From assembly GCF_002005445.1 (NCBI RefSeq), contig NZ_CP014692.1:2480001-2544000 (forward strand): a stretch of DNA of 64,000 nt, given 5' to 3'. A program made the position numbers and the translations under genes. Below the pieces are notes generated by a model, which made no database searches, was not told the DNA's origin, and was given only the letters and a program-made list of their open reading frames with translations. This DNA comes from Acetobacter aceti. Lineage in GTDB: Bacteria; Pseudomonadota; Alphaproteobacteria; Acetobacterales; Acetobacteraceae. Shown here in pieces: positions 1 through 64,000 of the stretch (its first letter is position 1; every line of letters begins with the position of its first letter).

Positions 1-1176
1 CGGGCAGACATGGGCACACAGATTGCACCCCACACATTCCTCGTCGATCACTTCGTAATGCCGCTCATCACCCACACGCGTTTTGGCAATCGCCTGATGC
101 GACGTGTCCTCGCAGGCGATGTGACACAGGCCACAACTGACGCAGGCATCCTGATCGATACGTGCGATGGTCCTGAACTTCATGTTCAGTTGATTCCATG
201 GCACGAACTGCTGGAGTGCGCGACCCGAAACATCGTCGATCGAACTGTAGCCCTTCTGGTCCATCCATGCGGAAAGCCCGTCCACCATGTCCTCGACAAT
301 GCGGAAACCATAATGCATCGCCGCCGTGCAGACCTGAAGCGTGGTCGATCCCATCGCCAGAAATTCGGCCGCATCACGCCATGAACCAATCCCGCCAATT
401 CCAGAAATCGGGATGCCAGCCATTTCCGGATCACGCGCGATCTCACCGATCATGCGCAGCGCAATCGGCTTCACCGCTGGTCCGCAATACCCGCCATGCG
501 TACCTTTACCACCCACCACCGGTATGGGCGCCATCTGGTCAAGATCCACGCCGATCACAGACTGGATGGTATTGATGAGCGACACGGCATCCGCGCCACC
601 ACGTTTGGCCGCACGCGCAGGCATGAGAATATTGGTGATGTTCGGGGTCAGTTTCACAATCACCGGCATGCGGGTGTTCTGCTTGCACCAGCGCGTGACC
701 ATTTCCACATATTCAGGCACCTGCCCGACGGCAGCACCCATATTGCGTTCGGACATACCGTGCGGGCAGCCAAAATTCAGCTCGATACCATCAGCACCCG
801 TTTCTTCAACGATGGGCAGGATGGCTTTCCATTTATCCTCCTCGCACGGCACCATCAGACTGACGATGACAGCGCGATCCGGATAGTCTCTTTTAACGGC
901 CTTTATTTCCGCAATGTTGGTCGCAAGCGGACGGTCGGAAATCAGCTCGATATTGCTCAGCCCGATCATGCGCGCACCGTTGTAATCCAGCGAGCCATAG
1001 CGTGAACTGACATTTACCACCGGCGGATCTTCACCGAGCGTCTTCCACACCACGCCGCCCCAGCCTGCCTCAAAGGCGCGACGGACATTGTATTCCTTGT
1101 CCGTCGGCGGCGCGGAGGCGAGCCAGAAGGGATTGGGAGAGCGAATACCCGCGAAAACTGTTGTCAGGTCAGCCAT
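1..1176 (-). CDS. preA: NAD-dependent dihydropyrimidine dehydrogenase, subunit PreA (3' end cut by window)
   Basis: The open frame runs from an ATG at 1176 to the window edge (392 codons, no stop). It starts MADLTTVFAGIRSPNPFWLA and has the FMN-barrel signature of dihydroorotate/dihydropyrimidine dehydrogenases: NFGCPHG, VIVKLTPNI and a glycine-rich GIGGIGSW phosphate-binding stretch. At the cut end are two ferredoxin-like clusters, CVSCGLCHIAC and CVGCNLCAHVCP, as in the C-terminus of PreA. With PreT it would reduce uracil or thymine to the 5,6-dihydro form using NADH, the first step of reductive pyrimidine breakdown, in the cytoplasm. It lies 17 bases downstream of preT and is surely co-transcribed with it. 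Only the C-terminal tail is missing. Confidence 0.93.
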   Translation of the reverse strand, partial: MADLTTVFAGIRSPNPFWLASAPPTDKEYNVRRAFEAGWGGVVWKTLGEDPPVVNVSSRYGSLDYNGARMIGLSNIELISDRPLATNIAEIKAVKRDYPDRAVIVSLMVPCEEDKWKAILPIVEETGADGIELNFGCPHGMSERNMGAAVGQVPEYVEMVTRWCKQNTRMPVIVKLTPNITNILMPARAAKRGGADAVSLINTIQSVIGVDLDQMAPIPVVGGKGTHGGYCGPAVKPIALRMIGEIARDPEMAGIPISGIGGIGSWRDAAEFLAMGSTTLQVCTAAMHYGFRIVEDMVDGLSAWMDQKGYSSIDDVSGRALQQFVPWNQLNMKFRTIARIDQDACVSCGLCHIACEDTSHQAIAKTRVGDERHYEVIDEECVGCNLCAHVCP

Positions 1177-1193
1177 ATTTCCGTTCCCCTTCC

Positions 1194-2552
1194 TTATGCC
1201 GCGTTCGAAAGAGCAGCATTGATGGCTTCCGCCGCGTCCCGTCCGTCCCGCACCGCCGCGACCGTCAGGTCTTCGCCCGGCGTGCAGTCGCCGCCCGCGT
1301 AAACACCCGTCATGCTGGTGCGATGTTCTGCATCCACCATGATACGACCGTTCTCGATCGCAATATCTTCTTTACTGATCGGGTCATGACAGAAGGTCTG
1401 CCCTACCGCTTTCAAAACCATATCAGCCGGCACGAACAGCCGATCTTCTGTATCATAAACAGGTTTTCCTGATGCATTCAGGGAACCGCGAGCGAAGTCC
1501 ATCCCCACAAGCACACCATCCTGCTGCACGATCGCCACTGGTGATGCCCACAGCTTTACCGTAACGCCATTGGTCTGCGCCCATTCCCGCTCGACGGTTG
1601 TCGCCGACATATTCTCCGCACCACGGCGATAAACCAGCGTCACCTCGTCAGCGCCCAGTCGACGCGCCTGCACGGCGGCATCAACGGCGGTATTGCCTCC
1701 ACCGATCACAACAACACGTCGACCAACGGGGACATCAGTTTTCGGCGTTGACCTTAGCGTTTCGATGAAAGCGACAGCATCCTGAACACCTGCGAGTTCT
1801 TCGCCTGCCAGTTCAAGCTGCCTTACGCCAGTCAGACCAATGGAGAGAAAGACAGCATCGTATTCGCTCTTGAGTTCGCCAACAGTGAAATCGACACCCA
1901 ATGTCTTGCCGCCAACAACCGAAATACCACCGATTGCCAGAAGAAAATCAATCTCTTTCTGTGCGAAATCATCAGAAAGCTTGTAGGCCGCAACGCCATA
2001 TTCGTTCAGACCACCCGCTTTCGCGTGACGGTCATAAAGCACGATCTCGTGTCCATGCATTGCAAGACGATGAGCGCACGCCAGACCCGCTGGTCCCGCA
2101 CCGACAACGGCCACACGGCGACCTGTTCCTGGAGCCCGCTGAAAAGGCTGCCCTCCATGCTCCATCTGCCAGTCCGTCGCATGGCGCTGCAACTGGCCAA
2201 TTCGAACCGGCCGCCCTTCTTCGAGCGTGTTGTGCACACATTTCTGCTCACAAAGAATTTCCGTCGGGCAGACACGGGCGCAGGAACCACCAAGGATATT
2301 GGAGTCCAGAATGGTGCGAGCCGATCCCTGCATGTTGCCAGTCGCAATCGCCCGGATAAAGCGCGGAATATCGATACTGGTGGGACACGCCTCGATACAC
2401 GGCGCATCATAGCAATAGAAACAGCGTTCCGCCTCAACCAGCGCCTGCTCATGGGTCAATGGCGGGTGGGCATCTGAAAAGTTGTGACTGAGTTCCAGCT
2501 CTGTCAGACGACCGCTTGCAATATCCGGGGATGGCATTCGCTGTTTATCCAT
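1194..2552 (-). CDS. preT: NAD-dependent dihydropyrimidine dehydrogenase, subunit PreT
   Basis: This 452-residue flavoprotein belongs to the glutamate-synthase small-subunit-like family. The N-terminal part has a cysteine-rich iron-sulfur region (CFYCYDAPCIEACPTSIDIP, then CARVCPTEILCEQKC). It is followed by an FAD Rossmann motif (VVGAGPAGLACA) and an NAD(P)H Rossmann motif (VVIGGGNTAVDAA), and ends with an FAD-binding GGDCTPGEDLTVAAVRDG stretch. It is the electron-input subunit for PreA. I take the ATG at 2552; an in-frame TTG one codon upstream (2555) is less likely, and MPSPDIA at 2537 is possible. A RutR-like operator sits about 57 bases upstream, so pyrimidine-responsive control is inferred. 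Confidence 0.92.
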   Translation of the reverse strand: MDKQRMPSPDIASGRLTELELSHNFSDAHPPLTHEQALVEAERCFYCYDAPCIEACPTSIDIPRFIRAIATGNMQGSARTILDSNILGGSCARVCPTEILCEQKCVHNTLEEGRPVRIGQLQRHATDWQMEHGGQPFQRAPGTGRRVAVVGAGPAGLACAHRLAMHGHEIVLYDRHAKAGGLNEYGVAAYKLSDDFAQKEIDFLLAIGGISVVGGKTLGVDFTVGELKSEYDAVFLSIGLTGVRQLELAGEELAGVQDAVAFIETLRSTPKTDVPVGRRVVVIGGGNTAVDAAVQARRLGADEVTLVYRRGAENMSATTVEREWAQTNGVTVKLWASPVAIVQQDGVLVGMDFARGSLNASGKPVYDTEDRLFVPADMVLKAVGQTFCHDPISKEDIAIENGRIMVDAEHRTSMTGVYAGGDCTPGEDLTVAAVRDGRDAAEAINAALSNAA

Positions 2553-2608
2553 CAAGTGTTCTAGTCAAAATGATCGTGCCGAATATGATTCGTTTTCGCA
2601 ATATTTTT

Positions 2609-2624
2609 CTGACCATTTAGTCAG
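2609..2624. promoter_or_regulatory. RutR-like operator upstream of preTA
   Basis: CTGACCATTTAGTCAG is a near-perfect palindrome (6 of 7 pairs around a 2-base centre). It matches 11 of the 14 defined bases of the E. coli RutR box TTGACCANNTGGTCAA. A RutR-like regulator is encoded at 9459-10109. On the minus strand, the 44 bases 2624-2581 align without gaps to 7993-8036 in front of the NCS1 permease (36 of 44 identical), so operator and promoter look like one conserved module. Confidence 0.65.
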
Positions 2625-2640
2625 TTTTTTTATCAGACAG

Positions 2641-2674
2641 AAAAAAGGCTCGACAGTTTTCACTGACGAGCCTT
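2641..2674 (-). terminator. Rho-independent terminator of the TonB receptor gene
   Basis: On the minus strand, an 8-bp stem AAGGCTCG/CGAGCCTT with a 14-base loop is followed by a run of six T (2646-2641). It begins about 20 bases after the stop of the TonB-dependent receptor gene and separates that transcript from preTA. Confidence 0.8.
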
Positions 2675-2694
2675 CCCTGATCATGAAAAGAAAA

Positions 2695-5112
2695 TCAGAA
2701 ACCGGTGGAGACTGAAAAGGAAACACACAGAGGGGGGGCCAGCGTGTAGGTCGGAGCCGAACTCGACGTATATTGCGTGCCGTTCATACCTGTCGTCGGA
2801 TGAGCGAATGGCGACATGGAATACACTCCGTTTCGATAAAGCGAGCCAGCCAGATTCTGGAAGTTAAGCTGTATCTGCGGCGAATGAAGATACCACACAT
2901 TGGAAAAACGATAGCCAACAGTTAGTGAATCTGAAATATAGGAATGCAGTTTCTCATCATTGACAAGAGTAGCGTACTGAGACCCGACATATTTCAGATT
3001 AAGGTCGAGGAATATGTGGCCATTATCCCAGTCGACGCCAAGCGCACCCATTTCATGGGGTGTCTGTGCGGGACGTTTCCCTCTGGTCCGCAGATAATCC
3101 CCCAGATAACGAATATTCGAGTCCATGGTCGCGTCGAGATATTCAAAACTGACATAGGGACGGAAATGTCCAAAGATCGGACGCGTCGCAAGCTGGACGT
3201 CAACGCCGCGTGATGTCTGATTGCCGACATTCATCGTCGTCACCATTGGCGCGCTACCAAAGTAGCTCAGCACCGCCATCTGACGATTGGTGAAGTTGTA
3301 ATTGAAGAAGGAAATATCCCCAACAAAGATATCATCGTGATAACGATAACCTATTTCTTCATTGATTGAATATTCCGGCTTTACATTACTGGAAGGCGCC
3401 GTCGACATGGAACCATTGGCATTATACAGCTCGAATAATGTGTTGTTGTTCGGCATCTTGAAGCTGCTCGATCCACGAACATACAGCTGATGATGAGGAT
3501 TGAATGTGTAGCTGATGCTGACCTGAGGCAGTGGTTCGAAAACATTCTGTCCACGATGCTGGACAATGTTGGGCACATAACTGTCAACCTTGCGATTGAC
3601 CATCGCCAGACGCACGCCAGCCTGCAATTCCAACTTGTCGTTCAGTAGCTTCAACTTGTCTCCCAGATAAAGCATGTTCACCTGCGTGAACGTGTTATGA
3701 TCGTTGAGATACCATTTCTTGCCTTCAGCAGTACGGTAGATATTGGGGCCATAATCACCATAGATATTGGCAGGACCACCGTCGTTCTGATTGATATAGG
3801 ACACCGGCGTCGCCTGATTGGTACGAGACCATTCATACCACCAGCCAAAAGTCAGAGTATTGATCCCTTTGGTCCACGTTACCTTCGCGTTGTTTCCAGT
3901 TCTATGATAGCTGAAATACAGCGGTGAATAGACCGTCGTGCCGTTCGCAACATTCACGTCTACAGGCTGATTGCCTGAAAACGTCTGACCGTCTTCGATC
4001 ATGCTTACACCGCCAATGGAGCCAGACCCCCACCAGAGATAAGGCGTATCGTCAAACCTGAGCCCATCCACCAGTTTCAGGGAAAGCGGTGCGGATGCGA
4101 TAAGGTTCTGAAAAGCATCCAATCCATATTTATAATAGTTTGTAGGATCATTTTTATTAAAATGAGAACTGTAATCCAGTTTCTTTCCATACTCCGCGAA
4201 CTGATCCCTGGTCGGATACATATCAAGCTGCAACTGGTTGGTGTTATAGCTGGCATTGAGCGTCCAGCGACTTTCCGGCGTGAATTCCTTGATCAGTTTG
4301 AAATCGACATGTTTACGGGTGAATTTGCCCGGACCACGCCAGTTATCTGAAGCAGTGTTGGAGAAGGAGACGAATGCACGCACGCCTGTTTTACCGATAT
4401 CACCACTTTCCAGACGCACGAATTCTCTATGCATGTCATAGGAACCATAGGAAAAATCGACAAAACCGCCACGCTTGTGTGAGGGATCAATCAATTCAGC
4501 ATATGCCGCACCAGCAGCAGCCGAGATACTGGGAGTATCAATATCAACTGATCCGGGTGTGAGAGAAACGGATTTCAGATTATCACCGTCGGAGGTCTGG
4601 TTGGCATAAAAACCACCATCACCCACATCATTGACCGGCGCACCATTATAGATCCAGCCGACATGGTCGCCGGGCAATCCACGCAGGGTCAGATTGCCGC
4701 CAGCAATACCGTAGGGCTCGGTCAACGTGACAAAGGCGCTCGGCGTCAGTGACAGAACCTGTACCGGATTGGCTGACGGAGGCTGTTTCGAGATAAAATC
4801 CCGTGTAACTGACTGAATAGTTCCCGCACGCGTTTCCACACGCATGAGACCACCACCAGGCTGCTTCCCCGTCACACCCTGCGCGGATGCCGTGCTGCCA
4901 GTGACCTGGATTGCTTCTCCAGGGCCACTTGCGTTGATCGAACGTGGCCTGGGAGCAACGGGCTTTTTAAATACACCCTTTCCATTGGCCACTTTTACCG
5001 TCTTTGCCGGGAGCGGCACATCCCGCGCTAACGCCTGTTCAGCCAGAACTGTCTCTGCACAGATTGTCCCTGCTAGAAGGAAATGAAAAACTGAAAGGCG
5101 TTTTTGGACCAT
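2695..5112 (-). CDS. TonB-dependent outer-membrane receptor
   Basis: This is an 805-residue outer-membrane protein. A signal peptide (MVQKRLSVFHFLLAG...AEQALA) is followed by a plug domain (LTEPYGIAGGNLTLRGLPGD; YNGAPVNDVGDGGFY) and a long beta-barrel ending in phenylalanine, as usual for such receptors. The ATG at 5112 is preferred over 5133 because AGGAAAAG lies just before it and the signal peptide then starts correctly. It takes up a scarce ligand using TonB energy. The ligand cannot be read from sequence; its position among pyrimidine genes and the RutR-like box at its promoter suggest a nucleobase-related compound, which is inference. An iron or siderophore role is the main alternative. 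Confidence 0.9.
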   Translation of the reverse strand: MVQKRLSVFHFLLAGTICAETVLAEQALARDVPLPAKTVKVANGKGVFKKPVAPRPRSINASGPGEAIQVTGSTASAQGVTGKQPGGGLMRVETRAGTIQSVTRDFISKQPPSANPVQVLSLTPSAFVTLTEPYGIAGGNLTLRGLPGDHVGWIYNGAPVNDVGDGGFYANQTSDGDNLKSVSLTPGSVDIDTPSISAAAGAAYAELIDPSHKRGGFVDFSYGSYDMHREFVRLESGDIGKTGVRAFVSFSNTASDNWRGPGKFTRKHVDFKLIKEFTPESRWTLNASYNTNQLQLDMYPTRDQFAEYGKKLDYSSHFNKNDPTNYYKYGLDAFQNLIASAPLSLKLVDGLRFDDTPYLWWGSGSIGGVSMIEDGQTFSGNQPVDVNVANGTTVYSPLYFSYHRTGNNAKVTWTKGINTLTFGWWYEWSRTNQATPVSYINQNDGGPANIYGDYGPNIYRTAEGKKWYLNDHNTFTQVNMLYLGDKLKLLNDKLELQAGVRLAMVNRKVDSYVPNIVQHRGQNVFEPLPQVSISYTFNPHHQLYVRGSSSFKMPNNNTLFELYNANGSMSTAPSSNVKPEYSINEEIGYRYHDDIFVGDISFFNYNFTNRQMAVLSYFGSAPMVTTMNVGNQTSRGVDVQLATRPIFGHFRPYVSFEYLDATMDSNIRYLGDYLRTRGKRPAQTPHEMGALGVDWDNGHIFLDLNLKYVGSQYATLVNDEKLHSYISDSLTVGYRFSNVWYLHSPQIQLNFQNLAGSLYRNGVYSMSPFAHPTTGMNGTQYTSSSAPTYTLAPPLCVSFSVSTGF

Positions 5113-5162
5113 ATTCTTTTCCTGCTCCAGCATCGAAACGTAAGAGTGATCGATATTGCATA

Positions 5163-5213
5163 ACTATAATTTTTTAATCCGGATTCGCAACGAAATTTCG
5201 ACCATATGGTTAA
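5163..5213 (-). promoter_or_regulatory. Receptor promoter with RutR-like operator, shared with divergent oxygenase
   Basis: TCGACCATATGGTTAA (5198-5213) matches 12 of 14 defined bases of the RutR box. On the minus strand it is followed after 7 bases by TTGCGA (5190-5185) and, 16 bases later, by TATAGT (5168-5163), a plausible -35/-10 pair for the TonB receptor. The same 7-base step from box to TTGCGA occurs at preT. An adjacent perfect palindrome CGAAATTTCG covers 5191-5200. The stretch 5134-5315 is AT-rich and also drives the divergent oxygenase gene. Confidence 0.6.
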
Positions 5214-5315
5214 GTTTTTTGGTTTCCTGTGTTTTCCACAAAATAAAATTCAACAAAAAAGATAGAATATTCAGCATTTTCAATATAATAAGTAATAAAC
5301 AATAGTGATCTGAGA

Positions 5316-6380
5316 ATGGCGCCCATGATTCTCCCCGGCGATCCCGCTCCCCTCTTTCTACAGAAAGCCAATACCGATTGGGGGCGTTACAGCTTCGATA
5401 TGGCTGCCGGGCGGTATAGCCTGCTGATCTTCACGCCTTCACTCCAAACCCTCCCATCAGCTTTCGCTACGGAATCCTTCCGCAAGCTTGGGGAGAAGCG
5501 CAAAAACGGCACTCTGGAAATCTTCTGTGTTACCGGAGACTGTCAGGAAGGCGGCAACGACGGCCCTGATTTTCCGGCAGATGGCAGCATCATTCTTGTT
5601 GACAATGACGAGACCGTGCACAGGCTTTACAATGTCGATAGAAAACAGGTGCTCTGGGTTCTTGTGGACCCGATGCTCAGGATCAAACAGGTTCTTCCCG
5701 ATAGCCCCGACGTCGCGGAACTTCTAAATCAGTGGCTGGATCATGCGCCGCGTTTTCAGAACGGTCCCATCCCTGCCCTCATGCTTGATGGTGTTCTTGA
5801 GCCGCAGTTCTGTCAGGCGCTTATTTCATACTATAAAAGCCAGCCACAAAACTTCTCCGGCATCCTGACCCGCAATAGCGAAGGCGCTGCTATCCAGACC
5901 ATCAGCCAGTCTTTCAAGCGTAGACATGATTGTGTTTTACGTGACGAAACGCTGGTCAGGGGGTTACAGGCCCGCATCATCCGACGTGTCGTTCCAGAAA
6001 TCCGCAAGAGTTTCCAGTGTACCGTTACAGGTATGGACCGCATGATTGTCGGATGTTACGACGCCGCCGAACTGGGAGGCTTCGGACCACACCGCGATAA
6101 TACGGTCAAAGGGGCATTCCACAGACTTTTCGCCATCTCCCTTAATCTGAACAATGATTTCAGGGGAGGAGATCTGGTCTTTCCCGAATTTTCAGATCAG
6201 GGATTTTGTCCTCCTGCCGGAGGCGCCCTCATCTTTTCCAGCGCACTCATGCATGCCGTCCGGCCTGTCACAGAAGGCAAGCGTTATGCATGCCTTCCCT
6301 TTGCTTTCAACGAAGAGTCTCTTGCCTATGCCCGCACTCAGGATGGCATGACGGAAGACAAAGATTCCGACAGGAAATAA
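5316..6380 (+). CDS. 2OG-Fe(II) oxygenase with N-terminal redoxin-like domain
   Basis: This 354-residue protein has two parts. Residues 1-140 look like a thioredoxin/peroxiredoxin-type fold (PGDPAPLF; ADGSIILVDNDETVHRLYNV) but lack a cysteine at the usual peroxidatic position. Residues 150-340 are a prolyl-4-hydroxylase-type domain with the iron ligands H259, D261 (PHRDNT) and H313 (LMHAV), and R323 to bind 2-oxoglutarate. It therefore likely hydroxylates a protein or small molecule; the substrate is unknown. It is transcribed away from the TonB receptor and shares the RutR-like box region with it. The ribosome-binding site is weak (GAG), so the ATG at 5325 is an alternative start. Confidence 0.8.
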   Translation: MAPMILPGDPAPLFLQKANTDWGRYSFDMAAGRYSLLIFTPSLQTLPSAFATESFRKLGEKRKNGTLEIFCVTGDCQEGGNDGPDFPADGSIILVDNDETVHRLYNVDRKQVLWVLVDPMLRIKQVLPDSPDVAELLNQWLDHAPRFQNGPIPALMLDGVLEPQFCQALISYYKSQPQNFSGILTRNSEGAAIQTISQSFKRRHDCVLRDETLVRGLQARIIRRVVPEIRKSFQCTVTGMDRMIVGCYDAAELGGFGPHRDNTVKGAFHRLFAISLNLNNDFRGGDLVFPEFSDQGFCPPAGGALIFSSALMHAVRPVTEGKRYACLPFAFNEESLAYARTQDGMTEDKDSDRK

Positions 6381-6522
6381 GAATATTCTTGCACGATATT
6401 GATATACTGACCTCTGCCCCACTTCCTTTCATAAATTAAGTCCGAAGAAAACCGTTGCATCCTTGTGAGCTTCGAGACGAGTTCACGGGCTGAAGCGCTG
6501 TTTCAAATATCCTCTATGTTTC

Positions 6523-7968
<1,446 letters not shown>

Positions 7969-7992
7969 TCATGTCGAAACCGTATTGTTATT

Positions 7993-8036
7993 CTGACTAT
8001 CTGGTCAATAAGATATTTCGTAAACGAATCATGTTC
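7993..8036. promoter_or_regulatory. RutR-like operator and promoter module between hydA and the NCS1 permease
   Basis: The 16-mer at 7993-8008 (CTGACTATCTGGTCAA) matches 12 of 14 defined bases of the RutR box. The 44 bases from 7993 align ungapped with the preT upstream region on the minus strand (2624-2581), 36 identical, including a shared AAACGAATCAT. It can control both divergent genes. A classical -10 element is not obvious. Confidence 0.65.
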
Positions 8037-8050
8037 TCAGGGAGAACACC

Positions 8051-9511
8051 ATGAGCGGCCCTTCATCACTCCAGACAGGCTCATCCAGCCTGATCAATGA
8101 CGATCTGGCCCCGGTGACCCAGCGCACATGGGGCGGCAAGGACTATCTGTTTCTGTGGATGTCCAATATTCATAGCGTGGCAGGCTACGTGACAGTCAGC
8201 AGCCTGTTCGTCATGGGATTACCTCTTCAGGACGTGTTCCTTGCCCTGCTTCTCGGTATTCTTGTGGTGCAGGTGGCCTGCAATCTTGTCGCGGCCCCCA
8301 GCTTCCGTACCGGAGCGCCTTTTCCCGTCGTGGCGCGCATGACGTTCGGAGTGTATGGAGCCATCCTCGCCGCGCTTATACGCGGGCTGATCGCCATAGG
8401 CTGGTATGGCATCCAGACCTGGCTCGCCTCCAACGCGCTCGTGGTGCTCGCCGTCAAACTCTGGCCTGCCATTGAACCCTGGGCCATTACCTCACAGCAT
8501 GGCTTTGTGGGGTTGTCACTGGTCGGCTGGGTCGCCTTCATGACCGTATGGACCCTGCAGATCATGGTTTTCTGGAACGGTATGGACGCCATCCGTCATT
8601 TCATCGACTGGGCCGGTCCCGTCATTTACGGCATGATGGCGCTTCTCGACGGCTGGCTTCTTTTCAAGACGGGCGGGCATGTCTCGTTTCATATGTTCCA
8701 CGTCGCGACACATCCTACCTTCACACAGCAGTTCTCCGGCATAGTGAATGCGATGGCGCTGATCTTCGCCTACTTCTCGCCGATCATTCTCAATTTTGGA
8801 GATTTCGCCCGTTACGGTGTCAACATGCGCGCCATCCGGAGCGGCAACTTCTGGGGCCTCCCGTTCAATCTACTGGCTTTTGCCTTTCTGACCCTGCTGA
8901 CAATCGCCCTGACATTGCCTGTCTTCGGTCATCTGATTTTCGACCCGGTTGAAACAGTCGTCAAAACCACCAGCCTGACCACAGCACTTCTAGGAGTTCT
9001 GACTGTCGTGACAGCGACGGTCGGCATCAACATCTCGGCAAACTTCGTTTCCGCTGCCTTCGATTTTTCCAATATTGCACCCAATCGCCTGTCATGGCGT
9101 CAGGGAGGACTGATCGCCGCAACAGGCGCCATCATTGTTACACCATGGAATCTGTATGCACGCCCGGAACTGGTGCATCTCACACTGGATGTGCTGGGAA
9201 GCTGCATCACACCGATGGTCGCCATTCTTCTGGCCGATTACTACATCGTCAAAAAGCAGAACATCCAGCCTGAAGCTCTTTATTCATCAGACCGGAACAA
9301 TGCTTACTGGTATCAGGGAGGCATCAACCCGGTAGCCATCAGCGCTCTTGGTGCAGGCACGCTCTGCGGGCTGAGCTTTATCTTTTTCCCGGTTTTTGCT
9401 GAGTATCGAAATCTGTCCTGTGTTGCCGGTTTTACGACCGCCCTCGGGTTCCATCTTCTTATCGCGCAGATATTTCCTCATCAATGCACACAGAAGAAAG
9501 CAGTTGCATGA
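8051..9511 (+). CDS. NCS1-family nucleobase/hydantoin permease
   Basis: This 486-residue inner-membrane protein has about 12 hydrophobic segments. It shows NCS1 family hallmarks: an N-terminal TWGGKDYLFLWMSNIHSVAGY stretch, RTGAPFPVVARMTFGVYGA, RGLIAIGWYGIQTWLAS, and a later DFARYG and SANFVSAAFDFSNI. The family imports uracil, cytosine, allantoin or hydantoins by cation symport. Next to dihydropyrimidinase and PreTA, uracil, thymine or hydantoin is the likely cargo. The ATG at 8051 is preceded by AGGGAGA. The gene is divergent from hydA across a RutR-like box. Its 3' end overlaps the convergent regulator gene by 53 bases. Confidence 0.92.
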   Translation: MSGPSSLQTGSSSLINDDLAPVTQRTWGGKDYLFLWMSNIHSVAGYVTVSSLFVMGLPLQDVFLALLLGILVVQVACNLVAAPSFRTGAPFPVVARMTFGVYGAILAALIRGLIAIGWYGIQTWLASNALVVLAVKLWPAIEPWAITSQHGFVGLSLVGWVAFMTVWTLQIMVFWNGMDAIRHFIDWAGPVIYGMMALLDGWLLFKTGGHVSFHMFHVATHPTFTQQFSGIVNAMALIFAYFSPIILNFGDFARYGVNMRAIRSGNFWGLPFNLLAFAFLTLLTIALTLPVFGHLIFDPVETVVKTTSLTTALLGVLTVVTATVGINISANFVSAAFDFSNIAPNRLSWRQGGLIAATGAIIVTPWNLYARPELVHLTLDVLGSCITPMVAILLADYYIVKKQNIQPEALYSSDRNNAYWYQGGINPVAISALGAGTLCGLSFIFFPVFAEYRNLSCVAGFTTALGFHLLIAQIFPHQCTQKKAVA

Positions 9512-10109
9512 TGGTGCCCAGGCCGTCGTCATAATCACTTTTCAGGAGCTTCTTTCGGCCCAGAACGGCTGCAAACTGGACCTGCATATCGGCATAGGAC
9601 TGGGTCATGGACCAGAGCAGAAACATGAAGTGCGGAACATTCACCGCCTTCATCTGTCCGCGTTCCTGCCAGGTGCTGAAAACTTCTGACAGTCTCTCCA
9701 CATGCTCTTTCAGTGTGACTTTCAGAAAATCCTCGATCTGACCACCGCCCGACAGGAGTTCCTGCATGAAGAGCCGGGAGACCTCCGGCTTGCGCCGGGA
9801 GAAAGCGATTTTCGCCTGAACGTATTTCAGCAGACCGTCATAGGGCCTGTTCTTTTCTGAAATCCACGCGTCAGCATCAGCCAGCCAAACATCAAGAAAA
9901 CGCTCCAGTGTCGCATGATAGAGCTTTTCCTTGGTGTTAAAATAATAAAGGACATTCGCTTTGGGCAGATCACAGACCCGGGCAATCTCATCAATCCGAG
10001 CACCCGAAAAGCCATGACAGGAAAAGACTTTTTCCGCCGCATCCAGAATATGGCCTGTCATATTCTCGCGCAGGGACCCTGCGGGCCGGTTTCCGTCTTT
10101 CTGCCGCAT
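9459..10109 (-). CDS. rutR: TetR-family regulator of RutR type
   Basis: This 216-residue protein has an N-terminal helix-turn-helix (DEIARVCDLPKANVLYYFNTKEKLY). Its ligand-binding part resembles E. coli RutR closely: LERFLDVWL, SRLFMQELL and HFMFLLWSMTQSYAD correspond to RutR LRQILDIWL, SRLFCMEML and HLIFMIWASTQHYAD (compared from memory). RutR senses uracil and thymine and controls pyrimidine degradation and related genes. Three RutR-like boxes lie in the cluster. Its start ATG (10109) lies downstream of a 6-bp inverted repeat and two GTGACCAT repeats that might mediate autoregulation. The last 53 bases overlap the convergent permease gene. Confidence 0.88.
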   Translation of the reverse strand: MRQKDGNRPAGSLRENMTGHILDAAEKVFSCHGFSGARIDEIARVCDLPKANVLYYFNTKEKLYHATLERFLDVWLADADAWISEKNRPYDGLLKYVQAKIAFSRRKPEVSRLFMQELLSGGGQIEDFLKVTLKEHVERLSEVFSTWQERGQMKAVNVPHFMFLLWSMTQSYADMQVQFAAVLGRKKLLKSDYDDGLGTIMQLLSSVCIDEEISAR

Positions 10110-10133
10110 CGAATTTTCTGTCTCTAGAGTCCT

Positions 10134-10175
10134 GTGACCATCGTCCGATAATTATGTCACTTGATCAGTGACCAT
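10134..10175. promoter_or_regulatory. Candidate autoregulatory site upstream of rutR
   Basis: GTCACTTGATCAGTGAC (10156-10172) has perfect 6-base arms around a 5-base centre. GTGACCAT occurs directly repeated at 10134-10141 and 10168-10175. These half-sites share GACCA with the RutR box but are not arranged as a full box. A role in autoregulation is inference. Confidence 0.35.
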
Positions 10176-10221
10176 ACATGACTGCAGCATTTCGAAACGT
10201 ATCATCTGCCACATTCATGAA

Positions 10222-10254
10222 CAGGCAGACACCGCCAGAATTGGCGCCTGCCTG
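10222..10254 (-). terminator. Stem-loop after rnj, possible terminator
   Basis: The arms CAGGCAG (10222-10228) and CTGCCTG (10248-10254) are perfectly complementary, with a further internal GCCA/TGGC pairing. It lies just past the rnj stop on the minus strand. No T-run follows, so it may be a processing or stabilising hairpin. Confidence 0.4.
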
Positions 10255-10266
10255 AAACACGGTCTA

Positions 10267-11916
10267 TCAGACGCGAAGAACGTGAACATCCACGAGCGGA
10301 CGCTTCTGAAGCTTGCGCCCCAGAGCGCGACGCAGCGCTGTCTTGGCAGCTTCCCGGAAGGAAACGTCATCCATGCGCAGTTCATCCGGAATCTCGTCGA
10401 TTGCGTTGGAGAACTCTTCCTGCACGCGGATGCTTTCCGGCTCCCCCGCTTCCAGCAGACCCGGCGCGCTGATCTTCGGCTCACCGATGACGTAGCCTTC
10501 GTCATCAACCGCGACACTGGCGATGATGATGCCGTTGAACAGCATCTTGCGACGGGCCGACAGAACATCACCATCCATCGCCAGCAGACGATTGCCGTCC
10601 ACAGCCAGACGACCCGTCGGCGCAGTGTCGACCACCTGCACCGCACCGGGCGCGAGGTTCAGGATATCGCCGTCTTCCAGCAGGATGGAGGCGATGCCCT
10701 TCTCCTGGGCCAGAGCCGCATGAGCCGTCAGGTGCCGCCACTCACCATGCGTCGGCACGGCGTATTGCGGACGGATCAGGTCATACATCGTCCGCACGTC
10801 ATCAGCCGTCGCATGGCCGGAACAGTGGATCATGTACCCTTCCTTGTCCGTGATGACACGGACGCCGTTACGGGTCAGATTGTCCTGCACCTGCATGATC
10901 GCGCGCTCGTTGCCGGGAATCATGCGGCTTGAATAGATGACCGTATCCCCTTCACCGAGCGCCACGCTCTGATGCGTGTCGGATGCTATCCGCGACAGCG
11001 CCGAGCGGGGTTCGCCCTGACTGCCGGTGATGATCATGACGATCTTGTCGTCCTCGACATTGTTGATCTCATATTCCGGCAGGAACGGCAGCACGCCTGA
11101 GAGATAGCCACACTCACGCGCCGCCACGTCGAGGTTGCGCAGGGAGCGACCGACCAGCACCACGACACGTCCGGCAGCCTGCGCCGCCATGGCGATGGTT
11201 TCAACGCGGGCGACGTTCGATGCGAAGCAGGTGACGGCGATGCGTCCCGTCAGCGTTCCCATCAGTTCCGTCAGGCCCTGACGCACTTCAGCCTCCGAGC
11301 GCGAGGCGCCGGGGGTCATCACGTTGGTGCTGTCACACACCAGCGCCAGCACGCCTTCATCACCGATCTCGCGCAGGCGCTCGATATCGGTCGGCGGACC
11401 AACCAGCGGCGTCGGGTCAATCTTCCAGTCACCGGTATGCACCACAATGCCCTGTGGCGTGCGGATGGCCATCGCCTGCGCTTCCGGCACCGAATGGGTC
11501 ACCGGGATGAACTCGATATCGAACGGGCCGACATTGAAACGTCCACCGCAGGGGATCACGTGGATCTTCACCTGCTGATCGAGGCGCGCCTCACCGAGCT
11601 TGCGACGCAGCACCGTCGCGGCGAAAGGCGTCGCGTAGATCGGACAGCCGAGGCGCGTCCAGAGATGCGCGACTGCGCCGATATGATCTTCATGGGCGTG
11701 GGTGATGACCAGACCGGCCAGCTTCTCCCGACGTTCCACGATATAGGTCGGATCCGGCACCAGAATTTCCGCTTCCGGCGTATCATTGCCGGAGAACCCG
11801 ATACCGCAATCCACAGCGAGCCATGTCTCCCCCAACCTGTAGAGGTTGAGGTTCATACCGATCTCACCCGTTCCGCCGAGTGGCAGAAAGGCCAGACCGC
11901 CATCCTTTTCCGTCAT
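10267..11916 (-). CDS. rnj: Ribonuclease J
   Basis: This 549-residue metallo-beta-lactamase/beta-CASP ribonuclease shows THAHEDHIGAV (the HxHxDH zinc motif), VVHTGDWKID, VCDSTNV, the beta-CASP motif region TCFASNVARVE, GSQGEPRSALSRIA and HCSGHATADD. RNase J combines 5'-3' exonuclease and endonuclease activity and matures or degrades mRNA and rRNA. The start MTEKDGGLAFLPLGGTGEIG is standard for the family. It is the last gene of a tight minus-strand run nuoN-birA-coaX-rnj, 9 bases after the coaX stop, so it is probably expressed by readthrough from upstream. Confidence 0.95.
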   Translation of the reverse strand: MTEKDGGLAFLPLGGTGEIGMNLNLYRLGETWLAVDCGIGFSGNDTPEAEILVPDPTYIVERREKLAGLVITHAHEDHIGAVAHLWTRLGCPIYATPFAATVLRRKLGEARLDQQVKIHVIPCGGRFNVGPFDIEFIPVTHSVPEAQAMAIRTPQGIVVHTGDWKIDPTPLVGPPTDIERLREIGDEGVLALVCDSTNVMTPGASRSEAEVRQGLTELMGTLTGRIAVTCFASNVARVETIAMAAQAAGRVVVLVGRSLRNLDVAARECGYLSGVLPFLPEYEINNVEDDKIVMIITGSQGEPRSALSRIASDTHQSVALGEGDTVIYSSRMIPGNERAIMQVQDNLTRNGVRVITDKEGYMIHCSGHATADDVRTMYDLIRPQYAVPTHGEWRHLTAHAALAQEKGIASILLEDGDILNLAPGAVQVVDTAPTGRLAVDGNRLLAMDGDVLSARRKMLFNGIIIASVAVDDEGYVIGEPKISAPGLLEAGEPESIRVQEEFSNAIDEIPDELRMDDVSFREAAKTALRRALGRKLQKRPLVDVHVLRV

Positions 11917-11925
11917 GTCGTTCTG

Positions 11926-12741
11926 TTATCCTTCTTCCTGTGTACTGTCTGTGATGGTGTGTAATGGCGGCTCCGGGTTTCGTTCGAACAGGAACCGCAA
12001 TCCGTTGATGGTCAATTCAGGGTCGATATGGTCGAAGACCTGTGTTCCTTCGGAGAAGAGCGGCGCGAGACCACCGGTCGCAAGCACCTTCATGGGCGCC
12101 CCGAATTCCCGTTTGACCCGCTCGACAAGCCCTTCGATCAATCCGACATATCCCCAGAACACGCCTGACCGCATGGCCGTGTTCGTGTTCTTTCCAATAA
12201 CAAGGCCGCCTTCCGGGCGACCAATTCCAATCCGCGGCAGGCGTGCCGCGGCCATATGCAGGGCCTCAACCGACAGATTGATGCCGGGAGCAATGATGCC
12301 ACCCAGATAGGTTCCGTCTTCCGCCACGACGTCGAACGTGGTGGCCGTTCCGAAATCGATGACCACCAGCGGGCCGCCATAAAGACGCTGGGCGGCGAGC
12401 CCGTTCAGCAGGCGGTCAACGCCCACTTCCGTTGGATTATCCAGAGCGATCTGGAAACCCCAGTCAAGACGTGGAGACGCCACGAGAGGCTCGACATTGA
12501 AATACTGACGGCAGAGCTGGCGAAGATGATAGAAAGCAGCCGGCACCACCGTACCGATGGCGGCCCCGGTAATATCCTCCGGGGCAATGCCCTCATTATG
12601 CAGAAGGGTCAGCAGCCACACTGCGTATTCGTCGCTGGTGCGCTGCGTCTGCATGGAAATGCGCCACGTTCCGCGCCATTTCTCTCCGTCATCGACAGCA
12701 AAAACAGCGTTCGTGTTGCCCGCGTCAATGACCAGCAGCAC
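11926..12741 (-). CDS. coaX: Type III pantothenate kinase
   Basis: This 271-residue protein starts [16 protein letters not shown], the ASKHA phosphate-1 motif, followed by [16 protein letters not shown], the phosphate-2 motif [29 protein letters not shown] and VLATGGLA. It phosphorylates pantothenate in the first step of CoA synthesis; type III enzymes are not feedback-inhibited by CoA. It overlaps the end of birA by 17 bases and is followed 9 bases later by rnj, an arrangement common in alphaproteobacteria. Confidence 0.95.
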
Positions 12742-13501
12742 GACCGGTTTCCAGCGTATTCACCTTGGGGTCACCATAAAGCACTTCACCCGTGATCACT
12801 CTCTCGATCTTTCCATTACAGTCGAGGAGCAACTCACCATCCTCACCAATCCCTGCAAATCTGCCTTTAGAATAGTGTCCGCCGCCATTTACTACAAGGG
12901 GCGCATCCAGAGGCAGCGATCGTTCAAGCCACGCGACGCGAATTGCGGCGAAGCCTTGAGCCCTGAAAACCGTCCGCCAGCGCGCCAGTGCGACAAGAAT
13001 TCTCTCCGCGACAGCGCGCGGTTGGCAGGAGGCCGTCCACTCCGCCAGACAGGCCAGTTTACGGCCGGAAATCACGGGAGAAGCCACAAGGTTGGCCCCA
13101 AATCCGATGACCAGCCAAGGCGCGTCTCCCCCACCGGCTTCGACCAGAATACCCGCCATCTTGCGGCCATCCAGCACTATGTCGTTGGGCCATTTGATTC
13201 GAAGACGAGGACTGATCCGGTCTTCAGCAAGCGCATCATGAAACGCAAGAGCTGCAATGAACGCCCATGCACCGGGCTGTTTCCGCTCAGCCATGTCAGG
13301 CCGGATGAGCACTGAAAGCGCCAGACTGTCTCCCGGATCGGCCCAGAGACGCCCTCGACTGCCTCGCGGGCTGGTCTGATGAAACGCCAGCACGGCAAAA
13401 CCGTCCACCTCCCCCGCGTCCGCTTTTGCAAGACAGAGATCGGACGTGGACGGCAGTTCATCGAAACAGGAGAGCCGCCAGCCGAACGGCTGACCAGCCA
13501 T
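12725..13501 (-). CDS. birA: Biotin-[acetyl-CoA-carboxylase] ligase
   Basis: This 258-residue enzyme attaches biotin to the carrier protein of acetyl-CoA carboxylase. Visible motifs are [43 protein letters not shown] (a variant of the ATP/biotin-binding GRGRxGR loop), [22 protein letters not shown] and VIGFGANLV. There is no N-terminal helix-turn-helix, so it is a ligase only, not a repressor. I use the ATG at 13501. A longer frame from a TTG at 13534 would overlap the nuoN stop. The C-terminal end overlaps coaX. Confidence 0.9.
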
Positions 13502-13526
13502 ACCGCTTTCTCGCGGAACGACATGA

Positions 13527-14951
13527 CTAGTCAATGAGCGCCTGCGCCGCAGCCTGTGCGGCCTCGCTGATCGGGCCCAGACCGATCAGGAACAGCACCG
13601 TGGCGAGCCCCATGGCGATGGACACGAACGAAACGGACGGAGCAGGACGATCAAACGCCGGAGCCGCCGGATCAAAATAGGCCACTTTCACGATACGCAG
13701 GTAATAGAACGCACCAACAATGGCCGACACCACGCCCACAGCGATCAGCGGATACAGGCCAGCATTCCAGGCTGCTGCAAACACCATGAACTTGCCGAAG
13801 AACCCGGCCAGCGGAGGCACGCCGATCATGCTGAACATGCAGATCGCCAGCACCAGAGCCAGCCCCGGATTGGTGCGACCCAGTCCGGCGATGTCGGAGA
13901 TTTCCGTAACCTCACGTCCCTGCCGACGCATGGCGGTGATCACACCGAACGTGCCCGCATTCATGATCAGATAGGTCGTGAGATAGACCAGCGTGCCGGT
14001 CGTTCCTGCCGGAGACGCGGCAGCAAGACCCATCATCGCGTAACCCATATGACCGATCGAGGAATAAGCCATCAGACGTTTGATGTTGCGCTGTGGAATG
14101 GCGGCGAAGGCGCCGAACAGCATGGACAGGGCCGCGATCACCTCGATCAGCAACTGCCAGCGCGGAGACATCGCACCGAACGGTCCCGCCATTACGCGCA
14201 GGATCAGGGCAAAAGCCGCAAACTTCGGGGCTCCGGCCATATAGGCCGTCACCGGCGTCGGCGCACCCTGATAGACATCCGGCGTCCACATGTGGAACGG
14301 CACGGCGGACAGCTTGAACGCCAGTCCGACGATGACGAACACCATGCCAATCACAAGACCAACGGGCAGGATGCCTGCTCCGTTGATCTCGGCCGCGATG
14401 GGCGCATACTCCATCGTGCCCGCGTAGCCGTAAACCAGCGATACACCATAAAGCAGCAGACCGGACGCCAGAGAGCCAAGGATGAAATATTTCAGCCCGG
14501 CTTCGGCCGATCCCAGACGATCACGCTCCAGGGCGCACAGCACGTAGATGGCGAGCGAAGACAGTTCCAATCCGACAAAAAGCGTCATCAGATTGGTCGA
14601 AGACGCCATGACCATCGCGCCTAGCGTCGAGAACAGGACGAGAATGGGCATCTCGAACGGCAGCTCGCGGTGCTCATTGGTGTAACCGACCGACAGCGCA
14701 ATCGCGACCACGCCACCGACAATGGCCAGCAGCTTGATGAAGCGGGCGAACGCATCGACCACGAACAGTCCGTCGTATCCCATGCCCTCCGGCGAGAGAG
14801 CCACCAGAAAACCGGTCACTACAAAGGCCGCGATGCTCAGCGTCGCCGACGGCAGGAAGGCATGACCCTTCTTCGTGAGCACACCCACCGAGAGGATAAG
14901 GAGACCGCTGACCGCCAGAACGATTTCCGGCAAGGCAAGTATCCAGTTCAT
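13527..14951 (-). CDS. nuoN: NADH-quinone oxidoreductase subunit N
   Basis: This 474-residue membrane subunit of complex I is an antiporter-like proton-channel protein with about 14 transmembrane helices. The sequence starts MNWILALPEIVLAVSGL and carries SAEAGLKYFILGSLASGLLLYG, AFKLSAVPFHMWTPDVYQGAPTPVTAY, PQRNIKRLMAYSSIGHMGY and MIGVPPLAGFFGKF, all typical of NuoN rather than NuoM. Its ATG overlaps the stop of a 17-codon ORF that occupies the place where nuoM is expected. GGGGAGA serves as its ribosome-binding site. birA follows. Confidence 0.95.
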   Translation of the reverse strand: MNWILALPEIVLAVSGLLILSVGVLTKKGHAFLPSATLSIAAFVVTGFLVALSPEGMGYDGLFVVDAFARFIKLLAIVGGVVAIALSVGYTNEHRELPFEMPILVLFSTLGAMVMASSTNLMTLFVGLELSSLAIYVLCALERDRLGSAEAGLKYFILGSLASGLLLYGVSLVYGYAGTMEYAPIAAEINGAGILPVGLVIGMVFVIVGLAFKLSAVPFHMWTPDVYQGAPTPVTAYMAGAPKFAAFALILRVMAGPFGAMSPRWQLLIEVIAALSMLFGAFAAIPQRNIKRLMAYSSIGHMGYAMMGLAAASPAGTTGTLVYLTTYLIMNAGTFGVITAMRRQGREVTEISDIAGLGRTNPGLALVLAICMFSMIGVPPLAGFFGKFMVFAAAWNAGLYPLIAVGVVSAIVGAFYYLRIVKVAYFDPAAPAFDRPAPSVSFVSIAMGLATVLFLIGLGPISEAAQAAAQALID

Positions 14952-15001
14952 CGTCCATTCTCCCCGGCGATGACGTGCAGGATTTCAGAAAAACCGCTCA
15001 T
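14948..15001 (-). pseudogene. nuoM: 17-codon ORF at the nuoM position, probable in-frame nuoM deletion scar
   Basis: Between nuoL and nuoN only 46 bases lie outside the two genes. They form an ORF, MSGFSEILHVIAGENGR, whose ATG (15001-14999) overlaps the nuoL stop as ATGA and whose TGA (14950-14948) overlaps the nuoN ATG in the same way. A normal nuoM is about 1.5 kb and stands exactly here. The most economical reading is that an internal in-frame deletion left roughly the first ten and last seven codons. I cannot show that these codons derive from nuoM without a relative for comparison. Confidence 0.55.
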
Positions 15002-16941
15002 TTCAAGAACACCACAGTGGTGACGAACACGACCAGCCCGACAAGCATGGTGAACGCATAGATGGCGATGGACCCGGTCTGCGTGCGCGTGGCGGTGACC
15101 GCCGTGCCGCGCGTGACTTCCGCAAGACCGACGGGGATCTTCTCGATCACCCCCTCATCCACACCATGCCACAGGGCGCGGGCAATGGCGCGATAGGGCT
15201 TCACAAAGATCACGTCATAGAGTTCGTCGAAATACCACTTGTTGAGCAGGAACTGATAAACCGGACGGAAGGATGTCGCGATCTGTCCGGGCAGTTCCGG
15301 CCTGGCGATATAGAGGACATAAGCCAGCGCGATGCCCAGCAGACCGACGATGCTCGGCATCAGACCGATAAGCGTCGGGACATCCTCAAGTGACGCCATG
15401 ACCGTATTGCCCGGCGCGTTGAAGATCGCACCCTGCCAGAACCCTTCCTGCCTGCCACCGATATAGAGTGGAGCCAGAGCCGCACCGGCAACGAGCGCGC
15501 CGATCGACAGGATCAGCACCGGCCCCAACATAACGGCCGGGCTTTCATGAGCGTGATCGTACGCATGCTGGTCACGCGGCTTGCCGTGGAACACGAGGAA
15601 GATCAGACGCCAGCTATACAGCGCCGTGATGAACGCCGTGACCGTGCCGAGTATCCAGCCGTAAGTGCCGATACCGGAATGCGAGACCCATGCCGCGTTC
15701 AGAATGGCGTCCTTCGACCAGTAACCTGCAAAGGGAAACACGCCCGCCAGCGCCAGACTGCCGATCCACATCATGGCGTAGGTCACCGGAATCTTCTTCC
15801 AGAGACCACCCATGCGGAACATGTCCTGCTCCTCGTGCATGGCGTGAATCACGCAGCCCGCGCCAAGGAACAGCATCGCCTTGAAGAAAGCGTGGGTCGT
15901 CAGATGGAAGACCGCCGCCTGATAGGCTCCGACACCGACGGCCATGAACATGTAGCCAAGCTGCGAGCAGGTGGAGTAGGCAATCGTGCGCTTGATGTCC
16001 GGCTGCACCAGACCAACCGTCGCCGCGAAGAAGCAGGTCGTGGCCCCGATCAGCACGATGAAAATCCGTGTGTCAGGCGCGAACTCGACCAGCGGCGACA
16101 TGCGCGCCATCAGGAAGACACCCGCCGTGACCATGGTGGCGGCGTGAATCAGCGCCGAAACCGGTGTCGGACCTTCCATCGCGTCCGGCAGCCATGTGTG
16201 CAGGAAGAGCTGCGCCGACTTGCCCATCGCACCGATGAACAGCAACGTCGCGATGATCTCCAGTACGGAATGAACGGAGCCGAACAGGTAGTAACCTGTC
16301 TGGACGTGGTCCGGGACCGTGGCGAAGATGTCGTCATACTGGACCGTGCCGAACACCACGAAGATCAGGCCGATCCCGACAAGGAAGAACAGGTCGGCGA
16401 TACGGTTGACCACGAAAGCCTTGATCGCGGCGGCGCAGGCGCTGGGCTTCTGATACCAGTAACCGATCAGCAGGTAACTCGCGAGACCGACGCCTTCCCA
16501 GCCGAAGAAGAGCTGGATCAGGTCGTTGGACGTGACCAGCATCAGCATGGCGAAGGTGAACAGCGAAAGATACGAGAAGAACCGGTAACGCGGCATCGTA
16601 TCGTGCGCCATGTAACCGATGCTGTAGATATGCACGAGCGTCGAGACGGTCAGCACCATCGCCACCATGGTGACGGACAGCGTGTCGAACCGCAGCGCCC
16701 AGTTCACGTGGAAGGAGCCGGCATCAACCCAGTGCGCCAGCAGGGCCACGCTGGGCATCCCACCGCCGACCATGCCGCCGAGCAGCGCGCCATAGCTGCA
16801 TACCGTGGCGATGAGCATGCACAGGACCGTCACGGCCTGCGCCGCGCCGTCACCGATGCGCCGTCCGAACAGGCCCGCGATAGCCGAGCCACACAGAGGA
16901 GCGAGTGTCGCGACCGAAAAGAGGATGAGTGCTGCCTGCAT
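14998..16941 (-). CDS. nuoL: NADH-quinone oxidoreductase subunit L
   Basis: This 647-residue protein is the distal antiporter-like subunit of complex I. It has the family core (LFFGWEGVGLASYLLIGYWYQKPSACAAAIKAFVVNR, LHTWLPDAMEGPTPVSALIHAATMVTAGVFLMARM, DIKRTIAYSTCSQLGYMF, HAFFKAMLFLGAGCVIHAM) and a C-terminal lateral-helix extension. It pumps protons in the membrane arm. It starts 5 bases after nuoK. In complete complexes NuoL contacts NuoM, which this operon lacks, so how the arm would assemble is an open question. Confidence 0.96.
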   Translation of the reverse strand: MQAALILFSVATLAPLCGSAIAGLFGRRIGDGAAQAVTVLCMLIATVCSYGALLGGMVGGGMPSVALLAHWVDAGSFHVNWALRFDTLSVTMVAMVLTVSTLVHIYSIGYMAHDTMPRYRFFSYLSLFTFAMLMLVTSNDLIQLFFGWEGVGLASYLLIGYWYQKPSACAAAIKAFVVNRIADLFFLVGIGLIFVVFGTVQYDDIFATVPDHVQTGYYLFGSVHSVLEIIATLLFIGAMGKSAQLFLHTWLPDAMEGPTPVSALIHAATMVTAGVFLMARMSPLVEFAPDTRIFIVLIGATTCFFAATVGLVQPDIKRTIAYSTCSQLGYMFMAVGVGAYQAAVFHLTTHAFFKAMLFLGAGCVIHAMHEEQDMFRMGGLWKKIPVTYAMMWIGSLALAGVFPFAGYWSKDAILNAAWVSHSGIGTYGWILGTVTAFITALYSWRLIFLVFHGKPRDQHAYDHAHESPAVMLGPVLILSIGALVAGAALAPLYIGGRQEGFWQGAIFNAPGNTVMASLEDVPTLIGLMPSIVGLLGIALAYVLYIARPELPGQIATSFRPVYQFLLNKWYFDELYDVIFVKPYRAIARALWHGVDEGVIEKIPVGLAEVTRGTAVTATRTQTGSIAIYAFTMLVGLVVFVTTVVFLK

Positions 16942-16946
16942 GATGC

Positions 16947-17270
16947 TCAGCCCTTCATCGTCGCAACGTCCTCGACCTGAATCGAGCCACGGTTGCGGAA
17001 ATAGACAGTGAGGATGGCGAGGCCAATAGCAGCTTCAGCGGCCGCTATGGTCAGCACGAACAGCGTCAGAACCTGTCCGGAGAGATCACCGAGCACGGAG
17101 GAGAACGCCACCAGATTGAGGTTGGCTGCCAGCAGGATCAGCTCCATCGACATCATGATGATGATGATGTTCTTCCGGTTGAGGAAGATGCCGAACACAC
17201 CAAGCACCAGCAGCGCCGCGCTGACCGTCAGGTAGGGACCGAGCCCGATCTGGGCGATTGCCGTGTTCAT
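16947..17270 (-). CDS. nuoK: NADH-quinone oxidoreductase subunit K
   Basis: This 107-residue protein has three membrane helices and the conserved NuoK core ([31 protein letters not shown]) containing the buried glutamate of the proton path. The family length is about 100 residues. Its start overlaps the nuoJ stop by 4 bases, as typical of translationally coupled nuo genes. Confidence 0.95.
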
Positions 17271-17992
17271 TCTGCGTCTCCTTCACCCGGCTCGCGCTTT
17301 TCTGCGGCAGGGACTCCGTAAGAGCCCGGAACGGCTGTCACGTAATAGGAATCATTGGGGCGGATGAAGCCGCCGTTGGCATCCGTGCCCTGCCCCAGCG
17401 GCAGGGTCATCATCTCGAGCGTGTCGGCGCGCTTGCGTTCATGCTGGCGGGAGATGATCTGGCGACGGCCCATCGGACGGTCACGCAGTGTCAGGGTGAT
17501 CGCGCCGATCATGGCGACGAGCAGCACGAGACCGCAAAGCTGGAACAGCAGGATATAGTGCGTGTAGATCAGGTTGCCGAGCGCGCCGGTGTTGGTCGCA
17601 GCGCCTCCGGGCTGGCCGAGGCCGCCCGTAATTGGCGCAGGCATGACCGGGGACATGCCCCAGTGCAGGCCCGCCATCACCAGTTCGACGAACAGGATGC
17701 AGCCGACAACGCCGCCAATGGGCGCGTAACGCTGCAGGCCTTCCCGCATCTTGGTGAAGTCGATGTCGAGCATCATCACCACAAACAGGAACAGCACGGC
17801 GACCGCGCCAACATAGACGATCACCAGGATCATCGCGAGGAACTCGGCCCCGGCGACGAGAAACAGACCTGCCGCGTTGAAGAACGCAAGGATCAGGAAC
17901 AGGACCGAATGGACCGGATTGCGTGCGCTGATCACCATGGCGGCTGAGCCGACCAGAATGGCGGCGAACACATAAAAGACGAGCTGGACCAT
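17267..17992 (-). CDS. nuoJ: NADH-quinone oxidoreductase subunit J
   Basis: This 241-residue protein has five predicted membrane helices in the N-terminal two thirds, with [20 protein letters not shown] and [28 protein letters not shown] typical of NuoJ. The C-terminal 70 residues are hydrophilic and somewhat longer than in E. coli. It forms part of the E-channel region of complex I. The stop overlaps nuoK, and 60 bases separate it from nuoI upstream. Confidence 0.95.
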
Positions 17993-18052
17993 CAGACACA
18001 GCCTCCACGACAGCAGGCGGCGGACACGGCTACGGACATAGCGTGAGGCCGA

Positions 18053-18541
18053 TCAGCGATAAGGCGCATCAAGCTCGAGCCTCCGTGCCAGCACGCTCTC
18101 CCAGCGGTCGCCGTTCGAGAGCAGCTTTTCCTTGTTGTACATGAGCTCCTCACGGGTCTCCGTGGCGAACTCGTAGTTCGGACCCTCGACAATGGCGTCC
18201 ACCGGGCAGGCTTCCTCGCACAGGCCGCAATAGATGCACTTCGTCATGTCAATGTCGTAGCGCGTGGTGCGGCGGGAGCCGTCGTCACGCGGCTCGGCCT
18301 CGATGACGATCGCCTCCGCCGGGCAGGTCGCCTCGCACAGCTTGCAGGCGATGCAGCGTTCCTCGCCGTTCGGATAGCGGCGCAGCGCATGCTCGCCACG
18401 GAAACGCGGAGAAAGCGGTCCCTTTTCATAGGGGTAGTTGATGGTGACTTTCGGCTTGAACATCGTTTTGAATGTCGAGGCCATGCCCGAGATGATCTCG
18501 GTCAGCAGAAAAGCCTTCAGCGCACGATCCATGCCAGCCAT
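18053..18541 (-). CDS. nuoI: NADH-quinone oxidoreductase subunit I
   Basis: This 162-residue ferredoxin-like subunit has two [4Fe-4S] motifs, [16 protein letters not shown] and [16 protein letters not shown] (clusters N6a and N6b). They carry electrons towards NuoB and quinone. The start ATG overlaps the nuoH stop by one base (TGATG). The length equals that of the alphaproteobacterial family. Confidence 0.96.
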
Positions 18542-19563
18542 CAGCTTACTCCCTGCGGCAGAAGACCCGTTGCAAGCAGGAACCCGGCGGTTGCGATCAT
18601 CCAGAGCAGCGAGAATGGCAGGAATACTTTCCAGCCAAGACGCATGAGCTGGTCATACCGGAAACGGGGGAACGTTGCGCGGGTCCAGATAAAGACGAAA
18701 AGACAGAACAGAATCTTGGCGATCAGCCAGAGCGGTCCCGGAATCCATGTCAGCGGCGCGATACCGAGCGGCGGCAGCCAGCCACCAAGGAACAGGATGC
18801 TGACCATGCCGGACATGAGGATCATGTTGGCATATTCGCCAAGGAAGAAGAGACCGAAGGAGAGCGAGGAATATTCGACGAAGAAGCCCGCCACCAGCTC
18901 ACTCTCGCCTTCGGGAAGATCGAATGGCGCGCGGTTCGTCTCGGCCAGCGCCGAGATGAAGAACAGGATGAAAATCGGGAACATCGGCACGCAGAACCAG
19001 ACATGCCGCTGCGCCAGCACGATATCGTTGAGGTTCAGGCTCCCCACCGCCAGCAGCACGGACACAATCACCAGACCGATGGAGACCTCGTAGGACACCA
19101 TCTGCGCGGCGGACCGAAGGCTGCCGAGAAAGGCGTATTTGGAGTTCGACGCCCAGCCCGCGATAAGCATGCCGTAGACACCGAGCGAGGAAATCGCCAG
19201 CAGGTAGAGGATGCCCACATTGATGTTGGCGACCGCCAGCCCGTTGCCCGTCGGAATGACCGCCCACGCCGTCATGGCCAGCGAGAACGTCAGGAACGGA
19301 GCGAACAGGAAGAGGAAACGATTGGCCCCGGTGGGGATGATCGTTTCCTTGGTGATCATCTTGATCGCGTCGGCAAAAGCCTGAAGCAGACCGAAGATGC
19401 CATTCACGTTCGGGCCACGACGCAACTGCATCGCCGCCATCACCTTGCGCTCCATGAGCGTCAGGTAAGCCACACCGATCAGCAGCGGCACGAGAACCGC
19501 GAGCGTCTCCAGCACCATGAGAATGAACTGCCCGGCGAGCGTATGGAAGAAAAAGTCAGCCAC
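18541..19563 (-). CDS. nuoH: NADH-quinone oxidoreductase subunit H
   Basis: This 340-residue membrane subunit links the quinone site to the membrane arm. Diagnostic stretches are [50 protein letters not shown] and [28 protein letters not shown]. It lies between nuoG (4-base gap) and nuoI (1-base overlap). Confidence 0.96.
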
Positions 19564-19567
19564 GTTC

Positions 19568-21604
19568 CTACTCCGCCGCTACAGCCACGCCCGGCGCGTA
19601 GACTTCCGCGCACTCGACCATGGTCGGACTGGACCGGCTGATCGGATTTGTCAGGTAATAACTCCGGGAGGACGCCAGCAGCGGCTTCGCCTCGATAGCT
19701 TCCGCACCCGGCTCGTCCGCCACTTCGCCTGCCGCAGAGGACACGCCAAGCTGAAGCCGCTCACGCAGCGTCTCGATCGTGTCGTACGGCAGTTTCGCGC
19801 CCAGCACTTCCGAGGCTGCGCGGATGATCTTCCAGTCCTCCTTCGCCTCTCCCGGCGGGAACACCGCCTGGAAGCTGCGCTGGATGCGACCTTCCGTGTT
19901 GACCCATGTGCCCGATTTTTCGGTATAGGCCGAACCCGGCAGGATCACGTCGGCACGGGCCGCGCCCGCATCGCCATGATGCCCCTGATAGATCACGAAG
20001 GTTTCAGGGCTGATGGCGTTCACCGAGAACTCGTCCGCGCCCAGCAGCCACAGCACATCCACACCGCTGCTCAGCATCCCGCGCAGGCTGCGACCACCCT
20101 TGCGTGGCACAAAGCCAAGGTCGAGCGCCGCAACCCGCGACGCCGCGGTGTGCAGGATGTTCAGGCCGTTCCAGTCATCTGTCAGCGCACCGACCGATTC
20201 CGCCAGAGCGCGACAGGCTTTCAGAATGGCTGCGGAATCCTCACGGGTCAGCGCCTCCTGACCGACAATGATCACCGGTTTCCTGGCGGCCTTCAGCTTT
20301 TCAACAAATTCAATATTGCCGCTCAGCAGACCGTTCACCGAGACCGGATTACTGCCCAGATCCTCATACGCCCATGTCGGATCGGAGGTCAGCGTACCGA
20401 TAACACCGATAGGCAGACCGCCGCGCCCCAGTGACAGATAGCGCTTGCGGATACGGGCGTTCAGAACCGGTGCATCCAGACGCGGATTGGCCCCGACCAC
20501 AAGGATCGCATCCGCCTCATCAATGCCGACGATGCCGCTGGCGAAAGTGTACCGCGCACGATCCGACAGATCGTATTTCGCGCCATCCTGACGGCAGTCG
20601 AGATTGAGCGAACCCAGCGACCACATCAGATCCCGCAGCGCCATGATGCTCTCGGCGTCGCACAGATCACCGACAATCGCGCCGATCCGGCTGCCCTGCA
20701 CACCCTCAAGCCGTTTGGCGATGGCGACGAAAGCGTCCTGCCAGCTCGCCGGATGCAGCTTGCCATGCACCCGCACCCACGGACGGTCGAGGCGACGGCG
20801 CTTCAGGCCGTCGACAGAGAAACGGCCTTTGTCGGAAAGCCATTCCTCGTTCACCTCGTCATTCACGCGGGGAACGATACGCTTCACCTCGCCGCCACGT
20901 GCCTGAATCTGGATATTGGTGCCGACCGCATCCATCACGTCGATGGCGTCGGTCTTCCGCAATTCCCACGGACGGGCCTGAAAGGCGGACGGTTTGGAAG
21001 TCAGCGCGCCAACCGGGCAGATGTCGATCAGATTGCCGGACAGTTCCGAGGTCAGCGCCTTCTCGACATAGGTGGTGATCTCAAGATTCTCGCCACGCGA
21101 GATGCCACCCAGTTCCGGCGTGCCCGCCACTTCCGCGCTGAATCGGACACAGCGCGTGCACTGGATGCAGCGCGTCATCACCGTCTTTACCAGCGGGCCG
21201 AGATTCTTGTCGGTAACGGCGCGCTTTTCCTCATGATAACGGGAAATGCCGCTGCCGTACCCATACGCCTGATCCTGAAGGTCACACTCGCCGCCCTGAT
21301 CGCAGATCGGGCAGTCGAGCGGATGGTTGATGAGCAGGAACTCCATCACCGCCCGCCGCGCCTTGCGGACCGTTTCCGTGTCCGTGAAGATCTTCATGCC
21401 TTCATTGACAGGGAAACCGCACGAAGCGACCGGTTTCGGAGCCCGCTCAACCTCCACGAGACACATGCGGCAGTTGCCGGCCACGGACAGGCGTTCATGG
21501 TAGCAGAAGCGTGGAATTTCCTTGCCCGCCGCCTCGCACGCCTGAAGCGCGGAAGAACCGGGAGCGACATCGACAGGCGTGCCGTCAACAATGACTCTGA
21601 CCAT
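19568..21604 (-). CDS. nuoG: NADH-quinone oxidoreductase subunit G
   Basis: This 678-residue iron-sulfur subunit has an N-terminal [2Fe-2S] domain ([20 protein letters not shown]), the His/Cys [4Fe-4S] site [19 protein letters not shown], and [16 protein letters not shown]...CPVGALTSK. These are followed by a molybdopterin-oxidoreductase-like domain without a cofactor. It extends the electron wire from NuoF and NuoE to NuoI. The length matches the alphaproteobacterial form, which is shorter than E. coli NuoG. Confidence 0.96.
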
Positions 21605-21609
21605 CCGCC

Positions 21610-22944
21610 TTACTCCGCCGCAATCGCTACGACAGGCGTTCCCGCAGGCACCTGCACCTGCTGCGAACCGCCATGCCGCCGCTTGTAGTCATGGATACGC
21701 TCTTCCATGAGCGGGCGGAAATGCCGGATCAGACCCTGAATGGGCCATGCCGCCGCATCGCCAAGCGCACAGATCGTATGTCCTTCAACCTGCCGTGTGA
21801 CCTGCTCCAGCATGTCGATTTCCTCGATCTCGGCTCGGCCTTCGACCATGCGGTTCATGACGCGCATCATCCAGCCGGTGCCTTCACGGCACGGCGTGCA
21901 CTGGCCACAGCTCTCATGTTTGAAGAACTGCGAGAAGCGGGCAATCGCCTTGATGATATCGGTGGATTTATCCATCACGATCATGCAGCCCGTTCCGAGC
22001 CCTGACTGCACCGCCCGCAGGCTGTCATAGTCCATCAGCACCGTCTCGCAGACATCCTTCGGCAGCAGCGGCACCGAGCAGCCGCCCGGAATGACCGCCA
22101 GCAGATTGTCCCATCCGCCACGCACACCGCCGCCATGCTTCTCGATGATTTCCTTCAGCGGCACACCGAGTTCTTCCTCGAACACGCAGGGCGTATTCAC
22201 ATGACCGGAAATGGCCATCAGCTTGGTGCCCGCATTGTTCGGGCGGCCGAGTGCGGAGAACCATGCCGCACCACGACGCAGGATCGTGGACGCCGAAGCG
22301 ATCGACTCCACATTGTTTACCGTCGTCGGGCAGCCATAAAGCCCCGCGCCCGCCGGGAAAGGCGGCTTCATGCGCGGCTGGCCCTTCTTGCCTTCGAGGC
22401 TTTCCAGCAGGGCCGTTTCCTCGCCGCAGATATAAGCGCCCGCGCCGCGATGCAGATAGAAGTCGAAATCCCAGCCTGTTCCCGCAGCGTTTTTGCCAAG
22501 CAACCCGGCTTCATACGCTTCATCGATGGCGATCTGGAGATGACGCGCTTCGTTATAGAACTCGCCGCGCACATAGATGTAGGACGCGTGCGCCCCCATC
22601 GCGAAAGAGGCGATCAGCGCGCTCTCGATCAGCTTGTGCGGCTCATGGCGCAGGATCTCACGATCCTTGCAGGTACCCGGCTCGGACTCGTCGCCGTTGA
22701 TGACGAGGTAGCGTGGCGCTGGTCCGTCGCCTTTCGGCATGAAGGACCACTTCACACCCGTCGGGAAGCCCGCACCACCACGCCCGCGCAGGGCGGACGC
22801 CTTCATCTCGTTGACGATCCAGTCGCGGCCCTTGTCGGTGATCGCCTTCGTATCGTTCCAGTCACCACGGGCGCGGGCGCCAGCCAGCCGCCAGTCATTC
22901 TGGCCATACAGGTTGGTGTAGATCCGGTCCTTATCGCTCAGCAT
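21610..22944 (-). CDS. nuoF: NADH-quinone oxidoreductase subunit F
   Basis: This 444-residue subunit binds NADH and FMN and carries cluster N3. Motifs are [51 protein letters not shown] (NADH/FMN binding) and [15 protein letters not shown] followed by a later cysteine ([14 protein letters not shown]). It starts 15 bases after nuoE. Confidence 0.96.
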
Positions 22945-22959
22945 CGTCGCAGATCTCCC

Positions 22960-23589
22960 TCAACCCTGACCGGAACCGGTCTCTTCGAGCAGCACCCGAC
23001 GGCCACCCTCCGGCTCCGCGCCATGACGCCCGTTGGTCGGCCCCGACTCCGGATACTCGCCGCGTTTCAGCGCCTCGATCAGCGCTTCCGTACGAGGGGC
23101 GTCGAGATCCTCGAAAAAATCGTTATCCACCTGAAGGATCGGCGCATTGGAGCACGCTCCAAGGCACTCGACCTCACTCAGCGTAAACAGACCATCTTCG
23201 CTGGTCTCGCCAATATTATGGATGCCGGTCGCCTTCTTGCAGGCGGACAGCACATCGTCCGACCCGCGCAGCCAGCAGGATGTCGTCGTGCAGACCTGAA
23301 GGTGATATTTCCCGATCGGCCTGGTGTTGAACATGAAATAGAAGGTCGCAACCTCGTAAATACGCATCGGCGCGACTTCCAGCTTTTCAGCCACGGCATC
23401 CATCGCCACGGTCGGCACCCAGGCGCTGCCGGTCTGCCGTTTCATCTGGTTCTGCACGACATAGAGCAGAGGAAGAGCACCGCTCGCTTTCCGCTCCGGC
23501 GGATACTTGGCGAGGATCGTTGCGATCTCGCCTTCGCTGATCTCATCAAATTCGAAGTGATCAGGCTGCACGTTTGTGACAGTGCTCAT
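22960..23589 (-). CDS. nuoE: NADH-quinone oxidoreductase subunit E
   Basis: This 209-residue thioredoxin-like [2Fe-2S] subunit has the ligand pairs [10 protein letters not shown] and [10 protein letters not shown] (cluster N1a), preceded by [20 protein letters not shown]. The C-terminus carries a roughly 40-residue hydrophilic extension. The start overlaps the nuoD stop by 4 bases. Confidence 0.95.
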
Positions 23590-24878
23590 CGGTCCACCTC
23601 ACCAAAGACGAGATCCAGCGAGCCGATGATCGCCACAGCGTCAGCCAGCATACCCCGTCGAGAGAGTTCATCAATCGCCTGCAGATGCGCGAAACCGGTC
23701 GGTCTGATCTTGCAGCGATACGGACGATTGCTGCCGTCAGCCACGAGATAGACACCGAATTCACCCTTTGGCGTTTCGACTGCCGTGTAGGTCGCGCCCG
23801 GCGGCACATGATAACTCTCGGTAAACAGCTTGAAGTGATGGATCAGGGCTTCCATCGACCGCTTCATCTCGGCACGTGGCGGAGGCGAGAACTTGGGGTC
23901 CTGCACCTTGATCGCGCCGGGTCTGATCTGCGCCAGACTCTGCTTGATGATCTTCACGCTCTCGCGCATTTCGGCCACGCGAACGAGATAGCGATCATAA
24001 CAATCGCCATGCCGTGCCACGGGAATTTCGAAATCGACCTTGTCGTAATTGTCATACGGCTGGGAGCGACGCAGATCCCACGGCACGCCCGAGCCACGCA
24101 GACACGGACCACTCCAGCCCCACGCCAATGCCTGCTCGCTGGTGAACACACCAATACCGACCGTACGCTGCTTCCAGATACGGTTTTCTGTCAGCAGCCC
24201 TTCGAGATCATCGATCCAGTTGGGAAATTCTTCAGCCCACGCAGCGATTTTCTCTTCCATACCAGCAGGCATGTCGCGTGCGACACCACCGGGACGGAAA
24301 TAGTTGGCATGGAAACGCGCTCCGGAAACCGCCTCGTGAAACTCAAGCAGTTTTTCGCGCTCTTCATAGCCCCAGAGCGCAGGCGTCACCGCACCGCAGT
24401 CGAGCCCCATCGCCGTCAGGTTGAGGATGTGGTTCAGGATGCGGGTAATTTCCGCGAAGATCACGCGGATCCACTTGGCGCGATCCGGCGCTTCAATGCC
24501 AAGCAGTTTCTCGGTCGCCAGCGCGAAAGCGTGCTCCTCGCACATCGGAGAGGCGTAATCGAGACGATCGAAATACGGCAGCGCCTTGGGATAGGTCTTG
24601 TATTCGATCAGCTTTTCCGTGCCGCGATGCAGCAGCCCGATATGCGGCACGGCACGCGCCACAACCTCGCCTTCCATCTCCAGCACAAGACGCAGAACGC
24701 CGTGGGCCGATGGATGCTGCGGGCCGAAATTGAGCGCGTGACTGTCGATTTCGACTGTCCGGCGCTCAACTTCATGCTTGGCCACCTGTTCAGGCAGCAA
24801 AGTCTCGGGCAGCGGACCTTCAACAAGGCTGTCACGCAGACCGAGGAGATTTTCGTCCTGTTTCAGGGCCTCTGTCAT
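23586..24878 (-). CDS. nuoD: NADH-quinone oxidoreductase subunit D
   Basis: This 430-residue 49-kDa-type subunit forms the quinone site with NuoB. It shows [68 protein letters not shown] and the C-terminal [11 protein letters not shown]. It is a separate gene from nuoC, as usual in alphaproteobacteria. The N-terminal 40 residues are an extension. Confidence 0.96.
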
Positions 24879-24891
24879 GCTCCGGCTCCTG

Positions 24892-25548
24892 TCACTGTAT
24901 CTTTTTCATGATCTGACGCAGTTCATGCGCCCGTTCGTCACCCGGCAGCGTCAGAACGCCTTCCCAGGGAGACACAAAATCGAAATCGCGGAAATCCTGT
25001 GTCAGCGTGACCGGTTCGCGCACAATCTGGCGACGCTCCGGATCGTAGCGAACTTCTGTATAACCGGTCAGCGGGAAATCCTTGCGGAGCGGATGCCCCT
25101 CGAAGCCGTAATCGCTGAGAATACGACGGAGATCCGGCTGGCCCGAGAACAACACGCCATACATGTCGTAACACTCGCGCTCCCACCATGTGGCGCAGGG
25201 CCATATCTGGTGCACCGACGCGACCGGTGTCAGTTCGTCTGTCGTCACGATCACCCGGACACGCTGGTTCAGGCTTACGGACAGAAGGTTGTAGACCACA
25301 TCGAACCGTTCGGCGCGTTGAGGGAAATCAACGCCACACAGGTCCATGAGCTGTTCGAAACGGAACCGTCGATCATCACGCAGAAGCATCATCAGCGGGG
25401 TCAGGCGATCACGATCCGCCCGCACCACAAGTTCTCCGCCTTCTATAGCGGCGGAAGATATGCCCGGTAACGACGTTGAAAGCGTGAAGGCCAGGGATGA
25501 GAGACCGGAATTGCCTCTGGTGACGGGTGCAGTGGATTGATCAGCCAC
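24892..25548 (-). CDS. nuoC: NADH-quinone oxidoreductase subunit C
   Basis: This 218-residue 30-kDa-type subunit of the hydrophilic arm carries the family signature [43 protein letters not shown]. Its start overlaps the end of nuoB by 8 bases. Confidence 0.95.
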
Positions 25549-26113
25549 GGAGAATCGTCCCTGTCCGGCGGATTTTCTTTTGCAGCAGCATGATACCGTA
25601 AATCAGCGCCTCGGCCGTCGGGGGACAGCCCGGCACATAGACATCGACCGGCACGACACGGTCACAGCCACGCACAACCGAATAGGAATAATGGTAATAG
25701 CCGCCGCCATTGGCGCAGGAGCCCATCGAAATCACCCAGCGCGGCTCGGCCATCTGGTCGTAAACACGCCGCAGGGCCGGGGCCATCTTGTTGGTGAGCG
25801 TTCCAGCGACGATCATCACGTCTGACTGTCGTGGCGAGCCACGAGGAATGATACCCATCCGATCGAGATCGTAACGCGGCATGTAGGCGTGGATCATTTC
25901 CACAGCACAGCAGGCCAGACCAAACGTCATTGGCCAGAGGCTACCCGTCCTGCCCCAGTTCACGAGTTTGTCGAGACTGGCGACCACGAAGCCTTTCTCG
26001 CTGATCTCACCCGTGATGCCACGGACGATAGCGTCCTGCTCCGGTCCAGCGGGAACCGCATCCCGGTTCCAGACGATATTGGTGTCCGAGCCCACAGCGC
26101 TGTCACCGTTCAT
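25541..26113 (-). CDS. nuoB: NADH-quinone oxidoreductase subunit B
   Basis: This 190-residue subunit carries cluster N2, with [13 protein letters not shown] (tandem cysteines) and [36 protein letters not shown]. The ATG at 26113 is preferred, with GGAG 8 bases upstream. A longer frame to 26227 would add an unlike 38-residue tail and overlap nuoA. Confidence 0.95.
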
Positions 26114-26165
26114 TGCGCGTTCTCCACCTTCATTACCGTTACAGCCACGTCCGCCAGCATCAAGA

Positions 26166-26531
26166 TCAATCCCAGTCCAGCGCGCCCTTGCGCCACTCAT
26201 AAAGGAATCCGATCCCCAGCACGCCAAGGAATCCCATCATCGACAGGAAGCCATAAAGACCGATCCGCGACAGGCTGACCGCCCACGGAAACAGGAAGGC
26301 CACTTCCAGATCGAAGATGATGAACAGGATCGAAACGAGATAGAAACGGACATCAAAACGACGGCGCGCATCGTCGAACGCTTCGAAACCGCACTCATAG
26401 GCTGTCAGTTTTTCCGCATAAGGTTTCTGGTGTCCACACACGAGCGAAGCGCCCAGCATGGCGCCTGCAATCACCACGGCGAGAATGCCGAAAATGAGAA
26501 CCGGCAGATAATCGTTGATCACCGACGGCAT
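26166..26531 (-). CDS. nuoA: NADH-quinone oxidoreductase subunit A
   Basis: This 121-residue protein has three membrane helices and the NuoA motifs [44 protein letters not shown]. The first gene of the complex I operon starts at the ATG at 26531 ([11 protein letters not shown]) behind a strong GGAGGG. The longer frame to 26603 lacks support. The operon promoter should lie in the gap before tRNA-Val. Confidence 0.95.
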
Positions 26532-26896
26532 GACGCCCTCCGTAATGATTTTCCGTTTCCACATCCGCGCCTTATGGCTCGAACCGATGGATAATGCGGC
26601 CAAACTATGCCCGGAATGCCCCCATGGCCACCCTCATACCGGCACGACTCAGAAACTTTCGCGTGAGGAGTTCAGCCTATTGAATTCAATTCACAGAGCT
26701 GAACGTCACCCTGCAACCGTCCCATCTGAAGTGCTTTTTCCGTCAACACATACCACCACCTTAGATCTATATACATAAAAATATAGACTTAGCTATAAAC
26801 ATGCGATCAGGCGCCTGCTCATGGGGTTACGGTCAAAAGGAAGACCGTGCACAGACCCACGGGGCTGATGTCTGTCAGATTGAATTTTCAGGAAAA
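26532..26896 (-). promoter_or_regulatory. nuo operon leader with nested inverted repeat
   Basis: This 365-base stretch has no convincing gene. It contains a perfect 12-base palindrome ATTGAATTCAAT (26679-26690). This is framed by GTTCAGC (26670-26676) and GCTGAAC (26698-26704), so the whole 35 bases form a nested inverted repeat about 140 bases upstream of nuoA. Further out, an AT-rich patch has CTATAT...ATATAG arms (about 26767-26787). A regulator site or leader hairpin is plausible; no clear -35/-10 pair was found. Confidence 0.4.
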
Positions 26897-26971
26897 TGGT
26901 GGGCGATGACGGGATCGAACCGCCGACCCTCTCGGTGTAAACGAGATGCTCTACCGCTAAGCTAATCGCCC
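26897..26971 (-). tRNA. tRNA-Val (anticodon TAC)
   Basis: This 75-base cloverleaf includes an encoded CCA. The acceptor stem pairs GGGCGAT with ATCGCCC, the anticodon arm has loop TTTACAC (anticodon TAC, valine), and the T-loop is TTCGATC. Confidence 0.95.
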
Positions 26972-27045
26972 GTCGCATTGGTTAGACAAAACGGAGCGAT
27001 CAATCAACCCCCGACAGTCACAAAAATGAAGGAAATCGACCACAT

Positions 27046-27083
27046 AAAAAAACAGGCAAGACAGTAAAAACCGTCTTGCCTGT
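27046..27083 (-). terminator. Rho-independent terminator of hupB
   Basis: The minus strand has an 11-bp stem ACAGGCAAGAC/GTCTTGCCTGT followed by seven T, starting about 27 bases after the hupB stop. Confidence 0.88.
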
Positions 27084-27110
27084 CTGCAAAGCACTCAGTG
27101 AGGCAGCGTC

Positions 27111-27395
27111 TTAGCTGACTGCGTCCTTGAGGGTCTTGCCTGGCTTGAAACGTACAGACGTCGAAGCCGGAATGTCGATTTCCTCACCTGTGCGGGGATT
27201 GCGACCTTTTGTCGCCTTACGATGAGCCGTGACGAACGAGCCAAACCCGACGAGACGGACTTCCTGTCCACCCTTCAGGGCCTTCTCAATGGCTGAGAAT
27301 ACAGCGTCAACCACTTCGCCAGCCTTCGCCTTGGGCAGGTCTACATCATCTGCAACAACCGAGACGAGTTCCTGCTTGTTAAGCGGCTTGTCCAT
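27111..27395 (-). CDS. hupB: DNA-binding protein HU
   Basis: This 94-residue nucleoid protein has the bacterial histone-like signature GFGSFVTAHRKATKGRNPRTGEEIDIPAS and an N-terminal helical dimer region (MDKPLNKQELVSVVADDVDLPKA). It bends DNA and compacts the nucleoid. It lies downstream of lon in the common order lon-hupB and has its own terminator; the 151-base gap to lon probably holds its promoter. Confidence 0.95.
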   Translation of the reverse strand: MDKPLNKQELVSVVADDVDLPKAKAGEVVDAVFSAIEKALKGGQEVRLVGFGSFVTAHRKATKGRNPRTGEEIDIPASTSVRFKPGKTLKDAVS

Positions 27396-27546
27396 ACATA
27401 CGCCTTTCTATGTTCAAGTCTCTCGTGCGGCTCGGTGCCGTCAGAGACATTCCGCGGCGCACTATGCAGCCGTTTTCGGCCACGTCAACAGCAGGTGGTG
27501 GCGACAGGGACGCAAAATGAACGCCCCTGCCTTTTCCACCCATCCG

Positions 27547-30039
27547 TCAGTGAGCCACTGCGCTGGCAGTTCCCGAAGCTGCAATCGGCGCAACGATGTC
27601 GCTTTCGTCTTCCCACTCAATCGGCTGCGGAACGCTGACAAGAGCGCGTCCAATCACCTCATCCACATGGGAAACAGGGATAAGTTCGAGATTCTTCTTC
27701 ACGGTTTCAGGAAGTTCCGCGATATCCTTCTCGTTGTCCTTGGGGAGAAAGACCGTCTTGATCCCCGCCCGAAGAGCCGCAAGCAGTTTCTCTTTCAGCC
27801 CCCCGATCGGGAGAACACGCCCACGCAGGGTGATCTCACCCGTCATGGCCACGTCACGACGAACAGGAATGCCAGTCAGAACACTGACGAGCGACGTCGC
27901 CATGGCAATCCCAGCCGAAGGACCATCTTTCGGAGTCGCCCCTTCAGGCACGTGCACATGGATGTCACGCTTCTCGAAGAGCGTTGGTTTAATCCCGAAA
28001 TATGGCGCCCGGCTTCTCACGTAAGACAGGGCTGCAGACACGCTTTCCTGCATGACATCGCCGAGTTTGCCTGTCTGCTTGATGTTGCCCTTGCCCGGCA
28101 CCATCACGCTTTCAATCGTCAGAATCTCACCGCCGACTTCCGTCCAAGCAAGCCCCGTCACCATGCCCACCATGTCAGTGGTTTCAGTCTCACCATGCGA
28201 GAAACGACGCACGCCAGCGAACTTGCCGAGATTTTTCTCGGTCACAGCAACTTTCTTCGCCTTGCCCGTGACAATCTCCTTCACGACCTTGCGGGCCACG
28301 TTGGCGATTTCACGTTCAAGACTGCGGACGCCCGCCTCACGTGTGTAGAAACGGATGAGATCCATCAGCGCCGCATCGGAGATCGACCACTCTTCAGGCT
28401 TGAGATTGTGGGATTCACCCTGCTTTGCCAGCAGATGCCGCTTCGCGATGTTGAGCTTCTCGTCTTCCGTGTAACCGGAGAGGCGGATGATCTCCATACG
28501 GTCCAGCAAAGGCTGAGGCATGTTAAGACTGTTCGCCGTGGTGACGAACATCACATCCGACAGATCGTAATCAACCTCGAGATAATGATCCGAGAAGCTG
28601 CCATTCTGCTCCGGGTCCAGCACTTCGAGCAACGCCGAAGCCGGATCACCACGCCAGTCGGCACCGAGCTTGTCGATTTCATCAAGCAGGAAGAGCGGAT
28701 TGGAAACCTTGGCCTTCTTCATGCCCTGAATGATCTTGCCCGGCATCGCGCCGATATAGGTCCGACGATGCCCGCGAATCTCGGATTCATCCCGCACGCC
28801 ACCAAGCGACATGCGGACATAATGCCGCCCCGTCGCCTTGGCGATGGCGCGCGCCAAGGTGGTCTTGCCGACGCCCGGAGGACCGACAAGGCACAGGATC
28901 GGACCCTTCACCTTCCTGGAACGGCTCTGCACCGCGAGATATTCAAGGATACGTTCCTTGACCTTCTCCAGCGCGTAATGATCCTCGTCGAGCACCTTTT
29001 CGGCCGCATCAAGGTCGTTCTTCACCTTGGTGGCTTTTTTCCAGGGCACGCCAAGCAACCAGTCAAGGTAGTTACGCACCACCGTCGATTCGGCGGACAT
29101 CGGGCTCATGCCGCGCAGCTTCTTCAGCTCGCCGATGGCCTTCTCCCGCGCTTCCTTGGTCAGTTTGGTCTTGACGATCTTCTCTTCGATTTCGGCCGTC
29201 TCGTCCTTGCCGTCCTCGCCCTCACCAAGCTCTTTCTGGATCGCCTTGAGCTGCTCGTTCAGATAGTACTCGCGCTGCGTCTTCTCCATCTGCCGCTTCA
29301 CGCGATTGCGGATGCGCTTCTCCACCTGAAGAACACCAATCTCGGCTTCCATGTGCGCGAGAATCTTCTCAAGCTGCTTCGTCACAGACGGCAGCTCAAG
29401 AATTTCCTGCTTTTCGGAAATTTTCAGATTGAGATGACTGGCAATCGTGTCGGCAAGCTTGGACAGATCGCTGATCTGGTTGAGCGAAACCAGCACTTCC
29501 GCAGCAATCTTCTTGTTGAGCTTCACATACTGCTCAAACTGCCCGACCACCGCGCGAGCCAGCGCTTCCGCCTCTTCCGTCGCCGCCGGAGTATCGGTAA
29601 CAAATTCGATATCGGCCTCGAAATGCCCGTCTACATCGTGCAGCGCCACCACGCGCGCGCGCTGATTGCCTTCGACAAGAACCTTCACTGTTCCGTCCGG
29701 CAGCTTCAGAAGCTGGAGAATGGTGGATGTCGTGCCAAAGCGATAGATATCGTCTGGACCCGGATCATCAACTGTCGCCTCTTTTTGCGCGACCAGAAGA
29801 ATTTTCTTGTCATCCTTGGTGACGGATTCAAGCGCCTTCACAGATTTCTCACGCCCGACGAACAGCGGCACGATCATGTGAGGGAAGACAACGATGTCAC
29901 GCAAAGGCAGAACAGCCACACGCTCCGTTACCGGAGCAGCAACTTTCTTCGTTGCGGCCTTCTTTGCCGGCACATCAGTCGTCTCGGCAGATTTGGTGCG
30001 CCTGCGACGCGGTGTAGGTGTCCTGGTTTTTTCTGTCAT
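27547..30039 (-). CDS. lon: ATP-dependent protease Lon
   Basis: This 830-residue AAA+ serine protease has an N-terminal LAN substrate domain (VLPLRDIVVFPHMIVPLFVGREKS), a coiled region, Walker A GPPGVGKTTLA, Walker B FLLDEIDKLG and the proteolytic domain with the catalytic serine in PKDGPSAGIAMATSLVS and the lysine in GLKEKLLAALRAGIKTV. It degrades misfolded and regulatory proteins in the cytoplasm. The first 35 residues are a Lys/Arg/Thr-rich tail not seen in E. coli Lon. No sigma-32 consensus was recognised in the 242-base gap upstream. Confidence 0.96.
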   Translation of the reverse strand: MTEKTRTPTPRRRRTKSAETTDVPAKKAATKKVAAPVTERVAVLPLRDIVVFPHMIVPLFVGREKSVKALESVTKDDKKILLVAQKEATVDDPGPDDIYRFGTTSTILQLLKLPDGTVKVLVEGNQRARVVALHDVDGHFEADIEFVTDTPAATEEAEALARAVVGQFEQYVKLNKKIAAEVLVSLNQISDLSKLADTIASHLNLKISEKQEILELPSVTKQLEKILAHMEAEIGVLQVEKRIRNRVKRQMEKTQREYYLNEQLKAIQKELGEGEDGKDETAEIEEKIVKTKLTKEAREKAIGELKKLRGMSPMSAESTVVRNYLDWLLGVPWKKATKVKNDLDAAEKVLDEDHYALEKVKERILEYLAVQSRSRKVKGPILCLVGPPGVGKTTLARAIAKATGRHYVRMSLGGVRDESEIRGHRRTYIGAMPGKIIQGMKKAKVSNPLFLLDEIDKLGADWRGDPASALLEVLDPEQNGSFSDHYLEVDYDLSDVMFVTTANSLNMPQPLLDRMEIIRLSGYTEDEKLNIAKRHLLAKQGESHNLKPEEWSISDAALMDLIRFYTREAGVRSLEREIANVARKVVKEIVTGKAKKVAVTEKNLGKFAGVRRFSHGETETTDMVGMVTGLAWTEVGGEILTIESVMVPGKGNIKQTGKLGDVMQESVSAALSYVRSRAPYFGIKPTLFEKRDIHVHVPEGATPKDGPSAGIAMATSLVSVLTGIPVRRDVAMTGEITLRGRVLPIGGLKEKLLAALRAGIKTVFLPKDNEKDIAELPETVKKNLELIPVSHVDEVIGRALVSVPQPIEWEDESDIVAPIAASGTASAVAH

Positions 30040-30224
30040 GATGCCGATCTCCTGAATGGACGATCCGGCGATGAGTACCCATTCAATGGCGCACCCTATC
30101 GCCCATCCGCCCCGGCAGTGGGTGGATTCTCCGTATAACGTCTTCTGACGATGATCCGGAGTGGTCGTTGATACTGATGAATATCGGGATGCTTTTCGGC
30201 ACTATCAAGAGCCGTTTGCCTGAA

Positions 30225-30256
30225 TCAGGTTGCCCGGCCTGAACAGGGCAACCTGA
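30225..30256 (-). terminator. Strong stem-loop after clpX
   Basis: Perfect 11-base arms TCAGGTTGCCC and GGGCAACCTGA surround a 10-base loop, starting about 26 bases past the clpX stop. No T-run follows, so it may stabilise the 3' end or need Rho. Confidence 0.55.
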
Positions 30257-30281
30257 ACGTCATGCCTTTGTGCGAAAGCAG

Positions 30282-31547
30282 TCAGGCTGACTGCTCCGCA
30301 GGCGTGCCTTTGGCCTTGCCGTAAACAAACACCGGAGAGGCTTTTCCTTCAGCCACATCCCTGTTCACGACAACCTCGTCCACATTTTCCAGCCCCGGAA
30401 GCTCGAACATCGTGGTCAGCAGAATGCTTTCCATGATGGAACGCAGGCCACGGGCGCCAGTCTTTCGTTCAATGGCACGATGCGCAATCGTCTTGAGCGC
30501 ATCCTCCGTAAAGGTGAGTTTCACATCTTCCATCTGAAACAGCTTGCCATACTGCTTGACCAGCGCGTTCTTCGGCTCAGACAGAATCTGAACGAGTGCT
30601 GTCTCATCCAGATCGCCCAGAGTAGCCACAACCGGCAGACGGCCGATAAATTCCGGGATCAGACCGAACTTGATCAGATCCTCCGGCTCAACACTTTTCA
30701 GAATCTCACCTGTCCGGCGATCTTCAGGGGCCTGTACATCGGCCCCAAAGCCGATACCAGAGCCTTTACCGCGTGCCGAGATGACTTTCTCCAGACCGGC
30801 AAACGCGCCACCACAGATGAAGAGCATGTTTGTCGTATCAACCTGCAGGAATTCCTGCTGCGGATGTTTGCGACCGCCCTGAGGCGGAACGGACGCAACG
30901 GTGCCTTCCATCAGCTTCAGAAGCGCCTGCTGAACGCCTTCGCCACTGACATCACGGGTGATCGACGGATTATCCGACTTACGGGAAATCTTGTCGATTT
31001 CGTCGATATAGACAATCCCGCGTTGAGCCCGCTCGACATTGTAGTCTGCGGCCTGCAGCAGCTTGAGAATGATGTTCTCGACATCCTCACCAACATAACC
31101 CGCTTCGGTCAGGGTGGTGGCGTCCGCCATCGTGAACGGCACATCAATGATGCGCGCCAGCGTCTGCGCCAGCAGCGTTTTACCCGAACCCGTTGGCCCG
31201 ATCAGAAGAATGTTCGACTTCGAAATTTCGACGTCATTATTCTTCTGGGCGTAAGCGAGGCGCTTGTAGTGGTTGTGCACCGCAACAGAGAGCACCTTTT
31301 TCGCGTCGAACTGACCGATGACATAATCATCGAGAATCTTGCAGATCTCTTTTGGAGTCGGCACGCCATCACGAGACTTCACCAGAGTCGTCTTGTGCTC
31401 TTCGCGGATGATATCCATGCAGAGTTCAACGCACTCGTCGCAGATGAACACTGTCGGCCCCGCAATCAGCTTGCGGACCTCATGCTGTGACTTTCCGCAG
31501 AACGAGCAATACAGCGTGTTCTTGGAATCGCCGGACTTTGCGTTCAT
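30282..31547 (-). CDS. clpX: ATP-dependent Clp protease ATP-binding subunit ClpX
   Basis: This 421-residue AAA+ unfoldase has an N-terminal four-cysteine zinc domain ([18 protein letters not shown]...CDEC), Walker [13 protein letters not shown] (about residue 116), Walker [12 protein letters not shown] and the sensor region [15 protein letters not shown]. It unfolds tagged substrates for ClpP. It is followed by lon and preceded by clpP, the standard order. Confidence 0.96.
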
Positions 31548-31670
31548 CTGCAGTCCCCTAATCTTGGCTCCATCCGGAGCCGCCCGGCCATATTACCGGG
31601 CAAAGCGAAAATCGTAACCGGACCAGCAAGACGCATCAAGTGATAGTCAGGCATGACGGTGTCTGAAGGC

Positions 31671-32309
31671 TCAGGCCTTCTCTCCGGTCTGAGCCGGATG
31701 TTTCTTGATAACTTCATCCACAATCCCGAAGGCTTTCGCCTCGTCAGCGGACATGTAGCTGTCACGCTCAAGCTTCTGCTCGATATCTTCAAGCGTCTGA
31801 CCTGTATGTTCACGGTAAATCTCGTTGAGACGCTGACGAATCGTGAGAATCTCACGCGCCTGAATCTCGATGTCACTGGCCTGACCCTGCGCGCCACCTG
31901 ACGGCTGGTGAACCATCACGCGAGCATTCGGCAACGCAAACCGCTTGCCCTCAGCACCACCCGCCAGGAGCAGCGATCCCATGGATGCAGCCTGACCGAT
32001 GCAGACCGTACTGACCGGGCTGCGGATATACTGCATGGTGTCATAGATCGCGAGACCTGCCGACACCACTCCGCCCGGACTGTTGATGTAAAAGGAGATT
32101 TCCTTGTTCGGGTTCACACTCTCCAGATAGAGAAGCTGCGCCGAAATGACGGAAGCCACCTGATCGTAAACCGGCCCGGTGAGAAAGATGATCCGTTCCT
32201 GCAGAAGACGCGAATAGATATCGAACGCACGCTCCCCGCGGGAAGTCTGCTCGACCACCATCGGCACAAGAGCGTTATTAAAAATCTCTACGGGGTTCGA
32301 ATCCCTCAT
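31671..32309 (-). CDS. clpP: ATP-dependent Clp protease proteolytic subunit ClpP
   Basis: This 212-residue serine protease has the nucleophile motif [14 protein letters not shown] (Ser about residue 108) and the active-site histidine in [15 protein letters not shown]. It forms the 14-mer degradation chamber with ClpX. I use the ATG at 32309; the in-frame GTG one codon upstream is unlikely. Confidence 0.95.
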
Positions 32310-32500
32310 CACATCATTCCCGACTTATATGCCGTTACGCCGTATATCCTGCCCCGTCCCCTGCCGACCGGACAGGACAGGTTCAAACCCAGACAGAACG
32401 CCCGGTCTGCTTAAGATAGAGATAATCAGACCCGGCGCCACCCCATTGGGTGAAAATCCTGCATTTCCGACTCATCATCGCAACAGGTCACACACACAAA

Positions 32501-32533
32501 CGGCACTTTCCTCCCGAAAAGAAGAAAGTGCCG
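32501..32533 (-). terminator. Probable terminator of tig
   Basis: Perfect 10-base arms CGGCACTTTC and GAAAGTGCCG surround a 13-base loop, about 35 bases after the tig stop. Only a short TTT follows on the minus strand. Confidence 0.6.
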
Positions 32534-32566
32534 TGTTATCACTTACCGCAAGAACAGCAGAGATTA

Positions 32567-33898
32567 TCAGACGTTGGCCGCTGGCATATCCGCCAGCTCT
32601 TCCGGCGTCACATCCTTGTCTTCGACCTTCGCCAGTTCGATGATGTAGTCGATCACCTTGTTTTCAAAGATCGGACCACGAAGGGACTCGGCAGCCTGCG
32701 GATTCTTCATGAAGAAGTCGAACACCGCCTGCTCCTGGCCACGATACCGCATGGCTTCGGCACGGATGGCACGGGCCATCTCGTCCTGCGTGACACTGAT
32801 GCCCTTCGCACGACCGATCTCGGCAAGCAGCAGGCCAAGCTTGACGCGACGCTCGGCGATCTTGCGATAATCAGCCTTGAGTGTGTCCTCGTCCTTGCCC
32901 AGATCTTCCTCATCAAGCTCGCCAGACTGACGGTCAGATTCCACACGCGCCCAGATCTGGTTGAATTCTGCCTCAACCATGCTTTCCGGAGCCTGGAAAT
33001 CTGTCTTCTCAGCCAGCTTGTCCAGAAGGTCGCGCTTCAGACGCAGACGGGAAAGCTGCTCGTACTCATCCTCAACCTGCTTCGTGATCACTTCACGGAT
33101 CTTGTCGAGATTCTCGAAGCCGATCTTCTTCGCAAGGTCGTCATTGAGCTCAACTTCGAGCGGCTTCTTGAGTTCTTTTGCCTTGATGTCGAAAGTCGCG
33201 ACCTGACCGGCCAGCTCCTTCGCATTGTAGTCCTCGGGGAAGGTCACCGTGATGATCTTCTCTTCACCCGGCTTCATGCCCTCGAGCTGCTCGGCGAAAC
33301 CGGGGATAAACCCTTCGCCGCCGATCTCGACGCTCACATCGTCCGCTGTACCGCCTTCGAAGGGAACGCCATCGCGCTTACCGACGAAATCGACCACCAG
33401 AGCATCACCCTGAGCAGCCGGACGGTCCTCTTCAACAGCCACAAAATCACGCTGACGCTTCGCGATGTCGTTGAGGGCCTTGTCCACGGTTTCCGCATCA
33501 GGCGTCGCCTTCAGGCGGACAAGAGACACGTCGGACAGGTCCGGCTCCTTGATTTCAGGGAGAACTTCAGTCTCGACCTTCAGTTCAAGATCACCCTTGC
33601 CGTCACCACCGGAAACAACATCAACCTTGGGCTGCTGCGCCGGACGGAGGTTACGCTCCTCAAAGAGATTACGCAGCGCGTCATTAACGGTCTGCTCCAG
33701 CACTTCACCCTTTACGGATTCGCCGAAACGCTGACGGATAACGGAAAGCGGCACCTTACCCGGACGGAAGCCCGGAAGATTGGCTGAAGCACCGACTTCC
33801 TTGAGGCGCGCCTCTTGCTTCTTCTCGAGTTCGGCCGACGGAACGACCACGGTGAAGGCGTGCTTCAGGCCTTCGGAAAGCGTCTCAGTAACCTGCAT
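32567..33898 (-). CDS. tig: Trigger factor
   Basis: This 443-residue ribosome-associated chaperone and peptidyl-prolyl isomerase has the N-terminal ribosome-binding signature GFRPGKVP (residues about 44-51), an FKBP-like domain in the middle (VDFVGKRDGVPFEGGTADD) and a long helical C-terminal chaperone arm. It is followed by clpP, clpX and lon, the usual protein-quality-control cluster. Confidence 0.96.
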   Translation of the reverse strand: MQVTETLSEGLKHAFTVVVPSAELEKKQEARLKEVGASANLPGFRPGKVPLSVIRQRFGESVKGEVLEQTVNDALRNLFEERNLRPAQQPKVDVVSGGDGKGDLELKVETEVLPEIKEPDLSDVSLVRLKATPDAETVDKALNDIAKRQRDFVAVEEDRPAAQGDALVVDFVGKRDGVPFEGGTADDVSVEIGGEGFIPGFAEQLEGMKPGEEKIITVTFPEDYNAKELAGQVATFDIKAKELKKPLEVELNDDLAKKIGFENLDKIREVITKQVEDEYEQLSRLRLKRDLLDKLAEKTDFQAPESMVEAEFNQIWARVESDRQSGELDEEDLGKDEDTLKADYRKIAERRVKLGLLLAEIGRAKGISVTQDEMARAIRAEAMRYRGQEQAVFDFFMKNPQAAESLRGPIFENKVIDYIIELAKVEDKDVTPEELADMPAANV

Positions 33899-33991
33899 AT
33901 GCCCAGGCCATCCTCTCGTACGAACTCTTCAATACACAGCGATCTCCATCGATCGCCAAAACTCTTCCGGCAGAATAAATGGGGTGCAAAC

Positions 33992-34015
33992 CCAGCCTTG
34001 CCTTTATGGCAGGGC

Positions 34016-34018
<3 letters not shown>
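33992..34018 (-). terminator. Hairpin overlapping the tRNA-Leu 3' end, possible terminator
   Basis: The minus strand has CCAGCCCTGCC and GGCAAGGCTGG as nearly complementary arms around a short ATAAA loop, followed by GGGTTTG. It begins with the encoded CCA of the tRNA. It may end the tRNA transcript. Confidence 0.35.
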
Positions 34019-34100
<82 letters not shown>

Positions 34101-34259
34101 GTGGCCAGTCAGCGCAACCCACAACGCCGAGGGCGCACCGATTACCCCAGTCTCAACCTTACGGCAAGGTCACTCCGACACGCTTCCTGCATTAAAGATG
34201 ACTTCGGATCGTCCGGACCCCGACTTCACCGGCATGTCACGGAATGGCGCCCGCAGTTT

Positions 34260-35693
34260 TCACTTCTCAAACTGAAGCCGCGTCGCCCTGTCCCTCGCCG
34301 CGCCGAGATGCATGTCCAGATCCTCCGCGATGAGCCAGTCTCCGGCCTGCAAAGCGGCCTCACCATGCAGCCACACGCCGGCGCAGGCCGCCTCCCAGGG
34401 CTCCATGCCTGCCGCCAGCAGGGCTCCGATGACGCCCGTCAGCGTATCACCCGAGCCTGCCGTGCCGAGAGCCGATGTCGCGTGTATGTTCAGCGCCATC
34501 CTCCCGTCCGGTGATGCGATGATGCTGGTCGCCCCCTTCAGGACCACCACCGCATTCACTTTTTTGGCCGCAGCCCGGACCGCAGCCGGAGGATCTGCTT
34601 CCGGAGCGCCGAAAACCCGGGCGAATTCTCCGGCATGAGGCGTCAGAACAGCCGCGCCCCGCAGCCGCTCCGGCGCACCAGCAGCCCATGAAAATGCTCC
34701 CGCATCGGCAAGAATCTGTCGATCCGCCGCAACCAGTCGCGGAAAAACCTGCTCCACCTCTTCAGGCAAAAGACCGGGCCCGCAGATCCACGTCCGACGC
34801 CGATGATCTTTCAGCAGATCCGCAAGAGGCTCCTCGTCGATGATCAACCCCGGCTCGCCCAACCGGAACGCGGGAGCGGCCTTTCCTGCCGCAATCCGCA
34901 CGAGCCCTGCGCCCGTACGGCGCGCAGAGGTCGCCGCCAGCCTCGCCGCGCCCGGCATGGCCTCACCCGCACAGAGACTGACGACCCCGCGAGAGTATTT
35001 ATGAGCTTCAAGACCGAGCACAGGGAGTTTCCACAGTCCCGGTTCGTTCCGCCACGTGGTGACAGCGACATCCTTCAGCGTTGCGGCGGAAATCCCGATA
35101 TCCCTTACCTCGAACTGCCCGAGATACTGACGCCCCGGCAGGAGAAGATGTCCCGGTTTGGCGCGGAAAAATGTCACGGTCAGGTCAGCCGGGCGCGCAT
35201 AACCGCGAATCTGCCCGGTTGCTCCATCAATGCCGCTTGGCATGTCGATTGCGACGACACGCTTTGCGGCGGCCAGCACGGACGGCACGGGTTCCTGTAT
35301 ATCACGACTGAGACCAGCCCCGAATACGGCGTCAATCACCAGATCGACCCGGGCGGCTTCTTCAGGAGCAAACGGCACATGCGGGCCGTGAAATCTTGCC
35401 GCCACCGACGCGGCATCACTCCCCGGACGCGGCTCCACCAGCGCAGCAACGGCAACAGGCCATCCCATATCGGCAAGATAGCGGGCCGCAACATAACCAT
35501 CTCCTCCGTTATTGCCGGGACCACACAGGACCAGCACACGGCAGGGTTTCGTAAAACGCCTGACGGTATGCGCCACCGCCCGCCCGGCGTTCTCCATCAG
35601 GGTCGTTACAGGAATGAAACGGGATGCAATGTGATCAATACTGCCCATCTCATCAGGAGAGAGGATGGCGAATCTGTCGGGCTGGCCAGACAT
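34260..35693 (-). CDS. nnrD: Bifunctional NAD(P)H-hydrate epimerase and dehydratase
   Basis: This 477-residue fusion repairs hydrated NADH and NADPH. Residues 1-220 are the YjeF_N epimerase (VLVLCGPGNNGGDGYVAARYLADMGWPVAV; VDLVIDAVFGAGL; VAIDMPSGIDGATG). Residues 230-477 are the ADP/ATP-dependent dehydratase of ribokinase fold (VLTPHAGEFARVFG; NAVVVLKGATSIIASPDG; GTAGSGDTLTGVIGALLAAGM). It stands alone, divergent from a small membrane protein gene. Confidence 0.95.
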   Translation of the reverse strand: MSGQPDRFAILSPDEMGSIDHIASRFIPVTTLMENAGRAVAHTVRRFTKPCRVLVLCGPGNNGGDGYVAARYLADMGWPVAVAALVEPRPGSDAASVAARFHGPHVPFAPEEAARVDLVIDAVFGAGLSRDIQEPVPSVLAAAKRVVAIDMPSGIDGATGQIRGYARPADLTVTFFRAKPGHLLLPGRQYLGQFEVRDIGISAATLKDVAVTTWRNEPGLWKLPVLGLEAHKYSRGVVSLCAGEAMPGAARLAATSARRTGAGLVRIAAGKAAPAFRLGEPGLIIDEEPLADLLKDHRRRTWICGPGLLPEEVEQVFPRLVAADRQILADAGAFSWAAGAPERLRGAAVLTPHAGEFARVFGAPEADPPAAVRAAAKKVNAVVVLKGATSIIASPDGRMALNIHATSALGTAGSGDTLTGVIGALLAAGMEPWEAACAGVWLHGEAALQAGDWLIAEDLDMHLGAARDRATRLQFEK

Positions 35694-35833
35694 GGCGAGT
35701 GCCTCCGTAAAATAGTGCTGCGGGATGCTCCCGCCTGAAAACAGCTCTTCCGCAAACAGTCAGCCTTGCGTTCGAGGCTCTGATTGGCGACACAGCTTAC
35801 GACCGTACAGCCGATCTGTCCGATGGAGTTCGC

Positions 35834-36283
35834 ATGCCACATATTCTCTGGAGTCTTGTTCTGACACTGCACATCGCCGGAATGGCCGTGTGGGTAGGAG
35901 GCGCGACCTATGCCGTGGCAGTCCTGCGTCCGAGCCTTTCCCTGCTCGACAAAGCCCAGCGCAGCGCCGTTCACCTGCTGACACTGAAGCGTTTTCTGCG
36001 GGTGATCTGGCATATCATGCCAATTGTGCTGGTTACCGGCTGGCTCATGATCTTTCATGAGGGTGGCTTTGCGGTGATTCCCTGGACCACCAACGTCATG
36101 CAGATTCTCGGCCTGATCATGGCGGGCCTGTTCCTGCGTGTTTTTTATGGTCCGTATCAGAAAGCCCGGCGCGCCATCCGTCCGCAGCCGCAGACGTTCG
36201 ATTCCATTCGCAGCCTGATGCTTGGCGTCATCGCCTGTGGCGTGCTCGCCATTCTGTGCGCCTCAATAGGGCATGGTCTTTAA
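35834..36283 (+). CDS. CopD-like integral membrane protein
   Basis: This 149-residue protein has four predicted transmembrane helices (about residues 5-27, 55-75, 85-105, 128-148) and histidines near membrane ends (LTLHIAGMAVWVGG, VIWHIMPIVLVTGW, FHEGG). It resembles the CopD/DUF-type small membrane proteins of alphaproteobacteria, some of which are linked to copper or haem, but the function is unknown. It is monocistronic and divergent from nnrD. Confidence 0.75.
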   Translation: MPHILWSLVLTLHIAGMAVWVGGATYAVAVLRPSLSLLDKAQRSAVHLLTLKRFLRVIWHIMPIVLVTGWLMIFHEGGFAVIPWTTNVMQILGLIMAGLFLRVFYGPYQKARRAIRPQPQTFDSIRSLMLGVIACGVLAILCASIGHGL

Positions 36284-36420
36284 ACTTTCATGAGAGCCTG
36301 ATGGATATTCTGCAGAAAAACCTCCTCGATCAGTTCGTAGATAAAACGACTGACGCTTGATTTTTCATGCAGGACGGCCTACCGACAGGCACCGGTTTTT
36401 TCCGTATCCTTCTGTGCGCC

Positions 36421-36435
36421 CCGCCTTCGAGGCGG
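36421..36435 (+). promoter_or_regulatory. Small GC hairpin in the helicase leader
   Basis: CCGCCTTCGAGGCGG folds into a six-pair stem with a tight loop, 21 bases upstream of the proposed helicase start. It could affect translation initiation or act as an attenuator; it is too small to be sure. Confidence 0.3.
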
Positions 36436-36456
36436 CTGACCTAATCTGAGAGCGAC

Positions 36457-38673
36457 TTGAGCCCCAAAGCTTCCGACACGACCGAGAAAAAGCCGCGTAC
36501 AGCGGCCTCCCGCACTCGCACCCGCAAGGCCGCGACGACCAGCGACGCGATGACGACAGAGTCTGCCGCCGTCACGGCTGAAGCCTCGACGACGCCTGCT
36601 CCGAAGCGAGCGACGACGCGACGGAAGAAACCGCTCGAAGAAACAGTCGCTACAGAAGTGACTCCTGTGACTGAATCCGAAGCTCCGAAAAAGGCCACAC
36701 GGACACGTCGGACAAAGGCTGAGCCTGCTGAAACTGAAGTTGCGGTCGCAACGGATGATACCCTGGAAGCCAGACCTGCCGCGAAAGCGCCACGCCGCAC
36801 GATGCGTAAAAAGGCTGAACCTGTCGTAGCGGATAAAAAGGAAGCCGTGCCGACAGAAGCCGACGCCGAGGAAACACCAGTCAAAAAGCCGCGCACGCGC
36901 AAAGCCGCTGTTGCGAAAAGTGCGGACACGGAGACCTCCCCGGCGCCGGCAACCAAAAAACCGACGCGCCGTCGCAGCACCAAGACGGAAGTCAAATCTG
37001 TAGATGAGGCTGCTGTCGAAGATACAACGGAAGCTCGGCCACTTCATGTCGGCGGGGCTCTGGACGGTACCGTCGAACCGAACACCGAGATTCATCCGCC
37101 TGCGGCTCCTGCTTCTGTTGCAGAGCCTGCGCAAAAAGATGTCCCCGAGGAAAGTGCTCAGGTAACGTTTGCTGATCTGGGACTTTCCGAGCCGATCCTT
37201 CGCGCCGTGACGGAGATGGGTTACGTCCATCCGACTCCGATTCAGGAACAGGCCATTCCTTCCGTTCTGCATGGACAGGATGTTCTGGGAGTCGCCCAGA
37301 CCGGCACAGGCAAGACAGCCTCCTTCACGCTTCCCATGCTGGAGATTCTCTCCGGTTCCCGCGCCCGCGCCCGGATGCCACGCTCGCTCATTCTTGAGCC
37401 GACACGCGAACTGGCGCTTCAGGTCGCCGAAAATTTTGTCAATTACGGCAAGCATCTGAAGCTGACCCACGCGCTTCTGATCGGCGGCGAAAGCATGGCC
37501 GATCAGAAAGAGGTTCTGAACAAGGGCGTGGACGTACTGATCGCCACCCCCGGCCGCCTGCTTGATCTGTTCGAACGCGGCGGCCTGCTGCTGACGCAGA
37601 CGCGGATTCTCGTGATTGATGAAGCCGACCGCATGCTCGACATGGGCTTCATTCCCGACATTGAGCGAATCGTCGGTTTTCTGCCGATGAATCGGCAGAC
37701 GCTGTTCTTTTCCGCAACGATGGCGCCTGAAATCCGTCGCCTCGCCGACGCGTTCCTGCAGTCGCCCAAGCAGATAACGGTCAGCCGCCCTTCGACTGTC
37801 GCGACGACCATTGAAACGGGTCTGATCGTTGTTGATGAGGACGACAAGCGGAAGGTTCTGCGCAGGCTGCTGCGGGCTGAAAACCTTCAGAACGCGATCG
37901 TTTTCTGTAATCGCAAGCGTGATGTTGACGTTCTGCTCAAGTCACTTCTGAAGCATGGTTTCTCAGCGGGCGCTCTGCACGGCGATCTGCCGCAGTCGGT
38001 CCGTTTCCAGACTCTGGAAAAATTCAAGTCCGGCGAACTGAAGATTCTGGTCTGCTCGGATGTCGCCGCACGCGGTATTGATATCGGTGGGCTGTCTCAC
38101 GTCTTCAATTTCGATCTTCCCTTCCATGCCGAGGACTATGTTCATCGCATCGGTCGTACGGGACGCGCGGGGAAGGAAGGCAAGGCCTACAGTCTGGCGA
38201 CACCTTACGACCGTAAATTTGCGGAAGCGATTGAAACGCTGACTGGCAAGCCCATTCCCCGTCTGGAACGTGATGACATCACGCAGCTTGACTGGGCCAG
38301 CGATGAAGAATCACGAGGCAGTCGGGGCAGGAAAAAGCGCAACGGTCGCGGTCCGGAACGTGAACGCGATAACGAGCGTCCAAGGCAGTCGGAAGCGCCG
38401 GCCCGCAAAAAGGAAGTTGAGAAGAAACCGGCCACGCCTGTTGAGGCTGCGCCCCATGCAGAGGCACGTGAGGATCGTCGTGGAACACGGGATCGCAACG
38501 ATCGTAATGACCGCAACCGGCGGGATGATAACCGTCGTCGCGGCTCTGAAATTGCCGATGCGCCAGGCGAGAATGTTCTCGGCTTCGGGACGGATGTTCC
38601 AAACTTCATGAAGCTTCCCCGGCGTGTGCCGGTCGCAATCGAGGCAACGGTCGAGGATGGCACGGAAAGCTGA
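36457..38673 (+). CDS. DEAD-box ATP-dependent RNA helicase
   Basis: The 738-residue protein has a core helicase at about residues 235-610: Q motif GYVHPTPIQEQAIP, AQTGTGKT, PTRELALQ, TPGRLLDL, VIDEADRMLDMGF, FFSATM, ARGIDIGG and HRIGRTGRAG. It is flanked by a long low-complexity N-terminus of Ala, Thr, Lys, Arg and Pro (about 230 residues) and a charged Arg-rich C-terminus. Such tails bind RNA. It probably acts in ribosome assembly or RNA decay (RhlE-like). The start is uncertain: a TTG at 36457 with GAGAG in front, or the ATG at 36550. Confidence 0.9.
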   Translation: MSPKASDTTEKKPRTAASRTRTRKAATTSDAMTTESAAVTAEASTTPAPKRATTRRKKPLEETVATEVTPVTESEAPKKATRTRRTKAEPAETEVAVATDDTLEARPAAKAPRRTMRKKAEPVVADKKEAVPTEADAEETPVKKPRTRKAAVAKSADTETSPAPATKKPTRRRSTKTEVKSVDEAAVEDTTEARPLHVGGALDGTVEPNTEIHPPAAPASVAEPAQKDVPEESAQVTFADLGLSEPILRAVTEMGYVHPTPIQEQAIPSVLHGQDVLGVAQTGTGKTASFTLPMLEILSGSRARARMPRSLILEPTRELALQVAENFVNYGKHLKLTHALLIGGESMADQKEVLNKGVDVLIATPGRLLDLFERGGLLLTQTRILVIDEADRMLDMGFIPDIERIVGFLPMNRQTLFFSATMAPEIRRLADAFLQSPKQITVSRPSTVATTIETGLIVVDEDDKRKVLRRLLRAENLQNAIVFCNRKRDVDVLLKSLLKHGFSAGALHGDLPQSVRFQTLEKFKSGELKILVCSDVAARGIDIGGLSHVFNFDLPFHAEDYVHRIGRTGRAGKEGKAYSLATPYDRKFAEAIETLTGKPIPRLERDDITQLDWASDEESRGSRGRKKRNGRGPERERDNERPRQSEAPARKKEVEKKPATPVEAAPHAEAREDRRGTRDRNDRNDRNRRDDNRRRGSEIADAPGENVLGFGTDVPNFMKLPRRVPVAIEATVEDGTES

Positions 38674-40024
38674 AGGGAGAGGCCGTCGTCGGCCCCACTC
38701 CCGTCAGCCTCCCACTCCCGCCATTGACCCGACGCCGCGACGCTATCGTATTGAAGCGCTTGGCGTCAGTGGTGATGGCATTGGCCGCCTGACGGATGCA
38801 GGAGCGCAACAGGCCGCTCCTGTCTTCATTCCCTATACGGCACCCGGCGATGAAGTTCTTGCCCGCAGCACGGGCAAAGATCGGGCGTCGATTCTGGAAA
38901 TCTGCTCCTCTGCGCCTGAGCGTGTCACACCCCCCTGCTCCCTGTTCGAAACCTGTGGCGGATGCTCTCTTCAGCACCTGTCAGCAGAATGGATACTGGA
39001 GTGGAAAACGGCCGAGGTCGTAACAGGATTACACCGGGCGGGCGCGGTTGACCTTCCGCCGGCGGCCTCGTTTCAGACCCCACCCGCCACACGTCGGCGC
39101 GCCGATCTTGCTGCAAGACGCAAGCATGATGGCGTCATTCTGGGGCTGCATCGACGCGCTGGCAATGTCGTCGATCTGACGGAATGCTCCCTGCTGCATC
39201 CGGATATTGTCAGCCTTCTCCCCGTCCTTCGCACAGTTCTTGAGCGTCTGGATCTTTTTCGCAGGGAGGCGGATCTGGTCATCAACCTCTTCGATTCAGG
39301 ACCGGATCTTCTGCTGGCATCGGATGGGCTACCCAGCACGGGCGACCGCACAAAACTCGCCGCATTTTGTAAGACTCACCGCATTTCCCGCCTGTGCTGG
39401 AAGCAGAAAGACTCGCAGGAGAACCCGGAAACCCTCGTGCAGTTGACCCCCTCTGTCGTCACATTCGATCGTGTGGAGATAGAACCGCCCTCCGGCGCCT
39501 TTCTTCAGGCGAGTCGTGAGGGTGAAACAGCGATCCGCACCGCCGTTCTCGATGCTCTTCCGCCCTCGAAAGGTCGGAAAGCAAAAATAATCGAGCTTTA
39601 TGCAGGCTGCGGCACTCTGACTTTTGGTCTGGCCACCCATGCCCGTGTTGAAGCCTATGAAGGGCATCCCGGAGCGGTGGAAGCCCTCGCGCGCGCAGCT
39701 GCGGGACACAATGTCACAGCCCATCTCAGAGACCTGAACCGGCAGCCTGTGGAAGCAAAGGAGATGGCTTCCTCTCTGGCCGTAGTTCTTGACCCGCCGC
39801 ATTCCGGCGCGGGTTTGCAGATGGACGGGATTCTTGAGGCCCGACCTGGGGTCATTATCTATGTCAGTTGCAATCCGCGCACGCTCTACCGGGATACCGG
39901 ACGTCTTCTGAAAGCCGGTTACCAGATCGACGCCCTGACGATCATTGACCAGTTTCTCTGGTCAGCAGAAACAGAGGTCGTATGCCGCTTCTCCCGCAAA
40001 GCGCAGAAAACCCATAACAAGTAA
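38657..40024 (+). CDS. 23S rRNA uracil-C5 methyltransferase-like protein (RlmD/RumA family)
   Basis: This 455-residue SAM-dependent RNA methyltransferase has an iron-sulfur cysteine cluster (PPCSLFETCGGCSLQHL, about residues 93-109), the SAM motif IELYAGCGTLTFGLA, DPPHSGAG and a catalytic cysteine in YVSCNPRTLYRD (about residue 404). It likely makes 5-methyluridine in 23S rRNA. The N-terminus is basic (MARKAEGRGRRRPHS) and leads into a TRAM-like beta region. I use the ATG at 38657, overlapping the helicase stop by 17 bases; a GTG at 38624 is the longer option. Confidence 0.88.
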   Translation: MARKAEGRGRRRPHSRQPPTPAIDPTPRRYRIEALGVSGDGIGRLTDAGAQQAAPVFIPYTAPGDEVLARSTGKDRASILEICSSAPERVTPPCSLFETCGGCSLQHLSAEWILEWKTAEVVTGLHRAGAVDLPPAASFQTPPATRRRADLAARRKHDGVILGLHRRAGNVVDLTECSLLHPDIVSLLPVLRTVLERLDLFRREADLVINLFDSGPDLLLASDGLPSTGDRTKLAAFCKTHRISRLCWKQKDSQENPETLVQLTPSVVTFDRVEIEPPSGAFLQASREGETAIRTAVLDALPPSKGRKAKIIELYAGCGTLTFGLATHARVEAYEGHPGAVEALARAAAGHNVTAHLRDLNRQPVEAKEMASSLAVVLDPPHSGAGLQMDGILEARPGVIIYVSCNPRTLYRDTGRLLKAGYQIDALTIIDQFLWSAETEVVCRFSRKAQKTHNK

Positions 40025-40246
40025 TAAATGTACATATTTATATAATAAGTAATTACAGTACACATATAGACTTCATTATTAACGGTTTTTTTTCAAAAAC
40101 AATGCCAATTACTATTTCCATAAAGCTTCCCAAACAGTTGAGATAAAGTTACTGTGGCAAGAAGAGAAGCCGCTGAGTTTCTCACATACAGCTCTTTTAT
40201 ATGAAAAGAGCATTTATCAAACGTGTTATTGTGGAGGAATTTTGCC
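40025..40246 (+). other. AT-rich leader of the double-glycine peptide gene
   Basis: The stretch is far richer in A and T than the flanking genes (for example 40025-40090) and has no gene. It probably carries the promoter of the peptide gene and marks the left edge of an acquired patch. No terminator with a clear T-run was found for the methyltransferase gene. Confidence 0.45.
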
Positions 40247-40561
40247 ATGCGTGAACTCACGGTTTCCGAACTGAATGAAATTTCCGGCGGCGCCGGCCTG
40301 AACTCCCTGATCGGCAATGCCCTGATCGGTGCAGCCAACACCTTTAATTCTTTTCTTGATGCAATCGGACCTATTGGCGTGGCCCTCACCTATGCTGGCG
40401 GTCCTGTCGTAGGGGCGCTTCATGAATTCAACGATTATGTTGTCTATGAAGGCTCAAAAGCCATTGATACCGTTGGGCAGGCTCTCGGCGGCACACTGAC
40501 CCCGGACTATCACTATAAGAACGAATGGCAGGGCAATGGCGCTCTGAGCAAGTACTTCTGA
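40247..40561 (+). CDS. Bacteriocin-like peptide precursor with double-glycine leader
   Basis: This 104-residue precursor starts MRELTVSELNEISGG, matching the double-glycine leader pattern cleaved by C39 peptidase/ABC exporters. The predicted mature part is about 89 residues, rich in Gly, Ala and Asn and hydrophobic in its first half (LIGNALIGAANTFNSFLDAIGPIGVALTYAGG), with a polar tyrosine-rich tail. Bacteriocins of class II and many proteobacterial secreted peptides look like this. The start at 40247 is fixed by a strong GGAGGA 9 bases upstream; the longer frame from 40223 is wrong. No exporter, maturation or immunity gene is adjacent, so the activity is unproven. Confidence 0.75.
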   Translation: MRELTVSELNEISGGAGLNSLIGNALIGAANTFNSFLDAIGPIGVALTYAGGPVVGALHEFNDYVVYEGSKAIDTVGQALGGTLTPDYHYKNEWQGNGALSKYF

Positions 40562-40604
40562 TTCAGAAGAAGTCGTTTCCCTGCTGAACAAGCAGCAAAC
40601 CAAA

Positions 40605-40635
40605 CCGGGCTGTATTACCGCATGATACAACCCGG
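40605..40635 (+). repeat. Hairpin between the two accessory genes
   Basis: CCGGGCTGTAT and ATACAACCCGG pair with one mismatch around a 9-base loop. A smaller CTGCT/AGCAG hairpin lies just upstream (40581-40595). It may be a weak terminator or attenuator between the peptide and the 442-residue protein. Confidence 0.35.
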
Positions 40636-40730
40636 ACAAAACATGCAAATAAAAACAAGTAAAATGATGAATTTCATTTTTCTTTTACTGAAACCATTCT
40701 GCAGCGCAGAAATTTTTCCTGGATGAGAAA

Positions 40731-42059
40731 ATGCTGGAGTCTTCTTCACCTCTGACTCTGACTGAAGAGCAGATTGAAAAGCTTCGTACTGATACGGATA
40801 ACGGTACGGCCAATCCTCTGAAGGGTTATCAGGACATGATAATCTTTCTTGATGCGGCAAATGCTGCAGGCACCGATACGCTCGATGATGCAAGCCAGTT
40901 CTGGTATCAGCAGGCAATCACCATCAACGGTAACGATCCTACCAGCTTCGGCAATATCTTCATCCACGCTGCGACAGCTTACGGAGCAGCCTGGGACGGA
41001 AAAACCGTTGATTTCCAGTCTTTGTCCAACAAGATCGGCCTCGCCGTCATCAACGGCACCCTGGAAACCGGCACGCTGCAAAGCATCAATTCGATGCTGG
41101 AAGACGATATCGGAACGTCACTTTCCTACGGTGGCATGACAGTTGGCGGTTGGGGCGGTTCCTTCTACTACTGGAATACCCCTTTTGAAGGAACGGAAAC
41201 CGTGGGTCAGGCCATCATGGCCGATCCTGAGCAGTACGATAAATTCATTGCGACAACAGCCAACGCCATTGTTGTCACAGGGAATACCGCGATTCAAGAA
41301 CTCGGGCTGAGTTTCAATTCCGGCTCGATCACCAATGAAGTTGATCAGTTTCTGAACATTCTTCAGGTTGGCGTGCCCACCATTGTCGATTCAGGCGTGC
41401 AGACAAGCGTCAAGGCAGAAGTGATAGCCCGTGCTTTTGAAGAAGACGTTCTTGGACAGAGCGCTGCGGGTAACCCGGATCTGATCAACGGCTATCAGTA
41501 CGTTGGCAAAAGCTGGTTCAATAGCAGTGGATGGGTGGCTACAGCCAATGCCGGCATCAGTTCGGTCAATGTCACTGACATCAGGGAGCTCAATACCCTG
41601 CGCACCACGCGCCTTGAGGAGCAGGACACCAGATCTGGTGATGCCGTCACCAATATTTACTCCGCCCTCGCCAAGGCTGCCAACGCCGGAATTACCGGCA
41701 GCATGACGCTCCCCTCCGAGCTTCAGCTTCCGGCTGGGTCAACGCTGACAGCAGGTGACCTGACGGCTTCAAAGGTTACGTTGAATCTGCCTGCTCTTCC
41801 GACAGATCTGGTCACAGCGACCATCAAGGACGTGCTGGCAGACATCGCTCCTGCGATTTCTGCTGACTTTCTCGCGCCAGTCGTCTCCATTGTCGGGACA
41901 GGCCTTACGGATGCCCTGAATTTTGCCGGTAATATCCTGACCGATCTGACGAGAGGTTCCTCCTCCACATCGTCTTACGGCGCAGGCCTCTCCAGCGCGC
42001 AGACGACTCACGTTGCCCCGAGCAGCCATCATAATCCGTTTGCATCGCTGTTTGCATGA
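40731..42059 (+). CDS. Unrecognised 442-residue accessory protein
   Basis: I do not recognise a family. The protein is acidic to neutral, rich in Ala, Ser, Thr, Asn and Gly, without a signal peptide or clear membrane helix. It has aromatic patches (ASQFWYQQAITING; GGWGGSFYYWNTPFEG) and a Ser/Thr/His-rich end (GSSSTSSYGAGLSSAQTTHVAPSSHHN). GGATGAG precedes the ATG by a short gap. It lies 169 bases downstream of the double-glycine peptide in the same direction and may belong with it. The composition suits a secreted or surface protein, which is a guess. Confidence 0.7.
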   Translation: MLESSSPLTLTEEQIEKLRTDTDNGTANPLKGYQDMIIFLDAANAAGTDTLDDASQFWYQQAITINGNDPTSFGNIFIHAATAYGAAWDGKTVDFQSLSNKIGLAVINGTLETGTLQSINSMLEDDIGTSLSYGGMTVGGWGGSFYYWNTPFEGTETVGQAIMADPEQYDKFIATTANAIVVTGNTAIQELGLSFNSGSITNEVDQFLNILQVGVPTIVDSGVQTSVKAEVIARAFEEDVLGQSAAGNPDLINGYQYVGKSWFNSSGWVATANAGISSVNVTDIRELNTLRTTRLEEQDTRSGDAVTNIYSALAKAANAGITGSMTLPSELQLPAGSTLTAGDLTASKVTLNLPALPTDLVTATIKDVLADIAPAISADFLAPVVSIVGTGLTDALNFAGNILTDLTRGSSSTSSYGAGLSSAQTTHVAPSSHHNPFASLFA

Positions 42060-42067
42060 TCAGAACT

Positions 42068-42094
42068 GCCCTGCCTTTCAATAAAAAGCAGGGC
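42068..42094 (+). terminator. Probable terminator after the 442-residue protein
   Basis: Perfect 7-base arms GCCCTGC and GCAGGGC surround a 13-base loop, 9 bases after the stop, followed by GATTTG with only a short T-run. Confidence 0.5.
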
Positions 42095-42211
42095 GATTTG
42101 CTCTTGCGGCTGCTATGCCTGCGGCAACAGGAAACACTGTTCCACGACAACGGATTTACGTGGAGCAACAAGAACTACAGATGTCGCCCTTTCAAGAGGA
42201 CGACATCGTCC

Positions 42212-42233
42212 GAAGCTTTCTGAAGAAAGCTTC
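42212..42233. repeat. Palindromic repeat, copy 1
   Basis: GAAGCTTTC and GAAAGCTTC pair perfectly over nine bases with a TGAA loop, followed by ATCAAAAAA. The same arms and a similar A-rich flank occur at 62047-62067. This suggests a dispersed intergenic repeat family. The rest of 42095-42488 shows no gene. Confidence 0.6.
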
Positions 42234-42488
42234 ATCAAAAAATTCTTCACAATATGCCGGACGTTTCACGATTAGAAACTCCGTAATCGTTCCGGACAAC
42301 TGCCTGCAGACAGCGTCACATACCATGACGAAACGCTATCTGCTGTGAAGGTGCAGGGCTGGAAAAACCATTGATTACTTCTTCTTTTGCCTGATGTTTG
42401 CTCTTCATTTTAAGCAGAATAATGGTTGTGTGGTCTGGATTGCTACGAAGCGGCGTTAATCCGCTCCGGGAGGAGAAAGCGGCGCATC

Positions 42489-42745
42489 TTATAGACGATA
42501 ACCGGCGTTCCGCAGGGTCGTGTCAAAGCGATCAAACAGTGTTTCAGTCGCTCCCGTCCGGGTCAGACGCTCGCGAAACAACCAGACCGTTCTGGCGTCA
42601 GGCACGCGATCTGAAAGCCTCGGACCACAGAAGCGTATGAAGGACAGGCGGTCGTTGATCAGATATTCCGTCCGTTCGCCGGACAGCTGTTCAGCGTCTG
42701 GATGATCAGGATTTTGAACATCAGCACTGGATCAAACGTCGGACA
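42489..42745 (-). pseudogene. IS5-family transposase remnant (frameshifted)
   Basis: On the minus strand the sequence reads TFDPVLMFKILIIQTLN, then after a one-base frameshift near 42685, LSGERTEYLINDRLSFIRF, RLSDRVPDARTVWLFRERLT and TLFDRFDTTLRNAGYRL, ending at TAA (42491-42489). This is the N-terminal third of an IS5-type transposase (IS1031-like elements are common in acetic acid bacteria). The catalytic DDE region is absent, so it is dead. It marks past insertion beside the accessory genes. Confidence 0.75.
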
Positions 42746-42858
42746 GACCGGACAGAAAATTTATTCCACCAGACGCAGACCGGCATTTCCAATTCGGCAT
42801 GGACAGTTCCCCCGCAAGACGGCATAGCCGTTCCTCCTTTTGCGGGCGGGTTTCAGGC

Positions 42859-44091
42859 ATGGCAGGCAAGATGTCAGTAGAGACGATGCAGGCCAGTCAA
42901 CGTCTGCCTTTTTATCTTGTGGCCATGCTGGGACTGATTACAGCGCTGGGCCCCCTGTCCACCGACATGTATCTGCCCGCCTTCCCGATTCTCGATCAGG
43001 AACTGGGTGGCGGACCCGGCTCGGCCCAGTTCACACTTGCGACATGGTTCATCGGACTGGCGGTCGGACAGTTTTCCTGCGGCCCCCTGTCAGACCGTTT
43101 TGGCCGACGCGGCCCCCTTGTCGTGGGACTGGCGCTCTACACACTGGCTTCGACCGGCTGTGCGATGACATCCGACTATCGTCTTTTCTGCCTGTTTCGC
43201 TTCCTGGCCGCTCTTGGCGGCTCGGGCGGAGCGGTCATTCCCAGAGCCATGATCCGCGATGTCGCAACCGGCAAGGCGGGAGCGCATATCATGACCCAGC
43301 TGACACTGGTCTTTGGAGTCATGCCAATCCTCGCCCCCTCGATCGGTGGCCTGATTCTGGAATTCTCGACGTGGCGCTGGATGTTCTGGGTGGCAGCGCT
43401 TTACGGCGTGGCGGGCATTGCGGGCGTCTGGTTCGTGCTGCCTGAAACACTCCCGCTCTCCCGCCGTCTTCGCCTGCCAGTCAGCACCATTCTGACACGC
43501 TATCTGTTCATTGTGCGGGAACCGCATTTCTTCCTGAACGCCCTCATCGCCAGCGCCTCGACCTTCGTCATGTTCGCCTATCTCGGTGGCGCGCCGGTGG
43601 TGTTCGAACATCTGATGGGATTTTCCCCCCGCAACTTCGCCATTTTCTTCGGCGTCAACGCAGCCATCTTCATTCTGTGCACCCAGATCAGCGGACGACT
43701 GGTGCATCGCGTGCGCCTTGAAACGCTGATGCAGTTCGGCATCGGATGGTGCGCCTTTGCCGGGACCATGAACGTCCTGCTGACCACCACTCACGTCATC
43801 ACAGCCCAGACTCCTGTTCTTGTTATCATGATGATCATGTTCATGACCGGTTCGCTCGGATTTATCGGAGCCAACGCGACAGTGCTCGCCTTTCACCATC
43901 ACGGTGCTCATGCGGGAAGCGCTTCCGCCCTGCTGGGGACGATGCAGTTCAGCATCGGCGCCGTCAGTGGCCTGATGATGGGCTACATGCCGACGGATTC
44001 GATCATTCCGACAGCCTGCGTGATGGCGGTCGGTGCGCTGATGATGCTGATCGCGAACATCTTCCGCCCGTCACACGGCGCGGAGACGTAA
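42859..44091 (+). CDS. MFS drug exporter, Bcr/CflA type
   Basis: This roughly 410-residue protein has 12 predicted membrane helices and the Bcr/CflA start LITALGPLSTDMYLPAFPIL, the motif-A loop GPLSDRFGRRGPLVVG and RFLAALGGSGGAVIPRAMIRD. It would pump drugs or metabolites out by proton antiport. The start is uncertain: ATG 42859 (used) or 42871; the frame open to 42799 adds an unlike tail that overlaps the region next to the IS remnant. Confidence 0.9.
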   Translation: MAGKMSVETMQASQRLPFYLVAMLGLITALGPLSTDMYLPAFPILDQELGGGPGSAQFTLATWFIGLAVGQFSCGPLSDRFGRRGPLVVGLALYTLASTGCAMTSDYRLFCLFRFLAALGGSGGAVIPRAMIRDVATGKAGAHIMTQLTLVFGVMPILAPSIGGLILEFSTWRWMFWVAALYGVAGIAGVWFVLPETLPLSRRLRLPVSTILTRYLFIVREPHFFLNALIASASTFVMFAYLGGAPVVFEHLMGFSPRNFAIFFGVNAAIFILCTQISGRLVHRVRLETLMQFGIGWCAFAGTMNVLLTTTHVITAQTPVLVIMMIMFMTGSLGFIGANATVLAFHHHGAHAGSASALLGTMQFSIGAVSGLMMGYMPTDSIIPTACVMAVGALMMLIANIFRPSHGAET

Positions 44092-44220
44092 CCGCTCGCT
44101 CGCCATTCCCGCACCTTTTTGCTAGACAGGCCATCCCTTGTCGCGAACGCCCCTCCTGCTGTCGCGTTATGAGGTCTGATCGCTCCGGCCACTTCCGGGT
44201 CGTAAGCGAAAAGGATGATG

Positions 44221-44919
44221 ATGACACACAACACACGGACATCGGCATTGGCTTCAGACCGAACAGCCTGTGAGGCCGCCATCGCGGGCCTGCGCAACTC
44301 CCTCGACACGGCAGAGCGTTCGACGACACCGTTCCGCCACTGGACGTTGTCGGACGTCCTGCCGCAGGAAGCGTGCGAGGCTCTGGTGGCGTGGGAGCCG
44401 GAAGGCAGCGCTGTCGCCGGAGACACCGGCGGTCGCCGTGAAACACGCAACGGTTCGCGTGTTTTCGTGGAACCGGAAGCACGGGCGCGGGACCCACGGC
44501 TGGATGTGCTGGCCCATATGTTCGACAGTCCCGAAGGACGCGCTGCGGTGGAAGCACTTTGCGGCACGAAGCTCGATCACACGGCGCTCCGGCTTGAGCT
44601 CAGCCTGGATACGGACGGTTTCTGGCTGGAACCGCATACCGATATTGGCGCAAAAAAGCTGACGCTTCTCATCCCCCTGTCCATTCATGATGATGCGGAA
44701 CAGTGGGGCACGGACCTGATGAACGCAGAGGGTAAAACAGTCGTTCGCAGCAGTGGCCGCTTCAATACCGGCACTCTGTTTGTGCCGGGAGACGATACCT
44801 GGCACGGCTTCCAGAAACGGCCCATCAACGGCCTGCGACGAGGGCTGATCGTCAATTTCGTTGATTCAAGCTGGCGTGCGACTCAGGAACTGGCTTTCGG
44901 CCCTGCCGCATTAAAATAA
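44221..44919 (+). CDS. 2OG-Fe(II) oxygenase
   Basis: This 232-residue protein has the iron-binding triad H139, D141 (EPHTDIGAKKLTLLIPLS) and H195 (DTWHGFQ), and an arginine (GLRRGLIVNF) for 2-oxoglutarate. The substrate is unknown. Three ATG codons stand in tandem at 44215, 44218 and 44221; the last is preferred because AAGG ends 6 bases upstream of it. It follows the MFS gene by about 130 bases. Confidence 0.8.
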   Translation: MTHNTRTSALASDRTACEAAIAGLRNSLDTAERSTTPFRHWTLSDVLPQEACEALVAWEPEGSAVAGDTGGRRETRNGSRVFVEPEARARDPRLDVLAHMFDSPEGRAAVEALCGTKLDHTALRLELSLDTDGFWLEPHTDIGAKKLTLLIPLSIHDDAEQWGTDLMNAEGKTVVRSSGRFNTGTLFVPGDDTWHGFQKRPINGLRRGLIVNFVDSSWRATQELAFGPAALK

Positions 44920-45227
44920 GACCATCTGACCAGTAAAGCGGGGAGCATCCATCGTGGAAGGCGCTGGAGGCCAGAGCAGACAGTTTTCGGAGGGACGCCT
45001 TCAGCCCAACAGCAGCCTTTCAGACCTGTCGACCAACGTCCGTGAGCCGGCAGTTTTTCTGCCACACCTCTCTCTGAAACGCCTCCTTTCAGACCTTTCA
45101 GAGAGATAAACGGCCTTGGCAAACCGGGACGAACGCCTTACCCGGACACTTCAAATCATGGACAGCCCGCGAGAAAGCGCCCTTTCGCCTTCTCGTCCAC
45201 GGCATTGACGACGAGGAACGAGGACCG
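44920..45227 (+). other. Intergenic stretch before etfQO with inverted repeat
   Basis: No gene is supported. CTCTCTGAAA (45070-45079) and TTTCAGAGAG (45096-45105) are perfect 10-base arms with a 16-base loop; no T-run follows. It could be an operator-like element or a leader hairpin of the etf genes. Confidence 0.4.
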
Positions 45228-46859
45228 ATGAGCGAACGCGAGGCGATGGAATTTGATGTCGTCATCGTGGGTGGCGGCCCGGCGGGTCTGGCGGCAGCCA
45301 TCCGCCTGCGTCAGCTTAACCCCGAAGCCAGTGTCTGCCTGATCGAAAAAGGCAGTGAGATCGGCGCGCATATCGTCTCCGGCGCAGTGATCGAGCCTCG
45401 CGCTCTTGAGGAACTGTTCCCCGACTGGCTGGAGCGCGGCGCTCCCCTGAAGACCCCGGTGACCGAGGAGGAAATGTATTTCCTCACCGAGAAAAAGGGC
45501 TTCAGGATTCCGGCGCTTGACCGTGTGATGCCGCATCTCGCCAACCATGGGAACTATGTTGTCAGCCTCGGCGAGGTATGCCGCTGGCTGGCCGCGCAGG
45601 CGGAAGAACTCGGCGTCGAGATCTATCCCGGTTTCGCGGGCGCTGAAGTGCTGATCGAGAAAAACCGCGTGGTGGGCGTGGCGACGGGCGACATGGGCAT
45701 CACCCGTGACGGCGAAAAAGGCCCGAATTACCAGCCCGGCATGGAACTGCGGGCGACATACACGCTCTTCGCAGAAGGCTGCCGTGGTTCTCTCACCAAG
45801 CAGGTGATGGAACACTACAATCTCCGTAAAGGCGTCGATCCGCAGACCTACGGCCTCGGCATCAAGGAAGTGTGGGAAATCCCCGCCGAAAACCACCGTC
45901 CCGGTCTGGTTGTGCACAGCTTCGGCTGGCCGCTCGACGACAAGACCTACGGCGGTGCATGGCTCTACCATTTCGGCGAGAACCTCGTCTCCTATGGCTT
46001 CGTCACAGGTCTCGACTACGAGAACACGTGGCTGTCGCCGTTCGACGAGATGCAGCGCACGAAGCTGCACCCGGTCTTCCGCAAGCATTTCGAAGGCGGT
46101 CGTCGCCTGATCTACGGCGCACGCGCCCTTTCCGAAGGCGGCCTCCAGTCGATCCCGCGCCTAACCTTCCCCGGTGGCGCACTGCTCGGCGATTCGGCGG
46201 GCTTCCTCAACACACCGAAGATCAAAGGCACGCATACAGCCATGAAGTCCGGCATGCTGGCCGCTGAAGCCGTGATCGATGCGCTGAAGGCCGAGCGGGT
46301 TGAGCCTGCCTCCTACACCAGCCTTGTCCGTCAGTCCTGGCTGTATGATGAACTGAAAACCGCCCGCAACGTTCGCCCGGCCTTCGCTCGCTGGGGGTCG
46401 AAGCTGGGTGCGCTTTATGCCGGGTTCGACGCGATGGTGCTGCGCGGCAAAGCTCCCTGGACGCTTCATTTCAAGCATGCGGACAACGAAACGCTGAAGC
46501 CCGCTTCTCTCAGCACACCAATTGATTACCCGAAGCCGGACAACAAGATTACCTTCGACAAGCTGTCGTCCGTGTTCCTGTCGAACACCAACCATGAGGA
46601 AGACCAACCGGTCCATCTCAAGGTCCGCAATATGGGTCTGTGGAAGACGGTGAACTGGGACGTGTTCCATTCTCCCGAAAGCCGCTACTGCCCGGCCGGT
46701 GTCTATGAAGCGGTCGATACGGACGTCGAAGCCCGTCTGGTGATCAACGCGCAGAACTGCGTCCACTGCAAGACATGCGACATCAAGGATCCGACGCAGA
46801 ATATCGACTGGTGCACGCCTGAAGGGGCGGGCGGCCCGAATTACCCTGCGGGTATGTGA
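45228..46859 (+). CDS. etfD: Electron transfer flavoprotein-ubiquinone oxidoreductase
   Basis: This 543-residue membrane-bound flavoprotein has an N-terminal FAD motif (VVIVGGGPAGLAAAIRL), a middle region (EGCRGSLTKQV; LIYGARALSEGGLQSIPRL; LGDSAGFLNTPKIKGTHTAMKSGMLAA) and a C-terminal [4Fe-4S] site CVHCKTCDIKDPTQNIDW. It passes electrons from ETF to ubiquinone. It precedes etfB and etfA, which encode its electron donor. Confidence 0.95.
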   Translation: MSEREAMEFDVVIVGGGPAGLAAAIRLRQLNPEASVCLIEKGSEIGAHIVSGAVIEPRALEELFPDWLERGAPLKTPVTEEEMYFLTEKKGFRIPALDRVMPHLANHGNYVVSLGEVCRWLAAQAEELGVEIYPGFAGAEVLIEKNRVVGVATGDMGITRDGEKGPNYQPGMELRATYTLFAEGCRGSLTKQVMEHYNLRKGVDPQTYGLGIKEVWEIPAENHRPGLVVHSFGWPLDDKTYGGAWLYHFGENLVSYGFVTGLDYENTWLSPFDEMQRTKLHPVFRKHFEGGRRLIYGARALSEGGLQSIPRLTFPGGALLGDSAGFLNTPKIKGTHTAMKSGMLAAEAVIDALKAERVEPASYTSLVRQSWLYDELKTARNVRPAFARWGSKLGALYAGFDAMVLRGKAPWTLHFKHADNETLKPASLSTPIDYPKPDNKITFDKLSSVFLSNTNHEEDQPVHLKVRNMGLWKTVNWDVFHSPESRYCPAGVYEAVDTDVEARLVINAQNCVHCKTCDIKDPTQNIDWCTPEGAGGPNYPAGM

Positions 46860-46987
46860 TTTTTATCGATAGTACGTTAAGCCTGCCGCCAATTCCGGTG
46901 GCCCGATTGCCGGACGTGGTTCTTGCATCCATGTCCGTGCGCCACCATTCTGCGGCCACCACCTGCGGGTAGTATGCGAGAAAGACG

Positions 46988-47737
46988 ATGAAGATACTTG
47001 TCCCGGTAAAGCGGGTTGTTGATTACAACATCAAGGTTCTCGTCAAATCGGATGGTAGCGGCGTCGAGACGTCCGGCCTGAAGATGTCGATGAACCCCTT
47101 TGACGAAATTGCCGTCGAAGAAGCTGTCCGACTGCGTGAAAAAGGCGCCGCGACCGAGGTGATCGCCGTATCGATCGGTGTGCAGCAGGCGCAGGACACC
47201 CTCCGCACAGCGATGGCGATGGGGGCTGACCGCGCCATCCTCGTCCTCTCGGAAGAAAGCCCGGAGCCTCTGGCCGTCGCCAAGGTGCTGAAGGCGCTCG
47301 TCGAGAAAGAGAAGCCGGACCTCGTCTTCCTTGGCAAACAGGCGATTGACGACGACATGAACGCGACAGGCCAGATGCTGGCCGGTCTGCTCGGCTGGGG
47401 TCAGGGCACCTTCGCCAGCAAGGTGGAAATCGTGGACGGTCGTGCGGAAGTCACCCGCGAGATCGATGGTGGCACCGAGACAGTGTCCCTCGCCGTTCCG
47501 GCCATCGTTACGGCGGACCTGCGCCTGAACGAGCCTCGCTACGCGTCCCTGCCAAACATCATGAAGGCCAAGAAAAAGCCGCTTGAGACGATTCAGGCTG
47601 CGGATCTCGGCGTCGACATGACCCGCCGCCTGACGACGGTGTCCGTGGCTGAGCCGCCCGTCCGCAAGGCAGGCATCAAGGTCGGTTCCGTGGCCGAACT
47701 GGTCGAGAAACTGCGCAACGAAGCGAAGGTGATCTGA
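46988..47737 (+). CDS. etfB: Electron transfer flavoprotein subunit beta
   Basis: This 249-residue protein starts [17 protein letters not shown] and carries [43 protein letters not shown] and the beta-ETF signature [26 protein letters not shown]. It binds AMP and, with EtfA, accepts electrons from acyl-CoA and related dehydrogenases. It is two bases from etfA. Confidence 0.96.
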
Positions 47738-47739
47738 TC

Positions 47740-48675
47740 ATGACCGTTCTTGTTCTTGTCGAGACCGAAGCCGGCCAGATCCGTCAGGCTTCCCGCTCCG
47801 CCATCACCGCAGCGACCAAACTGGGCGACGTTCATGCTCTGGTTGTGGGCAATGCAGCGGACACAGACGCTGCCGCGGCCCTCGCCGCCAGGGTGCCGGG
47901 CGTGGTCAAGGTGCTGAAGGCCGGCGCCGACGTGCTGGCGCACGAACTGGCCGAACCTGTGGCCGACCTGATCGTGTCTCTGGCTGGCGAGTACAGCCAC
48001 ATCGTCGCCGCTTCCACGGCTGTTGGGAAAAACGTCCTGCCCCGAGCCGCCGCGCTGCTCGACGTGCAGCCGATTCCCGACGTGATGGCTATTGTCGATG
48101 CCGATACATTCGTCCGTCCGATCTATGCGGGCAATGCGCTGGCGACCGTGAAGTCTTCCGATGCGAAGAAAGTGCTGACCGTACGCGCGACCAACTTCGA
48201 TCCCGCTCCGGCTGAGGGTGGCTCCGCTACCGTCGAGGCAGTCAATGTCACCGTTCAGGACACGGTTTCCCGCTTCGTCTCCGAACACACGCCCACCAGC
48301 GATCGTCCGGAACTCGAGTCGGCTCGTGTGATCGTTTCCGGCGGTCGTGGTCTGGGCAGCGCCGAGAACTTCCAGTCCGTGCTGACGCCGCTGGCCGACA
48401 AGCTGGGCGCGGCCATTGGCGCTTCCCGTGTGGCTGTTGATTCCGGTTACGCCGAGAACGACTGTCAGGTCGGTCAGACAGGCAAGATCGTCGCACCTGA
48501 ACTGTATGTCGCCGTTGGCATCTCGGGGGCGATCCAGCATCTGGCTGGTATGAAGGACAGCAAGGTCATTGTCGCCATCAACAAGGATGCTGACGCTCCG
48601 ATGCTTCAGGTAGCCGATTACGCGCTTGTTGGCGATCTGTTCGAAGTCGTGCCGGAGTTGGCCAACTCACTCTGA
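47740..48675 (+). CDS. etfA: Electron transfer flavoprotein subunit alpha
   Basis: This 311-residue FAD-binding subunit has the C-terminal signature [45 protein letters not shown] and the middle motif [11 protein letters not shown]. It forms the heterodimer with EtfB. A strong terminator follows. Confidence 0.96.
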
Positions 48676-48703
48676 GGGGCAGTTAAAGCCTCAGTATTTC
48701 AGG

Positions 48704-48739
48704 AAAAAGCCCCACCATTTTATCCGGTGGGGCTTTTTT
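48704..48739 (+). terminator. Rho-independent terminator of the etf operon
   Basis: AAAAGCCCCACC (48705-48716) pairs with GGTGGGGCTTTT (48726-48737) and ends in six T. Confidence 0.92.
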
Positions 48740-48874
48740 CGTATGGCCTTGCCATCCGACATGGTCTTCATATGTTCGAGAGTGTCCAGACAAAAATCAG
48801 AGCAACCTGTTAACGGGTGATTGACCTGAACAAGGCAGACTGACGGCAGTTCCACAGGATCAGCCCGGCGTCAT

Positions 48875-51232
48875 ATGTCTGACAATCTTCCAGAATTCAC
48901 TGGCTATAATTTCACCTTCGCGGTCGGTGCGCTCATTCTGTGCACCGTGACCATGCTGATTGCAGTGCGGATGGTCTGTCGCGCCGCAATGGTAGTTGGT
49001 CTATCTCGCAAGAAGAGGCTGCTGTTCAGCGCCTGCGTAGCCGGAAATGGCGTATGGGCCACTCACTTCGTCGCCATGCTGGGCTGTGTAAACAGCATGG
49101 CCACCGTCTATCAAGTGCCTCTTACAATCCTGTCCGTGCTCGTCGCCATGGGACTTTTTGTGCCGACATGGTGGAGCGAATGCCTGACTCCCAACCGGTC
49201 CCTTTCGTCCCGTACAGCCCTCCTTATGACTGTGGCCGTAGGAGGGATGCATTATATTGGTATTGCCGCCATGGGCGGGGAAGGGCTGGAATCCATCCCG
49301 CCCCTCAGGTTTATCCTTTCCCTGGCAGTCAGTTTTGCCTTTTTCTATGCTGGTTGCCTCCTGCGCCGACAGCAGCGTGGGCGTCGCAGATCTTTTGCCG
49401 CGATTGCCTGGGTTCTAGGCATATGTTCCCTGCATTTCATGGGGATGCCCCATACCTCCTCAATGCATGGATCAATGGGGGGCATGTCTCAGCATATCGC
49501 TTCTCTTTCCCTTGCCGGAATGGTCGGAGCGGGCACGTCGACTTTCCTTGCTCTGGCCAGCATTTTTCTCCTGCTTGAATATCAGTCGGCAAAGCGGAAG
49601 ATTGAAAACAATACGCGGGCCCGCAGCTTCGCTGATGCAGCCCTTGAAGGGCTGGTTGTCACGACCGGCAGCGTTGTCCTTGACGCCAACAGCGCATTCT
49701 GGAACCTCGCAGGAATCAAACCTCACTCCACATATCAGCTGAAAAATTTTTTTCCCGCACTTTCGACGGAAGAAATCGTTCAGAAGCTTGTCAAGGAAGA
49801 CGCCCCGCGCGAGACCCAGATGATTCGGCATGGCGGCGAACGTATCCCTGTAGAAATCTATGCCCGGGAAAGCTTCTGGCGGGGAAAAGTACGGACCATT
49901 CTGGCCGTCATTGATCTTCGTGCGCGCAAGGAGACCGAGGCCGCGATAAAGGAGCTGGCCATTACGGATATGCTCACCGGCATCGGCAACCGTTCGTTTT
50001 TCGTCTCCAGCCTTACCGGTCTCCTTCAGGATAAAACGCGGAACCATCCAGTCGTCGTCTTTCTTGTCGATATTGATCGTTTCAAGAACATCAATGAGAC
50101 GTGTGGTCATGCCATGGGCGACAAGGTCCTTTCCCACATCGCCAAACGTCTTCAGCTTCTCGTGCCACAGGACGCGATCATGGCGCGCATCGCCGGAGAT
50201 GAATTTGCTGTCGCCTGCATGCTCAGTCCGGAGGATGTGACAGATTTCGCTTCCTACCTTGCGCTGGAACTGAAAATCCCCCTACCCGACGGTCATGATG
50301 AATTACCGGTTTCTGTGAGCGTAGGTTTCGCCGTATCCGACGATGACATGCAGGATGGCGGACAGCTTCTGCATTGTTCAGGAATCGCGCTACTGGCTGC
50401 AAAGCAGTCAGGACGTGGAAATTTTCGTGAATATGACAGCTCTTTTGACAGCTCTATCCAGGACCGTATCCGTCTTGAGCGTGAAATCCAGCTCGGCCTC
50501 GAACGCAATGAATTCTTCCTTGAGTATCAGCCGATCATGTCGACCCATGACCGCACACTGGTCGGATACGAAGCTCTGGTTCGCTGGCAGCATCCGGAGC
50601 GCGGGCGCGTTCCACCCGACCAGTTCATCGGAATTGCTGAAGAATGTGGACTGATCGCCCAGCTTGGGGGGTGGGTCTTACGGCGAGCCTGTCGTGATGC
50701 TGTCAGCTGGAAAAACGGACTGAACGTGTCGGTCAATGTGTCTCCAATCCAGTTTACCACTTCGGATTTGCCAGACGTCATCAAGTCCGCTCTTGACGAT
50801 GCCGGCCTGGAACCGAACCGCCTCAGTATTGAAATCACGGAAAGCACATTCCTTGTCGGCAAACAGGCCATTCAGATTCTGAAGGCTCTGCGTGCCCTTG
50901 GTGTCGGCATCGTCATGGATGATTTCGGAACGGGTTATTCAAGTCTCAGCCATCTTCGGGATTTCCAGTTCGATAAAGTGAAGATCGACCGTTCCTTTAT
51001 CTGGGACATGATCAATCGCCCCCATTCGGCCGCTATCGTCGACGCGATTCTTTCACTTGGTCACGGCCTCGGAGTCGATATTGTTGCTGAAGGTATTGAG
51101 ACTGCCGAGCAGCTTGCCTATCTGGAGCAGCGGTCATGCTCGCTGGTGCAGGGATATTTCATAGGCAGGCCAAGCCAGACCATTGCCGAGCGCCCGAGAA
51201 CAGAGGTTATGGAAGCTCCTGTTCCAGCATAA
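48875..51232 (+). CDS. MHYT-GGDEF-EAL cyclic-di-GMP signalling protein
   Basis: This 785-residue membrane protein has an N-terminal MHYT sensor of about seven helices with the repeated motif pairs (THFVAM, MHYIGIAAM, LHFMGM), thought to bind copper and sense gas or redox signals. A short PAS-like segment follows, then a GGDEF domain with a variant signature (RIAGDEFAVA) and an EAL domain (GYEALVRWQHP, EITES, MDDFGTGYSSLSHL, KIDRSFI, EGIET). The EAL residues look complete, so phosphodiesterase activity is likely; cyclase activity is possible since AGDEF variants can work. Start context is weak. Confidence 0.92.
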   Translation: MSDNLPEFTGYNFTFAVGALILCTVTMLIAVRMVCRAAMVVGLSRKKRLLFSACVAGNGVWATHFVAMLGCVNSMATVYQVPLTILSVLVAMGLFVPTWWSECLTPNRSLSSRTALLMTVAVGGMHYIGIAAMGGEGLESIPPLRFILSLAVSFAFFYAGCLLRRQQRGRRRSFAAIAWVLGICSLHFMGMPHTSSMHGSMGGMSQHIASLSLAGMVGAGTSTFLALASIFLLLEYQSAKRKIENNTRARSFADAALEGLVVTTGSVVLDANSAFWNLAGIKPHSTYQLKNFFPALSTEEIVQKLVKEDAPRETQMIRHGGERIPVEIYARESFWRGKVRTILAVIDLRARKETEAAIKELAITDMLTGIGNRSFFVSSLTGLLQDKTRNHPVVVFLVDIDRFKNINETCGHAMGDKVLSHIAKRLQLLVPQDAIMARIAGDEFAVACMLSPEDVTDFASYLALELKIPLPDGHDELPVSVSVGFAVSDDDMQDGGQLLHCSGIALLAAKQSGRGNFREYDSSFDSSIQDRIRLEREIQLGLERNEFFLEYQPIMSTHDRTLVGYEALVRWQHPERGRVPPDQFIGIAEECGLIAQLGGWVLRRACRDAVSWKNGLNVSVNVSPIQFTTSDLPDVIKSALDDAGLEPNRLSIEITESTFLVGKQAIQILKALRALGVGIVMDDFGTGYSSLSHLRDFQFDKVKIDRSFIWDMINRPHSAAIVDAILSLGHGLGVDIVAEGIETAEQLAYLEQRSCSLVQGYFIGRPSQTIAERPRTEVMEAPVPA

Positions 51233-51495
51233 AATTTTCAGTCGAAATCCTTGTTCACCTGTTCAGTCCCTTCCCTGCGTGTTTTCCGCCTTACCATCAG
51301 GCGTTCCGGGAGAGAGTATGTATCCGACTGGACGGCGTTATTTGAACGGGCAACTCCATTCTGACGCCATGAGGTAGAAACTCTCTTCTGGAGCCAAACT
51401 GCGTGGAAATGCCCAGTCCCCAAACTACCGGAATTAGACAGAACATCGCCTTTGCATAGTATAATCTGGCCAGTATTGATCACTCCGCCAGAGGC

Positions 51496-52719
51496 ATGAC
51501 TTTGACCAAAGATACGCAGTATCGCTCCCTGAATCCTGACAGTCTCCGACAGGTTCTGGCTGATTTACCTCCCCTTGCCTCTCGTCTCGGTGGCGCCGCT
51601 GCTGACTGGAGCATTCGGGAAGTCAGTGATGGTAATCTCAACAATGTCTGGCTCGTTCATGGCCCTGCTGGATCTCTCTGCGCCAAGCAGTCTCTTCCTC
51701 ATGTTCGGGTCGATCCCTCGTGGAAGATGCCGCTGGACCGGACGACTTTCGAGGCTGGCTGGCTAGAGGCGGTCACGCCCGTGGTTCCGGACATGGTCCC
51801 GGCCTTTCTTCATTTTGATCCACAGCTTTTCCTGCTTGTGACGGCCTGCCTTGACGATCATGTCACCTTCACGGAAGCCTTGGCCAAAGGAGCAGACCCC
51901 GCCCCTGTAGCCAGTCAGATCGGCGTCTTTGTCGCACGATCCACATTTCATACGTCCTGGCGTGGTGGTCCATTCGAGAATATGGCGCGTCTCGAACAAT
52001 TTTTCTCCGGAAATACAACCCTTTCCCGGATCACGGTCGATCTGGTCCTGACGGACCCCTACCACGATCATCCTCGTAATCATTACCATGCCGAGCTACA
52101 GCCGCTGGTGACACGACTTCATGCTGACCCTGCCATTCATCGTTCGGTCTGCCATATGCAGTCACGTTTTTTCACGGCGCGTGAAGCTTTGCTGCATGGA
52201 GATCTGCATAGCGGCTCCGTCATGGTCGGTCAGGACAAAACCTCCGTGATTGACGGGGAATTTTCCGGCATAGGCCCGATCGGTTTCGATTGCGGTATGT
52301 TTGTCGGCAACCTTATCCTCGCATCATTCGCCGCTCCATCAGGCTCCCGCCGTGATCAGCTACATCAGGCCGCATCCATCTTTCATGAGAGTTTTATCGA
52401 GACATACTGCAATGAGTGGCTGCACAGTGAGGCAAAGACCGATCTGGCTCCTACTTTTCTGAGCTCCCATGATCCTGACGAAATCCAACGCCAGCAGAAG
52501 GAGGAATGCGATCGTATCACTGCTGACACGGCAGGTTTCGCAGCCATGGAAATCGTTCGCCGATTGACAGGCTACGCAAACACTTCCCTCTTCAATGGCC
52601 TGCCTGAACCACAAAAGGGAAAGCAGCAATATCAGGCGCTTTCGTTTGCGATGGAGCTTCTTTCCGATCTGAAAACTGCCCCAGAGAAACTCTTCCCAGG
52701 CAGAATTATCCCTCTTTGA
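51496..52719 (+). CDS. mtnK: S-methyl-5-thioribose kinase
   Basis: This 407-residue APH-fold kinase has VSDGNLNNVWLVHG (glycine-rich loop), SLCAKQSLPHVRV, the catalytic LLHGDLHSGSVMVG (about residue 234) and VIDGEFSGIGPIGFDCG. It phosphorylates methylthioribose in the methionine salvage pathway. AGAGG precedes the ATG. No other salvage gene (mtnA and so on) is adjacent. Confidence 0.88.
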   Translation: MTLTKDTQYRSLNPDSLRQVLADLPPLASRLGGAAADWSIREVSDGNLNNVWLVHGPAGSLCAKQSLPHVRVDPSWKMPLDRTTFEAGWLEAVTPVVPDMVPAFLHFDPQLFLLVTACLDDHVTFTEALAKGADPAPVASQIGVFVARSTFHTSWRGGPFENMARLEQFFSGNTTLSRITVDLVLTDPYHDHPRNHYHAELQPLVTRLHADPAIHRSVCHMQSRFFTAREALLHGDLHSGSVMVGQDKTSVIDGEFSGIGPIGFDCGMFVGNLILASFAAPSGSRRDQLHQAASIFHESFIETYCNEWLHSEAKTDLAPTFLSSHDPDEIQRQQKEECDRITADTAGFAAMEIVRRLTGYANTSLFNGLPEPQKGKQQYQALSFAMELLSDLKTAPEKLFPGRIIPL

Positions 52720-53065
52720 AAAACAAAGTCACACTACCAGCGATACGTGTGATGCGCTTACTATAACCGGCATGAAGAACAGCGTGAGGAATGAGAACGA
52801 ATTTAGATTATTGTCCGCTGAAAGGGCTCGACACACAACAAGCCCGGGCCATTCCACTAAACCAGCCCCAGTGGAATTATCCGGATTTTGAATTGCCACA
52901 TCTCATGATTTTTAGAAAATCATACCCATTCGGTTATCCTGAGTGTGGGCGCGCACCGTATTTCACAACCGGGAAAGATGAGCATCAACAGCTCAGGGGC
53001 AGCCCGGATCGCAACAGGCTTTTAACCCGATCCCTGTAGGAGAGGAGTCCTCAAAGGAGTCTCAC
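52720..53065 (+). other. Gap with two hairpins upstream of the TPR gene
   Basis: No convincing gene: an 82-codon frame at 52791-53039 has no recognisable content. The stretch holds GGGCT/AGCCC arms (52824-52828, 52841-52845) and ATTCCACT/AGTGGAAT arms (52851-52858, 52870-52877), so the RNA may be structured. Confidence 0.4.
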
Positions 53066-54796
53066 ATGCCTGCTCTCGATGACGCCCCCGCAACGATATC
53101 TCCGGAACTCAGCGCGTGCCTTGCCGAAGCACGCACGTTCGAGAAGCGTGGAGACATGGTGGGTGTGAGGAAAGCTGCCCTGACATATCTGGCGCGCTGT
53201 CCACGTGAGCCGGCTATTCTGGCCCTTCTGGGGCGCGCAGAGTTATTGCTGGGCCATCCTGCACGCGCACTGGCCCCTTTGACCAGAAGCGCCCGCCTTA
53301 CCAATCATTTTATTTTTTACCTTCTGCAGGCAGACTGTTTAAGAAAACTTGGCCGTTTCTCTGAACAGAAGGAAGTTCTTGAGAAAACCTCTCTGTGGAT
53401 GCCTCAAACTGGTACCGCCTATTTTATGGCCGGCATCGCTTTTGAAGGAATCAGGGAAACCGAACGCGCGATCCGCTTCTATCGACAGGCCCTCACGACA
53501 CTCCCCAACGAAGCGCCAGTCCAACATCGCCTTGGTCGTGCTCTGGTTGAAAAAGGCGAAACCATCGGAGCTTTGCACTATCTTGAACAGGCCCTCGCGC
53601 TCCGCCCGAACGAGCCAACCTACCTTGTTGATCTCAGCGTTGCCCTTGAACATGCAGGCAGGCTTGAAGAAGCGCTGGCGACAGTTGAAAAGGCGCTGAT
53701 TCTTCAGCCAGACAATCCGGAAGCCATCCATAATCGCGGCCATCTGCTTTTCAATCTGAATCGTTCTGCTGAAGCACTGGCCGTCTTCAACGATGCGCTG
53801 GCAACGGGACGCGACTGCTCCAAAACCCTGTTTTCTCGCGGAGTCACCCTGCTGAAACTCGGACAGTTCGAAGAAGGATGGGTTGGCTATGAAACCCGAT
53901 GGGGAACCTCGCAGACACTCCCCACCAACCTCCCCGCTCCACTCTGGCAGGGAGAGCCTCTTGAGGGGTGTCATATCCTGCTTCATGCCGAGCAGGGGCT
54001 GGGGGATTCACTCCAGTTCATTCGCTTTGCGCCACAGCTTGCTGAACGAGGCGCTGTCGTAACCGTTCTCGCGCCACCACCACTGCAGAGACTTTTCACA
54101 ACCGTCGCAGGCGTGACGCACAGTGTGACCGATCTATCGGCTGAGGCTCATTTCGACTACCACTGCCCTGTTGCCAGTCTGCCGCATCGCCTCGGCGTCA
54201 CGGAAGCGAATATCCCATCGGCTCCTTATTTTTCCGTGCCCCCTGAAGAAGCTTCCCGGCAGGGAAGCGCCATCCGTCGTCTCATGTGGTCAGGCAAGCG
54301 CCCGGCCCAACGTGTCATCGGACTTGTCTGGTCCGGCGCCCCTCGGCCTGCTCAGGTTGAGGCTCACGCCATCGACCAGAGACGCTCCATGCCCCTGTCA
54401 GATCTCGCTCCTCTGTTTGATCTGCCTGACACGGTTTTTGTCAGTTTCCAGTTGAATGGCGCTCAGCAAATTACAGAGGCTGGTCTGCCGATTCATGACG
54501 GCACGCACGGAATCAGGGACTTTGCAGATACGGCTGCCCGTCTTCTTGGTATCGACCTGCTGGTTTGCGTGGATACGTCGATTGCTCATCTGGCTGGCGG
54601 TCTGGGTTTGCCTGTATGGATGATGTCCCGTTTCGACGGCTGCTGGCGCTGGCTTGAACACCGTAGCGATACTCCATGGTATCCCACCATGAAGATTTAC
54701 CGTCAGCCCAAACCCGGTGATTGGGCTGGGCTCGTCATGAATCTGAAAGAGGATATGAGAGCTTACACTCCGGCATTGCTGGCTGCTGCCTCCTGA
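53066..54796 (+). CDS. TPR-repeat protein with glycosyltransferase-like C-terminus
   Basis: The 576-residue protein has about eight tetratricopeptide repeats in residues 20-280 (for example AIRFYRQALTTLPNEAPVQHRLGRALVEKGE, AIHNRGHLLFNLNRSAEALAVFNDAL). A C-terminal domain (HILLHAEQGLGDSLQFIRFAPQLAERGA, RSMPLSDLAPLF, LLVCVDTSIAHLAGGLGLPVWMM) resembles heptosyltransferase/GT9-type folds. Such proteins are common in acetic acid bacteria and may glycosylate proteins or cell-surface glycans. AAAGGAG precedes the start. Confidence 0.85.
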   Translation: MPALDDAPATISPELSACLAEARTFEKRGDMVGVRKAALTYLARCPREPAILALLGRAELLLGHPARALAPLTRSARLTNHFIFYLLQADCLRKLGRFSEQKEVLEKTSLWMPQTGTAYFMAGIAFEGIRETERAIRFYRQALTTLPNEAPVQHRLGRALVEKGETIGALHYLEQALALRPNEPTYLVDLSVALEHAGRLEEALATVEKALILQPDNPEAIHNRGHLLFNLNRSAEALAVFNDALATGRDCSKTLFSRGVTLLKLGQFEEGWVGYETRWGTSQTLPTNLPAPLWQGEPLEGCHILLHAEQGLGDSLQFIRFAPQLAERGAVVTVLAPPPLQRLFTTVAGVTHSVTDLSAEAHFDYHCPVASLPHRLGVTEANIPSAPYFSVPPEEASRQGSAIRRLMWSGKRPAQRVIGLVWSGAPRPAQVEAHAIDQRRSMPLSDLAPLFDLPDTVFVSFQLNGAQQITEAGLPIHDGTHGIRDFADTAARLLGIDLLVCVDTSIAHLAGGLGLPVWMMSRFDGCWRWLEHRSDTPWYPTMKIYRQPKPGDWAGLVMNLKEDMRAYTPALLAAAS

Positions 54797-55466
54797 CAAA
54801 CCACTCCGACACGGAAGCTGTTTCGATGCCAATGCTGTACAGCCCATATGCGCCAAGAGGATATCGGCATCAGAGCCGTGTCATGTCCTTCACCTATGCT
54901 ACATCGAAAGCATACGGTGTTATCAAAAACCTTTACTTTCAATCACGAATAACTTCCGCCATTTCCAGACAGTGATCTCATTCCGTTTTGATGGTTTTTG
55001 CGGAAATCTCCGTCAATCAGACTAACCCTGAGGCAGTTCTGGATGTCAGAAAATCCAACCTGCGCATATCCTCGAAAAAATATCAAAATCCATCAAAGAA
55101 CCGGCAGTGACGAGATTTTTCATGAGAAAAATCAGACAAAAAAACGATACGACTGTTGACAGCGCACCACGAGAAAGCGGTCCATTCAGGATCGGATAGT
55201 CTGCCAGACGGCAAAATTCCCTTTCCCTGCTCGGTCGCATGCTCGAAAAGAAGAACAATCTCTTCCCTGGTCAGGAGTTTTGGAGAATGCGCCGCTTTAC
55301 GGGCAAGGCCATTCAGCGAAGAGGAAGCATGTAGTGCACAGTCATGTGACATGCTGTGCCCTTCTCTGAAATCATGTGGACTGTAACGGACGCCTCCGAA
55401 ATTTTCTGGTCATTTCTGACGCATCGTAAAAGACTGAACGAAACAGTTCAGCAATTGTTCCGGCGT
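54797..55466. other. Largely non-coding stretch between the TPR gene and encapsulin
   Basis: 670 bases without a confident gene. It contains one small candidate ORF (listed separately at 55083-55352). The encapsulin stop lies in a hairpin with perfect 7-base arms CCGGCGT and ACGCCGG (55460-55478), a possible T-poor terminator. Nothing else is recognised. Confidence 0.4.
55083..55352 (-). CDS. Possible small hypothetical protein
   Basis: This 89-residue frame has GAAGGG about 7 bases before its ATG. It has no recognisable family; residues 27-60 could be helical (LTREEIVLLFEHATEQGKGI). It is in the same direction as encapsulin and about 115 bases beyond it. It may be spurious. Confidence 0.3.
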   Translation of the reverse strand: MSHDCALHASSSLNGLARKAAHSPKLLTREEIVLLFEHATEQGKGILPSGRLSDPEWTAFSWCAVNSRIVFLSDFSHEKSRHCRFFDGF

Positions 55467-56282
55467 TCAGGACGCCGGTTGCGCAACACCATCAATGGCT
55501 ACTGTCGCTTCACTGGTCAGAACACGGAACACAAAGCTCTCCTGCAGGTAGAGTTCGACCGTCTCTGCTGTATGTCCCAGATAGCCGATGGAGAAATCCT
55601 GGCCAATATCGAGCACGAGATCACCACCACGCATGGAGACAACGAACGCCCCTTCAATGGCCGGAGCCCAGACAAGCTTTCCGTCGATCAGACTCTCGAT
55701 ATGCTTGCGGATTGGATAGCCCTCATCGTCGCCGCCGTTGACAGCCAGCCAGGCCTGAGCGCCCAGAACGATCGAGTAAGGACCATTCACCCCGGCAAGA
55801 CGCAGGGCGTCCAGCGCTTCGGTAATGACGTAGGAATAATCCTTGGGAGAAGCAGGGAGCTTGAGATGGGCGTTGGACGTGCCTTTGCGGATGCCCTGGA
55901 TGCCTGCCGCCGGATATCCGTCGAAGATGGCGCGGTCTTCTGCGTAAGCAATTTTCTTCGCGGCATCTTTCACCGGCTGCCAGTCCGAATCCTGAGAACC
56001 GCGTTCCACGGCGTCAATCTCTGCGCGTGACAGAGTGAAAGGAACACGCAGTTCAACGAGCGGCAGAACTTCGCGCTTCACGGCGCGAATACCCGTGTCC
56101 GGCGTCTCGATCGTGCTGAACCGTCCCGTTCCGACGCCAGCGAAGGTCTCGCCGTGAGGTTCGGACGTGTCGACCACCCGCCTTCCGGCAAGGTATCTCC
56201 GCAGGGTGCGCGAGGCTTCTTCCTCAATCTGGTCCCAGGCGGAGCTGGAAACCGGGGCGAGATGGCGATGAAGATTGTTCAT
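55467..56282 (-). CDS. Family 1 encapsulin shell protein
   Basis: This 271-residue HK97-fold protein (linocin M18-like) starts MNNLHRHLAPVSSSAWDQIEEEASRTLRRYLAGRRVVD and has VLPLVELRVPFTLSRAEID, DWQPVKDAAKKIAYAEDRAIFDGYP, YSIVLGAQAWLAV and QDFSIGYLGHTAETVELYLQESFVF. It self-assembles into a protein nanocompartment. It starts one base after the DyP peroxidase stop, with GAGGAA inside the peroxidase end as ribosome-binding site, so cargo and shell are translated together. Confidence 0.94.
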   Translation of the reverse strand: MNNLHRHLAPVSSSAWDQIEEEASRTLRRYLAGRRVVDTSEPHGETFAGVGTGRFSTIETPDTGIRAVKREVLPLVELRVPFTLSRAEIDAVERGSQDSDWQPVKDAAKKIAYAEDRAIFDGYPAAGIQGIRKGTSNAHLKLPASPKDYSYVITEALDALRLAGVNGPYSIVLGAQAWLAVNGGDDEGYPIRKHIESLIDGKLVWAPAIEGAFVVSMRGGDLVLDIGQDFSIGYLGHTAETVELYLQESFVFRVLTSEATVAIDGVAQPAS

Positions 56283-56283
56283 A

Positions 56284-57306
56284 TCACTGTTCCTCTTTCA
56301 GTGAGCCTATGCTCAGGGAGGTGTCGGTCTGGGTCGGCTTTGTCTCTGCGGTTGCAGGCGCGCTGTTCGGGAGCGCGAAGTCAGGGGCTCCATCCAGAAA
56401 GTCGGATGTCGGGATAAAAAACAGAGTCCCGGTAACAGCCGTGCTGACATCGAGCAGACGGTCGTAGTTACCGGGCGGCTTCCCCACGAACATATTCTGC
56501 AGCATCTGTTCCGTCCGCGCCGGTGAACAGGCGTAACCGATGAAATATGTGCCGAACTCGCCCTGACCGACCTTGCCGAACGGCATGTTGTCACGAAGAA
56601 TCTGGAGCTGTTCTCCGTTTTCCTCAATGTTGGTCAGCACATTGTGCGCGTAACTTTTCTTGGCGCTGTCGGCGATTTCAATGTCGGAAAGTTTCCTGCG
56701 ACCAATGACATCTTCCTGCGTTTCGGTCGCCATCGCATTCCATTTTTTCAGGTCATGCAGATATTTCTGGATAATGACATAGCTGCCACCAGCAAAAGCA
56801 GGATCTTCATCGCCGATTATCGTCGCGTCGATCGCAGCCTGACCGGAGGGATTCTCCGTGCCATCGACAAAGCCGAGCAGGTCTCGTTCGTCGAAGTATT
56901 TGAACCCATGCACCTCATCAGCAATCGTCGCCACGCCTTCAAGCCGTGAGACAATCACCTTCGCCAGTTCGAAGCAGAGATCCATGCGTGTCGCGCGGAT
57001 ATGAAAGAGGAAATCACCCGGTGTCGAAGGCGCGACATGCACCCCGTTAATCTCCTGAAACGGGTGGAGATCCTTCGGTCGCGGCGCGCCAAAAAGAAGA
57101 TCCCACGCATCGGAGCCGATTCCGGTCACACAGCTCAGTCGGCCATCGGGAATACGAAACCCTACACCGCGCACCAGAGAAGAAAGATCGCCAAGCAGAT
57201 CGCGTATCTGGGTAACCGCCGACGCAGATGCCCCGTCGTTGAGAGTCGCGACCATAAAGATTGCGGCCTGGGTCAGCCTGGTATCGACGGGTTGAGGCGT
57301 GGCCAA
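56284..57306 (-). CDS. DyP-type haem peroxidase, encapsulin cargo
   Basis: This 340-residue peroxidase has the GFVDGTENP motif (catalytic D148), the likely proximal haem histidine H221 (SYAHNVLTN), distal R238 (LRDNMPFG) and GEFGTYFIGYACSP. After residue 312 a flexible Ala/Pro/Thr linker leads to TDTSLSIGSLKEEQ. SLSIGSLK matches the loading peptide that docks DyP cargo inside encapsulin shells. It would defend against peroxides or oxidise dyes or lignin-like substrates inside the compartment. Confidence 0.94.
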   Translation of the reverse strand: MATPQPVDTRLTQAAIFMVATLNDGASASAVTQIRDLLGDLSSLVRGVGFRIPDGRLSCVTGIGSDAWDLLFGAPRPKDLHPFQEINGVHVAPSTPGDFLFHIRATRMDLCFELAKVIVSRLEGVATIADEVHGFKYFDERDLLGFVDGTENPSGQAAIDATIIGDEDPAFAGGSYVIIQKYLHDLKKWNAMATETQEDVIGRRKLSDIEIADSAKKSYAHNVLTNIEENGEQLQILRDNMPFGKVGQGEFGTYFIGYACSPARTEQMLQNMFVGKPPGNYDRLLDVSTAVTGTLFFIPTSDFLDGAPDFALPNSAPATAETKPTQTDTSLSIGSLKEEQ

Positions 57307-58081
57307 TGGACGGATACTCCCTTGATGCGTTTTTCACACGGAAACAGGACATAAACATAAATCGCCGGTCAATGGTGGCAAGACTGGCCCTGAATTAAAA
57401 TAACTCTCCCTCGATTTACGTATCCTGATTGATCTTCGACAGATCGATTATCCTGTATCAGAGCGCGCTGCCTTGCGAAGCCTCCGGAGAGAAGCTCCGT
57501 TATTACGGACATTTTCTCCCGACGCTGTGAAGGGGCAGGCAGACCCGCTCTTTACGCGGACGTGCGTCTGGTATGCCTATGGCCTGACTGAAACCCGCAA
57601 GAGTGGCGGGAAGCCATTAGTCTTCCGCCCCTGCAAGATCTTTGCGGGCCTTCAGAGCCTGTTCAAGTATCTGTGTCTGGAGGCTTCTATCCCGTGAAGG
57701 AGACCAAAAACCATGAAGCGGAAGCAGAGTATGGACAGACAGTGCTTGATTTGAGGGCCTCTCTCATAACTGAAAGAACTGTGTCACGCCTCCCGAGGGT
57801 TCCCGATAGTCCTTGATCTCAAGAGACTTTACGGTGTCTCTGCGGGTTCCGTTGCGGGCTCCTGTGACTCGGCCAGCATCGGTCCAACGATCTTTTGGAA
57901 TGATGAGGCGAGCATAACAGACGCTGCCCCGCTTGGTCATACCCTGCATGTCACCTTTGGCCTCTGACAGCGACGCTGCTTTTGAATGGCGCTTTGGTGT
58001 GACGTCAGACCTATGACGCACAGCTACAGGACTATGACGCTTTACTTTGTAAGTCATTGATTTTTATGGGATTTTTATTGC
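57307..58081. other. Gap with the DyP promoter side and recombinase remnant
   Basis: The peroxidase promoter should lie at 57307-57470, where ATTAAAATAA and repeated GATCTTCGACAGATCGAT-type half-sites occur. No OxyR consensus was clear. A 74-codon frame at 57473-57697 has no family. The integrase-like fragment occupies 57764-58057. Confidence 0.4.
57764..58057 (-). pseudogene. Probable tyrosine-integrase N-terminal remnant
   Basis: This 97-residue frame resembles the N-terminal arm-binding part of alphaproteobacterial phage-type integrases (MTKRGSVCYARLIIPKDRW, then TRRDTVKSLEIKDYRE), then diverges and stops. A full integrase is around 400 residues and its catalytic half is absent. It begins 25 bases from the 3' end of tRNA-His, where such elements insert. 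The identification rests on recognition only. Confidence 0.45.
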
Positions 58082-58158
58082 TGGGGCGAACGACGGGGAT
58101 TGAACCCGCGACAACCGGTACCACAAACCGGCGCTCTACCAACTGAGCTACGTCCGCC
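58082..58158 (-). tRNA. tRNA-His (anticodon GTG)
   Basis: This 77-base tRNA has encoded CCA and the extra 5' G paired with the discriminator C that is diagnostic for histidine. The anticodon stem CCGGT/ACCGG encloses TTGTGGT, anticodon GTG; the T-loop is TTCAATC. Confidence 0.95.
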
Positions 58159-58218
58159 ACACAGCGGGCCTGCTAATAGAGAATTGCGAGGCACCCCGTC
58201 AATAGAAAATTTTCCATT

Positions 58219-59400
58219 TCATCCTCTCTGGATACGATCCCGCAACCGCGTCAGCGCCTGTTCGAGGACGACAGGCCTCTTGCAGAACGCAAATCGGACC
58301 AGATGGGAAGGCGCCTCCGGTCCCGTCGGATCATAGAACGCTGAAACAGGAATAACCGTGACTCCGGCTTCAATCGTCATACGTCGGCTCCATTCCAGAT
58401 CGGTCTCTGCGCCTGTGACCATTTCCCCGACCCCACGAATATCAGCGGTCAGAAAATAGGTTCCATCACAGGGAAGCACGGAAAAACCCATTTCATTGAG
58501 ACCGGACGCAAGGATATCACGCCGTATCTGCATCTCCGAAGCCAGTGTCTCAAAGTAGGCGGCATCCTGATCCAGTCCGGCAGCAACGGCACGCTGCAGA
58601 TTGGGTGCTGTAGAAAACGCCAGATTCTGGTGGGCTTTGGCAATCACGGTCGCCAGAGCGACTGGGGCGGTGATGTATCCCACCTTCCAGCCGGTCATCG
58701 AAAAACTTTTCCCGGCACTGCCGATACGGATGCAACGCTCACGCATTCCCGGCAGAGTCATCAGGGGAATATGAGGCGCGTCAAAAGTCAGATGTTCATA
58801 AACCTCATCGCACAGCGCATAGACATCATGCTGCTCGACCAGTCCTGCAATGAACTGCAATTCCTCCTGAGAAAACACTTTCCCGACAGGGTTCATCGGC
58901 GAATTCAGGATAATTGCCTTGGTTTTCGGACCGAATGCGGCTGCCAGCGCGTCACGCGGCAAGGACCACTCGGGGGGCGTCAGGCGCACCAGCTTCGGGA
59001 CCGCCCCCAGAAGACGGATCATGGGCAGATAGGTATCATAGGCCGGTTCAATGATGACAACTTCGTCACCGGGATTCAGAAGCGCCGCGAGGGACGAGGC
59101 CAGTCCCTCCGTCGCACCGGACGTCACGATCACTTCACGCGACGGGTCGATCTCCAATCCGTAGAAGCGTGCATTCGATCGCGCGACCGCTTCACGCAAT
59201 TCCGGCAGGCCTGTCAGCGGCGCATACTGGTTACGGCCATCCTGAAGGGCCTGGGCCGCCACCTCAACCAGATGGGCTGGCCCCTCCATGTCAGGGAATC
59301 CCTGCCCCAGATTGATCGCGCCATGTTCCGCGGCCAATGCGGACATGAGCGTGAAGATGGTCGTCGGCAACTGCGTCAACTGATGGTTCAATGGCTTCAC
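58219..59400 (-). CDS. PLP-dependent aminotransferase (class I/II, YbdL-like)
   Basis: This 393-residue enzyme starts MKPLNHQLTQLPTTIFTLMSALA and has INLGQGFPD, NQYAPLTGLPELREAVA, VTSGATEGLASSLAAL, NSPMNPVGKVF, YALCDEVYEHLTFD and SAGKSFSMTGWKVGY, whose lysine holds PLP. Relatives are methionine/aspartate/kynurenine transaminases; the exact substrate is open. The GTG at 59400, preceded by GGGGAA, is preferred to the GTG at 59460. Confidence 0.88.
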   Translation of the reverse strand: MKPLNHQLTQLPTTIFTLMSALAAEHGAINLGQGFPDMEGPAHLVEVAAQALQDGRNQYAPLTGLPELREAVARSNARFYGLEIDPSREVIVTSGATEGLASSLAALLNPGDEVVIIEPAYDTYLPMIRLLGAVPKLVRLTPPEWSLPRDALAAAFGPKTKAIILNSPMNPVGKVFSQEELQFIAGLVEQHDVYALCDEVYEHLTFDAPHIPLMTLPGMRERCIRIGSAGKSFSMTGWKVGYITAPVALATVIAKAHQNLAFSTAPNLQRAVAAGLDQDAAYFETLASEMQIRRDILASGLNEMGFSVLPCDGTYFLTADIRGVGEMVTGAETDLEWSRRMTIEAGVTVIPVSAFYDPTGPEAPSHLVRFAFCKRPVVLEQALTRLRDRIQRG

Positions 59401-59425
59401 GGTGTTCCCCGGGCCTGACTGATGA

Positions 59426-60013
<588 letters not shown>

Positions 60014-60177
60014 ACGGACAATCCACAGACTGAATGACTTTTCCGTCTTGCTAGGATGTCCGTCATAGGACAAAAAAGTTTCGGTGCGGTATCGATCTGA
60101 CCATTCGCGGGATGGAAATGACGAACCGCAAATCTGAAGGCCGCGCTGGCGGCGCTAACAGGCAGGTAGAGGCACTA

Positions 60178-61623
60178 ATGGCGAAAAAAGAAACCGGTTC
60201 GACCAAGGCGTCGTCGGAAGCAGTAGCCCGGGTTTTTGAACTTATTAACGAAAACTCCGTCGAACTGGTCGACTTGCGCTTCACCGATCCTCGCGGAACG
60301 TGGCACCACACCACCCAGTACATCACGACGATCGAAGAAGACACCTTCACAGAAGGTTTCATGTTTGACGGTTCCTCCATCGGCGGCTGGAAAGCCATCA
60401 ATGAGAGCGACATGGTCCTGCTGCCAGACCCGACAACGGCCGTCATGGACCCGTTCTCCGCAAAGCCGCAGCTGATCCTGATCTGTGACATCGTCGATCC
60501 GGCGACAGGCCAGCTCTACAACCGCGACCCGCGCTCCACCGCCAAGCGCGCCGAGCAGTATCTCCAGTCAACCGGTCTGGGCGACACCGCCTTCTTCGGT
60601 CCGGAAGCTGAATTCTTCATCTTCGACAACGTCCAGTTCGGCACAGGCCCGAACTACGGCAAGTATCAGCTCGACAGCATCGAAGGCCCCGGCGCTTCCC
60701 TGAAGGAATATCCGGAAGGCAACCTCGGTCACCGTCCGGGCGTGAAGGGTGGTTACTTCCCCTGCGCTCCAGTCGATAGCGAGAACGATCTCCGCGCTGA
60801 AATGCTGACGACGATGGGCGAGATGGGCCTGCCGATCGAAAAGCACCACCACGAAGTCGCACAGTCCCAGCACGAGCTCGGCACGAAGTTCGACACGCTG
60901 GTCCGCTCGGCCGACTTCATGCAGATCTACAAATACTGCATCCACAACGTCGCTGTGTCCTACGGCAAGACGGCAACCTTCATGCCGAAGCCGATCTATG
61001 GCGACAACGGCTCGGGCATGCACGTTCACCAGTCGATCTGGAAAGCCGGCAAGCCGACCTTCGCTGGCAACGGCTATGCGGATCTGTCCGACACGGCGCT
61101 CTACTACATCGGCGGCATCATCAAGCACGCCAAGGCGCTGAACGCGTTCACCAACCCGTCCACAAACTCCTACAAGCGTCTGATCCCGGGCTTCGAGGCT
61201 CCGGTTCTGCTGGCTTACTCCGCCCGTAACCGTTCCGCCTCCTGCCGTATCCCGTATGCGACGAGTCCGAAGGCAAAGCGCGTCGAAGTTCGCTTCCCGG
61301 ACCCGACCGCCAACCCTTATCTGGCGTTCTCCGCCATGCTGATGGCCGGTCTGGACGGCATCAAGAACAAGATCCACCCGGGCGACGCCATGGACAAGGA
61401 TCTGTACGACCTACCGCCGGAAGAACTGAAGCAGATCCCGACGGTCGCCGGTTCGCTGCGTGAAGCTCTCCAGTCTCTGGAAGCTGACTACGAGTTCCTG
61501 CTGGCAGGCGGCGTCTTCACGAAAGACCAGATCGAGAGCTACATCGAACTGAAGTGGAAAGACGTATATCGCTTCGAGCACACGCCTCACCCGGTTGAGT
61601 TCGAAATGTACTACTCCGTCTGA
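60178..61623 (+). CDS. glnA: Glutamine synthetase, type I
   Basis: This 481-residue enzyme makes glutamine from glutamate, ammonia and ATP. It has [75 protein letters not shown] and [27 protein letters not shown]. The adenylylation tyrosine is Tyr410 (DLYDLPPEE). AGAGG sits 5 bases before the chosen ATG at 60178; the frame extending to 60112 is spurious. It is downstream of glnB. Confidence 0.96.
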
Positions 61624-61650
61624 TCCTTTCAGACAGTTCGGGTTCCAGAG

Positions 61651-61678
61651 AACGCGGCCTTATCAGGCCGCGTTTTTT
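61651..61678 (+). terminator. Rho-independent terminator of glnBA
   Basis: AACGCGGCCT (61651-61660) and AGGCCGCGTT (61665-61674) form a 10-bp stem with a TATC loop and T-run, 28 bases after the glnA stop. Confidence 0.92.
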
Positions 61679-62173
61679 GTTGGGAAATGCTTTCGGATTT
61701 TCTGGGGGACAGCACTGATCCGTTGAGGGCACTCCCAATGAAGAGCGCATAAAATTATTCACGGCATCGCGCTGGGCATAAAGAGCCTTCACCCGTTTCC
61801 GGTGAGAATACGACCTCTATACTTTGCGCGGCTTTTGGAAAAAATTAGTCAGGTTTCTTTCGAAACCAAAGAGCAATCTCCACGATTCATCGTGTGTCTC
61901 TGTCTGGCAGCACGCCTTATCAGGCAGCCACGCGCCCCGCCTATCCCCACAACCGACGGAGTGAGAGAAAAGCGGTTTCAAACCCATCGATTGAAAACAA
62001 GGAACAGGCTTATCCAGAGACCCGCTTTGCTGGAGCTTTTCCTCCTGAAGCTTTCCGGGAAAGCTTCAGCAAAAAAAACCATTCATTCTTCACAGACGGT
62101 TTCATGGAAAGGCGTGGAGGCAGCACCATCGGTCAAGAGGATGTGCTTACCACCGCCACACGGCCCTGAATTC
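61679..62173. other. Gap after glnA without a recognised gene
   Basis: 495 bases. A frame at 61802-62254 has no recognisable content and runs into the antisense of the next gene. It contains a small GGTTTC/GAAACC hairpin near 61854 and the second copy of the dispersed palindromic repeat. Confidence 0.4.
62047..62067. repeat. Palindromic repeat, copy 2
   Basis: GAAGCTTTC and GAAAGCTTC are perfect 9-base arms with a CGG loop, followed by AGCAAAAAAAA. It has the same arms and A-rich flank as 42212-42233. Confidence 0.6.
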
Positions 62174-63667
62174 TCAGTTGTGATCCGAGCCCGTTGCATA
62201 TCCGCTGCCACGCGGATCGACCCAGCCAAAACAGTGGCCATTACCGCCCGGTAATCCATTACGGCAGGAAATCGCATTGGCGCGACCACTGGATGTGGTT
62301 GCCTTCACATCACCCGCCAGAGCCCCTGACAGCGCGGCGCCAGCGGCATCCGCGGCATCAGCCTGCCCTGAGGCTGTGGCAGCAGCCAGGAACTCACCAT
62401 CCTGATGCGCAATTCCGGCGGGCAGGATCGGACGAGGTCTATGCGCCGCTGAAGCACCCAGCACGATGCCCGTTGAACCCGCAACCCGTCCGGTACCGAA
62501 CAGGTTATTCATGGAAACGGCGCAGGCGACTGCCTCACCCTTCCTGTCTACAACCGCAAAAGACGTCGAGGCCGGGAGATTAGGCATGCCACTCCCCCCC
62601 GATATCTTGCCGGAATCAAGCAGCGCCTGCGCCTGTTCGGTAAGAGCCGCAACAGAGGAACGGCCCTCCCCCGCACGCCAGCCAGCAATGGCGCGCGCTC
62701 CGGCATTGCCTGTCGTCTGGCCACCTTCTGACGCTTTCCATGCGACCGCCATGCCATAACCACCGTCGGCAGGGGGTGGCACAAATGAAGCCCTTACATT
62801 TCCGACAGTCACCGTCAGAGGAGCCGTTTCGATCGGCACAGCACTCCGTAATCCGCCCATGGTCAGACCTGCGCCGGTCGTTTCATTTGACGCAACCAGC
62901 ACCTGCGCAAGAGCGCCGGTATAGAGATCACCGGAACCTGCAGACCGGATCCGCTCAAGAGTACCGGTCAGGTAACGCTGACTGAAGATATCCCCGGCCT
63001 TCAGCACAGTGCCGTCAGAGCGCCCGAAAATCTTCCGGGCACCTTCATCAGCCAGTAGCGGCGCCTGCACCACAGCCAGATCGGCTGCCAGCTGGGCGCC
63101 GACTTCTATCCCGTTTCGAGCCAGCGTGATGGCTGGCTGCGCTGTTTCAGCGAAATCCACGCTGCCATAGCGCAACTGCATCAGGAAAAGACCACGCACG
63201 AGCATGGGAATCGAAGCTGGCCTGTCAGCCCGGCCTTTCGCGCCCGCCATCATCGGATCAGCCGGAGCATCGCCTGTGGGCATGAACAGGAAAGCCCGTC
63301 CGGCTCGCTCTTCAGGCCGCCAGGCCACACAGGCACCCCCGGAGCCGAGAGACGCCCGGGACGGCAATGTGACCGACAGCGCCAGCCCAAGTGCCGCTGC
63401 GGCATCCGCCGCGTTTCCGCCGCGCTGCAGGACGGTCATCGCAGCCAGAGCCGCATGGGGCTCGTCAGCGACGACATTCCCCACATATCCGCTCAGCATC
63501 TTCGATCCGCCGCCATAAAGGGACAGAACCGGATGCTCGTCAGGCTCGTTCTGCGGCGTGATCCCGAAGATCCATGAACACCCGGACATCATGCCAGTCA
63601 TGGCCAGAAAAAGCCCTATCCGTTGGGCGGCAGCGATTTTTCGGCCAACTCCCTTCAGAACAGGCAT
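62174..63667 (-). CDS. Gamma-glutamyltransferase-family lipoprotein
   Basis: This 497-residue Ntn-hydrolase family protein starts, in the preferred frame, at the ATG at 63667. It has a lipoprotein-type signal ending in TGMMSGCSW. Family signs are VVADEPHAALAAMTVLQRGGNAADAAAAL, GSGGACVAW, and the autoprocessing threonine in STSFAVVDRKGEAVACAVSMNNLFGTGRV (about residue 370). It may hydrolyse glutathione or other gamma-glutamyl compounds in the periplasm, but several usual gamma-glutamyl-binding motifs are weak, so the substrate is open. A GTG at 63712 is an alternative start. Confidence 0.8.
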   Translation of the reverse strand: MPVLKGVGRKIAAAQRIGLFLAMTGMMSGCSWIFGITPQNEPDEHPVLSLYGGGSKMLSGYVGNVVADEPHAALAAMTVLQRGGNAADAAAALGLALSVTLPSRASLGSGGACVAWRPEERAGRAFLFMPTGDAPADPMMAGAKGRADRPASIPMLVRGLFLMQLRYGSVDFAETAQPAITLARNGIEVGAQLAADLAVVQAPLLADEGARKIFGRSDGTVLKAGDIFSQRYLTGTLERIRSAGSGDLYTGALAQVLVASNETTGAGLTMGGLRSAVPIETAPLTVTVGNVRASFVPPPADGGYGMAVAWKASEGGQTTGNAGARAIAGWRAGEGRSSVAALTEQAQALLDSGKISGGSGMPNLPASTSFAVVDRKGEAVACAVSMNNLFGTGRVAGSTGIVLGASAAHRPRPILPAGIAHQDGEFLAAATASGQADAADAAGAALSGALAGDVKATTSSGRANAISCRNGLPGGNGHCFGWVDPRGSGYATGSDHN

Positions 63668-63904
63668 CTCGCCGCACGAAACAGAACGAAAGCTTACGGG
63701 ACGTTCACGCACGCGAGAGACACTCCATCATTGGTATCTGGCATTGGTATCTGGCCATCATTGCATCCGACCTGTCCGGTAATTCCGTGTAAGGCGGACA
63801 GACCTTTTGACTTGGTTAGCTTTCTTCCCGCAATGCGGCAACGGGGCAGCAAGCGGTTTTCCCACTCCGGGACAAGGCTTTCTGCCGGAAAAGCACTGTT
63901 CAGC

Positions 63905-64000
63905 TCACTTCGACACGAAAGAAGCTGTCACCCCATGCTCACGGTTATAGGCGACCTGCGTATGATTGAGCTGGAAACCAACCTCGAAACGATAGCCATT
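63905..64000 (-). CDS. 3' end of an unidentified gene (cut by window)
   Basis: An open frame enters from the window edge and stops at TGA (63907-63905), giving 31 residues: NGYRFEVGFQLNHTQVAYNR followed by EHGVTASFVSK. Alternating polar and aromatic residues suggest outer-membrane beta-strands. No family can be named. It precedes the gamma-glutamyltransferase-like gene by about 240 bases. Confidence 0.45.
   Translation of the reverse strand, partial: NGYRFEVGFQLNHTQVAYNREHGVTASFVSK

Follow-up and report, generated by a model that had tools for sequence, protein, structure and literature searches.

The closest described counterpart of the locus analysed here comes from Acetobacter pasteurianus SKU1108, for which the accessible passage of PMC5158111 lists an operon nuoA-nuoN (APT_01737-01725) and a nuoM gene under the tag APT_00690. 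A separate nuoM is already in print for A. pasteurianus, as this listing and as protein co-variation, in the parts of the respective papers that were accessible. The available passages of the Asaia genome paper distinguish two types of nuo operons in acetic acid bacteria and use a tree based on nuoHIJKLN (PMC4596401), and the Acetobacteraceae phylogeny paper tabulates nuo13 and nuo14 in separate columns, NuoM going unmentioned in the accessible main text (PMC10715153). In the complex I mining paper, Nuo13 stands for the fused CD form and the main text, as far as accessible, does not mention Acetobacter (PMC12361115). The G. diazotrophicus paper, in the section available, reports nuoCD together with nuoL, nuoM and nuoN (PMC9368920), and nuo is not mentioned in PMC4007555. 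Among the literature matches listed, as far as their main texts were accessible, no discussion of a relocated nuoM was found.

In the window, i.e. the whole stretch of 64,000 nucleotides of Acetobacter aceti contig NZ_CP014692.1 that was analysed, a nuo operon occupies positions 26603-13527 on the minus strand. Its genes nuoB to nuoL and nuoN were identified via family models; nuoA was named by sequence recognition from its position and translation, there being no family-model listing at the threshold of 1e-40. The features are as follows, all on the minus strand:

26166..26603, minus strand, nuoA (position and translation; start uncertain)
25541..26227, minus strand, nuoB (NF005012 266 bits, match from residue 72; the true start probably lies further in)
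24892..25548, minus strand, nuoC (NF004733 281 bits)
23586..24878, minus strand, nuoD (NF004739 594 bits)
22960..23589, minus strand, nuoE (TIGR01958 163 bits, cut-off 142; NF005725 208 bits, slightly below its cut-off of 220)
21610..22944, minus strand, nuoF (NF010120 813 bits)
19568..21604, minus strand, nuoG (TIGR01973 736 bits)
18541..19563, minus strand, nuoH (NF004745 504 bits)
18053..18541, minus strand, nuoI (NF004539 309 bits)
17267..17992, minus strand, nuoJ (NF005164 266 bits)
16947..17270, minus strand, nuoK (NF004323 157 bits)
14998-16941, minus strand, nuoL (647 aa; TIGR01974 799 bits)
14948..15001, minus strand, 17-codon ORF MSGFSEILHVIAGENGR between nuoL and nuoN, with the putative nuoN ribosome-binding site GGGGAG inside
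13527..14951, minus strand, nuoN (474 aa; NF004440 582 bits, cut-off 519)

The family models over the operon genes and the sequence itself agree with the original prediction that this operon lacks nuoM and that only 46 bases separate the nuoL stop from the nuoN ATG. The further claim that complex I should be disabled was not supported. A search with the antiporter domain PF00361 covered the whole genome (3.725 Mb, single contig) and returned three places only, namely nuoL, nuoN and C1:3645966-3646820. The third one belongs to a 503-codon ORF that begins with GTG (C1:3645570-3647081; L004:9571-11082), an intact and full-length nuoM on the same contig, 1.15 Mb from the nuoL-nuoN junction; the caveat that a NuoM-like protein might be encoded elsewhere was thus well placed. 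The encoded protein scores as NuoM (TIGR01972 538.6 bits versus a cut-off of 263.8; on the narrower model NF004499 572.6 bits, slightly below the cut-off of 585). Its closest solved relative is a NuoM as well (8qby_M, 444 bits), and among named relatives it comes closest to the NuoMs of Acetobacter sp. UBA5411 and A. sicerae, with 98% identity. Because the genome holds no fourth PF00361 place, this whole-genome search found no second nuo operon. A plasmid copy of nuoM was ruled out as well, since all 388 matching plasmid records show less than 60% identity and no near copy was found among them.

We consider it highly probable that this genome encodes a complete 14-subunit complex I whose NuoM comes from the unlinked gene, and that nuoM left the operon once, in the ancestor that Acetobacter shares with six or more further genera of the Acetobacteraceae. 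The gene would then have come to lie after mutL, and in the A. aceti-type group, which includes this genome, it would now stand after mlaA-mlaC. NuoM would be provided in trans and take its place in the membrane arm between NuoL and NuoN, and the proton pump would probably be complete rather than broken.

The arrangement is shared by the genus relatives examined. PF00361 places were tabulated for 49 genus genomes (our own included), and the nuoL-nuoN junction could be read for 45 of the 48 relatives, G017, G030 and G042 being left out. In all 45 junctions nuoN directly follows nuoL, with spacers of 37 to 148 bases as measured to the ATG chosen; this shared adjacency in 45 other genomes rules out an assembly error at the junction. 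Six other Acetobacteraceae genera were picked among 50 family genomes because their coordinates looked split, and nuoL and nuoN proved adjacent in all six, with spacers of 8-27 bases. The order nuoL-nuoM-nuoN was found in 13 family loci picked as intact, and also in L045, a named metagenome-assembled genome. Since such intact family operons carry nuoM between nuoL and nuoN, the gene was probably lost from this slot long ago.

A few genomes deviate in other respects. Three of the 50 family genomes (G070, G088, G094) are without any PF00361 match and therefore probably lack complex I. In G017, nuoM is present (L121), nuoL and nuoN were not found and nuoD gave merely a 27% match. The genes flanking the operon, lon and birA, were not found there either, in one search run without a positive control, so we read the orphan nuoM as the result of an assembly gap, not of a loss of complex I, a candidate we rejected on the same ground. 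Six to seven PF00361 places occur in 12 of the 49 genus genomes; the one of these that was read (L123, G001:C1:3169800-3176200) carries a further set of nuoL-nuoM-nuoN in addition to its split complex I.

The surroundings of the unlinked gene were read in 41 Acetobacter loci, i.e. our own and 40 titled Acetobacter, the names mutL, lspA, DUF3035 and parE-type gyrase B protein being those given by Pfam. Neither nuoL nor nuoN was found beside nuoM in any of the 41 (flanks up to 6 kb, shorter at contig ends). In 27 loci nuoM follows mutL, in 13 it follows mlaA-mlaC and one locus is cut off. The mutL-nuoM order also exists in five other genera, and in G090 and the uncultured L043 nuoM lies a few kilobases from parE, with mutL absent from that stretch. 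The position beside mlaC characterizes the A. aceti-type group; in this genome both mlaA and mlaC were recognised by Pfam upstream of nuoM, and mutL stands elsewhere, followed by a transposase (Pfam) and flagellar genes. As neither lspA nor parE nor nuoM was recognised by eye in the 14-kb mutL stretch of this genome, the gene seems to have reached its place beside mlaC in another rearrangement that came later. Transposase pieces occur at L144:7115-7911 after mutL (Pfam DDE) and at L004:19620-19961, about 8 kb after nuoM (by eye); they could bear on this later rearrangement.

In a NuoM tree of 50 rows, the 17 unlinked NuoMs form one clade (100/100), which falls within the operon NuoMs of the family, a long way from the NuoMs of second operons. 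The NuoL+NuoN tree likewise joins the 7 split genomes in one clade (100/100), with Acetobacter nested among the six other split genera. The long-branched G087 comes out as the sister of the unlinked clade when NuoM is used (100/98), a placement that the NuoL+NuoN tree does not share, and it was left out of a class-wide NuoM tree with 27 class-wide rows and 11 unlinked rows. There, the unlinked clade attaches beside L124, L130, L132 and L134, which are also near the split clade on the NuoL+NuoN tree; five family rows are placed outside that group at 99/97 and four more at 80/62 only.

These trees bear on the question whether the native gene moved or was lost and replaced, with the nuoM of another lineage taking the mutL locus. 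Such a xenologous replacement is in line with the branch lengths estimated under LG+F+G4 for 25 genomes on the fixed NuoL+NuoN topology: of the three proteins, NuoM alone has a long stem at the base of the split clade (0.84, compared with 0.19 for NuoL and 0.11 for NuoN), i.e. 5.7 times the mean of the others. Furthermore, a topology in which the unlinked NuoMs stand apart from those of the family's operons was not rejected by the AU test (p 0.288), which leaves room for an unsampled close lineage as donor. At 45-54% identity, the unlinked NuoMs are also no closer to the NuoMs of family operons than to those of other families in the class, for which the matches listed from 240 class genomes reach up to 52%. 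However, the best trees put the unlinked clade inside the family's operon NuoMs, its nearest rows are also its neighbours by NuoL and NuoN, and no donor closer than 52% appeared among these listed matches. We regard replacement by a relative's gene as rather unlikely, and a move of the native nuoM appears the likelier course from the sequences compared.

The long stem also invites a functional reading. Branch sums outside the split clade amount to 8.72 for NuoL, 6.06 for NuoM and 9.41 for NuoN (ratio 0.67), and inside the clade to 3.21, 2.99 and 3.11 (ratio 0.95), which, in plain ratios, puts the stem excess of NuoM at about 8-fold relative to the branches outside and 6-fold relative to those inside. 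Of 239 positions that are conserved to at least 90% in 41 other NuoMs, 27 carry a different, fixed residue in at least 80% of the 17 unlinked ones. Ten of these lie within four residues of six residues (E144, K223, K254, H311, H337 and E396), which we take to be the channel residues and to correspond to E144, K234, K265, H322, H348 and E407 of E. coli, against 4.2 expected (hypergeometric P 0.003); at distances of 1, 2, 3, 5 and 8 residues the P values are 0.07, 0.04, 0.06, 0.003 and 0.004, uncorrected for the six distances tried. Taken together, the 27 changes show no bias towards the residues of NuoN, and gene conversion from nuoN was set aside on this inspection. Because the excess on the stem is 6-8-fold and the fixed sites tend to flank channel residues, it is conceivable, though we think it doubtful, that the exit of nuoM went along with a re-tuned middle proton channel, with altered NuoM gating and a separately controlled NuoM supply in the acetous lineage.

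An unlinked gene with 27 fixed changes at otherwise conserved sites might also be expected if this NuoM served another machine, an antiporter or a hydrogenase, and complex I worked with two antiporter subunits. Several observations make this very improbable. The protein scores as NuoM far above the Mrp models, and all six channel residues are kept in 17 of 17 unlinked NuoMs, including the glutamate E396 at the last site, where NuoL and NuoN have lysine. In the accessible proteomics tables for A. pasteurianus CICC 20001, NuoM (HN.1610) changed 0.62-, 0.33-, 2.16- and 1.78-fold in four acid comparisons and the listed operon proteins HN.3342-3354 shifted in the same directions, except that NuoN was unchanged (0.93) in the first comparison; these table passages refer to another species than that of our genome and do not have NuoL among the proteins (PMC10742644). 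The gap between the accessions in this listing suggests that HN.1610 is the unlinked gene. The unlinked NuoM of this genome presumably assembles into complex I. For the unlinked nuoM, pairwise dN/dS is 0.024-0.142 in five pairs, two of which have dS above 1; these values point to purifying selection, and the gene is maintained and looks functional.

About 90 bases before the nuoM start we found the element TGCTCGGCGGAACGTGA, with CTGG following some ten bases on (L014:5906-5935 and equivalents). Allowing at most two mismatches, its 13-base core occurs in 24 of 27 loci of the mutL type, 5 of 13 of the mlaC type and the one cut off, which makes 30 of 41 Acetobacter loci; at that threshold, this genome and its nearest relatives lack it before nuoM. 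That it occurs at the mutL as well as the mlaC position suggests that the element travelled with nuoM. The exact string TCGGCGGAACGTGANC exists in one copy each in 15 of the 49 genus genomes (reversed control 0), and in 12 of them, the ones with a tabulated nuoM place, it lies just upstream of nuoM. A promoter shared by nuoA and nuoM was rejected, as a search of the window that tolerated two mismatches did not locate the element ahead of nuoA. A sigma-70 scan gave no site around nuoM; in the operon stretch it returned one site, at 24878-24849, and none upstream of nuoA.

There remains the junction itself. As the original prediction had stated, the 17-codon ORF starts in an ATGA over the nuoL stop and ends in an ATGA over the nuoN start, and the likely ribosome-binding stretch of nuoN falls within its last codons. 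An ATG-started ORF ending at most 8 bases from the nuoN start exists in 45 of 46 Acetobacter junctions (our own included, the exception being L105), where dinucleotide-shuffled spacers lead to an expectation of 46% per junction or 21.2 of 46, an excess that is suggestive only because the junctions are related and not independent. These ORFs encode 39 distinct peptides of 13-47 codons. No excess of third positions was found among their variable sites, which are few and give low power, and a conserved small protein gene was rejected, given that the peptide is not conserved and carries no codon-position signal. In none of the six other split genera does such an ORF occur, their spacers of 8-27 bases leaving little room. 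The longest spacer, 148 bases with an open 47-codon frame, was seen in L080, L092 and L095. In L088 (G027), nuoL reads as two pieces, its open frame being 525 aa: the frame that holds the main match is interrupted by a stop some 440 bases ahead of nuoN, which reflects a frameshift or an assembly slip.

The original prediction had taken the 17 codons for what an in-frame deletion of nuoM leaves behind, with complex I disabled or altered. The ATGA overlaps on both sides and the family operons with nuoM in place are consistent with a recent deletion of this kind in this strain, the ORF being the fused ends, but it is practically refuted by the intact gene elsewhere in the genome and by the common junction: the close relatives, which had been expected to have nuoM between nuoL and nuoN, show the same adjacency in all 45 cases. 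Nor are the first and last codons of nuoM retained, since the best score of the peptide against the ends of 23 NuoMs was 23.0 at a shuffle mean of 22.3, with 203 of 500 shuffles scoring as high. As Acetobacter is nested among split genera that lack the ORF, a scar kept in Acetobacter alone would require several losses. What is supported of the deletion reading is that nuoM is missing from its usual slot; a recent date, the scar and a disabled complex I are not. Under the preferred reading of an ancient relocation, the 46 bases would be an intergenic stretch carrying the nuoN ribosome-binding site, and the 17-codon ORF, if translated, at most a leader that couples translation of nuoL and nuoN.

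The analysis corrects a tempting false call of a crippled complex I, and it places the gene for a core proton channel outside the nuo operon in every examined relative of an industrial genus. The split offers a natural test of how a large membrane complex would cope with one subunit coming from another locus. Likewise, the burst of changes in NuoM only at the move, while its partners remained slow, may show, as an experiment of nature, which residues in the second shell of the NuoM channel can be changed.

With regard to known systems, the locus shares its subunits and their order with the 14-gene nuo operon that is standard in Acetobacteraceae as well as in other alphaproteobacteria, except for nuoM, which in the standard operon stands between nuoL and nuoN (the 13 family loci and L045). 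The second nuo operon that some acetic acid bacteria have (PMC4596401; nuo13 column of PMC10715153; accessible parts) also encodes a complex I and also exists in the genus. In contrast to our locus, such operons include a nuoM themselves, whose product stands far apart from the unlinked NuoM on the tree, and they are absent from this genome. The arrangement most like the present one is that of A. pasteurianus, with 13 operon locus tags and one distant nuoM; there, the accessible passage gives the loci alone, while the origin of the arrangement, a clade-wide survey and the change in rate are added here (PMC5158111).
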